In this document: piece by piece, positions 1-64,000 of the stretch
Layout: every line of letters begins with the position of its first letter
Numbering within the stretch: the stretch's first letter is position 1
Assembly (NCBI RefSeq): GCF_029873635.1
Contig: NC_080423.1
Span: 92,733,691-92,797,690 of the forward strand
Reading direction: 5' to 3'
Source: Malania oleifera
Lineage: Eukaryota; Streptophyta; Magnoliopsida; Santalales; Ximeniaceae
DNA length: 64,000 nucleotides
Translations under genes and position numbers: made by a program
Notes under the pieces: model-generated
Database searches by the model: none
The model's input: the letters and a program-made list of their open reading frames with translations, nothing else
What the model was told of the DNA's origin: nothing

Positions 1-544
1 ACAGCAATATGATTTTATACCAAGTTACAGTTATACAGGCATGTATATAGATTCATGAGAATAAATTATTTGGTGAACTAAAATACATTTTGAAATGGAA
101 ATATGTATTTTCAGATATATGCATATAAGTGTGAGAATAGTATAAATGATATTACAGTAAAAGTGCTTTAATAAATCGTTATATCTTGCTTACTTGACAA
201 CTCACCTGCCACACACTGATAATAATTTATCTCCACTTACTGAGAGGTGTCTCACCCAATGAAAACTTTAACATTTTATAGATTCACGTTGAGGATAGAA
301 GTAATCAGAGTAGCACAGTAAAAGCGTAGGCAGGATAGAAGGTCTTACCTAGAATTGTATTATTTTATTATGTCTTTATGATTTTTGAGTGGTAGGAATG
401 TAATTTGTGATGTCATAGATAATATTATCATATTGAGATGATTTAGTACTCTGGTAATTGATTGTTAAGGTCTTTCGTTGTATAAAATGTTCAGGTCATT
501 ATAGGTGGTATCAGAGAAATTGAGCAAATTTTCGAGTTGTTACA
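1..544 (-). mobile_element. LTR fragment cut by window edge, inverted
   Basis: This is the first 544 bp (read on the minus strand) of an LTR of the family that recurs through the window. On the plus strand it ends in GTTGTTACA, the complement of a TGTAAC LTR start. It carries the family hallmark near 238-258, an inverted copy of the GAGACACCTCTCAGTAAG block seen at about 978, 16650, 20260 and 36740. The other end lies left of the window, so no target duplication can be tested. No coding sequence is visible. Confidence 0.6.
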
Positions 545-1476
545 ACATGCACTTTAAAGATAAATAATTACACTATATGACATAAATAACATCATAGAAA
601 CATAGAGAAAACAAAGTATGTAACGCCTTGAACCCCTCGTGGGCTCGGGGTGCTACTTTAGAGTGACGCATGTGTACCTGATACCATCTCATAATATATA
701 ACATGCAGCGGAATAAATAAAACATTCTCCATAATCTATTACCAGAGTTTAACCATCAACATACATCAAGGTCTTTCCATGCTCATATTACATCTCAAAC
801 TAATAAGTCAACTAATTCGATCCATATGACCATAATACTAGCCCAGCGGCTTACAATATAAACTACGCACATTAGAGTTCTTGCAGACACTCTAAAAAAG
901 AAACTATACAAGTCTCCACCCCCTGCTTTTGCTAAACTCGATCTCTAGGATTCCCTGAAAAGATATGTTGTATAACAGGGTGAGACACCTCTCAGTAAGG
1001 AAGATTAAGTTAATAACAGTGTGTGGTCAACATGCGTTACAGTGTATACAGAATCATACATCTCTCTTTTAACTGAAAATAGTATGTATACTTATTACTC
1101 ATTTCTCACTGTATAAATCAGTACTGAAAACAATTACATCATTTACATACAGATACGCATAAAAGACTCTCCCTAGAACTAAACGCCATGTATAAACCCC
1201 CGTGGTCAGGGTTGTTTTGCCCAAAGGCTGGACTAAAACCTAGGAGATCAACCCAGACAAGTCACTCCCTGCTAACTACGTCTGCAGGCTTCCACAACTC
1301 GTTTGCGGGTCCAATTGTCTTACCGCTTCCTAGTACGTACTTCCAAGGAAAGTAACACATCTACCTGGGTTAATCGGCTGGACCACCCAACACCACTCTC
1401 GCAGTACAGTGTGGGCACACACGATCAACTGGTGAAACTCTCTCTAGCAATGGTATCATGCTCATAACAATTGGGT

Positions 1477-3997
1477 TGTAAAAATCAAAAAAAAAAAAAA
1501 AATAGTGGATTGATTTCCAAAAAAAAAAAATTAATTAATTAATTAATCAGATATTTAAAAAAAATAAGAAAAAAAATAATAATTAAAATTTATTTTTTAT
1601 TTTTTAAAATAAAATATATTATTTTTTATATTAATTAAATATATTATTATTATTATTATTATAAATCTAACATCCTGAAAGCTTCTTTGAAGCTTTAGGA
1701 TGAAACTTTTTTTAATAAAAAATTTGTTTCTTCTCCTATAGCCACCCCCCCACCTTTCTTCTTCTTCTTTATCTTCTTTTCTTTTTTCTTTTCTTTTCCT
1801 TCACTTTCCTTGCGCAGCACTGAACTCACTCTCTCTCTCCTCACGTTCTCTCTCTCTTTCTCCTCGATTTCGTGACGGATTTTTGCCCGATTGAAAATCC
1901 GAAGATACCATTAGACTCCATTCGCCGTTGCCGTCATTTCTACTGGAGCAAATTGGTGGTAGGAGCGGCGTAGGCGTATTCCCTAGGGTAAGCCATTTTC
2001 CCCTTTCTCTTTAATTTCTTGCAAAATATAAACCTAATTGACGAACGAACACCACCACGAGAATCTAGGGATGATTCTCTACAAGTCTAGTGGGACGAAA
2101 TTCTCGTGGGGGTATCGGGCCAAAACCCCAAATTTGGGGTGCGGCAGTTATTAAGGGGCTTATTTTTAATTAATTAGTATTAATTTAGAAATGCTAAAAT
2201 ATTAAGCATCTGAAACTGAAGTAGGATTTCTGGAATTTAGGGCCTGGGTGAGCGCCCTGGGTGTAATTTTGGGACCCGCGGGCAAAATTTAGAAAATTAA
2301 GTGGGGAAGTTAAATAATAGTTTAAATATTAATTTGAGGTATATGGAGCCTAGGGAAGGCTAGATGAGTATTATTTTGGAGAAATAGATTAATTAATCTG
2401 AGGAAAATGTAAATTGCAGGAGTTAAATTTCGGGCGCCAAGGGAGTGAAATTTTGGGTCCTAACGAATTTCTCAGTAGCCAAGTAAAGAAATAAACTAAA
2501 GTAGTAATTTTCCATACAAATTATAATTGATTATGAGTAAATTTATTTTCAGAAAAACATATGTTATATTGTGTATTACGAATGAAATGTACGATTGGGA
2601 AAATACTGTTATGATGATTAAAATGTATATGTATGTATGAGATGTAAGGAATTCACGATTTTAGAATATGAAGTATGGTTTTTTTTTACAGCACATGTGT
2701 GACATGAATATTGTTTTACGTGGAATGTATTATGATTTGAAAAATTTTACGAACGAAACATGTTTTCAAGTATTATGAAAAGATGAATTATGTTGTGATG
2801 GTTTTGACGATTATATGATAAATGATGTATTTTCAGAATATATATACCTGAAACAATTTTGGCGCTAGGCCATATATTTATGTTATCGGCATGAGGCCGT
2901 ATTTATGTTATTGGCGCGAGGCCATATATTTATGTTATTAGCACAAGACCGTATTTATGTTATTGGCGTGAGGCCATGTATTTATGTTATCGGCACGAGA
3001 CCGTATTTATGTTATTGGCACGAGGCCGTAATTATGTTATTGGCGCGAGGCCATGTATTTATGTTTTCGGCACGAGGCCGTAATTACTATATTTTCGGTA
3101 CGAGGCCGTAATGATGTTATATATATGATCATGTATTATATGTTATCACCACCAGGATGTTAGTTTAGTTCAGTTTAGGGGCTCGGTACCGTAACTATAT
3201 GTGTAGATCAAATATCTACGTCAAATTAGTACTAACCATCCCACGAGGGGATGGGAGATGGATAGTCGATGTGGCTTTCAGTAGAGTGTGGACGTCCACC
3301 TGGCAATCTGGACCAGGGTGTGGCGGGCTCATCGTACTTACAGACTTATTTGATTCGACAGTGGTCGGCCAGCCATTGTCAAGTCCCGCCTTCGGGCTGC
3401 ACAACCCGTCATGGGGGGTAATACATGAATACATGACACCAGCTAGTTATTCATCCTGGGTTTGTTTTCAGTACTATAGTTATAACAATTAATTTTATGT
3501 ATGTTATGATTTATTAACAGATGTGAAAATATATGTTTATCTAGTACGATATGATGGATGTTTATAGAATTATGAAATGTATTGCATATGTATACGTATA
3601 TATACCTTAAATATTCATGTTGCCACACAGCTGTATTTAGTTTATTTTCCCTTACTGAGAAGTGTCTCACCCCCAAACTTAATTAATTTTTCAGGAGCCC
3701 CTGAGAGATCGGCGGGTCAGGGCCGCCGTTGAGCTAGTGAGATTACCCTGTGAGAAGGGTAAGATTTTGTAATAGGGTCAGAGTTATTTTGTGTTTGACC
3801 CTAGAGATATTTTGATGTATATGAGGATGTATAGAATGCTCTGGTATTATGTTTTATGATTGGATGTTTGAGATTTTATGTTTACTGCTGCTAGGTTTTC
3901 CGCTATGTTTGACAAGTGTGCCTGCTACCCACGGGTTCAGGTTGACCATTTTATTTATTATGTGATATTTTATGTTAAGAAATTGAGGGACGTTACA
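1477..3997 (-). mobile_element. Nested solo LTR, inverted
   Basis: This inverted insertion into the outer LTR starts TGTAAAAATC and ends GGACGTTACA on the plus strand. It is flanked by TGGGT (1472-1476) and TAGGT (3998-4002), a 5-bp target duplication with one change. On its own strand it follows the family order: start, CCCGTGGGT box (near 3925), CTCAGTAAG block (near 3655), CATGACGGGTTGTGC box (near 3405), minisatellite (2861-3115), and a pyrimidine-rich segment (1740-1865). At 2.52 kb it is longer than the 2.2 kb members. No internal coding region is present. ORFs inside it are chance products. Confidence 0.7.
2861..3115. repeat. Minisatellite inside nested LTR, unit about 27 bp
   Basis: About nine degenerate units of the type GGCGCGAGGCCGTATTTATG with TTATT linkers follow each other. 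They sit at the place in the LTR where other copies carry the CCCGTACGCTGGCAAATCA minisatellite (17270-17550, 37380-37600). The open frame across them is produced by the repeat. Confidence 0.8.
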
Positions 3998-4717
3998 TAG
4001 GTCCTCAGGGTTCCTAGAGCATATTATGCAATTTGAGTAATTAAAACTGTACTTTAAACTCATTTCACATAAAGTTTGTCATTTTATAAACCCCAGCTTC
4101 GTGCTGCTTAATACAAACTTAGGCCTTAGCCCCCTATTACAACTCGGCTCTCAGCCGTTGAATAAAACTTCGGCCCTTGGCCGTCTTATAAAAATCCTTG
4201 CTTTTCTCAAACAGTTCAGTATTTTACAAACATTCTCATTTCTAGTATTTCCATAACTCTCAAAATAATATTCACCCGCCACACAATTTTCACATTTAAA
4301 ACATAGCCCGTAAGTAAACAAGAAGAACACTGTACAAATGGTTTGTAAGATCAAACTGAGCTTTCCACCGTTCATTTCTACTCAAAATATCATATCATAT
4401 ATCCTAAGTTTGAAAAAAAAAAACTCAATTTGAATGGTCATTTTCGAAAGGATAACTGAAAACATAATTATACGTACTCAAATCATATTTCCATCGATTC
4501 CAAATCATTAAAATACTGCATTAACTTAATCTCTTTACCTATTTCTGAAAATGACCCAAGACGCTCGAAAACCAAACCTTAACTTTTTCCCGAGTTCAAG
4601 AATCCACTCCGCTAGATTTGTAAATATTCGCTCCTTGATCCTTGTGGTAACTTCTGATCGTCGAAACAGGCAATGATCGACGAAAAATCAAAAAGAGAGA
4701 GTGTGTGGGCGCAGGTT

Positions 4718-4767
4718 CTAAAGAGAGAGAGAGAGAGAGAGATATATATATATATATATATATATAT
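4718..4767. repeat. (GA)n followed by (TA)n microsatellite
   Basis: A run of about 12 GA units passes directly into about 13 TA units, near the 3' end of the outer LTR. Other copies of the LTR family carry (GA)n at the same relative place. Confidence 0.9.
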
Positions 4768-5101
4768 TTACTTTTCTTAATGAAGAAGCAAACAAAATCC
4801 TATTTATAGACCCCTTGATTCGGTCAAATTCGTCGACAAAATGGCACCTCGTCGACGAACTACAGAAGGTCATTTGTCGACTAAAGAAGGGCTTTGTCGA
4901 CAAACCCTAAGCTTGATATTTTTTGGTTGTTCTAGATTTCTTCGTCGACAATGCTCAGAATTTCGGTGATAAACCACAAAAGGGTCTTTGTCGACGAGAC
5001 CATGGACTTCGTCAATGAAGCCTGCTGAATTCCCCTTTTTCTTTTTTCTTATTTAATTTCCTTATTTTTCTTATTTTTTGGGTTTGGGTCTCTACAAAGT
5101 A

Positions 5102-5390
5102 GATCATGTGCAAAACAAAATACATGTTTCTAGGGAACATGCATGTCATACTAGTGAAAATGAATGATAACCCATAGAAGGAAGGGCTAGACATTGACCT
5201 TAGAATGTGCTTTCTCTTTGTATATCAAGTAAGAGTCTCTCTTTTGCAAATTACTCTCCAAATATCACTTACAAACGTGAAGGAGTAAAGTTTTCTTTTG
5301 ATTTTCTTTTTCAAACAAAATACCTTTTTTTGAAATCCTTTCTTCACAAAAATCCTTTTCAAAATTCAAATTCAAAAGTTAACCACCGAT
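5102..5390. other. Unannotated spacer
   Basis: AT-rich DNA between the outer LTR and the CACTA-like end. No coding frame of plant-gene character and no repeat was recognised here. Confidence 0.5.
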
Positions 5391-5930
5391 CACTACAAAA
5401 AATAAGGTTATTAGTGATGGATCAAAACCGTCACTAATAATCAAAAAACCGTCACTAATAAATTAGTTGTCATATCAGCGGTTACTAATACTATTAGTGA
5501 CGAATTTATACACCATCACTAAAAGTCCAGTATTAGTGACGATTTTATATCATAACCAAAAGCATACGACCGTCATTATAAAAGTTACATGTTCTTTGTT
5601 TAAAATCGTCACTAAAACATTAGTATTAGTGACGGTTTAATAATTGTCACCAATATGAAGATATTAGTGACGGTAAACAAAACCGTCACAAATATTACGA
5701 TTTTAATGACAAAATTCAAAATCATCACTAATAATGTACTATTAGTAATGGATATAAAACTGTTACTAATATATGACCTTTAATGACGGATTTGAGCTAA
5801 GAAAATGTTCATTCTATAGTGACAACATTTGACTTTTAGTGACGGTTTAGAAATCCGTCACTAATACTTTATCGAGCTATTATTATTGACGATTTTTTCA
5901 ACAGTCACTAATACTTTTAAATAAATAATT
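5391..5930 (+). mobile_element. CACTA-like terminus with subterminal repeats
   Basis: The sequence CACTACAAAAAATAAG at 5391 matches the conserved CACTA (En/Spm-type) terminal inverted repeat. It is followed by at least ten copies, in both orientations, of a 12-14 bp motif of the type TTAGTGACGGTTT / AAACCGTCACTAA, the usual subterminal array for transposase binding. No matching GTAGTG end with a 3-bp target duplication was found at a convincing distance, and no CACTA transposase frame is visible. This may be one end of a deleted or non-autonomous element. Motif copies also occur inside the foldback at 9915-10035 and 12275-12405. Confidence 0.65.
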
Positions 5931-6364
5931 TTTTTTTAAATTCCTATAAAACCTGTAATTACATTTTAGCATACATAATATTAAATTAGAAATACTAAAA
6001 CATTTATAAATTATTAAAATTTAAAATACAAATTGTTCAAAAATCAAATATATACAAATATACAAATTCAAATTAAAAGATACAAATTCATTCAGTTCAG
6101 ATAACAAGAAATACAAGAAAAGTCAAAAGCAAAGCGGATTCGACCAGACTATAGTGCTTGGCATCGTCGTAGTGTTCTGACAGCCGCAAACCCTATAAAA
6201 TAATAATTATATACAAGAAATTAGCTAGTATACAATGTTTGAACATATATGTGTATATAGTATAATAAAAATGATTTGATAGCAAAATGATCGGACATTC
6301 GAACATCGTGTAAAAAAATTATACAATTGTAACTAACTAAATTTGATTAGTCAGAATTCACCTA
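5931..6364. other. AT-rich spacer
   Basis: AT-rich sequence between the subterminal repeats and the 160-190 bp tandem array. It contains no supported gene, RNA or clear repeat. Confidence 0.5.
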
Positions 6365-7795
6365 ATTCTGTTTGGACCTTGTATGCCTGAATTGTAAACT
6401 AAGTGCTTAAAATAAACTAAGTTTACTAAGTTTGTTTGTATTCTATATTTGCTTCTAAGTGGGGAAAAAGCTCTCGGGGAGGAATTTTTAGGCACTGTCA
6501 GCTCCGCCACATTCAAGTCAATGTCACAGACATGTTGGGATTGACCACACTCGATTTGGACCTTATATGTGCGACTTGGACACCTAGGTGCTTAAACTGA
6601 ACTAAGTTTACTAAGTTTGTTTGCATTCTAAGTTTGTTTCTAAGTGGGAAAAACGCTATGAGGAAGATTTTTTAGGCACCGTCAGATTTGGCATGTTCGA
6701 GTCAACGTAACGGATGTTTCGGGGCTAACCACACTCGGTTTGGACCTCGTATGCCCAAATCAGACACTTCGGTGGTTAAATTCAACTAAGTGTACTTACT
6801 TCGCCTCTAAACGCATAATTTTTAATTGGCATGGAATTTTTAGACACCATTAGCTTCAGCATGTTCAGGTCAATATGACAGATGTGTCGGGTTGGACCAC
6901 ACTCAGTTTGAGCCTCGTATGTGCAACTTGGACACTTAGGTGCTTAAATTGAACTTAGTTTGCCTCTAAATGCATAATTTTCAATTTGAATGGGGGTTTT
7001 TAGGCACTGTCAGCTCCGGCACGTTTAAGTCAATGTGACAAACATTTCGGAACTGACCACACTTAGTTTGGACCTCGTATGTGCAACTTGGACACCTAGG
7101 TGTTCAAACTGAACTAAGTTTACTAAGTTTGTATTATAAGTTTGATTCTAAGTGGGGGAAAAAGCTCACGGGGAGGATTTTTTGGGCACCGTCAGATCTA
7201 GGCTATCTAGGTCAATGTGATGGATGTGTCGGGACTGACCACACTCGGTTTGGACCTTTTATGTGCGACTTGGACGCTTGGGGTGCTTAAATTGAACTAA
7301 GTTTACTAAGTTTATTTGTATTCTAAGTTTGCTTCTAAGTAAGGAAAAAGCTCCCATCCAGGGATGAGTTTTTTAGTACCGTCATATCCGGCACATCCAG
7401 GTCAATGTGACGGACGTGTCGGGACTGACCATACTTGGTTTGGACCTCGTATGCCCGAATTGGACACTTGGGTAGTTAAATTCAAATAATTGTACTTAGT
7501 TCGCCTCTAAGTGCATAATTTTCAATTAACATAGAGTTTTTAGGTACCGTCAACTCCGGCACATCTAGGTCAATGTGATGAACGTGTCGAGATTGACCAC
7601 ACTCGGTTTGGACCTCGTATGTGCGACTTGGACACCTAGGTGCTTAAACTTAACTAAGTTTACTAAGTTTTTTTATATTCTAAGTTTGCTTCTAAGGGGG
7701 GAAAAAGCTCTCGGGGAGGAGTTTTTAGGCACCGTTAGATCCAGCACGTTTAGGTCAATGTCACGAACGTGTCAAGACTAACCACACTCATTTTG
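6365..7795. repeat. Tandem array, about 8 units of 160-190 bp
   Basis: Units can be phased on TTTGGACCTCGTATG, near 6372, 6553, 6739, 6907, 7069, 7250, 7438 and 7605, giving spacings of about 181, 186, 168, 162, 181, 188 and 167 bp. Each unit also holds AACTAAGTTTACTAAGTTTG, AAAAAGCTC.CGGGGAGG, a TTTTAGGCACCGTCAG box and GTCAATGTGACGGACGTGTC. Longer and shorter units partly alternate. A single inverted piece lies at about 13108-13187. The array lacks coding potential; short frames in it (for example 7081-7290) are incidental. Confidence 0.85.
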
Positions 7796-9394
7796 CAAAA
7801 ATGAGACCCAAAGCTTTATAACATGTATAGGAATATTGAACTTCTTGAATATATAGATAATAATATCTAGTTACATAGACCCAAGTGTGCAGAATCAACT
7901 AGTCAAGAAGGTGTTCAAGATTGAACTGTATTTCATAGCAATATTTGCTAAGAAGATAATTTTGCATGTTATAAACCTAAAATCCATGTATAACAAGTAC
8001 AAAAGTATAAATAAAAATTGAGACATTGATTATTACCATAATATAGGTGTAGATAACACATCCACAAGAACTTACGGGTGAGACGGGTCCATGATTTTTC
8101 TTTCTTTCAATGCAAGCCTCTTGTGCAGTCACTTCCGATGATCTACAAACTCCACGAATGAATCCCTTCGCCGCTTAGCTATCCTATATTCTACAATTCC
8201 TAATTGATAGAGCTTTAATTCTTGGCCAATTATAGCATTTGTGCTCCGCAATTCCTGTTGCAAGATGAGAATCATAAAATCAATTATGCAATTCCACAAC
8301 AGAGCTCCAACACTAGCACAAAACCTCACTTTTATACTTGATGATATTTCCTCAAAAAATAATATAAATAAAAATGAAATAACTTGCGAGGGACTTCTCT
8401 TTCAGGTTCTTATTTAATGGTTTACACAATTCATGTCTTGGTATATTTTCAGTTATCACCCACAACCTATAGAAAATGAGCATAACAATGAAAAATAATT
8501 GACCATAAAATGCTCAAAATCACAAACATCACTTGGCATTAGAAAGCAAGCAATAGGAGCACATGCAAGTTACCAAACCACCAAGGCATAACAAGAATAG
8601 ATACGTTCCTGTTGAAGATGTTATGATGTGATTTGGATTCTCCAAAAATTCCCATAATTTCTCCAGGTTCTCTTTACAATGCAACACAATGGTTCCCTTT
8701 ATGTATGTCTCTGAATACAAGCTTGGAAAAATGCACACTTGTGTTGATATAATAGTATGCTTATGTATGAATTCCACAACTATTCTCGGGGACAAGTCTT
8801 GCTCCAAATTGTCAATTAACACAAAATCGTCATAGCTAGTGATTCTATTCATAAGTGAAGTTTCCCCTCCCATATCTACATCTTGCTCTATAGACAGAGA
8901 GAAGGTTGACTCACTTCCAACACTAGAATCACCGCCTTCACCAGAATCTGAACCAAAAGTTAGTAGGGCGGTAGGCCAGTTCTCCATTATTAAATTGTGT
9001 CTAACCAAAATATGTCCAACTCTGAATAGAGTAAAGTACATTAGTTTATAAACTGAAAAAAGAAGCTATACTACCATACAGAACAATGAGGAGTTAATTT
9101 GTAGTTTCATTTTGACCACTAAACCCGCTTTACATGACTATGCAAAATATTAATTCGATTATTTTTGTTAACAAGATGTGCTGAAAAGATAAAAACATTA
9201 ACAAAAGCAATTAATCAAATTAAGATATTAATTGATGGGATTATTATCACAAGTTTCAAGACTTCATTAACCCCTACTGAACTTCAAGCACATCCTCATC
9301 ACATTTGATGAGACCATTAGTGACCTTTTAATTCCGATATTCCATCAACCAATGTAGTTTTAATGTATTTTGGATCCTTTAGTTTAAGTTACTA
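7796..9394. other. Mostly non-coding, two short minus-strand frames
   Basis: AT-rich DNA between the tandem array and the foldback. It contains the 8529-9041 frame annotated separately and a shorter frame at 8129-8329 (minus) with a charged C-terminal stretch. I recognise neither. No repeat structure was seen. Confidence 0.4.
8529..9041 (-). CDS. Hypothetical ORF, possible captured exon
   Basis: A 170-codon frame not recognised as any family. Its central part looks protein-like: a Gly/Ser/Asp/Glu-rich acidic stretch (about residues 28-60, with GSDSGEGGDSSVGSES) followed by a mixed hydrophobic and charged segment with SPRIVVEFIHKH (about residues 83-94). The last 25 residues are Cys/Leu-rich and may be intron read as coding. 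No clear promoter or partner gene is visible. It lies between a tandem array and the foldback, so it could be a host gene fragment picked up by a transposon. It could also be a chance frame in AT-rich DNA. Confidence 0.25.
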   Translation of the reverse strand: MYFTLFRVGHILVRHNLIMENWPTALLTFGSDSGEGGDSSVGSESTFSLSIEQDVDMGGETSLMNRITSYDDFVLIDNLEQDLSPRIVVEFIHKHTIISTQVCIFPSLYSETYIKGTIVLHCKENLEKLWEFLENPNHIITSSTGTYLFLLCLGGLVTCMCSYCLLSNAK

Positions 9395-9914
9395 ACATTG
9401 TGTAGTATGGGATAGGATCCGCACCCTTTAGACTAAAGATGGTTGATTTTAGGATTCAAAATGCATGACTCATAAACATTATGAGGGAATAATCAACACC
9501 ATCTACTTGAACATGTTATAGGGTAATTAATGAACATGGATAATAGTTGGATGAAGGCTCGGGGTAGGTTTTTTGTAGAATAGGTTAAACGGGTATATGA
9601 TTTCATAGAGTCCGCGCGTCCTCATGCAGACAAAGCCAGTAGAATAATACTTCTACCCTTTCTTTGCTTGCGCTAATTACATTTCAACAAGGTTAGTAGG
9701 AGACTAACTTCGTAGCAGTGGACAAGTAAAAACAAATGCTGATATTATCTAGGGAGCAAAACCGGATATGTATCCGGTGATGTTGTGGCTAACCTTGCCA
9801 ATGTGCTTGACACCACAAATGGGAATCATTTGTGAGTTAAAGATAAAATAGAATGAGCAACCCATGTCCTTTTAAGTAGAATGCTTTATAAGTCTACTCA
9901 AGATCCCTATAAGA

Positions 9915-10035
9915 GTTGCATTATTAGTGTCGATTTTAAAAACCGTCACTAATATAGTGGATTATTAGGGACGGTTTTCTTTAACCATCACTAATAGTGT
10001 AAGTATTCGTGATAGTTTTTGAAAACAACCCCTAA
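9915..10035. repeat. CACTA-type subterminal repeats, left arm
   Basis: Five to six copies of the ATTAGTGACGGTTTT / AACCGTCACTAAT motif in alternating orientation, like those at 5400-5930. The inverted counterpart is at 12275-12405. This suggests the arms came from a CACTA-related element. Confidence 0.7.
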
Positions 10036-10312
10036 TAATGCACGTTAATAAAAGAACAATCTGTATTTGATTGGTTGAGTTTAGACGACGAGCTAGTGTC
10101 TTTCGTTAGGTGCTTAGGTGCTTGTGAGCTAGTTGGAATAGGTTGTGTAGTGAAGTATCTGCCACTTCGGGTGGCTATGCAATTTGGAATGAATTAATAA
10201 CTTCTGGGCAAGGTTGACTTCTTGTCTGTCCTGCAAAGATCATTCCAAGTAGGGATTTCCATTAGGTACTACAACTTTTGGAAGAGTCATATGTTGACTC
10301 GAGCAAATTGTA

Positions 10313-10606
10313 ATGAAGTATGTGTTTATGAAGATGAGTAATTCTAAGACTTCACCATTTGATCAAGCAAGAATACACCAAGAAGGTTGCGATTCCTCTA
10401 CATCGAGGAATCCTATCAATTGTAGTGAAGAACCTTCCAAGATCAAGGTAGAGATGATAAGTGAATGGAGTAATGAGGAGGAAGATTTCCCTCCAGATAC
10501 GGGGGTTCAACCCAATGATGCAAGTGAAACTAATGTCAAATCAAAAGTGACACCAATGGTTCCACATGAAAAGAGTGAAAGCAGCAATCATGACCCAGTT
10601 GCATGA
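10313..10606 (+). CDS. Hypothetical ORF of foldback left arm
   Basis: A 97-codon frame rich in Ser, Glu, Pro and Asn, including the acidic stretch SEWSNEEEDFPPDTG (about residues 51-65). The family is not recognised. An inverted copy in the right arm (11720-12100) encodes a clearly related protein with scattered substitutions. Similarity continues upstream of this ATG in another frame (near 10230-10310), where the left copy is disrupted, so the true protein started earlier. It may be a captured host exon or part of an old transposon protein. Low complexity prevents assignment. Confidence 0.35.
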   Translation: MKYVFMKMSNSKTSPFDQARIHQEGCDSSTSRNPINCSEEPSKIKVEMISEWSNEEEDFPPDTGVQPNDASETNVKSKVTPMVPHEKSESSNHDPVA

Positions 10607-10884
10607 AAGAGTACTCTAAAACCATCACCATGGTGTAAATACAAGCTACTTGAGAAGTAGTAGCGCCGAGAAGCACTAGACGGTTAAGGAAGAAACCATA
10701 ATACAAAATATTACTTACCTCTGAAATCCTTCATAGGGCCTGGTTTGAGACTTTGATCCTTCGCTTGGCTTTGATCATCATCTTCTAATTCACATGATGA
10801 TTATCAAACGGTGGGTATGAAGCTTGTTTTCTCTTGAAATTTCATATTATGATATCTTAGAGGGCTTTGTTCAATGTTTTATAG

Positions 10885-11108
10885 GTTGGCCACCACACAA
10901 CCATGTCACTTGCTAGACGTGTAAGAAAGTTGTTGAAACTTGATCTGTCTTCATGTCACAAATTGTTGAATGAGGCCTTGGGGTTGATTGTGGACAGTTG
11001 CATGTCACTAGCTTTGTGTTGCAGATTTCATACGTGTTTTTGGATGACCACTCAAATAAGCAAGTGAAAATCATTGGATTAAAGCTAGCTCCAATTCTAG
11101 AATGTCTC
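10885..11108 (+). pseudogene. Captured LRR (RAD7/rhp7-like) gene fragment, left copy
   Basis: After an acceptor-like TTTTATAG, 10885-11010 encodes a leucine-rich-repeat segment with KLLKLDLSSCHKLLNEAL and GLIVDSCMSL. Inside the loop, a second acceptor (TTGTGTTGCAG, ending 11024) is followed by a frame reading DDHSNKQVKIIGLKLAPILE and then a stop. That piece fits the segment after the LRR in plant RAD7/rhp7-type nucleotide-excision-repair proteins. The first exon is cut short where the arm ends. Retained splice sites show that genomic DNA was copied, not mRNA. The RAD7-like call is from memory of the family pattern; another AMN1-type LRR protein is possible. Confidence 0.55.
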
Positions 11109-11283
11109 TAGGAGGCTGGAACTATAATCTTGTGGTGTTAAGCCCTATGAGACCTTATCCTTTTAACGTCCGACACATAAATTGGACCCTTGATCTACTG
11201 GTGTTTTTAAATTTCAATATTGTATCGAATGCTTGATCAACAGTAGTATAGAGAATAGGGGATGGGTGCCATAAGAAACATAC

Positions 11284-11439
11284 CTGAGTGCATCCAAATA
11301 GCTTAAGCACCTTCAGTGACATGCAACTATCCACAATCAACCCCAAGGCTTCATTCGACAATTTGCGACACCAAGACAGATCAAGTTTTAGCAAATTTCT
11401 TGCACATCTAGCAAGTGACATGGTTACGTGGTGGCCAAC
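11284..11439 (-). pseudogene. Captured LRR (RAD7/rhp7-like) exon, right copy
   Basis: This 156-bp, 52-codon exon is complete on the minus strand. It has an acceptor AG just upstream (11440-11441) and a good donor, CTCAG/GTATGT, at its end. It encodes an LRR block with LLKLDLSWCRKLSNEAL, GLIVDSC and LKLFGCTQ, the regular L..L.L..C pattern. The left-arm copy is missing its last codons but keeps the following exon in the loop, so the two pieces complement each other. It has no promoter or start of its own and is read here as a captured fragment. Confidence 0.6.
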
Positions 11440-11719
11440 CTATAAAACATTGAACAAAGCCCTTTGAGATATCATAATATGACATTCCAAGAGAAAACAA
11501 GCTTCATACCCACTGTTTGATCATCATCATGTGAAATTAGAAGATAATGATCAAAGCCAAGAGAAAGATCAAAGTCTTAAACCAGGCCCCGTGAAGGATT
11601 TTAGAGGTATGCAATATTTTGCATTATGGTTTCTTCCTTAACCGACCAATGCTTCCCGGTGCTGCTGCTTCTCAAGACAGCTTGTCATTACACCATGGTG
11701 ATGGTTTTAGAGTACTCCT

Positions 11720-12100
11720 TCATGCGACTAGGTCATGACAACTACTTTCATCCTTTTCATGTGGAACCATTGGTGCCACTTTTGATTTGACATTAGTTTC
11801 ACTTGCATCACTAGGTTGAACCTCCGTATCCGGAGGGAAATCTTCCTCCTTATTGCTCCATTCACTTACCATCTCTACCTTGATCTTGGAAGGTTCTTCA
11901 CTACGATTGCTAGGATTCCTCGATGCAAAGGAATCACAACCTTCCTTGTACATTCTTGCTTGATTAGATAGTGAAATCTTAGGACTACTCATCTTCATAA
12001 ACATATCATTACAATTTGCTCGAATCAACATATGAATCTTCCACAAGTTGTAGTACCTGATTGAAACCCCTACTTGGAATGATCTTTGTAGGACAGGCAA
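11720..12100 (-). CDS. Hypothetical ORF of foldback right arm
   Basis: A 126-codon frame and the inverted counterpart of 10313-10606. The extra N-terminal part includes FQVGVSIRYYNLWKIHML (about residues 9-26), which is also present but out of frame in the left arm. The C-terminal part carries the acidic Ser/Glu/Pro-rich region (SEWSNKEEDFPPDTEVQPS). This arm is the better preserved of the two. No family was recognised. The frame is open through its full length despite divergence from the other arm, which may mean recent decay or past selection; counting synonymous changes would tell. Confidence 0.35.
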   Translation of the reverse strand: MPVLQRSFQVGVSIRYYNLWKIHMLIRANCNDMFMKMSSPKISLSNQARMYKEGCDSFASRNPSNRSEEPSKIKVEMVSEWSNKEEDFPPDTEVQPSDASETNVKSKVAPMVPHEKDESSCHDLVA

Positions 12101-12274
12101 GAAGTCAACCTTGCCCGGAAGTTATTGATCAATTTTGAATTGCATAGCCACCTGATGTGGCAGATACTTCACTACACAACCTATTCCCACTAGCTCACAA
12201 GCACACAAACGCCTAACGAAAGACACTGGCTCGTCATCTAAACTCAACCAATCAAACATAGATTGTTCTTTCGT

Positions 12275-12405
12275 TAACGTGCATTATTAGTGACGGTTTT
12301 AAAAAACCTTCACGAATACTTACACTATTATTGAAGATTAAAGAAAATTGTCCTTAATAATCCACTATATTAGTGACGGTTTTTAAAATCGACACCAATA
12401 ATACA
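12275..12405. repeat. CACTA-type subterminal repeats, right arm
   Basis: Inverted counterpart of 9915-10035, with the same TTAGTGACGGTTTT-type motif in alternating orientation. Confidence 0.7.
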
Positions 12406-12925
12406 ACCCTTATGGGGATCTTGAGTCTACTTATAAAGTATTCTACTTAAAAGGACATGAATTTCTCATTCTATTTTATCTTTAACTCACAAATTATTCT
12501 TATTTGTGGTGTCAAGCACACTGGCAAGGTTAGCCGCAACATCACCTGATACATATCCAATTTTGCTCCCTGGATAATATCGGCATTTGTTTTTACCTAT
12601 CCACTGCTACGAAGATAGTCTCCTACTAACCCTGTTGAAATGTAATCAACGTAGGCAAAGAAAGGGTAGAAGTATTATTATACTGGCTTTGTTTGCATAA
12701 GGACGCATAGACTATGAAATCATGTACCCATTTAACCTATTTTGGAAAAAAACTGCCCCGAGCCTTCATCCAACTCTTATCCATGTTCATTAATTACACT
12801 ATAACATGTTTAAGTAGATGGTGTTGATTATTCCCTCATAATGTCTATAAGGCTTGCATCGTGAATCCTAAAATCAACCATCTACAGTCTAAAGGGTACG
12901 AATCCTATCCCATACTATACAATGC

Positions 12926-15275
12926 TGCATTTACATTGCAGTCAATTGCTCAAATTCCTTCGTCTCTAAATTTCGGTAGCATCTCTCTATAACTCTCCAA
13001 GTACATGAGATGGGGGAAGTGAACATGTTATTAATTTTTCATCACTAATAAATTGTCACGACACCACACTATGTACTCAGATAACACAAGTGGATACGCA
13101 CTCCTAATTAATTAGGTGTCCAATTCGAGCATATGAGGTCCAAACTGAGTTGGGTCAGTCCCGATACATCCATCACATCGAATTGGACTATTCTTTGGCA
13201 ATGAACTTTGATGCATAAGGAGCCCATGATAAGCAAGATTCTTATGGAACTTAATTAATAATAACTTTACTTAAAAGGGAGGGAATTATTTCACTTTAAT
13301 ATCATTAGGAACAAATTTTCTCCTAGATAAAAAAAAAAAATAATACTACAAAGTTATTGATTTTCAAGGCACATAAAGTTTATACCTTGAAGTTTGACCT
13401 TTATGTTATTTAATTGGTTCATGTACATCTTATTCTACTAGTTTTGTTTGCTCGAGGACGCGCAAACTCTATGAAATCATGTAGCCCTTTCACGTATTCA
13501 TCCAAAAACTTACCCCGCGACTTCATAATTTCTCCATCAAGCATGCAGATGCTTTGAACTCAATCAACAAGCAATATCCTAGTGATGTAGGAAATTTATA
13601 CAAAGCATAAGGATGAAATTCAATTATTCATTTATTCACTCATCCTTTCAAAGAATATAAAGGACATCATAATCATTTTAGCACACATTTTAAGGATTGT
13701 AGTCATGTATGGGATTTCTAACGAAATTTCGGTAGCATGCCGTCTATAAATAAAACATTTTCCAAACCTGCAAATTAAAAAAATAATAAAAATATGATTA
13801 ATTTGAATCCCTAAAATAGTTAAATTTAGGCCAGCTCACTAAGGATGGAGCTCAGCTCCCTTGTGTGTTCTTATGTGTTCAATCCAAACATACAACAACC
13901 TAAGCAACTACCAGCATGCAATTCACAAGATTCTACATCAGCCATGCAGATGGTGTTTAGTTCAAGCATGCAATTCAATATAGTTCAATAATAGTTTATA
14001 TCAAAATATAAGTCGTTCATCAAATAAATTCAAGCATTCAGTACATTATGGATAGTAAGTGTAGTGCTGATCTCACAAAAACATATAAACATAAATAAGA
14101 TGAGATTGCGAGTGCATTTAAGTTATAGAACTATGAAATTACAAAGGGAGTTACTCCTAGGCAAATAGTAGTTGGCTTGTAGAATGACTTGATCTTGTGA
14201 TGTCGTTGAGGCAATGACAAGAAATTGGATATACTAAACTAATACAAATTCTCTAAATTAAGGTTAGTTGATTGTGTTGTTAGGGACCTGAGAGCGAAAA
14301 TGTGATGTTGATTTATTTTAGATGAACCCATCATTTAGTAATTGTTTTCTTCCTTTTAAAAAACATATGAAACAGATAAGGGTGGGTGGGGATTGCCTGT
14401 GTTAAAAGTTAAGTTTTTATTATTAATAATAAGCTTTTCATAAAAATTCTTAGTGCACAATTCATCATTTCATCCCATGTTGCATGAATAAGTACTATCC
14501 TATCTGTATTATGTTAAGTTTCATTTGCTAGTTTGAGTAGAGGGGAACATTCAGTTAATACGGTTAATTAGGTTAATTAACTCAATTACTTAAAATTTTT
14601 TTATTAAAGAGTCTTATTAGCTGAACTAAATCAAAATTCCATAGTAACCAAACCCAAAACCAACAGAATTGAGTTTTGGTTAAATTGATTAACCTATTTT
14701 ATATTTTAATATATAAAATATACATAATATATATATATAATTTTTTTTTTATTAGTAGAGGAAACTATATGGAAGAGGCATGATGGTTAAATGTCATCAC
14801 AGAATCAAGCAACTTGAAGGGAGTCACACAAATAAAAGATTACATTGAAATCATAAATAATAATCCTACTATGCCTACTATTGACCACAACAAACCACTG
14901 TTTTTTGCTATTTTGGATTGTTGATGATGTTTTTTTGAACACCAGCCTATTTCTGTTATAGACACCCTAATTTTATCCAGACCCCTTTTCCGAGAAAACC
15001 CGACGTAATAAAGGTTGACTTTGAGTCCTAAATGATCCCGAGCTTTGAAATTGAGTCCTGAGTTTTAAATTGAGTCCTAGTGGGGGTCCTTTGATTTTAA
15101 GATTAATTTCCTTTAACTTTAAAAAATGAGTGCAAATAATGGGAGTTTGAGTGAGCTTTCACAACCTTATTAGAATTGTCTTTAGTTGCAAAATTAATCT
15201 TAGACCAAGGTTTGTGAAATAGGTCCTGAGTTTCAAAATTTAATCCTAGTATCAATCACCTTTAGTCAGGCTCTT
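12926..15275. other. Non-coding flank with transposon scraps
   Basis: No gene is visible. About 13108-13187 is an inverted fragment of the 160-190 bp tandem unit found at 6365-7795 (complement of TTTGGACCTCATATG and GTCGGGACTGACC-like boxes). About 13438-13530 is a third, diverged copy of the arm segment at 12690-12770 (ATGAAATCATGTA box). Near 13905-13960 lies ACCAGCATGCAATTCACA followed by CATCAGCCATGCAG, a box repeated at 61630-61660 inside the Mutator-like element. The rest is AT-rich. Confidence 0.5.
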
Positions 15276-15492
15276 TGTAACGACCCCAAAAATAGTTATA
15301 CTTGATTAAGGTTATAATCATAAAAAAAAATAAAAAATAAAAAATAATTAATTAATTAATTAATTAAATAATAAGAATTATTATTTTAATAATATGATAT
15401 AATATAATATTATCATATAATATATAAGATTAAAAAATTTATATGTAAGAATCAGGAAGGTTTTGAAATTGAAATTCAAATAGAGAGCTCTA

Positions 15493-15496
<4 letters not shown>

Positions 15497-15567
<71 letters not shown>
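15497..15567. repeat. (CT)n microsatellite, about 35 units
   Basis: An uninterrupted 71-bp CT run. It corresponds to the (GA)n position of the LTR family, which is 11-20 units long in other copies, so this copy has expanded strongly. Confidence 0.95.
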
Positions 15568-15569
<2 letters not shown>

Positions 15570-17269
15570 ATTTCCTCGGCAAATACTCGACCGATCAAAA
15601 AAAAGAAAATACTGCTAGGTTCCATTCTCTGCCATCGTCAATTTAACCGGAATGAATTTTTTATAGGAACGTTGTAGGCACCACTTTTGGGATAAGGTAA
15701 ACTCACTCTCTCTCATCAATTTCTCTTAATCTTCAGCCTAATTGACTATAAGACGCCATTTCTTGGGCTTAGCGTCGATCCTCGTCAATTTGACCGGAGT
15801 AGAATTTTGAATTGGATTTTTCAGGCATTACTCCGAGACTAAGGTGAGGAGTACAAATTATGTGGGTTGTTTTAAAAATTTAACCGACTAAATTGTAATA
15901 TTTAATTATTAAATTGTAGTATTTAATTGTATCAAATTTTTGGGAGTGTTTTGGGAATAAGTTAAATTGTAGGGAACTGATTAAATTAGATTTTTGGAAA
16001 TATTCTTAAGATTAAATTTAACTACAGGATTGAATTATATTGGTATTTTTAAATATGTTAGAGATTAAATTTAAATATGGGAAGTGGATCATACCCCCGC
16101 TTTTTGGAATTTAACTGGTTAACGGGAGTGTGTGAGCCTAGGAGATATTAAAATAATTATTATTCCAAAACTTAGTTGATTATATTGAAATATGTGGTTA
16201 CAAGGTTTGTACTTTAAACGCCATAGGCGTTGGTTGAGGAATCTTACAGGCACAGTCTCCATGAATAAGGTAAGGTGTGACGACCTGCTTAATTTCCTCA
16301 TTTTTTTTTTTTTTATATACCATATCACAAAGTTCAGCAGATCATAATCCACCTGGATCCGTGGGTATCAGGGATACATCAAAAACATATCACAAAAGCC
16401 TATGTAGAAGGAAACATAAATCATAAACACCTCATTATACCATACATCACAATATCAGAGTTACTACAATCACTGTATATATAGATGTACACAATACACA
16501 ACCCAAAAGATATCTAGGGCCATCCCACAAAATACATCCAACCCTATCAAAATACTTACCCTCCTGGAAGGGTAGACCAACCGTACTAAATCAGCGGGGC
16601 TTTACCCGCTCTCCTATCAGGGGCTCCTGAAATGTTTATAAAATTCGGGATGAGACACCTCTCAGTAAGGGAAATAACCTAATACTAGTGTGTGGAAACA
16701 TGAGTATTCCGTGTTATACATATACCATACAGAACATATTTAGTAAACTGTTATGTCAAATATAGGAAAACATGTATATCATCAAAACATGGCAGAACAT
16801 ACTGTATTTTCATAAACATATACAATCTCATATAATAATAGTACAAAAACATTCCTAGTAGGTTAGCTAGCTATTGTCATGTATTACCCTCACTTGACTA
16901 GGTTGCGTGACCCGAAAGCAGGACCTGATAATGGTTGACCGACCACTGCCAAGTCAATAGTACAGTCTATAAGTCTGATGGGTCTGCCAGACTTGGTCCG
17001 TACACCAGGGGCACTCACACACTTCTTAAAAACCACATCGACCATCCAATTTCACACCACTTCGTACAACGACGTTAACACAAATATCATGATCAAGAAG
17101 ACCTTGGACACATAGCAACGGTACCGTGCAAGTGCTAGCCTAGACCAAACCAACCAGGTTCTGATATCGTATAACATATACTGAAACTGTGATACATGGA
17201 TATTTCATATCATTAATTATCAAATCAATCATATCATTTTGCATATATACATATATCATGAAAATCATC

Positions 17270-17550
17270 AGCCCGTACGTCGATATTTCACATTTTACCA
17301 TAGCTTGGCCTATACACCTACAAATCATATCCATAGCACAACCCGTACGCTGGGAAATCATTTCTATAGCTCGGCTCGTACGCCGGCAAATCATATACAT
17401 AGCTCAGCCCGTATGCTGGCAAATCACATCCATAGCACGACCCGTACGCTGGTAAAATATATCCATAGTTCATATGCTGGAAAATCATACACATAACACA
17501 ACTCGTACTCCAGAAAAACATATCTTGGCCCGTATGCCGATTTTCCATTA
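17270..17550. repeat. LTR minisatellite, about 33-35 bp unit
   Basis: Seven to eight degenerate copies of a unit with CCCGTACGCTGGCAAATCA followed by ATCCATAGCAC. Frames across it on both strands give repetitive peptides and are artefacts. The homologous array in the solo LTR at 36355-38564 lies at about 37380-37600. Confidence 0.85.
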
Positions 17551-18164
17551 TAAAAATCCGTATCATTAACACATTCCTAGAAAATAGTTTTTCATAACAA
17601 TTTCTACTCATGCCACACTAAACAGGTTTTTCGTATATTTAACATACCATCATTTTCAACAGTATTTTCCCAACATAATACATATATAAATATATTTATT
17701 TTTCTAAAGTCAAATGCTGTAATAATGTACATATTTTTCATAAAATTCTAGCTTAATTTATCCCCTTACCTGAGTCTTGAAAAGCCCCTAAATCAAACAC
17801 TCTTGCACCCGTAGGGTTCCCCGTTCAACACCCTGAAAAAAACATTCCCCAAAACTAAAGTTTAGTATTTCTACGCGTATTACGCTTTCTACAACTGTCA
17901 AAAATCTAAATATTGAGTAGAAAGCCTTACCCTAGATTTGGGATGGTTTCCAACTCAGCCCCACCAATGATCCGCTCCAACAGATTTGTAGAAAACTTTT
18001 CTAGGAGCATCGTGGTGGCTTCAGATTGTTGAACTGGTAGAAAAACGACCCGAGATATTAAAGATAAGGGTAAGGAACCGTATGAGGAGAGAGAGAGAGA
18101 GAGAGAGATTCTGCACAAGAAAATGCAGTGAAAATCACATTTAACCCTATTTATACTGCGGGAT

Positions 18165-18410
18165 TCGTCAACGAGCTATGTCACCTCGTCGATGAGTCCT
18201 GTAGAAAGTTCGTTGACGAACTTCAACCCTCGTCGACGAATTTTAGTTTTCCACAAATCCTCTCTCGGTATCTTCTTGTTGACGAATCCTATCCTCATCG
18301 ACGAGCTCCTCTTTCCCTCGTCGACGAGTCCCCTGTGTTCGCCGACGAGGAGCTGAAAAATTCCTTGGGATTATCCCATCCAAAATGCAATGTTGTCGAC
18401 GAAGTCGACT
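18165..18410. repeat. Cluster of GTCGACGA motifs in LTR 3' part
   Basis: About eight copies of CGTCGACGAA-type sequence, each holding the palindrome GTCGAC or a one-base variant, are spaced roughly 20-40 bp apart. Similar clusters are at 4830-5010, 34815-34965 and 38225-38480, with a diverged CATCGACGATTTTC form at 31760-31960. Confidence 0.8.
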
Positions 18411-19868
18411 GCCTCCTTCTGTTCTTATTTCCAATTCCTTTTCTTTTTATTATTTAAATACCATTATTCTTTGGGTCGTTACATAAGGGGAATAGATTAA
18501 GCCAGTAATTTTGTAATTCAACCGGTTAAAATGGAAATTATATTTGTATATATATATATGATTATCATGTGGGTTTTTGAAAAACCAACTGTTTGAATTG
18601 TGATTTTGAGCCTATGGCTGTATTATTAGTTATTATTTGCGAAAATGGAATGATTAAAGTAATGAGTTTTTTGGATAAAATATGGAGCTAATTTAACGTG
18701 TATTTTCAATAAAACAAATGATGAACATGGGTTGACTTATTATTTCAGATGATATAATTATGCATATTATTCAAATCGTGTGGCATAAGTAAAGTGAATA
18801 TAGTGTGTTGAATTATGACATATTTATGAGATGTTGGAAATACTGAAATGTATTGAGAATAAATATTGCATGTGATTGTTTAAAGCAAAACTAAATGTGA
18901 ATGTTAAAATTGCAAGTTATGATTTGAGAACTCGGGTGGACCATAGTAGGCACAGTACTGTTGCGTGTGATTTCTGAAGAACTAGTGCACCCATATGTCT
19001 TAGAGAGAGTGTGGAGATGGGATGGTCGATTGTGCTGAGAAGGGTAGAGTCCCCTTGGAGTCTAGACCAGTATGGGAACAACCAATCTGACTTACAGACT
19101 GAAGAAGTTGTTATTGATTTAACTCTGGTAGGCCGACTAAGGTTAATTCCATCCTACGGGCCGCACAACCCGTCATGGGGGGAAGCATGACAGTGTTATC
19201 CATCTGGCAGTGAGTTCTAAATGCATAATTGTAAATTTAACCAACGTATAACATGGGAATAACAAATAGGAATACAAATTATGTGATGTGAAATGTGGGA
19301 ACAGATTATGCGATGCGATATATTTTATGATGCGACATATTATGTGATATGAAATATTGACTGTGAAAACTGAGATTATGAAGATAAGCATTATTGAGAT
19401 AACAGGGCACAGAGTAATGTAATAAAGTAATAAGTGTATTACATATTATAGTATTATATATATTTGGGACAAGGTAAACTCTCCGTCTGAGGGCTTGCTG
19501 AGAAAGGCGAGTGCCATTATAGGTATCAGATGTATCTATACTAGGCTGCATAACGTATTAGAGTAGAGGGAAGCTACTTGTATGGGCGGGTAATCTTCCC
19601 TATTCTCGGGAGGGCTTACTGAGATTGGTATTTTTTTAGGCCTTTTTTTTTTTGTTAAGTAAATCTGTGAATATTCTATTGTAATAATTATATTCTCTCA
19701 TGTTTTGTTTTTTGTTATGTAAAGAGAAGAGAGTTGAAGAAGCATTTTGAAGCACTTTATTAGTTTTGGAGAAGAAGAGAGTTGGAGAAACATTTTGAAG
19801 CACTCGATTAGTTTTAGAGAAGCATTTAGAAGCATTTTTTGCACAAGACAATGGGTGGTTGCTTTATC

Positions 19869-20382
19869 TATGATGACCTGCTTAATTTCCACATTTTTTT
19901 CCATGATAATAACAAAATCAATATCACATATTCCAACTCAGTAGATCATAGTCCACCTGGACCCGTGGGTACTAGGGATACATCAGAACACAAAACGGAA
20001 GCCTAAGCAGCAGGAAACATACAATCACAGTATTATAAACACAAAACATCCATTTCATTACACAAATACCAGAGTCACTATATCCACTGTAATTCAGTAT
20101 ACACATCCCAAAAATAAGATCTAAGGACATTTCTCACAAAATCTAACTATCCCTACAAAAACTTATCCTTCAAAAAGGGCAGATAAACAACACTAGATCA
20201 GCAGGGCTTTTCCCACTCTCCTATCTGGGGCTCTTGAAAAGTTTATAAAATTTAGGGGTAAGACACCTCTCAGTAAGGGAAATAAACTAATACCAATGTG
20301 TGACAACATAAGTATTTCGTGTTATACATACACCATATAGAACATATTCAGTAACTATTTGTCAAATCTGGGAAAACATATA
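19869..20382 (+). mobile_element. LTR 5' part, cut by a Tat/Ogre-like LTR
   Basis: Begins TATGATGACCTGCTTAATT, matching the TGTGACGACCTGC start with a few changes. It continues through the CCCGTGGGTACTAGGG box (19965) and the GACACCTCTCAGTAAGGG block (20260). It stops abruptly at 20382, where another element begins. The remaining 1.7 kb of this LTR was not found downstream in the window. Confidence 0.7.
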
Positions 20383-21084
20383 TGTCGCGACGTCTCGGAG
20401 CGCGTGTGCCCCTTGCGGCTAAATAAAAATCAATTTTAATTTTCAAGGGAAAATAAGAATATTGGAGTTGCCACTAACCTTTTAGTGTGGTTAGAACACA
20501 TGATTACTACCCGGTTAGGGGTAGAATGGGTCTACATTACCAGAACTGGGGTCAGGAGTTTGGTTACGCGAGGCAAAGGTACGAGCACCCCCTACGCGCC
20601 CGTTCTTACGAATTGTACCTAATTAATTTAGAATTATCCCTAGGTTAATCTAAAAAGCCTTTAAAATTACTCCTCTAGTAAATTTATTAATACACGTGCA
20701 AAGTGAATAAATAAATAAATAAATAAATAAGTAACTAAATAATACAAATATATATGTAAAATCTAAATATTTACATATTCCCTCAAAACTAAAGGTACGT
20801 GAAGCCCGAAGACTCATACCCCAGCATTAAAATCATAGGGATAAAAAAAAAAATCAAGAAAATACACTCCCAAGTTTTGAAATTGTATATAAAATTTTTA
20901 TAGGAAAATACTAGTATGGGAGGTTTTAATATATATTAATAAGATAATAAACTAAGAAATTAAATTACCATAATACATATAATAATAATAATAATAATAC
21001 ATATATGCCAAAATATTACAAATATCAAAGTAAGTAATGAAATACCATGATACTATATATATTAAGACACTAAAGATACTATAA

Positions 21085-21345
21085 AAAAAATAATTAATAC
21101 TAAATATATCGAGATAGTAAAAGTAATTAATACTAAATATATTAAGATAATTAACACAAATATATTAAGATACTCTAACTAATTAATACTAAATATATTA
21201 AGATGCCGAAAATAACTAATACTAAATACATTAAGATACCAAAAATAATTAATATTAAATGTATTAAGATATTAAAAACAATTAATACTAAATCTATTAA
21301 GATACCAAAAATAATTAGTACTAAATATTTTAAGATAAAAAAAAA
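21085..21345. repeat. Minisatellite, about 33 bp unit, in Tat-like LTR
   Basis: About eight degenerate copies of TAATTAATACTAAATATATT followed by AAGATA.C.AAAA. Confidence 0.75.
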
Positions 21346-21616
21346 AAAGAAATATCACAGTAAATAACTATAATACCATAATAATTATATGTAATAAAGG
21401 AAACTCTAAAAATACCTAAAACAATGTAAACTGATCAAAATCCTAAAATACATATACATCATCAACATGACAATAGTGAAAACCCAAAATATACAATATC
21501 AATACGACCATAATGATAATCCAAAATATACAATATTAATATAATCATAATGAAAACCATATAATATCACATCACCTGAATATTAACTTGATGATGATAA
21601 CCAATAACCTGAACAC

Positions 21617-21619
<3 letters not shown>

Positions 21620-21667
<48 letters not shown>

Positions 21668-21741
21668 GTACAATATTCAAAAGCACAGCATCTACATGTT
21701 CATACCAAACAAGTGTAACAATAAGAGTGTTATATCATAAG

Positions 21742-21803
<62 letters not shown>
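21620..21803. repeat. (TAA)n and (TA)n microsatellites
   Basis: About 15 TAA units end at 21665, and about 29 TA units run from 21745 to 21803. The frame at 21727-21936 reads through the TA run and is not a gene. Confidence 0.9.
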
Positions 21804-21809
<6 letters not shown>

Positions 21810-22859
21810 GAAAACAAATACAATATTTAACAATAAGCCACATACATGTTCATACCAAACAAATGAAATAATAAAAGCATACCATAAGAAAAAATATATA
21901 CATGCTGATAATACAATATTGGATAGTAAACCATAATATTACATATTTAAAAAAAAAATGACAAGAAAATTTAACACTTGAGACCCAATCAAATAAAAAG
22001 GAATCCTACAAAAACAAAAATAAACCAATTAGTATTTATAATAAATATGACAAAAATCTAAACATGGATATTAAATACTAATTTTACAACATTAAAAATC
22101 CTACAATAATAATATTAATTAGTTAATATACATAATAAATAAAACAAAGAATTAAACGTCCCTAAAATAAAAAAATTCAATACGTGTGTGTGTGCTGTGC
22201 GTGCAGGAATCTCACAGGGGGTGTATTTGGACCTTCGGGTATGTGTGTGTGTCACCGGATGTTCTTCGCAGCAGCCCAGATGGAGGACTTTGGCAGCAGC
22301 AGCCACAGCAGTGGCTCGTCTCGGGTTCCAGCAAAACCGGCAGGTAGCTGTGGCTGGGATGGCCGCAAGCAGGGGCTCGATTGGGAGGTTCTCGGGTCTC
22401 CTTGAGCAGCTATAGCATCAGGGGAGACAGCAGGTCTTCTGGTTCGTCTTCCAGCAGCAACACGGGGCAGTGGGTGCTGTGGTTGGCCAGCAGTGAGGGC
22501 AGGACGGCGACGACGACGATCTTTTGCAGAGGGGCGTTTGGGGCTGTCATGGTGGTGGACGGGAGTTGCAGAGAGGGGCGGCTGAGATGTGAGAGAGTTG
22601 ATGGGGGATTGCAAGAGAAAACTGGCAGGAAGAAGAAGAAGAAGAAGAAGCTGCGAGTGGCGGTGTTTCAAAGAGATGATGGAGATAGAGAGGCTGCGGC
22701 TGTGTGTGGAAAAGAGAGAACCAGCGGGAGGCTTAGGTTTTTTGTTTTGTTTTTGTCTCCGCTCCCCCCCGCGTTGGTTGTGCTGTGCCCCTCTCAATTT
22801 ATAAAACAAACTAAACCCTAAAACTACATTTTTTATTTTCTTTTTCTTCTTTTTATACT

Positions 22860-23175
22860 TTTATAGTAATAATGAATATGGTAACTAATAATAATAATAT
22901 CTTAATAATAATAATAATAGTAATGTAATAATGCAAGATTTGAAAATAATAATATAATAATAATACGATAATAATAGTAATAAAGATATATTTAAAAATA
23001 ATAATGATAATAATAAAGATAAGAAGAAAAATAATAATAGTAATGTAATAATAATAAAATAATATTTACAATAACGATAATAAGAGAAATAATAATAATA
23101 ATAACATATTAATAATAGTAATGAGAATGGTAATGGTAATAATATAAAATACTATGATAATAATAATACTAATAC

Positions 23176-23219
<44 letters not shown>

Positions 23220-23420
23220 GTGATAATAATAATAATAAACATATCCAAATAATAATAATAAAGTAATACTAATAATACTACTGGTAATAAATAATAAAAA
23301 TGATTATAAGAAAGTAATAATAAAAATACTAATACTAATAATAATAATAATAATAATAATAGAATAAAAATAATAATAATAAAAATAAGGTAATAATAAT
23401 AATAATGAAAATAATAAGAG
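22860..23420. repeat. AAT-rich simple-sequence island
   Basis: About 560 bp made almost wholly of AAT/TAA units with occasional G, C or A interruptions, at the 3' end of the Tat-like LTR. Open frames in it (for example 23066-23248) are low-complexity artefacts. Confidence 0.9.
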
Positions 23421-23689
23421 GGGACCCTTTGTTCTATCTAGTTAGGGCAAAAATAGGGTGTCTACAGCTGCCCCTCTTTGTAGACTTCGTTGCTTCAATG
23501 TAACGGTAGGAACTCTCCTACGTTTTTTATAGCAACAAGCCTGCAAAGATAAAAGACACCTATTTTAGCAAAGTCATTCCACTCCCTATGGTTTTTCAGG
23601 TTAATCAAGAGTTTATTTCTGCCAACCAAGGATGATTCATACTAAATGTAAGAATCCATGTTGAGGTACATAGGGATTGCTTACGTCGA

Positions 23690-26600
23690 GTGTAGGAACC
23701 CGAGGTATAATTCACGGATGGGGACTTGCACCGGGTGTAGGAACTCGTGCTATAGTTCACGAAAGCTGACTCGCACCGGGTGTAGGAACCCGAGCTATAG
23801 TTCACGAAGGGTGACTCGCACCGGGTGTAGGAACCCGAGCTATAGTTCACAGAGGGTGACTCGCACCGGGCGTAGGAACCCGAGCTATAGTTCATGGAGG
23901 GTGACTCGCACCGGGTGTAAGAACCCGAGCTATAGTTCACGGAGGGTGACTCGCACTGGGAGTAGGAACCCAAGCTATAGTTTACGAAAGGTAACTCACA
24001 CCAGGTGTAGGAACCCGAGCTATAGTGCATGGAAGGTGACTTGTAACACCCCGACCCCGAGGGGCCTGGGATATTAACTTTTTACTACTAATTTACAGCG
24101 GAAGCAAATAAACTCAATTTTATTCAACCAGAGCGCTAATTATTCATGTTACAATCACTTATTTCAAAAGAAGAAAATTACACAAACGTAAATATCTGAA
24201 ATCATACTAATGTTTCTAAGTAAATCTTTATTTTTCTAATCCCCACCCGCATGCTTGCTAAGCCTGATTTCCGACATGTCCTTCAGAGTTATCTGAAATA
24301 AAATATGATTGGGGTGAGACGACGCTCAGTAAGTAAATAAGATTATTATTAGTGTGTGGCCAAAATGAGTTTTTAAAGAATTTCGTAAAATAATATTTAA
24401 TACTATAACTTCAAGACTGCTTTTAGAATAAACATAAATTTAAAAATTCCTGCATAAAACTTTTGTCATCAATTTTAACAGTAAATTTTTACAATCATAT
24501 ACTATAACTGTTAAATTAAACTTTTAACTTTAAAACTGTAAAAATATTTAATGATAAACATACATATACTTTTCCTTATACGTTTTCCTTAGATCGTCAT
24601 TTAAGCACCAAAATGATCCTTTTCACGTAAACTTACACTTTCCCTTCAAATCATCAGTAACTTTGTACACGTAATTAAATATGTATAAACATATATTGTA
24701 AAAACCACCCTTAGGCCTGTTTGCCGTAAGTCATGTTTACCCCCATGACTGGGTTGTGCGGTCCGAAGACTGGACTTAGCTGGCTGGCCGACCAAACTAA
24801 ATCAACGTACGTAAACTTTAAGTGAGATTTTCCTTATTAAGTCCTGGACTTAAACCAGGTGTGCACTCAGGAGAAATCCACTAACATAAATAACCACTCT
24901 GTAAACATTGTGGGTGCACTCTGATCCGTATAAACTTTAAGCTGCGGTATCGAGCATCTATAACTTTGAACTTTCGTTTGCCATAAGGGGTTTTAAAATC
25001 ATCTTATTATAATTTATGCAATTTAATATAATATCGTGAAAATCTCATCTTTACTTATATTTTCATAAAAATGCAACGTAAAAATAAACTCATGCCACAC
25101 AATTTTTGTGTTAAAAATATATATAATTTTACTTTTGAATAGAAAGAAATGCTAAAAATTTACCCGAGGGGATTAGAACATTTCTTAACCCAAAAATAGG
25201 TGCAAGTATATTAAAGATAGAATTGATATAATTAAATATGCGTAAAAATAAACTCATGGAAATTTTGTGGAACTAAATAACATAATTAAAATTTACGTAC
25301 AAAATAAACTCGGGTATGAATTTAAAATAAAAAGAAACTAACATAATCAAAATTTACTTACAAATAAACTCGGGTATAAATTTTGAATAAAAATACTAAC
25401 ATAATCAAAATTTACTTACCTTCTTCTTTTACCGTGTGCTACGAACACAATAATTATCTTTAAGAAATGAGATCGGAAAAAGTGGGTGATTAAGAATTTA
25501 TTTAAAAATTCTCTCTCCACCACAATTTCTTTCACTCACTAATTCTTCTCTTCCTTGAAAAATTGTTGTGAAAAATGAAGGTTGAGAGCTCCCTATTTAT
25601 AGGAAAATTTTGGGGAAAGAATGAAATTTATAAAAGTGTGGGGAGATGGGTGAAATTATAATTTTTAAAAATTAAAGAATGGGCAAGGGATGGGTAAGGT
25701 ATGGGTTGAGTATGGGATGGGGATGGAGGCCATGTGGGAGTGCTTGCCACCATTCCCACTAAATAATTTTTTAATTAATTACTTACCTAATTAATTAATC
25801 AATAACTTAATTAATTATCCTATTATTTTATTATTTTTTTCTAATCATTATTATTATCATTGTTATTAATTTTAAACTACTTTTAGTATTTATTTATTTT
25901 ATTATTTATTTTTGAACAAGAATTAAATTTAAATTTTAAAAACTCATGTGGGCCCCACATGGTCTTGTGGGCCCCACACAACTTCGAGACCCGAATGAAT
26001 CCTACGTAACTCGAATAACTCTTATACGATTTTATGCATCCTACATAACTTTGAGACTCGTGTAAACCTCCATACGGCTTCGGGACTCATGTGGGCCCCA
26101 CACAGTCTTGTGGGCCCCGCATAGGATACCTATATTATTATTATTTTATCATATATTTCTTCAAATTATATCAGTTAAAACATTATTTTATGTACTTATT
26201 TACGTATATAAATAGTGTCTTGTGGCTCCGGGACTCATGTGGACCCTACATAGTCTTGTGGGCCCCACATATGATACCTATATTATTATCATCTTATTAT
26301 GTATTTCTACAAATTATGTCTGTCAAAACACTATTTTATGTATATATACTTATTTACGTGTACAAACAGTGTCTATCCTGTTTATCCTATGAAATTCCAT
26401 TTTGACCAGGCCGACCTCCATGGAGCGACTGAGCCGCAATGGTCTCTGAGCACTCGCTAAGACAAGGCCTTTCTTAGGCATCAAACATGGAATCAAGGAT
26501 CCTACAGAAAAACACTTTTGTATTGATATTAACTTAATGACTATTTTTATTATTTTATTATTATTGTACTTTAATCTTATATATATTTTTGGGTCATCAC

Positions 26601-26860
26601 ATGACTCGCATCGGGTGTAGGAACTTGTGCTATAGTTCATAGAGGGCGACTCGCACCGGGTGTAGGAACCCGTGCTATAGTTCACGGATGGTGACTCGCA
26701 CCAGGTGTAGGAACCCGAGCTATAGTTCACGGAGGGTGACTCGCACCGGGTGTAGGAACCCGAGCTATAGTGCACGAAGGGTGACTCACACCGGGTGTAG
26801 GAACCCGAGCTATAGTTCATGAGGGGTGACTCGCACCGGGTGTAAGAACCCGAGGACTAC
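23690..26860. repeat. 45-bp tandem array, split by a nested LTR
   Basis: The unit contains GACTCGCACCGGGTGTAGGA then ACCCGAGCTATAGTTCACGG. About eight units lie at 23690-24041 and about six at 26602-26860; the 24042-26601 LTR interrupts the array. The period is a multiple of three, so long repetitive frames (23605-24030, 23658-24077, 26350-26820) appear on both strands; they are not genes. There are no unique spacers between units, so it is not CRISPR-like. Confidence 0.9.
24042..26601 (+). mobile_element. Solo LTR inserted in the 45-bp array
   Basis: Starts TGTAACACCCCGACC, ends GGGTCATCACA, 2560 bp, flanked by exact TGACT duplications (24037-24041 and 26602-26606). It is a diverged relative of the 2.2 kb family: it keeps GGGGTGAGACGACGCTCAGTAAG (24314), CCCATGACTGGGTTGTGCGG (24742) and GGCTGGCCGACCA. 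Its 3' part differs: no GTCGAC cluster, but a tandem duplication of about 147 bp (26080-26226 and 26227-26370) with GTGGGCCCCACA boxes. No coding region. Confidence 0.9.
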
Positions 26861-27340
26861 TCGGATGTAGGATTGTGAGAGTTGGATAACTGCTTGAGTG
26901 TAGGATCTTGAGGACTTCTCAGATGTAGGATTCTGAGATTCTGTCGATTGCTCGAGTGTAAGATTTCGAGGACTTCTTAAAAGTAGGATTCTAAGAGTTT
27001 GCTAATTGCTCGAGTGTAGGATCTCGAGGATTTCTCAGATGTAGGATTCTGAGAGTCTGTTGATTGCTCAAGTGTAGGATCTCAAGGACTTCTCCGATGT
27101 AGGATTCTGAGAGTTTGCTAATTGCTCGAGTGTAGGATCTCGAGGACTTCTTAGATGTAGGATTCTAAGAATTTGTTGATTGCTCGAGTGTAGGATCTTA
27201 AGGACTTCTCAGATGTACGATTCTGAGAGTTTGCTAATGACTACTCGAGTGTAGGATCTCGAGAGCCTGATTACTCGAGTGTAGGATCTTGAGGACTTCT
27301 CAGATGTAGGATTCTGAGAATTTGATGACTATTCGATGGG
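26861..27340. repeat. Tandem array, about 59-bp unit
   Basis: About eight units with GGACTTCTCAGATGTAGGAT, TCTGAGAGTTTG.TGATTGCTC and GAGTGTAGGATCTCGAG. They share the GTGTAGGA.C core with the 45-bp array before them and the 52-bp array after, so all three seem to stem from one ancestral unit. Confidence 0.85.
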
Positions 27341-27840
27341 AATTCTGGACCAATGGTTAATGATGGCTCGGGTGTAGAATCCCGGTTAGCAAGGAATTTT
27401 GAGGAAGATTCGTGTCGGGTGTATAATCCCAATGACTTAGGAAGCGACTACTCAAATGTGGGATCCTGAGATTCAAATGACTACTCGAGTATAGGATCTC
27501 AAGAGCCTGATGAATTGTCTAATTGAAGATGAATACTCGGGTATAGGATCCCGAGAGCTAGATGAATTTTTGAATTGACGATGAATGCTTGGGTATAGGA
27601 TCCCGAAAGCCAGATGAATTTTCGACTTGATGATGAATGCTCGAGTATAGGATCCCAAATTTTCGATTTGATAATGAATGCTTGGGTATAGGATCCCGAG
27701 AGCCAGATAAATTTTTGAATTGATGATGAATGCTCAGGTATAGGATCCCGAGAGCCCAATGACTTGTCGAATTGATGATGAATGCTCGGGTATATGATCC
27801 CAAGAGCTGAACGACCTAATTTGGTCCTAAAGGTTGGTGC
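27341..27840. repeat. Tandem array, about 52-bp unit, with irregular lead-in
   Basis: About six regular units (27480-27800) with GATGAATGCTCGGGTATAGG, ATCCCGAGAGCC and TGAATTTTCGAATTGAT, preceded by irregular copies. The minus-strand frames across it are repeat artefacts. Confidence 0.85.
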
Positions 27841-28369
27841 CCCAGTTTTAGTGGTCGATGGGGCCCAATGAGCACCCGCACTATCTTTCCCGGACTCCAA
27901 AATGTTTCAAGTCCGAGCCAATCTGCCTATATATTTGAAGTTTAGTTTCATTTGTTACTCGCACCAAGTTGAGGGTTTAATTTCTCTTAGGGAAAGCCTG
28001 AGTCTTCGAGCTCCACTCAACTTCTCTCTTCTCCCATCCCTCTCTCTTCTGTAAGTCCATTCTATTGTGTAAAATTAATATAAATAAAAGCTTTTATGAA
28101 TTTTGTTTCATTTAAATTTTCATAAGTATGCTCTGCACTTGCGATTTTATTCGATCTGGTGCATCAAAAAAACTGCTTTAATTCTCAAGATTGCTCAAGG
28201 GTTGTCTGTCAAGCCTGGCTCGGTCAGTTTTTCAGACGTAATAGCTCGTCCCTCCAGCGGACTATTAGTCATCCCTTAAATCTGGGAATACTTGCTTTCA
28301 ATTTGCTTATACTTTTATGATGCTTCTGTCTTTTACTTGCCAAATTGTTTAAACTTTCCTTGTTTTAAC
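27841..28369. other. Unassigned, possibly Tat-like internal DNA
   Basis: It starts with GGTTGGTGCCCCAGTTTTAG and includes pyrimidine-rich CTTCTCTCTTCTCCCATCC (about 28021-28050). No coding frame, domain or second LTR can be recognised. Confidence 0.35.
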
Positions 28370-28885
28370 TAATCTATACCAGCGATTTTAATAATATATG
28401 CTAGCGGTTAAATGATCTACATATCATTAGTTTTAATATCTTATACTAGAGATTTTATAGACATCTACCAACAATTTTGATAATATATACTAGCAGTTTT
28501 AATAACATATATAAGCAATTTTAATTACATACACCGGCAGTTTTAATACCATCTACAAGTGGTTTTATAGACATATACCAATCATTTTTTTTTTTTTTTA
28601 CTTTGAGCAGCAATCTTACTATTAGCTATATCAATGTTAGACTTAGCCATATACCAATTGTGAAAATCTTTTACCAGCGACCTTTATAATTGTTGCTATA
28701 TAGGACCTATTATAGCAGTTTCAAAAACTATTGGTAAAAGGTTTTGCTGGCGGTTCTATGCCAGTGGTTTTATTAATTATGCCAACAGTTTTTGTAACCG
28801 TTGGTGATGCATATACCAACATTTTTTTAGTCTTCACAAGTGGTTAAAATCACCGGTGAAAGTCGATTTTTTTACCGTGTCTAGA
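28370..28885. mobile_element. CACTA-like subterminal repeat cluster
   Basis: More than ten degenerate copies of a motif of the type ACCAGCGGTTTTAATA, in both orientations, end at a GTCGATTTTTTT tract. Similar motifs precede the GTAGTG end at 40277. No intact terminal CACTA repeat was found here, so it is a remnant. Confidence 0.45.
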
Positions 28886-29353
28886 GAGTATTTAAACTCG
28901 AACATAATACAAAATCCTTAAAAATCCAGGAAAAAAAAATCAAAATACAAAGTCTCAGGATCTGGCCTATATCCATAAATGGGGCCTGACACTGACCTTT
29001 CCTTTTCCTCTTCCTGCACCAAAAAGAATGAAAGCACATGCATGCCCCAACCCACCTACCTGTAATTCATTGTTATCCCGTGAGTTGGTTACGTACGTGG
29101 GGCTGCTGCATGGACCTTAATTAATTGCATGTGTGCATGGATGGAAACCCTCCCATGTTAGTTTGCTCCTGAATCCACCCACGTGCCTGTATAGTTAGTT
29201 AGTTAGTTAGTTATTACATATGGGGACTGCTTGTGGTTTAGGAAATCAAATGGCAGGTTATATGCATTAGAGACTGCATGCTAGCAGCTTACAATTTATT
29301 GCATGCAGTTTACAATGGGTGCATGTATTCAGGTAATGCATTTTCATAAGCAT
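28886..29353. other. Non-coding spacer
   Basis: No gene found. The only regular feature is a short TTAG repeat (about five units near 29193-29215). Confidence 0.5.
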
Positions 29354-29460
29354 AGGGTTGTATAACGGTGGTCTGCCCCTTCTCGAGACCCCGCATACAC
29401 GGGAGCTTTGTAAACCGAGTTGCCTTTTTTTTTTTTTTTAGGGTTATATAATGGTGGATC
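29354..29460 (+). mobile_element. 5'-truncated Au-like SINE with target duplication
   Basis: The body (29374-29439), with CTCGAGACCCCGCATACACGG, GAGCTTTGTAAACCGAGTTG and a T tract, resembles the 3' end of plant Au SINEs. It is flanked by AGGGTTGTATAACGGTGGTC (29354-29373) and AGGGTTATATAATGGTGGAT (29440-29459), a 20-bp duplication with three changes. The 5' RNA polymerase III promoter half is missing. Confidence 0.6.
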
Positions 29461-29479
29461 TTCTATGGGCATGCACATT

Positions 29480-29892
29480 AGGGTGTATTCAAGTCGGTCG
29501 AGTCAACATAATAAAATACTTGAATTTGACTTGAACTTAATTGATCTCATAATTGTTAAACTTGAATTCGACTCGGTTGCAAGTTTATAAAACTCAAGCT
29601 CGACTCGATTAAACCCTACTCGGTTATAAATTAATACTAAATACATATATAAACATTTATTTGATGTACATATAATACTAAATATATATTATATGACATA
29701 TATAGTATAAAAATAATAAAATTAAAAAATTTGATTAGACTCGAAACTCGACTCGAGTGCTATTATTGAGTTTGAACTCGACTTGTTAAAATACTCGAGT
29801 AGTTCAAACTTGAGTAGAATCAAGTCGAGTCGACTTAGGGAACAAATCAAATCTAAGTAGCTCGTGAGTAAGCATGACTCACTTACAACCCT
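29480..29892. mobile_element. Probable hAT-type MITE
   Basis: A 413-bp AT-rich element bounded by AGGGTGTATTCAAGTCGG and, inverted, AGGGTTGTAAGTGAGTC. It is rich in ACTCGACTCGAGT-type motifs in both orientations, a pattern common in plant hAT MITEs. A clean 8-bp target duplication was not found, so the borders are approximate. Confidence 0.5.
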
Positions 29893-30316
29893 ATGCCTAT
29901 GTAAGCATGTGTGTTGACCAAAACAGTGTTTGGCAGCATAAATTTCAAATTTCGAATTTGAATTTGTGTGAATTTTAAAAAAAATAATAAAAATTTCTCT
30001 TACATTTGATTTAAATTTACAATAAATATAAGGGACTCAAAAATCATGCTCTGGAATGTATAGTAAATATATATTTAATAGTGAATTTTTTTATGAATGC
30101 ATGCAACATGGATAATTATTAGAAAAATTATTAAGTAGATCGAGTCTACCACTTCATATATATACTAATCCAGTAAAATAGTGGCAAAACATACAAAAAA
30201 AGAAAACCACATAAGCAAAACATAATTAACTCTCTTTCCAAAAATAAAAAATAAAAAAAACCCATGATTAATTTTCCTTCTCATAAAAAATATTTACAAA
30301 AAAAAAAAAAAAAAAC
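29893..30316. other. AT-rich spacer
   Basis: AT-rich DNA with several A tracts just before the LTR fragment. No gene or repeat unit was recognised. Confidence 0.5.
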
Positions 30317-30749
30317 CATAGTAAGAAAGAATAGGTTATTATCAGTGTGTGACAACATGAATTTTAATGTATTGTAAACATATTCTGTAAATAATTAACT
30401 TTAATTGGTAAATCATTTAAATATGTACTTATACATATACAAGTCTAATAAATATATATTTTTCAACATAAGCATACTTTATCATAATAAGTTGCATTGT
30501 ATATGTAAATCATCTGACATATCAGTATAATACTGAAATTTTTCCCCTGGATGGATAACTAGCGGATATCATGTATTACCCCCGCATGATTGGGTTGTGC
30601 GGCCCAAAAGCGGGACTTAGCAATGGATGGCCTACCACCCTAAGTCAAACATAACGCATTTGTAAGTACAATTAACCACCCTAACCTGGTCCGGACTTCC
30701 AGAAGGGATATCCTACTCTTCAATGGCCCAATTGACTACCATATACCAA

Positions 30750-30960
30750 CACTTTTTTTTTTACTAAAGGAGGGCGGCACCTCCATTTATTTATTGATAT
30801 ATCCTCACTTTTGGCGGAGGAAAACCGTGGTTACGAGACAAGCATTGGGAGATTACAGATAAAGAAAAGATTAAAGGCCTCCCAAAAACAACACCAACAT
30901 CCAACCAAAACAGAACTACAAATCCAAATAAAACTAAATAAGAAGTGTGGTGGCACTGAT
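30750..30960 (-). mobile_element. LINE-like 3' end inserted in the LTR
   Basis: Read on the minus strand, a segment with TCCTCCGCCAAAAGTGAGGA and CAATAAATAAATGGAGGTGC ends in an A tract (plus-strand T tract at 30750-30760). It interrupts sequence otherwise colinear with the LTR family. It has no reverse transcriptase, only a short tail; target duplications are not clear. Confidence 0.4.
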
Positions 30961-31978
30961 TTAACATAATAACTACGATACCGTACTCTAAATCTGAACT
31001 AATCCATCAGAGTTTTGCTACCATATAGTACACTACATATAATATAACTTTAACATAATTTCATTTTTCATACATCTGTATAAAATCTGTCATTTCATTA
31101 CTGAACTATCATGACATTAAACCGGCTATACTGTCACGGCACTATCATATATCTATCTAAATATTGTCATAACATAAATCTTTATAATATTGTCATCTCA
31201 TGATTTCACAATATTTAAAACCTTTCCTGAAACCAGTATAAAATCTTACTCATGCCACACAATTTGAGCAGTAAATCATAATGTAATACCTATCTGGGAA
31301 AAATATAATTTAGCTGAGGAAATAAACATATAATCATTTTCCTAGGGTTTACCCAACTCAAAATATTTGGTTTTTCCTTAAACATACATATAATAATCCA
31401 TAATATCATAACTGCCTGAATATTCAGAAAAATTATATATATCCTTTCAATAATCATATACTACATTTAATCTGGTAAAATTTTCTGAAAATACTAACAT
31501 AATCTATTCCCTTACGTCGACCCTAGAATGGTGCCTAGGATCACCGAACTACTAATCCACCCCGGTTAATCAGCTAAGAATTGTAGTCAAGACTCTGAAA
31601 TGGTGTTTATTTATCAAACTAACTAAGTTTAGGGAAGAAAATTGAAGAGAGAAAGAGAGGAGAGCTGCAGCCCTAGAGAGAGTAAGGGAGAGAGAAGAAT
31701 TTTTTCTATAAAAATAACCTTAGAATCTATTTATAGGTTGTTGTCCTCGGGCAAAACCATTGACAATTTCCCTGAAATCGTTGACAAAACCAAACCATTT
31801 TACTGCGTTTTTACTTTATCCGCTCTCAGTAGCTCAAAAACGTCGACAATTTTCTTGAACTTGCTAAAACCATCGATGGTTTGGTCTCACCAAACCATAC
31901 ACACACAAAACCATCGACGATTTTCCTGAAACTCCCTCAAACCATTGATGGTTTGGTCCTGCACCAAATTTCTCTTTT

Positions 31979-31979
31979 T

Positions 31980-32070
<91 letters not shown>

Positions 32071-32101
32071 CTACTTCTACTACTACTACTACTACTACTA
32101 C

Positions 32102-32133
<32 letters not shown>
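31979..32133. repeat. Compound (AAT)n(ATT)n(CTA)n(TTA)n tract
   Basis: About 155 bp of pure trinucleotide repeat whose first two halves are complementary, (AAT)n then (ATT)n, so a single strand could fold back. The long poly-Asn or poly-Ile frames across it are artefacts. Confidence 0.95.
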
Positions 32134-32135
<2 letters not shown>

Positions 32136-32147
32136 TGGGTCTTTACA

Positions 32148-34613
32148 AGAGTTGCATCAAAGGGTGGACATGTGTACTATGTGAGTTTTATTGATAATTA
32201 CTTACGGAAAGTCTGGATATACTTCATATGACATAAGTTTAATACGTTTGCCAAGTTCAAGATTTGGAAGGCTGAAGTGAAAAACCAGACAGGGAGGGGA
32301 ATCAAATACTTGAAGTTGGATAATGGGACTAAGTACGTTGATTCTCAGTTTATGGAATTTTGTGAGTAGCAAGGCATTAAGAGACACTTTACCATTCGTC
32401 AGACACCTCAAAAAAATGGTGTGGCTGAAAGGATGAACCGAACTCTGACTAAAAGAGTTCAGTGTCTCAGGCTTAATGTAAGGCTACCAAAGAACTTCTG
32501 GACTGAGGTAGTTAGTATAACTTATTTTCTGATAAACCGATCACCAAAGGCGTCAATAGAGGGTAAAGTGGCAGAAGAGGTATGAACGAGAAGTGCAGTA
32601 GACTACTCTAAATTGAAAGTATTCAGATGTCCAGCCTATGTTCACGTGTCGAGTGAGGAGAGGTCTAAGCTTGACCCAAAGTCTCACCATTGTATTTTTT
32701 TGGGATATCCAAAAGGTGTAAAGGGGTATAAGTTGTGGGACCTAGTGGAAATAAGGTGGTGATCAGTAGGGATGTAGTCTTTGAAGAGAAGGCTATGGTG
32801 AAGCGTACTCAAAATAGTACTAAACAGAAATAGGAGCTAGAAAGCTGGGATAGTGATGAACATGTGGTGCAGGTGGAGTTGGAAGCTCAGGGCAATGTAA
32901 ATGATCATGGTCCTATGGTTGCAGGGAGCTCTAGTTTGGGAAACCAGCAAGTTGACGATCTTCTTATACGAAAATCCAGACGCACTATCAGGCATCCGCT
33001 AAGCTATGGGTTTGAAGAGTTAGTATCTTATGCTTTTCTTACTAGTTGCAATGATCCAACTACATTTCAAGAGGTAGTGCATGACCAGGAGAAAGGTAGG
33101 TGGATGGGAGCAATGATTGAGGAGATGAAATCACTACATAAAAATCAAACATAGGATTTGGTGGAGCTTCTAGATGGGAAGAGACTGATAGGTTGCAAAT
33201 GGGTATATAGGAAGAAGTAGGCAATTTCAAAAAAGAAAGAAGAAAAATTCAAGGCACGGTTGGTGGCAAAAGGATACTCACAGAAGAAGGGGATAAACTA
33301 TGATAAGATCTTTTCACCTCTAGTCCTACATATTTCTTTCAAGATTGTGTTGGGTTGGTAGCCCATTATGATCTTCATTTAGAACAAATGGATGTGAAGA
33401 CGGCTTTTTTTTTTTTTTTATGGTGATTTGGAGGAAAAGATTTATATGGTACAGTCGGAGGGATTCAATGAACCAGGGAAAGAAAACATAGTTTGTAAAT
33501 TGAAGAAATCTCTCTATGGGTTGAAATGGTCTCCAAGGCAATGGTATAAAAGATTTGATTCCTACATGACCAAGATTGGCTACAAAAGGTGTGAGTATGA
33601 CTGCTGCGTATATGTGAATAAATTTGATGATGATTCTCTTATTTTCTTGTTATTGTACGTCGATGACATGTTGATAGATACAAAAGATTTAACTAAGGAG
33701 AATCAGTTAAAGGAATTGTTGCATAAGGAATTTGACATGAAGGATCTTGGTTCAGCTAAGAAAATACTTGGGATGGAGATTTGCCTAGACAGAACTGCAG
33801 GGAGGTTATGGCTATCTCAGGGTGGTTATATGCATAAGGTGTTGGAAAGGTTTAGCATGACTAATGCAAAATCGGTGTGTACACCTCTAGTGAGTCATTT
33901 TAAATTGTCTACTGCGGATTGTCCAAGTACGGATGAGGATATCCAAAATATGTCAAAGGTCCCCTATGCTAGCACTGTGGGGAGTTTAATGTATGCCATG
34001 GTGTGTACGAGGCTAGATTTGGCACATACTGTGAGTGTGGTGAGTAAGTTTCTCTCTAATCTAGGAAGACAACATTGGGAAGCCGTCAAATGGATTTTTA
34101 GATACGTATGGGGTACATCGAGATATGACATCATGTTTGGCAAGCAATAGGGTTGTCCTTCAGTTATAAAGTTTGTTGATACTGACTATGCAGGAGATTT
34201 GGATGACAAAAGGTCTACCACGAGTTATGTCTTTACCTTTGTAAGAGGACCTAAATGTTAGAGATCCATGGTTTAGCGTTGTCCACAACTGAGGTGAAAT
34301 ATATGGCAGTTGCCGAAGCTGCAAAGAAAGCCTTATGCTTACCGGTTTAGTCAAAGAGCTGGGATTATAGCAAGATGGAGTGGTGTTGCATTATGATAGT
34401 CAGAGTGCCATTTACTTGGTGAAGAATCAGGTATACCATGCTAGAACTAAACACATTGATGTGAGGTTCCATAGGGTTCGAGAGTTGATTACTTCAGGTG
34501 AACTTGTATTGGAGAAGATTCATACTTCTGAAAATGCAGCAGATATGTTGACGAAATCGGTTACTTATGAGAAGTTCAAGCATTGTTTGGACTTACTCCA
34601 TGTTTCCAATTGA
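32148..34613 (+). pseudogene. Copia pol remnant (integrase, RT, RNase H)
   Basis: The 3' half of a Ty1/copia polyprotein. 32148-33150 is integrase core and C-terminus: FIDNYLRKVW, LKLDNGTKYVD and NGVAERMNRTL, with the catalytic Glu of that motif kept. 33160-34150 is reverse transcriptase with KKSLYGLKWSPRQWY and the active-site YVDDM (about 33656). 34160-34613 is RNase H, ending with the usual KHIDVRFH and ADMLTKSV motifs. Several stops (for example at 32229 and 32367) and frame changes break it. A 15-bp T run at 33406-33420 replaces the AFLHG part of RT and shifts the frame. Gag, protease and the 5' LTR are absent. Confidence 0.85.
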
Positions 34614-34717
34614 TAGAAGGGAGACAAACCCAATAGAGCAGTCAAAGTTCAAGGTGGAGTAGTTAGACATGTTTTTTGGGATTCTCCTAAGGGGCGTATA
34701 ATCGCCAAGGTGGAGAT

Positions 34718-35287
34718 TGTTGTTTATGGTATGACTCTTATACTTCATGGGTTTATAAACAAAGGGAGGAAAAACATGTGGATGTGTTCTTGGTGCAGAG
34801 CAACAGCAGGGACTCGTCGACGAATGCCCTATCCTCGTCGACAAGGAGATCTAGAGAGCAAGAAAAACTCAAAGTTTCTAAGATACCAAGGGTAGAAAAA
34901 TGGGTTCGTCGATGAGTGTCCTTCTTTGTCTCGTCGACGAATCCCTTGTTCTCGTCGACAAGTAGCTCTGGGCTGTGAGCAATATTTTTGAATTTTGAAT
35001 TTGAACATTGATGTAATTGGGTAATTGGAGGGAAATCTCTAAGGGACTGTTATATATGTCATTTTGGGCATGTATTGACAGAGAGAGTGATCATTTGTGA
35101 AATATATTGTGTACTTTGATATTTCCTTAGTGAAATTATTGTGTCATTGCTTCCGTGGATGTTGGCTTTGCTGAACCACATAAATCTTGTTGTTGTGCTT
35201 GTTATTTCTTGTTTATTGGTTGTGATTGATTTGCATGTTGCGTTTTTATTTCACTGTGCATCCTTTATCCGATCATTATTCACAACA
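34718..35287 (+). mobile_element. 3' LTR of the truncated Copia element
   Basis: Directly after the polypurine-like AAGGTGGAGAT, the LTR starts TGTTGTTTATGG and ends TTCACAACA, with TGTTG/CAACA inverted ends, 570 bp. It contains five or six CGTCGACGAA-type motifs (34815-34965), like the unrelated 2.2 kb LTR family. The 5' partner LTR is missing. Confidence 0.75.
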
Positions 35288-36354
35288 AAGCCTATGATTA
35301 CTTCATGGTTAAAAGTTATAAAACAAAAATATAACACAAAGAATTGATTTTTAAGTGTCAATTTAATTAGTAGTTTTAGTAAATTCATTGGTTGTGCATT
35401 GAAATGTTTGTAGTTTATTGAATAAAATTTTTATAAAGCTAGTGAACTAATTTTTCATTGACAAATTAATGGATTTATTTAATTTTTCAGATATCTATAA
35501 AATTATTTAATCATATTATTATTTTAAATATATTCTAATATTTTAATTTGCCTAACCAAAAAATTTTATAAAATGTAAGTATATAATAATGTTGTACTTT
35601 TCAAAAAAATAAATATTGTTCATTCTTAAAAAAAATAATATGTTTAATTAGATAATTATCAAATAATAACACATTTTATTTTTTAATTTAAAACAAAAAT
35701 GAATAATAGAAAAATATTGATTTACAAAGAAAATTAAATATGTTTCTTTTTTTTTTTTCTAATTTTTAATCATAAATTAACATGGATATCTTTGTAATTT
35801 GTTTTGGGAGGAAAATTTTAACTATAGCTTTATTTTTTTTTTAATTTCTATGGGAAGGAAAATTAATTATGACTTTTTTTTATTTGTTTTGGAAGAAAAG
35901 TTAATTATGTTTTACTTATGTGGTCTGCTGAATGAGTTGTAATTGTTTTATTGGGTTGGTCTATGCATGATGCCGTAGACTTGGTCTACCTAATTTCTCC
36001 TTATTAAGGGTATAATGATCATCTTCGTAAAACACCTATTGATATGTGAATCTTGTGTACACTTCTGAATCTTCCTACGTAAATTAAAAAAAAATTTCCC
36101 TTAAGGTAGACATCCTATCTATTCTCATGAATGAAATTTTCAAAAATGTTGTTCTATAGGAATATTTTTTTATGTCACATTGCAGCAGTGAAACAAACAA
36201 CAAGTTAGGATAAAAAAAATTAGTGATAACTCCAATTATTCTACAAATTAATCCGCATGTTGCCACCAAAGGAATGTTGCAACATAAATCATAGTGTCTT
36301 AAATTTTTTAACATGCATCCTAATTATATTTTTCAGGGATTAAATTGTCGTTTT
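35288..36354. other. AT-rich spacer without gene
   Basis: Very AT-rich DNA with T tracts (35740-35760, 35832-35843). No credible coding frame, RNA gene or repeat family was recognised. Confidence 0.55.
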
Positions 36355-36854
36355 TGTGACGACCTGCTTATTTTCCATATTTTTTTTAATAATAAATATT
36401 CAATATCACAAATCCCAACTTATCAGATCATAATACACGTGGACCCGTGGGTACCAGGAATAAATTAGAACACAACACGGAAGCCTAAGCAGCAGGAAAC
36501 ATATATTTACAATATTGTAAATACAAAACATCCATCACATTACTACAAATACCAGTCACTATATCACTGTATTTCAGTATATACACATCTCAAACAAAAT
36601 CTAGGGACATTTCCCCCAAAAATCCAACTATCCCTACCAAAGCTTACCCTTTAAAAAGGGCAGACAACAACTCTAATTCAGCGGGCTTTTCCTGCTCTCT
36701 TATCTGGGGCTCCTGAAAAGTTTATAAAATTTTGAATTGAGACATCTCTCAGTAAGGGAAATAAACTAATACTAGTGTGTGGTAATATGAGTATTCCGTG
36801 TTCTACATACATCATACATAACATATTCTGCAACTATTTTGTCAAATCTGGGAA

Positions 36855-36895
<41 letters not shown>

Positions 36896-38099
36896 AATCA
36901 TGGCAGAACATACTGCATTTTCATAAACATATTTCATCTCATATAATAATAACATAAAAACATTCCTGGTAGGTTAGCTAGTTGTTGTCATATATTACCT
37001 CCACATGACTGGGTTGCGTGACCCGAAGGCGGGACCTAACAATGGTTGGCCGACCACTGCCAAGTCAAAAGTACAGTCTGTAAGTCTGATAGGTCTACCT
37101 GACCTAGTTCGTACACCAAGAGCGAGCACACACTTCTTAAAAATCACATCGACTATTCAATCTCACACCACTCCGTACAGCGGCGTTAACACAAATATCA
37201 TAATCAAGAAGACCATGGACACATAGTAACGGTACCGTGCAAGTACTAGCCTAGACCAAGCCAACCAGGTTTTGATACCATATAACATATATTGAAATTA
37301 TAATACATGGATATTTCATATCATTAATTTTTACATCAATCATATCATTTTGCATATATACGTATATCATGAAAATCATCGGCCCGTACGCCAACAAATC
37401 ATAATACAGCCCATACGCTGGTAAATCACATCACAGCACAACCTATACACCGACAAACATATCATAGCACAACCCGTACGCTGGCAAATCACATCATAGC
37501 ACAGCCCGTACGTTGGCAAATCACATCATAGCACGACCCGTACGCCGGCAAAATATATATAAAAATCTCAGCCCGTATGCCGGTTTTCCCATTATAAAAA
37601 TCCGTATCATAATCTCATTATAGAAAACAGTATTTCATAACATTTTATACTCATGCCACACTGAACGGATTTTTTGCATATTTAACATACCATCATTTTA
37701 AACGTATTTTCCCAAATATAAATCATATATAAATATAGTCATTTCCCTTAAATCAATTCTATAATAATATACATACATTTTTCATAAAATACTAACTTAG
37801 TTTATCCCCTTACTTGACTACTGAGAAAACCCTCAAAATAATTTAGTCTAACACCTGTAGGATTTCTTGACCAATACCCTAAAAATGAAAACTCTCAGTA
37901 TTAAACTTAAGTATTTTCATGCGTACATCATTTCCTATAACTATCGCAAGTCCAAATTTGGCTTAAAAAGCCTTACCTAAACTTAGGGATGATTTCCAAC
38001 TTACTTTCACCAACGATTTGCTCCGACAGATTTGGAGAGAACTTCCCCAGGAGTGTCGTGGTGGCTTCAAACTGTCGATCCAGCGTAAATTTATCCCTG

Positions 38100-38146
<47 letters not shown>

Positions 38147-38564
38147 TGAAGGGGAGAGAGAAAGGAGAGAGTTGGCTTCTTTAGAAAGTTAAAAATCCGG
38201 ATTTTGATATTTATATAGCAAAGGATTCGTCGACGAGCCACGTCATTCGTTGACGAATCCTTTAATAAATTCGTCAACGAAATTCAGTCCTCGTCGACGA
38301 AATTCAATCGGCTCAAACCTCTCTCGATATCTCTTCGTCGATGAATCCGCTGTATTCGTTGACGAATTTTCTTATACCTTCGTTGACGAATCCCCTGTAT
38401 TCGTCGACGAATTCTAATGATTCCCCTTGGTTATTCCTTCCAAAGCACAATGTCGTTGACAGACGCGAAGCGTTTGTCGACAAAGTCGACTTCCTTCTTC
38501 TGTTACGATCTCCATTTCCCTTCCTCTTTATTATTTAAATCCCATTATTATTCGGGTCGTTACA
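36355..38564 (+). mobile_element. Solo LTR, same family as 16276-18483
   Basis: Starts TGTGACGACCTGCTT, ends GGGTCGTTACA, 2210 bp, flanked by GTTTT (36350-36354) and GTTTC (38565-38569), a one-mismatch 5-bp duplication. It is colinear with 16276-18483 throughout: CCCGTGGGTACCAGG (36443), GACATCTCTCAGTAAGGG (36741), GACCGACCACTGCCAAGTC-like box (37050), minisatellite (37380-37600), (GA)n (38105-38144), GTCGAC cluster (38225-38480). It carries an extra (TA)n at 36857-36893. No internal region. Confidence 0.9.
38105..38144. repeat. (GA)n microsatellite in solo LTR
   Basis: About 20 uninterrupted GA units, at the same LTR position as 4718, 15497 (inverted) and 18087. Confidence 0.9.
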
Positions 38565-38908
38565 GTTTCGATCTTGGTTGGTCAAACATAAATATTCCTT
38601 ATATTGTAACATTAGCACATGCTATATAATATTTGTCATAAGATACTATACAATATTAAAAATGAAAATTAATAAAGATGAAAGTGATATTATTATGTTA
38701 TAATAATATGCATAATATTAAATTATAACAATATATTATGTTATTAATTATAAATTTTTTGCTATTATAATCATGATGCAGTAATTTACTTCATCATATG
38801 ATATATAATTTTAAAATACAAAATAATATTGTATAATGCTATAATAATGTAATATTATAATATTAGTTACTATATAATATGCAAGAGACAATGTGTAATA
38901 TCGATTCA

Positions 38909-38949
<41 letters not shown>

Positions 38950-40140
38950 CAACAATTTTATTTAAATTCACTAATATTTTTATATTCAATTAAGATGACA
39001 AAAATAATTGCATGAATCATTAAGTGCAAGTCTTTAATTGTACTAATTAGAAGAATATGGATTGAAATAGAGTTTGGTTAATAGTATAGGAACCAACTTA
39101 TGATTTCACTCAATCAGAAACAAGAAACTTTGGAAATATAAAAATAAAAATTCACAGAAAATGGAAAAATAAAAAATAGAAAGCCCAAAATTTGGAAAAT
39201 TCAAGATCTTAACATAGAAAAGGCTCGTTTATGTGTGGAAAATAATTTTTTTTTAATTTTAATTTTTTAAAAAATTATTAAAAAGTTAGCTAATTTTTTT
39301 TTTTTGTTATTGCAATATTTATATGAAATAAATGCACAACAATACACAATTTTGGCATTATTGGCTGTAGAAATAGTTTTATTTTTATTTTTATTTTTCC
39401 AAATAGTTATAAAAATGGTACTTTATTTTCTTATTTTCTAAATTTATATATAAAAATTAGAAAATAGTTTTAATTATTTTTTTTAGATTTCTAACTCTTA
39501 CTCTATGTATAAGAGTAAGGAATATAAATCTTAAACCTTAATTTGTCTACACTATATATAATATTTCTTCTAAGTTCATAGAAAGCCAAATTTGAGTCTG
39601 GAACTCTATGATTCCAAATATTGCCTTATATTGATTTTATAAAATTAAAAAATAAATTGTATCTTTTGTGATTGTTTGAAATCTATAAATAAAAAATAAA
39701 AAATTTATTTTGCACATTTAAACAAACTTTTTATTTCTTTACCTTTTTTAATGTAAATCTTGAAAAAATTTAAAAATGAGCTAAATTTTTTAATAATTTT
39801 TTGGAAAACTAAAAATTAGAAAATTATTATTATTTTCCACAACTAAACATGTTCTACGTTTTTTTTTTTTCTCTTCTAAAGCCCATAAAGTGTTTAAAAA
39901 ATAGAAAATGAAAAAAATTAAAATTGTAAAACGAAACGGAGCTTTAGAGAGAGAGAGAGAGTAAAGGGTGATGACAATTAATGAAAGTAACAAACCCATT
40001 ACAGACCCACGGGCCACACATAGTTGATAACAGGGGAAGAAAGAATGGTGAAAGATAGAAATAGTTTTTGGGAGTATCATTCTATGGTTTTGGATTTAGA
40101 TTCGTGTAAATCGGAGGACAACCTTTGGTACAAATAATTG
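38565..40140. other. AT-rich spacer without gene
   Basis: Long AT-rich stretch with (TA)n at 38917-38945 and a short GA run near 39947-39961. No supported coding sequence; the minus-strand frame at 39790-40080 is low-complexity and is not called. Confidence 0.55.
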
Positions 40141-40277
40141 GCTACGAGTCTTATAGCAGCAGTCATTATGATTTTACCAGCAGTTATTTAAATAGTTGCT
40201 ATGGCTTTAAGCAGCAGTTTTACCAGCCTTTAGCAACGATTGCGACCGCTGGTAAAAATTGGATTTTTTTGTAGTGC
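40141..40277 (-). mobile_element. CACTA-like right terminus
   Basis: The plus strand ends GGATTTTTTTGTAGTG at 40277, the complement of a CACTACAAAAAAATCC terminus. It is preceded by several GCTGGTAAAA / TTTTACCAGC subterminal motifs. The partner end is not identified; the cluster at 28370-28885 has related motifs. The Copia element starts only 13 bp further on. Confidence 0.55.
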
Positions 40278-40290
40278 TTTCCTTCATATT

Positions 40291-40636
40291 TGTTGAAAAT
40301 TAAATTTGATTAGTTTTGTCAGCAGCTTTACCAACCAACCCACTGTTGTTGAATTGCAGTAGAGAGTCGGCCACCAACTCTTTACTAACTTCAGCCTACT
40401 TGTTTGAATTTAATTCTACCTATCGTCCATCTTCTGCTATAAATATATGTGTGTGTGTAATGTAATGTGTAGTGTAGAGAAGGTGAATAACCAGTGAGAA
40501 GAGAGAAATTTGTATCTTGGATTCGTCTTTATATTTTTTTTTTTTCGAATTGAAATTAATTGTTTTTGTATTTGTATGCAATCCTCACCGAGTTTCAATC
40601 ACAATTAGTGATTGAGTGAGTTCCCTCCACCCATCA
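40291..40636 (+). repeat. 5' LTR of the plus-strand Copia element
   Basis: Starts TGTTGAAAATTAAATTTG and ends CTCCACCCATCA. A TATAAATA box near 40438 and a transcript-leader-like segment lie within it. It matches the 3' LTR closely apart from small indels in the T tract and point changes. Confidence 0.9.
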
Positions 40637-40649
40637 GTGGTATCAGAGT
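40637..40649 (+). promoter_or_regulatory. Primer binding site
   Basis: GTGGTATCAGAGT directly after the 5' LTR. TGGTATCAGAG is complementary to the 3' end of plant initiator tRNA-Met, as is usual for Copia elements. Confidence 0.85.
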
Positions 40650-41130
40650 ATCTAGGTGTACTGAAATTTGCCAAACAGAGGCGAATAGAGGGAAATTCAA
40701 TTTTTTTCCCAGATTTGAAATTGCTCAAAATCCAAAAATTAGCATGCCATTGTGAAATTCATGTTGATACGATTCCAAAGGTGAAAACTGTGCTTCAAAC
40801 AGAGTTCAAACCCCAGACGCCCTCTCACACGCCGACAAACGAAACAACATCCTCCACACACGCCGCACGCACTGGCAAGGACACTGACCGCCGACGTCAT
40901 GCGCTCCATGCTCCTGCACGCGTCTTCCTCGTCCAACTGGTGAGATCCAAACCGGATACTCGATCCACAACCCAGTCCAGAACTTCTTTTAGCCGGTTTA
41001 GTGATTTTTAAACCGGTTCTTTGTAACTTAAAACTAGTTCCTAAGATTTTTCACCCTTCTGAACACATTCGTGGCATCAGATTTGCCAAAATTAGTCTCT
41101 ATCACTGTGTTTTTTGATATATTGAACCTG

Positions 41131-42175
41131 ATGGCGAACGATGCTATCCAAGCGGTCATTCCAAAGTTGACATGGGATAATTATGACAACTGATCTATTC
41201 AAATGAGAGCCATTCTAAGTGCTCAGGATGTCATGGACATCATTGAAGATGGGTACAGAGAAAGCCCATCAAAAGAAGTCGAAGCAACTATGTCTAACGC
41301 TTAAAAAACGCTCTTGCGAGCCGATCAAAAGAAGGATTGCAAGGCAAAGTCCATAATCTACCAAGGCCTTAATGAGGTCATGTTCGAAATCATCGCCTCC
41401 GTCAAGACATCCAAAGAAGTTTGAGACTCTCTCCATCGAACACACAAAGGTGCAAACAAAGTGAAGAAGATTTGTCTTCAAACATTGCGAGGTGATTTCG
41501 AATTTTAAGAATGAAATCTACTGAATCTATTGCTAATTACTATACACAAGTTATGGTTGTATCAAATCAATTGAGAAGAAATGGAGAGCCTCTCAACGAT
41601 GACAGAATTTGTGGTAAAAATTTGTAATCTTTGGATCCAAAATTTGATTATATAGATGTGACCATGGAAGAAACAAAAGATTTGGAAACCATGTCCGTAG
41701 AAGAACTTGTGGGCTCACTCCAAGCCCATGAGCAGAAAGTCAACAGAATGAGTGATGATAAAGCGCTAGAGCAAGCCCTCGAAACGAAGTTGTCTTTCAC
41801 TACAGATTAATACGACAAAAGGGGGAAGTCATGGCGAGGAAAAGGACGAGGCTGAGGATGTCGTGGAAGAAATTTTTGAAATTTTGAATTTAGAGAAGGC
41901 GGTACAGGTGGAATAGGTCCCACTAAAGAAGGACGCAATCAACAGAACTATGTCCCATAAGGTAGAGGACAAGGAAGAAGAGGGGGATACAATAACCGTT
42001 CGAACGTAGACAAGAGAAACGTTCAGTGCTACAACTACCATAAGTACGAACACTATAGTAATGAGTGCAAAGGTAATTCCCAAAATCATGAAGTAAATGA
42101 AAATGCTAACTTTGTAGAAAAGGAGAAAGCTGAAGGAGAATCGTTGATGCTGATGATACACAATTCAACCCACTA
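41131..42175 (+). pseudogene. Copia gag remnant
   Basis: Starts at ATGGCGAACGATGCT and reads VIPKLTWDNYDN, a typical Copia gag N-terminus, through IIYQGLNEVMFEII to a basic Gly/Arg-rich tail. The zinc knuckle (about 42028-42070) reads CYNYHKYEHYSNEC: the second Cys of the CCHC pattern is Tyr. In-frame stops occur at several places (for example near 41192, 41302 and 41421), mostly explainable as Trp or Gln codons changed by a single transition. The frame also shifts near 41510. Confidence 0.8.
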
Positions 42176-45100
42176 GGACCAAAATGTTTGGTACCTTGAC
42201 TCTGGAGCCAGCAATCACATGACTGGTAAAAAGCGCCTATTTAATGAACTTGATGAGAAAGTTCAGGGAGAGATATCATTTGGTGATCTCTCTAAAGTCT
42301 CAGTTCAAGGAAGAGGAAATGTCTTAATCAAGAGGAAGGATGGAGACCATGCTTTTATCTTCAACGTGTACTATGTGCCAGCCATGAAGACTAATATACT
42401 TAGTCTCGGATAGCTTGGGGAGAAAGGCTACCGAATTAACCTTAAAGATAAGCAGATGGTGATAACAGATGCTTGATGTAAGCTTGTTACTCGAGTACAA
42501 ATGACAAATAATCGATTGTTTTTGCTCGCCATTCAACATGATACGCCAAGGTGTTTGAGCGTTATCATGAAAGAGAAATACTGGCTATGGCATCTCAAGT
42601 ACGGACATCTTAACTTTGAAAGTTTGAAACAATTAGGGAGCAAGAAGATGGTGAAAGGCTTACCCAACATCCACCACCCAAGTGTGATATGTGAAAGTTG
42701 TGTTCTGAGCAAGTAACACAAAAATAACTTTGCAAAGCAAGCCGATTGGAGATCTACCATGCCGCTTTAGCTAGTACTCACAAACGTATGTGGTCCATTG
42801 AAGTTGTTCTCAAATGGACAGAACGGATACTTCCTCACCTTCATTGACGATTATAGTAGGAAAACTTGGGTCTACTTCCTGAAAAGAAAGTCAGAGGTGT
42901 TCGACAAATTCAAAGAGTTCAAAACTCTTGTGGAAAAACAGAGTGGCTATCACATCAAGTCACTCCAATTAGACCAAGGAAGAGAGTATAAGGACAAAGT
43001 TTTCCTAGAATTCCTTAGGCAATAAGGGGTTCAAAAACAGTTCACACCAACTTAATCTCCCCAGTTGAACGATGTAGTTAAAAGGAAGAACCGCACGATC
43101 CTTAACATGGCCAAGAGCATGTTAAAGGATAAGAATGTGCCCAAGAGTTTTTGGGTAGAAGTAGTGTCATGTGCAGTTTATCTGCTCAACCGATGTCCTA
43201 CGAAGAGTCTTGATACAAATACGCCACATGAAGCCTGGAATACTCACAAGCCTAGTGTGATTCATCTTAGAGTGTTTGGCTCCATAGCTTACGCCAAGAT
43301 CCCAGAGGCAAGAATGACAAAGTTGAAAGATAAAGGAGAAAAATATATCCTTGTTGGATTCGGTGACAACACCATGGGATATCAACTATACAATCCCATC
43401 AACAAGAAAGTTATTCACAGTAGGGACGTCATTTTTGAAGAAAATGAATCCTGAAAGTGGGATCAAGATGAATCTTCCAAAGATGTAGAATTGATGCTTG
43501 AAAGAGAAGAACCCACATGGACAAGAGCAGTGGCTATCGAGTCACAAGTTCTTTAGCTACAGATACCTCCACATGGTTCACCACAGATGAATGAATCTTC
43601 ATCACCAATTAAGCGTGAAATCTCAGACATAAGGCTTAGAGGAGCTCGTAATCTAGCTGATCTGTATGAAACTACAGAACCAATAGAAGAGTATGTTACA
43701 TTATATTGTCTATTGTTGACCAACGACTTGGTTAGATTTGAGGAGGCTAACGAAAAATACAAATGGAGAAAAGCAATGGATGAGGAGATTCAATCCATCG
43801 AGAAGAACAAGACTTGGGAGTTGACAAATCTCCCGAAGGGCTGTAAAACTATTGGTGTGAAATAGGTCTACAAGACCAAGAAGAACATTCAAGGAGAAGT
43901 TCAAAGATACAAAACAAGACTTGCCGCCAAGGGCTACATGCAGAAAGAAGGGATTGATTATGGAGAAATCTTTACCCCAGTTGCCAAGCTTGAAATCATC
44001 AGATTACTAATTTCACTATCAGCACAAAATGGATGAAAGATTTTCCACCTGGACGTGAAATCAGTATTTCTGAACAATTTTCTGGAAGAAGAGATCTATA
44101 TCGATTAACCACCTAGATATGTGAAGAAGGGAAAAGAAGATAGAGTGTACAAGCTTAAGAAAGCAGTACTCTATGGCTTGAAGTAGGCACCTCGTGCGTG
44201 AAACATGAGAATTGATGACTATTTCCAAAAGAATGGATTTAAGAAGTGTCCTTACGAGCATGCGCTATACATGAAGATGGAGTCAGACGGAAGCATACTG
44301 ATTGTCTGCCTATATGTTGATGATCTAATTTTCACTGGCAATAATCCATAGATGTTTGCTGCTTTTAAGAGGAGCATGGTAAAAGAGTTTGAAATGATGG
44401 ATATTAGTCAGATGGCTCATTTCCTTGGCATAGAAGTCGTGCAAAGCGAGAAGGGAATCTTCATCTCTCAAAACCACTATATAAAAGAAGTACTGAAGAA
44501 GTTTGGAATGGATAAATACAACCCTGTGACAACTCTGGTTGAAATGAGATTGGTGTTAAGAAAAAATGAGCAAGGAGATGTTGACCTCACATAATTCAAG
44601 AGTTTGGTTGGAAGCTTGAGGTATTTGATGTGCACTAGACTAGACATACTCTATGGAGTTAATCTTGTCAGCAAGTACATGGAAACTCCTTACCAGTCCC
44701 ACCTGAATGCAGTAAAGAGGATACTCCACTGTATTAAGGGTACCATCACCGATGGTATGTTCTATTCATCAAGAGGTGATTGCAAACTTATCAGCTATTC
44801 AGATAGTGATTGGGGAAGAGATTTTGATGAAAGAAAAAACATAGCTGGATTCACATTCTTCATGGGAGATACAACGTTTACATGGTCATCAAAGAAGCAA
44901 CCTATCGTAACGTTGTCATCATGTGAAGCCGAGTATGTTACTGCTAACTCAACTATTTATCATGGTATATGGATCAGGAATGTACTAAAGTATTTGGGAT
45001 TTCTTCAAAATGACCCCACAGAAGTCTATATCAACAACCGATCAACGATTGCACTTGCAAAAAATCCAATATTCCATGAAAGAAGTAAGCATATTGATAC

Positions 45101-45221
45101 TCGGTATCATTTTATCAGGAAGCATGTCAAGAAGAAAGAAGTGGAGTTGATATCTTGTAGAACGTATAATCAGATTGCCGACATTTTCACGAAGCCACTT
45201 AGGCATAATATTTTTGTATGA
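42176..45221 (+). pseudogene. Copia pol remnant (PR, INT, RT, RNase H)
   Basis: Protease: [12 protein letters not shown] at 42192. Integrase: HLKYGHLNFESL pre-integrase box (42591), FIDDYSRKTWVYF and LQLDQGREYKD; the third catalytic residue is lost, since the motif reads NDVVKRKNRTI with Lys where Glu is expected (about 43080). RT: AVLYGLK and CLYVDDLIFTGN (44310). RNase H: SYSDSDWGRD, SSCEAEYVTA, then KHIDTRYHFIR and ADIFTKPLR. Stops interrupt the chain near 42410, 43024, 43053, 43864, 44106, 44186 and 44350, so no protein is made. Confidence 0.9.
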
Positions 45222-45263
45222 CTAAAGACAATACTCGGAATGACAAAATCAGGAGAGTCAAGT

Positions 45264-45274
45264 TTAAGGAGGGA
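45264..45274 (+). other. Polypurine tract
   Basis: TAAGGAGGGA lies directly before the 3' LTR, the position of the plus-strand priming site. Confidence 0.7.
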
Positions 45275-45615
45275 TGCTGAAAATTAAACTTAACTAGCTT
45301 CGTTGGCAGCTTCACCAACCAGCCCACTATTGTTGAATTGTAGTGGAGAGTCGGCCGCCAACTCTTCACCAACTTCAACCTACTTATTTGAATTTAATTC
45401 TACCTATCGTCCATCTTCTGCTATAAATAGATGTGTATGTGTAATGTAATGTATGGTGTAAAGATGGTGAATAATCAGTGAGAAGAGAGAGATTTGCATC
45501 TTGAATTCGTCTCTGTATTTTTTTTATATTGAAATTAATTATTTTTGTATTTATGTGCAATCCTCACTGAGTTTCAATTACAACTAGTGATTGAGTGAAT
45601 CCCCTCCACCCATCA
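45275..45615 (+). repeat. 3' LTR of the plus-strand Copia element
   Basis: Starts TGCTGAAAATTAAACTTA (TGTTG in the other LTR) and ends CTCCACCCATCA. It lies about 610 bp upstream of the TATA box of the BBE-like gene, in the same orientation. Confidence 0.9.
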
Positions 45616-45639
45616 ACATTTACATATATGATTTACATT

Positions 45640-46200
45640 TTTTTTCTTTTTTTGAAGAAATAAGTTCAACCTCACTAGAAAACTTAGAAATGTTTCCTGA
45701 TCACTTTTTATTTATGTATACATATAAAAAAAAATTGTAGAAATTCCGAACTAGCTAGCTAGTTAGAAACCTGGATAATTGTATATATCATCGCCTTCCA
45801 TGTGCTATACAGCTTTTTTTTTTTTTTTTTTTTTTTGAAGAAATAATTAAATTCAACCTTATATATATATAATAAACCAAAAAAAAAAAAATGAAGAAAG
45901 TTTGACCTAGCTATAGAGACTTGGTTTTGTCTCCTCACTTTTCATTTACATATATAAGCCCAAATTTTTTAAGAAATAAGTTCATCCCTGCTAGAACCAT
46001 TGACATGCATGTACCAAAATTTTTGAAGAAGTTCAATCTAGCTAGAAACTTGGATTTGTCTCTTCACTTTCCATTTACACGTATATTCCAAAATTTTTTA
46101 AAGAAATAAGCTCGGCATACCTAGAAACTTGGATTTGTCTCTTTCCTTTCCATCTACATATACACGTATAACTATAAGTTCAACCAGTTAGAAACTAGGA
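45640..46200. repeat. Degenerate tandem repeats upstream of the BBE-like gene
   Basis: About five degenerate units of roughly 75-130 bp each contain TTTTTTGAAGAAATAAGTTC, CTAGCTAGAAACTTGGATTT and GTCTCTTCACTTTCCATTTAC. They fill nearly all the space between the Copia 3' LTR and the gene, so the gene's promoter is made largely of this repeat. Confidence 0.7.
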
Positions 46201-46227
46201 ATTGTGTCCTAATGCATATTTGAATAC

Positions 46228-46235
46228 TATAAATA
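46228..46235 (+). promoter_or_regulatory. TATA box of the BBE-like gene
   Basis: TATAAATA lies 42 bp before the start codon of the BBE-like gene, which would place transcription start near 46260 and give a very short leader. Confidence 0.7.
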
Positions 46236-46276
46236 AAGGATCTCCTATCCTCCCTTAATCACCAAACTCAAAAGAA

Positions 46277-47905
46277 ATGAAGACACCAATCCCTTCAGTT
46301 CTCTCACTTCTTCTTCTCCTCCTACTCTCCGTTTCTGCTGATGAGGCGTTTTCAACACTACAAAGTCGAGAGAATTTTGTTCAATGCCTCACTACCCTTT
46401 CTAGGGACTACCCCTCCATCACCAAAGTTACTCACACCCCAACGATTTCCTCATATGCATCGGTCTTGGATTACTCCACAAAAAACCTTAGATTCTCATC
46501 ACCCACTACGCCAAAACCTCAAGCCATCATTACTCCTTTACATGAATCCCACATTCAAGCAGCCATAATTTGTTCCAAGAAGCATGGCTTGCAAGTTAGA
46601 TTTCGCAGCGGAGGACATGACTACGAGGGTCTCTCCTATGTTTCTCAGGTCCCCTTCGTCGTCATCGATATGAGGAACTTCCGATCAGTCGCCGTCGACG
46701 AACCAAATGGCACTGCATGGGCTCAAGCAGGCGCAACTCTCGGTGAAGTTTACTATGGAATCGCAGCGACAAGTAGAACTCTTGGCTTCCCGGCCGGTAC
46801 TTGCCCTGCAGTGGGCGTCGGCGGACACCTCAGCGGCGGAGGTTACGGCACGATGCTGCGTAGACACGGCCTTGCTGCTGATAATGTGATCGACGCTATC
46901 ATAGTTGATGTTAATGGCAAAGTTCTTAACAGACAAACCATCGGGGAGGATCTGTTCTGGGGCATTAGAGGAGGAGGTGGTGCTAGTTTCGGAGTCATCA
47001 TAGCGTGGAAAATAAAACTGGTTTCTGTTCCACCAACTGTGACTGTGTTTACACTTCGCAAAACCCTAGAACAAAACGCAACCAAGCTTGTGCACAGATG
47101 GCAATCCATAGCACCCAAGCTTGATCCAAACCTTTACATCAGAGTTACCATGACACAGCTGGGAAAGTCAAATGAAGACAGGAGGAGGCAAACCACAGTA
47201 CAAGCTTCATTCATTGCCTTGTTCTTGGGCAGAGCCGACGAGCTCCTTCGGGTGACGCAGCGGAGCTTCCCCGAACTCGGATTAACGAAAGAAGACTGCA
47301 CCGAAACAAGCTGGATTAGGTCTATCATCTACTTTGCAGAACTCCCACCTGGAAACTACTCCCCTGATGTTCTTCTCAACAGGGCTGTTTTGCCGAGTCG
47401 ATACATGAAAGCGAAATCGGACTACGTGAAGGAGCCAATTCCTGAAATGGGTTTGGAGGGGATATGGAAGATGTTCCTTGAAGACGAGGCAAAGGAGTCC
47501 GAGATGATCTTTACTCCTTACGGTGGAAGAATGAGTGAGATTCCTGCATATGCAATTCCTTACCCGCATAGGGCTGGGAATTTGTACAATATTCAGCAAC
47601 TGGCGTGTTGGAAAGAAGGAGGGACTGCAATAGCTGATCGACACATTGCGTGGATCCGGAGACTTTATAGCTACATGGCTCCCTTCGTTACAAAATCTCC
47701 GAGAAGTGCGTACATGAACTATAGGGATTTTGATGTGGGAGTAAACAACATAGACAACACAAGTTACAGGCAGGCAAGTGTTTGGGGTTTCAAGTATTTT
47801 GATAACAACTTTAATAGGTTGGTGCGAGTAAAGACCAATGCTTATCCTGGCAATTTCCTTAAGAATGAACAAAGCATCCCGTCTCTCTCGGCGGAAAGAA
47901 GCTAG
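46277..47905 (+). CDS. Berberine bridge enzyme-like FAD oxidoreductase
   Basis: A 542-residue intact frame, intronless as is common in this family, of usual length. Residues 1 to about 21 form a Leu-rich signal peptide (LSLLLLLLLSVSADEA), so the enzyme is secreted or enters the secretory route. A PCMH-type FAD-binding domain spans about 75-250. His114 in RSGGHDYEGLS and Cys176 in GTCPAVGVGGH are the two residues that attach FAD covalently in the family. Cys37 and Cys99 fit the conserved disulfide. The C-terminal BBE domain has AYMNYRDFDVGVN and ends FLKNEQSIPSL. Members oxidise alkaloids, monolignols or oligosaccharides; which substrate cannot be read here. The ATG is chosen for its signal peptide and the TATA box 42 bp upstream. 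Copia elements flank it on both sides. Confidence 0.95.
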   Translation: MKTPIPSVLSLLLLLLLSVSADEAFSTLQSRENFVQCLTTLSRDYPSITKVTHTPTISSYASVLDYSTKNLRFSSPTTPKPQAIITPLHESHIQAAIICSKKHGLQVRFRSGGHDYEGLSYVSQVPFVVIDMRNFRSVAVDEPNGTAWAQAGATLGEVYYGIAATSRTLGFPAGTCPAVGVGGHLSGGGYGTMLRRHGLAADNVIDAIIVDVNGKVLNRQTIGEDLFWGIRGGGGASFGVIIAWKIKLVSVPPTVTVFTLRKTLEQNATKLVHRWQSIAPKLDPNLYIRVTMTQLGKSNEDRRRQTTVQASFIALFLGRADELLRVTQRSFPELGLTKEDCTETSWIRSIIYFAELPPGNYSPDVLLNRAVLPSRYMKAKSDYVKEPIPEMGLEGIWKMFLEDEAKESEMIFTPYGGRMSEIPAYAIPYPHRAGNLYNIQQLACWKEGGTAIADRHIAWIRRLYSYMAPFVTKSPRSAYMNYRDFDVGVNNIDNTSYRQASVWGFKYFDNNFNRLVRVKTNAYPGNFLKNEQSIPSLSAERS

Positions 47906-48419
47906 GTGCGTGCATATATGCATGCATGACCATATCAATAATATTGTCTTACAAAGCTAGAGATGGCTTATTACTGAATTTATGTGTTTTGAATATTGCA
48001 ATGTAGTAGGAATCATGAGCACGAGGCAACTACGTATGCACTGGTTTGCATATAGTTGTCTTGTACGTCAAAGAAGTATTTGCAGTTTGCAAAGATTTGA
48101 TAATGTGGGATAAATGGATTTGATAATTTATTAGATACTTATATTCTAAGAAGAGAGTAATTCCAATGCATTAATTTTCTCCCCTTTTCTTTATTGATTT
48201 ACTTGTTTAAATTGTTTGGGTAAAAAATCCTACAGCATGCAACCATTATCACTCTCGCCAATGAAGGGTTTCTTTTTCTTTTCTTCCTTTTTTTTGGTGG
48301 ATTTTGTGCAGTGAACTCATCATGCCATGCCAAACCTATTACTCAAATCTCTTATGCTATGAACTTAATTAGATATGCTCACACTCTATATATATATATA
48401 GCCCTTCGGTGTTTGGGAC
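47906..48419. other. 3' flank of the BBE-like gene
   Basis: It holds the likely 3' untranslated region, with a possible AATAAT polyadenylation signal at about 47937, and AT-rich DNA up to the Copia LTR. No other gene seen. Confidence 0.5.
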
Positions 48420-48659
48420 TGTTGAAAGGCAAGAATTGCTGCAAAGGAACTGAGAGAAAAAGATAGGCTGAAGAGGAAATTGATAATACAGTATACACAG
48501 GAGAAAGGAATATCAAAACAGAAGGGAAATGGTTACAGTTTTTTGAATAAATAGAAAAGGGAATAACAAAAATAAATGGTAATAATAGATTACACAAGAA
48601 TAGATTCCTGCACACTAACTATTTGTACAAATGTTTCAGCTAGGTTATAGAGCTTAATA
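48420..48659 (-). repeat. 3' LTR of the minus-strand Copia element
   Basis: 240 bp, plus strand TGTTGAAAGGCAAGAATTGC to GAGCTTAATA. A polypurine tract (coding strand TCGAAGGGGCG) abuts it at 48660-48670. It lacks about 60 bp present in the other LTR, including the (TA)n tract. Confidence 0.85.
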
Positions 48660-48670
48660 CGCCCCTTCGA

Positions 48671-51600
48671 GTCCAATCGTGTATCTCCAACATTGAGACT
48701 CAATTTGAAGTGAAGAAACTTGCCAGCAGCCAATGGTTTTGTTAAGACATCTGCAATTTGATCTTTGGAGCTAATGAAAGAGACTTTAAGCATGCTGGCA
48801 GCCACCCTATCTTGAACAAAATGAAAATCAATATCCATGTGTTTTGTTCTTGAGTGAAAAACTGGATTAACTGATAGTTACGTCTCCCCTAGATTGTCAC
48901 ACCATAAAGTAGGAGTTTGAGAAAGTTTGATGCCAAGTTCACACAACACAGTTTGTAACCAAATTAGTTCAACTGCCGAGGAAGCTATAGACTTGTACTC
49001 AGCTTTCGTTGAGGATCTAGCAACAATCTGTTGCTTTTTGAAGCTCCAAGAAATGAGGTGTTTGCCAAGATAGATGCAAAAGCCCCCCGTGGAGCGACGA
49101 TCATCTGGACAACCTCCCCAATTGGCATCCGAGTAAGCTTGAAGAGTGAGACTTGATTTGGAGGCAAAAAAGAGATCATCATTTATGGTGGCTTTTAAAT
49201 ATCTGAGAAAACGCTTCACCGCACTCCAATGAGATGCTTTTGGGGAATGCATGAATTGACAGACCTTGTTGACTGAGAAGGAAATGTCTGGTCTTGTAAC
49301 CGAGAGATATTGCAAGCCTCCAACATAGCTATGATATAAAGTAACATCCTCAAAATCCGGGGTATCTGATTTGGACAATTTTAGGGAGGCAATCATTGGT
49401 GACGAAATAGGTTTGGCATGAAGCATATTGCTGCGGTAGAGAAGATGCTTGACATATTTTCTTTGGGATAGAAAAATACCATCAGCGGTGTAATAAACTT
49501 CAATACCCAAAAAGAAAAATAGAGGACCAAGATCTTTTACTGGAAAGGCAAGTCCCAAATCATGAATGAGATCGGTGATGGCGGACTGTTTGGAGGATGT
49601 GATGACTATATCATCCACATAAATGAGCAAGTACATATGAAGATCATTGCATTTAAGAATAAACAAAGATGGGTCAGCTCTAGATGCAATAAAGTCATAA
49701 TCAAGGAGCCAGGAACTTAACTGAGCGAACCACGCATGTGGTGCTTGCTTGAGCCCATAGATAGCTCTCTCAAGCTTGTAGACGTGGGAAGGCCTAGAGG
49801 GATCCACAAAACCTTGAGGTTTGTGCATATAGACATCATCAGAGAGCACACCATGTAAGAATGCATTTTCAATGTCGATTTGATGTAAACACCAGCCACG
49901 AGAGAGCGATAGATAAAATAAGCCGAATAGTGGAGGGTTTGACGACGGGGCTGAATGTGTCATGGAAGTCAACATTTGGTTGTTGATGAAACCCTTTTGC
50001 AACAAGACATGCCTTCTGTCTCTCAAAAGAACCATCAGCTAGAGTTTTTGTGCGAAAAACGCAATGACATCCCAATACATTCATGTGAGGTACTAGCGGT
50101 ACCAAGGTCCATGTCTGATTTTGTATGAGAGCATCGTATTCTTTGGACATGGAATTCTTCCATTCTATGTGTTTGATAGCCTTGGAAAACTTGAAGGATC
50201 ATCTAGTACACTTGCAGAGACAGTGAGACAATTTCGAGTTGGATACAACATGGTTCCATCAATAAAACTCCGTGGACGAGATGAATTAGTGTGAGATCGA
50301 GTGACGATAAGGGGAACAAGGTGGGATAAGACAAGGATTAGGATTAACCAAAACAAGGGATGGAGGGAGATCGGGGGAAGGATTAGGGGGCAATATTGGT
50401 GAGAGGATTGGGCAGGAGATGGAGGGAGATTGAGTTGGGCTGGGAATAATAGGAGATGGAGGTGCACGGGTGCTTGGATGTGGGCCTAAGATAGAGGAGG
50501 GAAAGATGGGTAAAGGGTCTGGCTGGGAGGGAGATGGATTAGAAATTGGGTTGGACTTGGTTTTGGAGAGAGGGAATGAATATTCATTGAATATGACATC
50601 ACAAGAAATGTACATGCAATTTGTGTTAAGATCAAGACACTTGTAGCCTTTATGTGCTCGACTCTACCCTAAGAAAAGACATGGTGTGGATCGGAAGTTC
50701 AGCTTGTAAGAAGAATATGGTCAAAGGTTGGGCCAACATTCACACCCAAAAACTTTAAGAAATTTGTAGTCTAGTTCTTGATGATAAACCAAGGAGTAGA
50801 GAGATTTGTTCTTTAGGACTGGAGTGGGTAAGAGATTGATCAAGAAAACCGCAGTTTCAAAGGCTTCAGGCCAATAAAAGAATGGAAGAGATGGGTGGGC
50901 CAAGAGTGCAAGGCTTGTTTCTAAAATGTGACGATGCTTTATTTCTGTAAGGCCAATTTTTTGGTGAGTATGAGGGCATGAAAATCTGTGAGTAATGCCA
51001 AATTGTTTGCAAAAGGTGGTGAGAAGTTGAAACTCACCTCTCCCATCTGTTTGTAATTAAGGTGATGAGCTTGGTGATAAAAAAAACCTTTCAATGAATG
51101 GTAAAAAGGTGGTGAAAATTTGGAAGACATTGAACTTTTACTTGATGAAAAAAATCCAAGTGAAGCATGTAAAAGAGTCCATAAATGAAAGATAATATCT
51201 ATAGCCATTTTGTGACAAAGTGGGTTGGACCTCATAGGTCAGCACATAACAATTGTAATGGCCTGGTATAAAGGGCCTGTTTTGAGGAAAAAGGAAACTG
51301 ATGACATTTTTCTAGGGGACATTCGGAACATTAAAACACATAATCAGTGGGAGATAATGGAAGGTTTTTGGACTACTGGACTTGAGAGACCAAGTTTAAA
51401 GAAGGATGACCAAACCTTCGATACCATTGATCCATGGAGGTTCGTTCGCCAATATGGGCTGATGGAGATGATGGAATGGTTGTAGTGGATGGAAAATGGT
51501 AGAGACCATCACAGGTTGGACCAGTGAGGAGGATGTTCCCGATTGTCTTGTCCTTCACACAGAAATGAGTGGAGTGAAATTCAAAATAGTAAGAATTATC

Positions 51601-51900
51601 AACACAAAATTGAAGAACAGACACTAAATTTTTAATAATTGATGAAACATACAGAATATTCTTGAGAAGAAATGAAGAAGAGCTTCAGGAGAGGGAGGTA
51701 TCACCAGAGTTTTCGATTGGAAGGCCATTTCCATCACCTACCCGTATTGTCTCACCACCTACATAAGCCTCAGAAGATAAATTCAGGTTAGAGAGATCAT
51801 TTGTAATATGATGAGTGGCTACAGAATTGGGGTGCCAAACCTATTCAGAACTGGGAGTCTGAGTTGTGTAGTGTACAGAGAAATTGTTGGGAGCTTCATA
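48671..51900 (-). pseudogene. Copia pol remnant, minus strand
   Basis: Protease box reads WHPNSVATHHIT, where the catalytic Asp of the usual DSGA-type motif is Asn. Then come the pre-integrase box YRRFGHPSLNL (about 51405) and an integrase region with GLTEIKHRHI and FYWPEAFETAVFLIN (50820-50960), broken by stops. RT and RNase H are the best preserved: a 385-codon frame (48878-50035) with QIDIENAFLHG, AIYGLKQAPHAW, YVDDIVITSS (about 49605), YSDANWGGCPDD and SSTKAEYKS. The N-terminal RT piece (49869-50150) is in another frame. The RNase H end (48590-48838) has MDIDFHFVQDRV and ADVLTKPL. Not functional. Confidence 0.9.
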
Positions 51901-52807
51901 CTGGTATGAGTGGTTGAAGCACTGCCGGCATTGAAGGGCAATATGGCCAGCCTTGTTGCAAACTTGACACACAAGATTGCGGGCATTGTAATGTTGAGAA
52001 GCATGCGAAGGGGAAGGAGGTTGGCCACCGCAACCCTAGCTAGAGTAGCACCCCCTGCTGCGACCTTGGTGTCCACATCGAAAGGCTACACAACCACGCT
52101 GGTATTTTGCAGAGGAAGTAAAGTGAACTAATGGTGCAAAATAAGGAACATGGGTCGTTCTGGTGTTGAGAGCAAGACGAGATTCATGTATAAGGAGTAG
52201 TTGATAAAGTTCGTGGAGAGAGACAGGGGTCAATCTGGTGGTGACACTGGTGACGAAGTGCTCATAGACGGGACCAAGGCCATTGAGCAGGTAAGTGACC
52301 AGATCCTTGTCCAAGAGGGGACTACCAATTGCAGCAATAGAGTCAACAAGGAGACAAACCTTGCTAAAGTAATCTAAGATTGACTGATCACGGGAAAGAT
52401 TCGTAAGCTGGAAACAAATCTAAAACTCTTTGGCGTGAGCATGAGAGGAAAACATGGATGAAAGTTAGGTCCAAAGCTGATGAGCAAATTGGAAAGACAG
52501 TACGTGGCCAAGAATGGAGTCTGAGAGAGGAGAAAAGGATGCCGAGAACCAATTGATCAGTGCGCCTCCAGGAATGATAGTCGGGATTGGGTTTAGGGTT
52601 CAATTGGGAAGAATTGGGAAGAAATTTTGAGGGAGGGGAGGACGAGCCGTCAACGAAAGCGAAGAGGTCCTGTCCACGAAGATAAATTGAGATTTGGGCA
52701 TTCCACAGTAGGTAGTTTTCGGTGGAGAGTTTGGTGGTGACAATGTGCGAGAAGGATGGAGCAGCTGAGAAGTGAGGGGAAGAGGGAGATGACAGACTCG
52801 TTGCCAT
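51901..52807 (-). pseudogene. Copia gag remnant, minus strand
   Basis: Starts at the ATG at 52807, just inside the primer binding site, with KLSTENYLLWNAQISIYLRG, a typical Copia gag N-terminus. It continues with a DKDLVTYLLNGLGPVYEHFV segment (about 52255-52314) and a zinc knuckle CQVCNKAGHIALQC (about 51930-51972) that keeps all CCHC residues. Frame changes and stops near 52390 and 52036 break it. Confidence 0.85.
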
Positions 52808-52841
52808 TGAGGGGGGATCGGAGAGACTAGTGGTATGAGAA

Positions 52842-52854
52842 GGCTCTAATACCA
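52842..52854 (-). promoter_or_regulatory. Primer binding site of the minus-strand Copia
   Basis: Coding strand TGGTATTAGAGCC, next to the 5' LTR. It differs by one base from the usual TGGTATCAGAGC complementary to initiator tRNA-Met. Confidence 0.8.
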
Positions 52855-52962
52855 TGTTGAAAGGCAAGAATTGCTACAAAGGAACTGAGAGAAGAAGATA
52901 AACTGAAGAGGAAATTGATAAGTTGCGAATGCTTCTCGCTGAATTTCTTATTGATAATATAC

Positions 52963-52996
<34 letters not shown>

Positions 52997-53155
52997 GAGA
53001 AAAGAATATCAAAACAAAGGGGAAATGGTTACAGTTTGTTGAATAAATAGAAAAAGGAGTAACAAAAATATACGATAATAACATATTACACAAGAATAGA
53101 TTCCTGCACACTAACTGTTTGTGCAAATGCCTCAGCTGGGTTATATAGCTTAATA
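52855..53155 (-). repeat. 5' LTR of the minus-strand Copia element
   Basis: 301 bp, longer than its partner because of a segment with a (TA)n run (about 52964-52994). Confidence 0.85.
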
Positions 53156-53520
53156 GAGATAGACAGACGCAATAGTTATGATAAGATCAAGCACCTAAAT
53201 CTATCAAAAACCCCAACCTCTTATGTCTTTAACCATGATAGGAGGGTTATTCAAACCCTTGCCTCTCCCTTATAGAGTTAAAGGGAATAAACTAAAGGGC
53301 TTGTGGTAGAGTGGTCTTATTTTCATTTTCTTTTTGAAGAAAAAGAAAATTTTACTTTTAATTAGACCCTTTATTTTAGAAAGGCATAGAAATTTATGAT
53401 TTATTAATCTAGTTATAAATTAGTTATAGCAATGGAATGCGCCTAAAATAATTGATACACACACACACAGTTTTTTCCCATTTTATAATTAAGAAGAAAT
53501 AAAATATAAAATAATACTCT
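53156..53520. other. Spacer between Copia and the Mutator-like element
   Basis: AT-rich, with a short (AC)n run at 53458-53469. No gene or recognisable repeat. Confidence 0.5.
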
Positions 53521-53555
53521 AATTGGGAAATTTTTTCCCAAACTAATGCTCACGT

Positions 53556-54200
53556 AATCTCGCAACTTCATGCTGCGAGATTTAAAAGCGAAACCAATGA
53601 GGAGCTAACGCGTGGCAGCATGCAGAGAAAATCTCGCAGCTTCATGCTGCGAGATTTAAAAGCGACGCCAATGAGGAGTTGACGCGTGGCAGCGTGCAGA
53701 GAAAATCTCGCAACTTCACACTGCGAGATTTAAAGAGACAGACAAACATGGTGGTGACACGTGACGGTGGAAAAATCTCGTAGGTTAGTCCTGCGAGATT
53801 TGCGCTATTACCCTTCTTTGCAAATTTAAATTTAAATAATAAACATTCCCTTTTATTAAATTTAATCATAACTTTCCCTTAAAAATATAATTTAAACTTA
53901 AATTTTAAATTTTAAATTGTAAATATATAATTGAAAAAAAAATTTACATAAAATAAATTATTGATTATAAATAATGGGAAAATCTCGCAGGTTAGTCCTG
54001 CGAGATTTGCGGTTCTATTTACTCCCTTCTTTGCAAATTTAAATTTAAATAATAAACATTTCCTTTTAATAAATTTAATCATAACTTTCCCTTAAAAATA
54101 TAATTTAAACTTAAATTTTAATTTTTAAATTGTAAATATATAATTTTTAAAAAAAATTTACATAAAAGACATTATTGATTATAAATAAGTATTTTGTCAT
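53556..54200. repeat. Left terminal region of MULE with five palindromes
   Basis: Palindromes at 53556-53583, 53629-53657, 53703-53731, 53773-53801 and 53980-54008 share the stem AATCTCGCAG / CTGCGAGATT. The first three sit in units of about 74 bp with CAATGAGGAGTTGACGCGTG. The fourth and fifth head a duplicated unit of about 208 bp of AT-rich DNA (TTGCAAATTTAAATTTAAAT). Confidence 0.85.
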
Positions 54201-56355
54201 AAAAATTTGGATAAAATCCAAAAAAATATTTCAAAATATGATTCTAACCCCTGAATTTACAAAAAATACTACAAAATTTCGTATAATTGAATTATTGACG
54301 AAATGAATATTTTGTTAGTTGACTATTAAATGCATGTGGAATAATAAAATTTGTCCTTAATAAAATGATATTTTAAAACTCGTGGATTAGAGACCGAAAA
54401 AAAATTTCGAATTGAATGCTTTGATGCTTTGTGCCAACTAATTCTTTAAGTATGACAAAAATAATTTGTATTATTTCAAAATTATCTAAAAATATAATTA
54501 GAAGAAATAAATTTTTCAATAAGTTATAAAAATGCCTAATAATTATAATGCTGCAAAATGTTTATTGGATGTAATATTTAAAATTAACAATTAAACATTT
54601 TGCAAGACAAAGTTAAATTTATTATTTAAATTTAAATTTAAATTTGTAAAAAGGGAAAGTTATAATTAAATTTAAATTATAACTTTAAAAAATTAAATTT
54701 TAATTAAATTTTATCTAAAGAAATAAATAACAAAAAAAAAAAAAAAGTTTTAAGTAAGATTGAAGCTCTGTAGAGCACATGCAAAATTAATGGGAAATAG
54801 ATAATGAAATTTGATCCGTGAGTATCGTGAGTTGACAAAAGCTAATCGTGTAAGGAGTGTGACTATTTCTAACACAAGCTTAATCAACTCGAAAACAAGT
54901 ATGAAGAACTAGTTAGCAGCATTAAGACTCTAATTTACATATGTAATTATAAATATTATATTACATGCATATAGTCTCTCTAAGGAGTGTATGAAAGATA
55001 ATAGCAGCATCAATACCTCTTCGTACGTCTTAATTTTTTTGTTTTTACTCTTTTTTATTATATTTTGACTATCCGCATACTAAACCAATTATTTTGACCC
55101 ATCGTTTTGGTGTTTGAAAGTAGGATTTGGGTCAAATTGGATTATTGTTAGAATGCTTTTTTGTCTTAGTCACCCATTCATATTAAAATAATTAAATTTT
55201 AAAAAAATTGAGTCTAATTAAAAAACAAAAATAATAATTATCTCTACAATTCCTTTGACAAAAGGCATGTCTATTGCTAAATTAAAATATATAAAATATT
55301 CAAAACACAGAATATATAGTTCAATTTGCCAGGTTGCGCTTCAAGTTAATAATAAGCTGCACTGTGAGAAAGGAGGAAGAAGGCAGGGATATTTCATGAG
55401 AACGAGATTTATTATTATTTTCTTTCTAGTTCAAAAATTGGACCTCTCTCGCCTTGACGCATGTGTGTAAAAATGAAAGTACAATATTATTTATATAAAA
55501 TTAAAAGATAATAAAAAAAATGTAACATTATTTGCGTGTGGAAACAAATATTTTTAATTTTTCAAAGAATTGTAAAAATATCAAATTCATTTTTTATGTT
55601 CTAAATTTGTATAAAAAATTTTAAATATATTTTTATTTTATATATTTTTAATTTATTACTCGAATACGTTCATTAAAATATTATTTTCATGAATGTAGAG
55701 AAAACCATACTAAACTTTTTGTAATTATTCAAATTTAAATTCAAATGCAAAATTAACGATTCTTACATGTTGTAACTACATGCAGTTTGAACTTTAAATT
55801 TGGATAGTTAATTAAAGTACAAGTTTAGAGAAATCATGAAATAAACTTTAATTAAGGATATACATACTCTCAAAATTAATATATCACTTAATCAATAATA
55901 TTTTGTTATTAAAATTAATATACGTAATTAATTAATATACTTTAAGACAAATTGACTAGGAGTTTAATCGAGAAACATATATTAAGTGCTCCCTAAAATT
56001 TTCGGTGCATGTAGTATATGGCGGTGAGGGGAGGTTAACGTGTAAATGTTTAGAGTGCTGAAACATGTTTGCATCTGACGACGCACGTAAATGCATGCAG
56101 ACATACAAATTTGAGCAATACGAATTTTGCAGTAAAAGACAATTCAATTTAAGGAATTAATTTAACTAGACATGCAAATTTAGACGATACGAATTATGTG
56201 TCATTTTTTAGATTTGGCAGTATTGAATTCTTTAGAGATACGAATTATTAAATGATATATACAAAAGAATAAAAAAAATAATCAATTATATACAAATGAA
56301 ATCAAAACAATCAATTATATACATACAAATAAAATGCAATTAAAGCAATGCTAAA
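54201..56355. other. MULE interior, AT-rich, no gene
   Basis: AT-rich DNA between the left terminal region and the PMD gene. About 54615-54720 holds partly inverted similarity to the AT-rich unit at 53820-53970 (AAAGTTATAATTAAATTT). No coding frame supported. Confidence 0.5.
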
Positions 56356-58570
56356 CTACTCCGTGCCGCAGCAAGGTCGTCTCCGGGGTCGTGGTGGCTG
56401 CCGTCTGCGTCTACCCTCTCCTTGCTCCTCAGCACCATCAGGTGTCCTGACCCGTCGTGTTGGATGTGAATCCTCTCCCCCACGAGGTGCTACATCATCA
56501 TCATCAGCCATGCGGAGCGCACGCGGTGAGAAATGATACGATGTCTCGGGATGAGAACGAGGCGGCCTAGGGGGTGCATCGACCTCCACCCCATCGAAAA
56601 GATCGTCCAATAAAAATGACATGGATGGGGTAGCAGCATAGTCGGATGGGGCATCAGTCGGTATGCTCGATAGTCCGGCAATATGAGCTGCAGTGGAAGG
56701 CGCATAAGGCGCTGACGGGCCGAACAAGTACTCGGCCTGTACGACTAGTGGGGAGGACATGGGAGTCCCTGGACGACTAGAGGAGGCATGTCATCCTCCT
56801 CGTACTGGAGTTGGTCGACCTCCTCATTCTGGGATCCGTTGACCGTCCTCGTGGACGAGGTCCAGTGCAGTACTCATCAATCGGTGGATCGCAAGATCCG
56901 ACGAGATCTGGTCTGCCTCAATGACTATGTCAGCCTGTAGGATATGAACATATTTTATTAATGCATTGAAATCGGAACGTATATATAATAAAATGAGTTG
57001 TGGCATTAATCTTCTTACGAGGCTCAAATATACAGCTGCGGTCTTATCGACGAAGCGGCGTGTGATAGACCTATACCAAGTGAAGTATGGGTCATCTAGA
57101 CACATCGGACTGTGCTCCGCCACTCCTCGTACGATGTAGTCTCGCTGATGCTCTTATGCAGTGACGAATATTGAGTGCGTACTCGACCAGTCTGTGACCC
57201 CTCGACCGCGCCCATCCATGCCGTGGAGATCGTTCCCAATAATATCTACCCCCGAAGTCATAAATGGGGCGAGAATAACCTGTCGAAACCCGAACTATCG
57301 CATGACTCGATCGGGGAGATACCACTCAATAATATGAAAGCATATGAGTGGCACTCGCGCTACCCACAGGTCCCTCCCGTCTGCATAAGCAGGCGGCATG
57401 TCGGCTAAAATCTCATCCGTGTAGGGCATCCATATAAACTACAGTTAGACAAAACAAAAAGTTAAGCGGACTATACACAATTGAAAGAAAGAAAGAAATA
57501 CTTTCATGTGCTATACTTTAACTGATTTATACCTCATGCTCCTGGTGCATGTCCAACTCGAACCTGTACCAGGGCAATGTATGAAACGCAACCATCGATG
57601 CCCTCAAGTCATCCCTCCATCTATATAAGATGAAATGTAAGTTCCCAAATGCAAGACTACTACATATTACGAATTAGTATTCGTAATAGTTATTGAGTGA
57701 ATGAGAAGGGATAGATAAAATTTATACTAACCGATATGCAAGTGGGAGAGGATCAACCGGATGACCGTCTTGACCCCTCTCAATCTGCAGGAAACCTCGC
57801 CGCGTAGGCGCGAATGAAGGAAATCTCTCCCAAGCCCAAACTGGGAGTAAGCGAAGGGGGCCCGCAATCTGTGTCTTCGAGTGGTGCACGGCGCGACACA
57901 TCTCCCTGTACAACCACGCCAAAGTGGCGGACCCCCAACTGTACGAGTGACACGCTCCGAAGTCCTCAAGAAGTGGAAGGAACATAAGATGCGCATAACT
58001 GCCAGAAACATTCGAGAACATCACCTCACAAATCAAACGCAACAAGTGGGCTCGTGCGTGGCATGCTATCATCTGAACATCTGCATGTGCCAGGAGCTCA
58101 CGAAACGCATCCCCCTCAAGGAACCGCATACGGATGCGTGCACCAACCAACTCGCTGTCAGGCGGAACGACGCCTAAAAAACACTCGCACATAGTATGCA
58201 GGGCGAGTCGACCCTGATGGTCTGTAGGTCCCTCCACTGGTCCGGTAATGCGACCAGTGATAGCTCGCCCATCAATCGGCAACCCGAACAAAACAGCTAC
58301 GTCCTGTAATGTAACGGTGGCCTCGCCATGAGGTAGGTGGAACGTGTGCGTCTCGGGTCTCCATCGCTCCACCAATGATGTGACAAGATGCCAATCAAGC
58401 TGGATATGAGCAATCCGATAAATGCCATAAAACCCCGCATCACGTATCAGCTGGACAATGCGGGGGTCTATCTCTAACCAACGCTCGGCAAACTGCGTGT
58501 CCCCTCGGCAGCACAAGGGCTCCGTATGCCTATCAGCCCACACTCGACTGGCCCTGTGATGATCGCCCAT
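56356..58570 (-). pseudogene. Plant mobile domain (PMD, MAIN-like) protein, broken
   Basis: Exons inferred from splice sites: 58570-57732, 57620-57533, 57438-57019, 56934-56356. The PMD is clear: FAERWLEIDPRIVQLIRDAG, HIQLDWHLVTSLVERWRPET, TFHLPHGEATVTLQDVAVLF, GLPIDGRAITG, then LPWYRFELD and FHIIEWYLPDRV. This is the domain of MAIN/MAIL1 and of proteins labelled serine/threonine-protein phosphatase 7 long form homolog, in both host genes and transposons. Introns are 111, 94 and 84 bp. Stops TAG (57295-57297), TAA (57154-57156) and two TGA in the tail (56824-56826 and near 56791) break it. The C-terminal tail is basic and Pro/Arg-rich. It starts about 120 bp after the transposase stop on the same strand. 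An in-frame ATG upstream at 58738 overlaps the transposase end; the ATG at 58570 was preferred. Confidence 0.85.
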
Positions 58571-58689
58571 CGTCAAGACGCTCGGATCGGACGGCCCTGG
58601 ATCAATCTTGGAAATGCATCGTTGCATCAGAATAGGTATATACAAAAAAAAAAAAAACGGTGTGAAATAGTTTAAAACTGCATACGACA

Positions 58690-61315
58690 TCAACGGGACG
58701 GTCCCGCTGCATCGCCCGAGTGGGTCCTTCTCGGACACCTTGTGCGATTATGCCCTTCTTGATGACATATACTGCACGTGCTCCTTTTCCTACCTTCCCT
58801 AGCCTCCATCTCATTATGTATACGGGAGCTCCTTGGACGACCTTTATGTCGAGCATATGCTGGATTTGCCTGTATAGTCGGCAACGACGATGCTGGCCAG
58901 TACGCCTCGTGCATAATCGGCTGAAAATCCATCGCATATGTCGCATAATGTTCGGCGGTGCTCCAACAAGGCTCAACGTACTGCATGACGTTGAGTCGTG
59001 TCTCCGCACATGCAGCGAGAAGGTGGGAGCATGGAAAATGTAAGGCTTGCCACTTCCCACACGAGCAGCCGTGCAAATCCTGAATGCGCAGCGTTTGCAC
59101 GTTGTTTCCTTTATGAGGTCCCAACTGCACAGTCGTGATGCTAAAAGTACCTCTAGACTGGTTGAACGTCATCACGTGATGTTCGGTCGCCTTCAACTTC
59201 CTTCTTTCCATCGCAAGCAATATATAAGGAGTTAATGCATTTCCTCCCGATATTGCATTACGAGCAGCCTCACGTCGACTATTGAAATAATGTGCAACGC
59301 AATAAAATGTCAGTTGCACAAGGGCAGTGATTGGGAGGCTACGAGCGCCCTTAAGGACAGCGTTGAAACATTCGATGAGGTTTGTCATCATGTTCCCATA
59401 CCTTGTGCCCCCATCGTGGCACTGAGTCCACATATGAGGAGCGACTTGATCAAAGAACGTCTTCGCGGGTTCCCCACCCTCATCGAAGATCTTCTCCATC
59501 CACATGTTAAACTTTCGGACCTGATGCTCCCTTCCAGCGTGCTCAGGCATTCGGTTCAGATTGACAATGTGCACTTTCGTGCTGAAGTTGCTTACAACGT
59601 GTCGAAGGCAGAATCGGTGGTGCGCACACGGTGGCTGCCAATCGGGATTGTGAGACACTGCAGCGATGATCCCTGGATGCCTATCTGATATAAGGCAAAT
59701 GTCGTCCCTATCGGTAATGGAACGAAGACAACACAGAAACCAATTTCATGTGTCCAAACTTTCCTCTTGCACAGTAGCGAATGCAAGGGGAAATATTTGC
59801 CTATTTGCATCCGGGCATGTCGCAATAAGGAGTTTTCCCTTGTACTTACCGTACAAGTGTGTCCCATCTATATATCACAGGAGGACAGTGGGGAAAACCC
59901 TGAATAGATGCTGTGAACGCCCAAAAGACTGATACAAATGTTACGGTCTGATCGCTGCCTGGTATAGGGTTCCACCTCCACTTGACGACAGTACCAGGAT
60001 TATAAGTGCACATTGTTTCCATCCACCTAGGCAACGTCTGATAAGACTTCTCCTAATCGCCGAATACTTGGGCAATTGCCTTCTGTTTTCCTAACCAAAT
60101 TTTCTTATATGAGATGGAATAGCCAAAACGACGATCTATGAATTCTTTCAATGTAGCGATTGAGGTCGATGCATCACCCCTTATCATATTCACAATCTCA
60201 CTAGCAATAAGGGACGACGTGATTTGGCTATGGTCTTGCGAGAGGAGTTCATTCAAGCATGTGTGCGGACCACCCTATTGAGTGATTTCGAAGAATCGAT
60301 GTTTCTGACGATACATTGCACGCAGTCTCCAACTGCAATCAGAGTTCTTACACCTAACAACCCATAATAGTGGGGTCGACTGCAGGACGTGGAAGTCATG
60401 GTGCTTTCGAGCGTGGTATATTCGCACAGTAGCTATCAATTGATCTTTCGACCCGAATAGCATCCCTTGACTCAGTTCTGATGATTCATCCCAACGAGTT
60501 ACCCATATAGGAAGCTCGTCACCATGGGACAAATCTGCAGCATCTACGTCAATTACACCATACATAGGAGGTTCGACCATGAAATCTGCCGTATACGTGC
60601 CATCGTTCAATTGACGGGGGGGTGGGTCGACATCATCGGGGGACTCGTTCGTCCCTTCACCAATTTCCTCCTCGTACGTGTCATCTTGTAAATGAACATC
60701 GTTCGTGATGTTCATCCCCACGTCCAGCGCATTGTTCGCTAGTGCGAACAACAATCCTGGTTGTTCTGCTGAAACATCTTCGCAAACACCATGATAATTC
60801 GTATGAATAGTAGTTCCTTCGTACGTCTGCGCCTCGAATGACGATCATGGACATTCTTTTATATCCGCAACAGGCATCCCACCAACATCTGCATCTTCTT
60901 CCTCCGCTTCAACCACGTGCTTAATAGACGTTCCCGGCTGCCTATGTGCGGCGACACCCATCTGAGGAATGAGTTCGACATACAGTTGCACAGTCAAATA
61001 TGTCGTCCCTACGCAGTGTGCATCCAACACCATGCGCAAACCGTAATCACTAGTTACGGGAACAACCTCATAGAAGATTGTATCATGATGCCCTTTAATC
61101 GGGTATCTTGCGATTAACCGCAATACATATTGATTTGGATCAATTTGCAAATACTTGTATATCTTCGTATGCAATTTAGTTAATTTACACCTATGACCAA
61201 TTTTAATAGGTTGGACTGGCGGAATACTATAACTAACACCGGTTTGGCCGGTTATAATGTTACCCCCCATGTACAACAATACCAGAACCGGAATACTGCT
61301 TGAACTTCCTGCCAT
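58690..61315 (-). pseudogene. MULE (MuDR-type) transposase, broken
   Basis: About 875 codons from the ATG at 61315. Residues 1-150 are the N-terminal region with VSYSIPPVQPIKIG. A MuDR-type domain (60450-60250) has GMLFGSKDQLIATVRIYHAR and CSWRLRAMY. The MULE DDE core has Asp in DGTHLYGKYKG (codon 59866-59868), Asp in LISDRHPGI (59683-59685) and Glu in TNLIECFNAVL (about 59372), about 104 residues further. A SWIM zinc finger CSCGKWQALHFPCSH (59023-59067) and a C-terminal CCHC knuckle CSICHQEGHNRTRC follow. Breaks: TGA 60845-60847, TAG 60275-60277, TAG 60053-60055, a frameshift just before 59868, and TGA 59746-59748. All catalytic residues remain, so decay is recent or mild. Confidence 0.9.
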
Positions 61316-63760
61316 CTAGATTGACGCCCGGTAAATATAAAAGACCTACGCAAAATAATAATTTTATATATAAGTCGTATGCTAAGTGAATAGTGAACAA
61401 AAATTATTTTCAATACGTTCATGTGCATGCAATATTCTCTAAATGTTTCACTTGTTAGTTTGAAAATATTCTTGCATGCAATTCTGACTTCTCTACGAAA
61501 AGTTGTATCGAAATTTGGGCAGCATGCCAAGTGTAATTTGATCATTTACCCATTTTTACAATGACCCTTAAACGTTTGCAGACAATATAATAATATAGTT
61601 GAAGCATGCGAGAACCTATGATATCTACCAACATGCAATTCACATCACTGCATCAGCCATGCAGGAGGCATTTAAATTCGCACTTAGAAAACAAATACTT
61701 TTAGGTATAACATATAATATCTTTGAAATTTTTTTGTAAGCAAGCCTTCAATTATTGCGTGTGTCACAAATATTTATTTAATATTTCATACAAATTAATT
61801 AACATTTTATATTTATATTATATAATAAAATTAATTATATATATATATATATGTATGTATATACATATCTCAAATATAGATTCAAAAACTCCAAAACATC
61901 ATGTGTCATCGAGTGTATACTAAATAATTAACTTTTAATTCCTTCAACTTATATGCATGCGACTATCATATTCACATTGCTTCCAAACATTAATAAAAAA
62001 TTATTTTTAATATATCATTTATCTCTAATGAACTCATCTTGTCACTAATTTAGAAAGTTATTTTTTATACATAAGAAAGAAAATGAGATTCATTTTTCTA
62101 ATTTTTTCTTAAACAAAATTTGGGAGGAGTGAGAATCCACACATCAGTTATGATTCAAGTTCAAGTTATGTTGAATTTTATCTAAATTGTAACAAATTTA
62201 TATATAAAGTTTCAAATTTGTGTCATCAAATACAATATAATTTACAAATTTTGATAAGTCAATATAGAGAAGTGATGCGAAAAGCTTGATGAAGATGACA
62301 CTACAATGATACATATAAATAATTATCTCCCAAAGGCAACTAGTTAACCACATACCTTTTGTCATTTATATAGTTTGTATTATCAAATTCCAAACACAAA
62401 CAAATCATAGTCATGTGTAGTAGATCGGATTGTACTCTAACAAAAAAATTTGTATGATTTTGGCATGGAGCACACTCAATATGAGTATATAAGACTACTG
62501 TTGAACAAGTTAAATTAACTTAAATATAACCTTTTAACTTTATTATTAAGCATTTATAGATCAACAAACTACAACTTATTTGTTACTATAAGATAATTAT
62601 ACAATAGCAAATTTTATAATACTTTTGAAATCCCGAGGAAGATCAATGAAATTTTTAAAAATTTTAAAAAATCTTCACTGAAGTGCAAATGACTTGATTT
62701 CAATATATAGTTTTTGGATTCCAAATTTGGAGGGCTTCTCATTGGGATGTAAAAATTATATTTTGGAAGATTGAAATTAAATTAGAGAAGTAGTAAGAAG
62801 ATAGTCAATGATATTTTGAATTGTTTTGACCAAAATTTTAACCATAAAATTACGTATCCATATGTATATTCATAGTGGTTCATAGTAAATTAAATTCAAG
62901 TTAAGTTCAGCAAGTTTAAATTCAGTTCTAATTATTTTGTACATGATGATGTTACTCGTTTGATTACGAACCACATGTAAAAATGGATGGATCATACTAC
63001 ATTCAAAGAGTTGTTATTTTGTATATTATTACCATAAAAAAGAACTATGGTATTGAGAAGGGGGGGTTAAAGAAAAGGGGAAGCACTTGAATTATTGAAT
63101 ATGATTATTAATAAGTTTGTAGAATGATCATACTTTAAAAGAAAAAAAAAAAGGTTTTTAAAATTGATCAAGATAACCAAACTATATTATAATATTCTTC
63201 AATGGAACCACACATCCGAGGGTAGTATTGTCGCCCTTGTTACGAATTAGGAAGGACTTGTAATACCCATTAGAAATGGCATTGTGCATTCCAAAATAAC
63301 CTTATCAAAGTGAGTTAAGACCCACAAACAACACAAAAAATACAAACAAACAAATGTCCTAAACACTATTTCTTCTGTGATATTAATGAATATGTAAATT
63401 TAAAATATTGAAGATAAAATTTGAAGCATTAATATTTGATCAATATACTTTTTTTTTATTTCAAATATTCAGATTATATTATTAAAAATTTACATGATTA
63501 TGCGGAGTATATACAAATACTATTAAAGACATAAACGTTAATGAAATTATTAATTAAAAAAACTAACATTCCTCTAGATGCAGCAACGAACCCAAATAGT
63601 CGGAATGCGGCGTGTGATATCAAACCAACTCAAAACATAAATAATTATCTCATGTAAATCTCAGTAAGTTAAATAAAATATTCACATTTTTTTCTAAATA
63701 TTAAATAACATACCCCATCTTCGGCCCTTAAATAGCCTCGCCTCGCCTTCGCCCGAGCCC
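61316..63760. other. MULE interior upstream of transposase, AT-rich
   Basis: It must hold the transposase promoter, but no clear TATA box stands out. A box at 61630-61660 (CAACATGCAATTCACATCAC then CATCAGCCATGCAGG) recurs at about 13908-13955. (TA)n lies at about 61835-61852. No further gene supported. Confidence 0.5.
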
Positions 63761-63889
63761 AAACGGTCACCTGCACCTCGAACGATCACCTGCCAATGCA
63801 ACGGTCCTCTGCAAGCTCGAAGGTCTGCAACTTTTCTCCCTTTCTCCTTTGCAGTATTGTGTTTTGTGAAGCCTCGGGGAGGAATTCAG

Positions 63890-64000
63890 CAGACGAAGCA
63901 AATCTCGCAGAACCATCCTGCGAGATTTACCACGTGTCACCACGCGGATGGATGTCAGGCGCAAATCTCGCAGCTTCGTCCTGCGAGATTTTCGCCACGC
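63890..64000. repeat. Right terminal region of MULE with two palindromes
   Basis: Palindromes at 63900-63928 and 63963-63991 have the same AAATCTCGCAG / CTGCGAGATTT stems as the left end, and the ACGTGTCACCACGCGG box between them is the inverted form of GTGGTGACACGTG at the left (about 53750). The region continues past the window. A GC-rich, promoter-like stretch (63720-63890) lies just inside it. Confidence 0.8.

Follow-up and report, generated by a model that had tools for sequence, protein, structure and literature searches.

Structure of the two-gene element

The window, i.e., the whole stretch of 64,000 nucleotides of Malania oleifera DNA that was analysed, ends in a Mutator-like element (MULE), in which a transposase gene is followed on the same strand by a gene for a plant mobile domain (PMD) protein. 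The features are listed below in window coordinates.

53468..64000, minus strand: part of the Mutator-like element lying in the window, terminal sequences located
53469..53586: terminal inverted repeat at the element 3' end, 118 bp aligned, 93% identity to the opposite end
53556..53582: palindrome AATCTCGC-N11-GCGAGATT, first of five at the element 3' end
53556, 53630, 53704, ~53774 (half site mutated) and 53981: palindrome sites at the 3' end
53981..54007: innermost palindrome at the 3' end
56359..57444, minus strand: PMD exon 3, covering the last part of the PMD domain plus an arginine-rich tail, 83% identity to the L020 exon
57722..58627, minus strand: PMD exon 1 with lead-in, PMD match ~58435-57794, conserved exon start ~58606
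58690..61315, minus strand (61315-58690): MULE transposase gene, broken in the window copy; the open copy L018 (875 aa) is 95.8% identical to it in nucleotide sequence
63901..63990: two palindromes at the element 5' end (sites 63901 and 63964)

The full element extends on the minus strand from 53468 to the window-equivalent position 64288 (10,821 bp, ~10.8 kb) and includes both genes. Its right end, which the original prediction proposed to seek beyond the window edge, was located in the adjoining contig sequence, 288 bp past that edge. Both genes lie inside shared, matching inverted ends, as had been predicted; however, the left end is at 53468 and not at 53524. The element termini are GAGTTTTTTCCC...GGGAAAAAACTC, with an altered first base at the left end of the window copy. 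Since this copy was inserted within a (CA)n run, its own target duplication is unreadable.

Palindromes are present at both ends of the element. Beyond the window edge, the 5' end contains one further full palindrome and half sites. The N11 spacing was found in 54 of 54 paired half sites, and the wider palindrome had 850 exact matches in the genome, compared to 0 for the reversed control. The MAIN/MAIL1 'DOWN' motif CATGCAGTTT was also tried as an element-internal target and was rejected; the window copy and L034 contain it one time each, and L018, L022, L024, L028, and L030 do not contain it.

The window transposase contains four premature stops and one 2-bp deletion, and the window copy is therefore dead. 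The DDE and SWIM residues had been described as intact; the catalytic-region and SWIM motifs are still readable, but the frame is broken. The window sequence matched SWIM, and also DBD_Tnp_Mut at a score slightly under the cut-off. Some related transposase copies elsewhere in the genome have open frames of 875 or 884 aa, and the transposase domain and SWIM finger that characterise a MULE were both found in L018 (PF10551, E 6.8e-19, plus SWIM) and likewise in L026.

The PMD domain (PF10536, Pfam E 1e-49) was recognised directly 3' of the window transposase on the same strand, as expected from the original prediction. The PMD exon has no start codon of its own; a conserved splice acceptor shortly past the transposase marks its beginning. 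The acceptor AG was retained in 20 of the 25 distinct places in which the coding motif was found, though the subfamilies differ in the upstream sequence; in the window copy, the acceptor is mutated. Splice-donor scoring with a donor matrix gave several candidates within the transposase frame, none of them decisive. In intact copies, PMD and transposase occupy separate open frames, as read from DNA, and in L018 the transposase and the PMD exons are both open. In L061 and L007, a single open frame spans the transposase N-terminal region and PMD.

The label of MAIN/PP7-long-form type given to this gene had to be dropped for its PP7 part, no phosphatase (PP7) domain being found in the PMD exons scanned. 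The element PMDs showed 34-41% identity to two proteins of the genome, L004 and L006, compared to 25-31% to L001-L003. L004 and L006 are presumably MAIN/MAIL relatives of the C kind; the PMD inside the MULE is likewise of the MAIN/MAIL (C) kind, to judge from its identity to L004 and L006. In a profile scan at E 0.01, L020 exon 3 matched PMD only. A search with exon 1 of the window PMD gave no PDB chain with an E-value of 1 or less, and an AlphaFold2 model of PMD (L001, 13 sequences) was uninformative, with a mean pLDDT of 39.9.

Linkage and mobility of the two genes

Genome searches revealed at least 231 places with related transposase, falling into two subfamilies; the window copy is a decayed member of this large two-gene Mutator-like family. 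The 9-11 bp target duplication, which had been proposed as a check, was scored in six other copies with both ends placed; three other fetched copies and the window copy in its (CA)n run were left out. The duplications were perfect in all six and lay outside both genes, so that the inverted ends and the ~9-11 bp target duplication of a MULE are found together. L024 was inserted in a tandem repeat, whose adjacent units display the empty site, and the flanks of different copies had no mutual similarity.

A further proposed check was the search for other copies with both genes. PMD sequence was present downstream on the same strand in 92 of the 92 transposase matches examined, among the 124 listed (70 of the 124 by listing, 20 of 20 further fetched ones, and two with partly deleted PMD). 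Among the matches listed, the transposase-PMD arrangement occurred at 101 places with two tight spacings, and the reversed order or the opposite strand within 4 kb at 0 places. This recurrence, together with the six target duplications, refutes a chance neighbourhood of unrelated sequences, to which we attach a negligible probability.

Ends without PMD, combined with PMD elsewhere in unrelated contexts, had been named as the pattern that would speak against the linkage, and this pattern was not seen in its strong form. L064 is a short copy of the ends without PMD, but it is also without transposase. For 102 of the 203 listed PMD places, no transposase stood among the matches listed, and some of these places are probably host genes. 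In two copies whose ends are clean and flanked by target duplications, deletions have removed large parts of PMD. Taken with the purifying selection described below, the shared ends, the duplications outside both genes, and the presence of PMD in every match examined support the predicted linkage, namely that the PMD gene is part of the element. The element is one mobile unit, with the transposase as gene 1 and a spliced PMD gene as gene 2.

Selection on the PMD gene

Between the subfamilies, the dN/dS ratio was 0.15 for PMD exon 1 (stop-free copies), 0.26-0.28 for PMD exon 3, and 0.15 for the transposase (open copies). The count was repeated without the L054 (subfamily 2) and L015 (transposase) rows, in which there was frame trouble, and the between-subfamily ratios were little altered. 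The PMD gene was under purifying selection during the diversification of the family. Since its ratio of about 0.15 is like that of the transposase, PMD is not a passive passenger. Selection kept it functional while the family diversified, and the gene therefore probably serves the transposon, by which it would have been retained as useful.

A Pack-MULE holds a captured gene piece without a transposase of its own and without selection. The present element has its own transposase, and its PMD gene is under purifying selection. MULEs take up gene pieces, and capture is inferred for PMD in the available text of Ikeda et al. (2017, PMC5418596); nevertheless, a passive, Pack-MULE-like capture is very improbable here. 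It is already contradicted by the low ratios in both exons, by the constant presence of PMD in the matches examined, and by the open PMD exons and transposase of L018, unless the subfamilies captured PMD independently, the constraint then predating the capture.

Possible function of the PMD protein

Among 13 PMD proteins, 8 showed weak similarity to DUF1985, with 1.1e-4 as the best E-value and no third family; the best score was 22.6 bits versus a curated cut-off of 35.1, and no DUF1985 match was present in the other five. A DUF1985 search of the Malania oleifera genome returned no match, which, as the tool warns, does not prove absence. DUF287 had no match at E 5 in the 13 PMD proteins (element copies: exon 1 only).

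VANDAL elements, like the present family, are Mutator-type elements. According to the available text of PMC5735166, their anti-silencing protein, VANC, has a DUF1985 domain and binds to motifs located in non-coding tandem repeats. As far as the accessible parts of PMC5735166 and PMC10398659 describe them, the VANDAL elements resemble the present family in a second protein that varies more than the transposase does, in motif repeats in non-coding parts, and in the DUF1985 of VANC, to which the element PMD is weakly similar. Sequence-specific binding to motif repeats, with loss of methylation, marks the VANC system; the repeat array present here may serve in such binding. The inverted repeats are long and well kept here, whereas those of VANDAL are degenerate. 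The element PMD also differs in having no DUF287 match, and the 9-base motif described for VANC21 contrasts with the palindromic, fixed-spacing motif found here.

On account of the VANC analogy and the weak DUF1985 similarity, we infer that anti-silencing is the best mechanism for PMD. Alone or via a partner, the protein would recognise the terminal repeats of its own element and would oppose host silencing, which would permit expression of the transposase; it may act in trans on other copies. We see an even chance that this is a two-gene family whose PMD is kept by selection and acts like VANC in anti-silencing. Against it stand the DUF1985 scores under the Pfam cut-off, the five PMD proteins without a match, and the failure to find DUF1985 in the genome search. 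Moreover, the end palindromes may simply be transposase binding sites, and the element does not conserve the promoter motif published for MAIN/MAIL1. Host MAIN and MAIL1 promote silencing, the opposite direction, in the available text of PMC5418596 and PMC7156037. PMD may also be dispensable in cis, since two clean-ended copies have lost large parts of it, although these deletions may postdate insertion.

Alternatively, PMD could act as a helper in transposition. As a second DNA-binding protein, part of which may be produced through splicing as a transposase-PMD product, it would then assist in assembling the ends. The fixed spacing of the palindromes at both ends, the start-less exon with its conserved acceptor directly after the transposase, and the joined frames of L061 and L007 agree with such a role, as do the published MULE-PMD cases, which are transposase fusions in the accessible text (PMC5418596). 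The PMD-deleted copies with clean ends and target duplications argue against it, although help in trans or later deletion may account for them. We know of no link of PMD to transposition, and consider a helper rather unlikely. It is improbable that PMD interferes with the host, competing with or recruiting the MAIN/MAIL1/PP7L complex and thereby altering silencing broadly and not specifically at the repeats of the element. The identity of the element PMDs to L004 and L006 fits this explanation, and MAIN and MAIL1 form a complex with PP7L (PMC7156037, available text); the conserved repeat array would be left unexplained, though a transposase role would account for it.

The anti-silencing proposal can be extended, in a form that we regard as possible but doubtful. 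PMD and the DUF1985 of VANC would be branches of one superfamily, and Mutator-like elements in distant lineages would have used such proteins as sequence-specific anti-silencers, whose targets here would be the arrays of terminal palindromes, changing together with the element. Host MAIN/MAIL proteins would then be relatives of transposon anti-silencers.

Relation to known systems

Maize MuDR, with mudrA and mudrB, is a two-gene autonomous MULE, and the present family is like it in this respect; to our knowledge, no relation of MURB to PMD has been established. MULE-encoded PMD-C in grasses and Amborella, and the suggestion of its anti-silencing use, are already published in the accessible text of Ikeda et al. 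(2017, PMC5418596). In those cases, too, a MAIN/MAIL-type PMD accompanies a MULE transposase; however, they are fusions in grass or Amborella hosts, whereas the frames here are separate, as read from DNA, the host is probably a eudicot, and selection and end structure were measured. In a comparison of an rpoC2 fragment with PDB chains, 8w9z (tobacco) scored highest at 1077 bits, ahead of 8xzv (spinach, 1049) and 8qma (white mustard, 1016), with no monocot among the comparators. In eudicots, PMD-C is mainly genic according to the available text of PMC7156037. Host MAIN, MAIL1, and MAIL2 share the PMD family with the element and act in silencing and gene expression (PMC7156037 and PMC9899485, accessible parts).

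New here are the evidence of selection on PMD, the layout in separate frames, the array of palindromes, and the lead to DUF1985, and no earlier test of PMD's importance to the element was found in the published work consulted on transposon PMD. That selection is equally strong on PMD and on the transposase, across a family of more than 200 listed copies, indicates that the gene matters to the element. The DUF1985 similarity, if true, would tie host silencing factors to transposon anti-silencers. Since the family supplies open copies, PMD-deleted copies, and short non-autonomous derivatives together with a defined candidate target motif, anti-silencing is directly testable.

The plant mobile domain gene within the element

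The genome examined comprised 1.494 Gb, with the window at G000:C7:92733691-92797690. The original prediction put a plant mobile domain (PMD) gene directly with a Mutator-like (MULE) transposase, on one strand and inside inverted ends, and both genes were indeed found within 53468-64288.

Features of the window copy
61315-58690, minus strand: Mutator-type transposase gene (Pfam SWIM; DBD_Tnp_Mut slightly under the cut-off)
exons within about 58606 to 56359, minus strand: PMD gene (Pfam PMD, E 1e-49)
53468 and window-equivalent 64288: beginnings of the element's inverted ends, 10,821 bp in total

The left border had been set at 53524, which is 56 bp internal to the real end. The right end lies 288 bp outside the window edge, and the copy's own target duplication is unreadable because the insertion lies in (CA)n. 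The transposase residues had been called intact, a reading explained by the still legible catalytic-region and SWIM motifs; however, the frame is broken. In alignment with the open 875-aa transposase of another copy, L018, the window transposase was 95.8% identical, with four premature stops and one 2-bp deletion. The window copy is dead. Its PMD exon 1 has an open frame, and the splice acceptor AG of this exon is mutated. Despite the wrong left border and the dead copy, the finding is real and firmer than could be shown originally. Near the element, remains of a Ty1/copia-type retrotransposon (RVT_2 match, open frame) occupy 48878-50035 on the minus strand.

Linkage of transposase and PMD in the genome

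Genome searches with the window transposase segment and with L026 (884 aa) from the second subfamily gave at least 124 places (82-100% identity) and at least 125 places, respectively, which merged into at least 231 distinct places. Among the matches listed, a same-strand PMD match followed at most 3 kb downstream at 70 of the 124 transposase places. For 20 of the remaining 54 places, namely two from the second subfamily and 18 of the 20 with the best scores, the DNA beyond the transposase was retrieved and contained PMD in every case; the other two of those 20, L022 and L030, have a partly deleted PMD. PMD sequence was present at all 92 places examined out of the 124 listed. Other copies with both genes, for which a search had been proposed, do exist. 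Among the matches listed, linked PMD places of both subfamilies numbered 101 of 203, with a spacing of 42-171 or 541-627 bp, and no PMD was found upstream or on the opposite strand within 4 kb of a transposase.

Ends and target duplications

Nine more copies, each retrieved as two stretches, were analyzed for insertion, and both ends could be placed in six. Perfect 9-11-bp duplications stood immediately outside GAGTTTTTTCCC...GGGAAAAAACTC, a consensus in which slight variation was tolerated at the outermost bases, in 6/6 of these copies; the scored set excludes L020 and L032, with one clear end each, and L026 of the second subfamily. Transposase and PMD were both internal to the duplications in all six, and a target duplication excluding the PMD gene was not seen. 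No similarity was detected between the flanks of different copies, which indicates independent insertions. L024 is inserted in a tandem repeat, and adjacent units carry the target uninterrupted and once, 8/10 and 9/10 bases being identical to the duplicated site when compared by eye. L022 and L030, with clean ends and target duplications and with large parts of PMD deleted, are useful natural controls; L030 retains an open 875-aa transposase.

Perfect AATCTCGC/GCGAGATT pairs, sought at 3 to 25 bp apart, numbered 54 in nine subfamily-1 contigs, and the half sites were exactly 11 bp apart in all 54; unpaired half sites also occur there. The one end examined in subfamily 2 (L026) has several decayed sites and a single perfect site, which shares the half sites and the N11 spacing; the interior of this palindrome reads TA...TA, whereas that of subfamily 1 reads AG...CT. 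The wider pattern AAATCTCGCAG-N(5-12)-CTGCGAGATTT gave 850 matches genome-wide against 0 for the reversed control, with a 7-bp middle in every match listed, these being the first part of the 850. Such constant spacing suggests a DNA-binding protein that acts as a dimer, which may be either the transposase or PMD.

PMD without a listed transposase and ends without PMD

A transposase was not listed at 102 of the 203 PMD places, and thirteen retrieved stretches are relevant to these. Family transposase sequence does occur upstream on the same strand at L008, L058, L060, L061 and both arms of L063. A divergent N-terminal region of a transposase is present at L007, and at L005 a distant transposase piece lies on the opposite strand, about 1.8 kb downstream. 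No transposase was found in the stretches examined at L001, L002, L003, L004, L006 and L059. Since L001-L004 and L006 are distant from the element PMDs, they are probably host genes. L005 and L059 represent another PMD lineage, about 40-46% identical to element PMDs.

Matches to the 3' end fell at 40 places, with a listed PMD on the correct side and in the correct orientation in 30, a listed transposase in 18, and neither gene listed within 9 kb in eight. L064 is a 1.6-kb non-autonomous element with inverted ends of about 550 bp (91% identity), palindromes and a duplication of 10 bp that contains one mismatch (judged by eye). No coding match was found inside it; presumably, it was mobilized in trans.

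Selection on PMD

The dN/dS values were calculated by the Nei-Gojobori method, with stops skipped. Between subfamilies, PMD exon 1 gave 0.16 in a first pass (50 pairs), 0.14 with L054 left out (48 pairs) and 0.15 for stop-free copies (14 pairs), for which dS was about 1.5, near saturation. The transposase gave 0.20 in a first pass (36 pairs; range 0.08-0.54) and 0.15 for fully open copies against L026 (4 pairs). At lower divergence (dS 0.82), PMD against L061 gave 0.21, and comparison with L008 gave 0.32 for both PMD and transposase. Within subfamily 1, values of 0.43 and 0.44 were obtained, in line with many copies being dead. For PMD exon 3, the overall value was 0.26-0.28; its domain part gave 0.18-0.21 and its tail 0.32-0.33. 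There is good support for PMD mattering to the element.

PMD exon 1 of L026 was 68% identical to the window protein, and its transposase was 77% identical to that of L018. In the PMD tree, each subfamily forms a clean group while the deeper forks are unsettled; therefore, a single capture before the subfamily split is likely, not proven.

Structure of the PMD coding region

The PMD frame ...IDPGPSD starts immediately 3' of AG/GAT(T/C). The acceptor AG was present in 20 of 25 distinct places (26 rows, L014 being L036), counting only copies that retain the coding motif and excluding those in which it is altered; it was absent in the window copy, L040, one L063 arm, L061 and L007. In subfamily 2 (4/4), the upstream sequence is quite different, yet its last bases are still a splice-acceptor-like TTT..AG. 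Where L007 has its ATG, the aligned element copies have ATT or ATC and L061 has TTC, so an upstream exon is needed to translate the PMD exon from its start.

A transposase N-terminal region and PMD share a single open frame in L061 (454 aa), which looks like a deletion joining the two, and in L007 (G000:C7:39146334-39147731; 468 aa; transposase N-terminal part 30% identity, PMD 49%). A search with L007 gave L061 as the next match (48% identical) and no other close copy among the matches listed. L007 may be a domesticated gene or what is left of an older lineage that carried PMD.

Possible role of PMD

In single scans of 13 PMD proteins, which are not mutually independent, eight matched Pfam DUF1985, a domain of the VANDAL anti-silencing protein VANC, with E no higher than 5; no Pfam family other than PMD and DUF1985 was matched. 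L006 gave the best E value (1.1e-4), L004, L007 and L059 were below 0.01, and the window protein gave 0.27; the matches cover profile positions 76-140 and all fall under the curated cut-off. L001, L002, L003, L026 and L061 had no match at E up to 5. The open-licence literature yielded no paper naming both 'DUF1985' and 'plant mobile domain'. These matches are a lead towards homology and do not prove it.

MULEs of grasses and Amborella are reported to carry PMD-C as transposase fusions by Ikeda et al. 2017 (PMC5418596), who infer two captures and propose a use against silencing, an idea restated in a 2021 review (PMC8616336). Eudicot PMD-C is described as mainly genic (Nicolau et al. 2020, PMC7156037). 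No earlier description of this two-gene family was found in the open-licence literature. That PMD acts by anti-silencing is our best guess, with about an even chance of being right.

In tea, PMD genes are the site of 175 phased-siRNA loci (PMC10673657, the accessible text of which names no MULE). This would be consistent with tea having a large PMD family borne on transposons. In the present genome, L063 (G000:C2:151079300-151082050) is an inverted duplication of two 1230-bp arms, 99.2% identical and 279 bp apart, each holding a transposase tail and PMD exon 1. A read-through transcript would make a long hairpin and could silence the family via small RNAs, in parallel to the long-hairpin transcript of the maize Mu killer locus.
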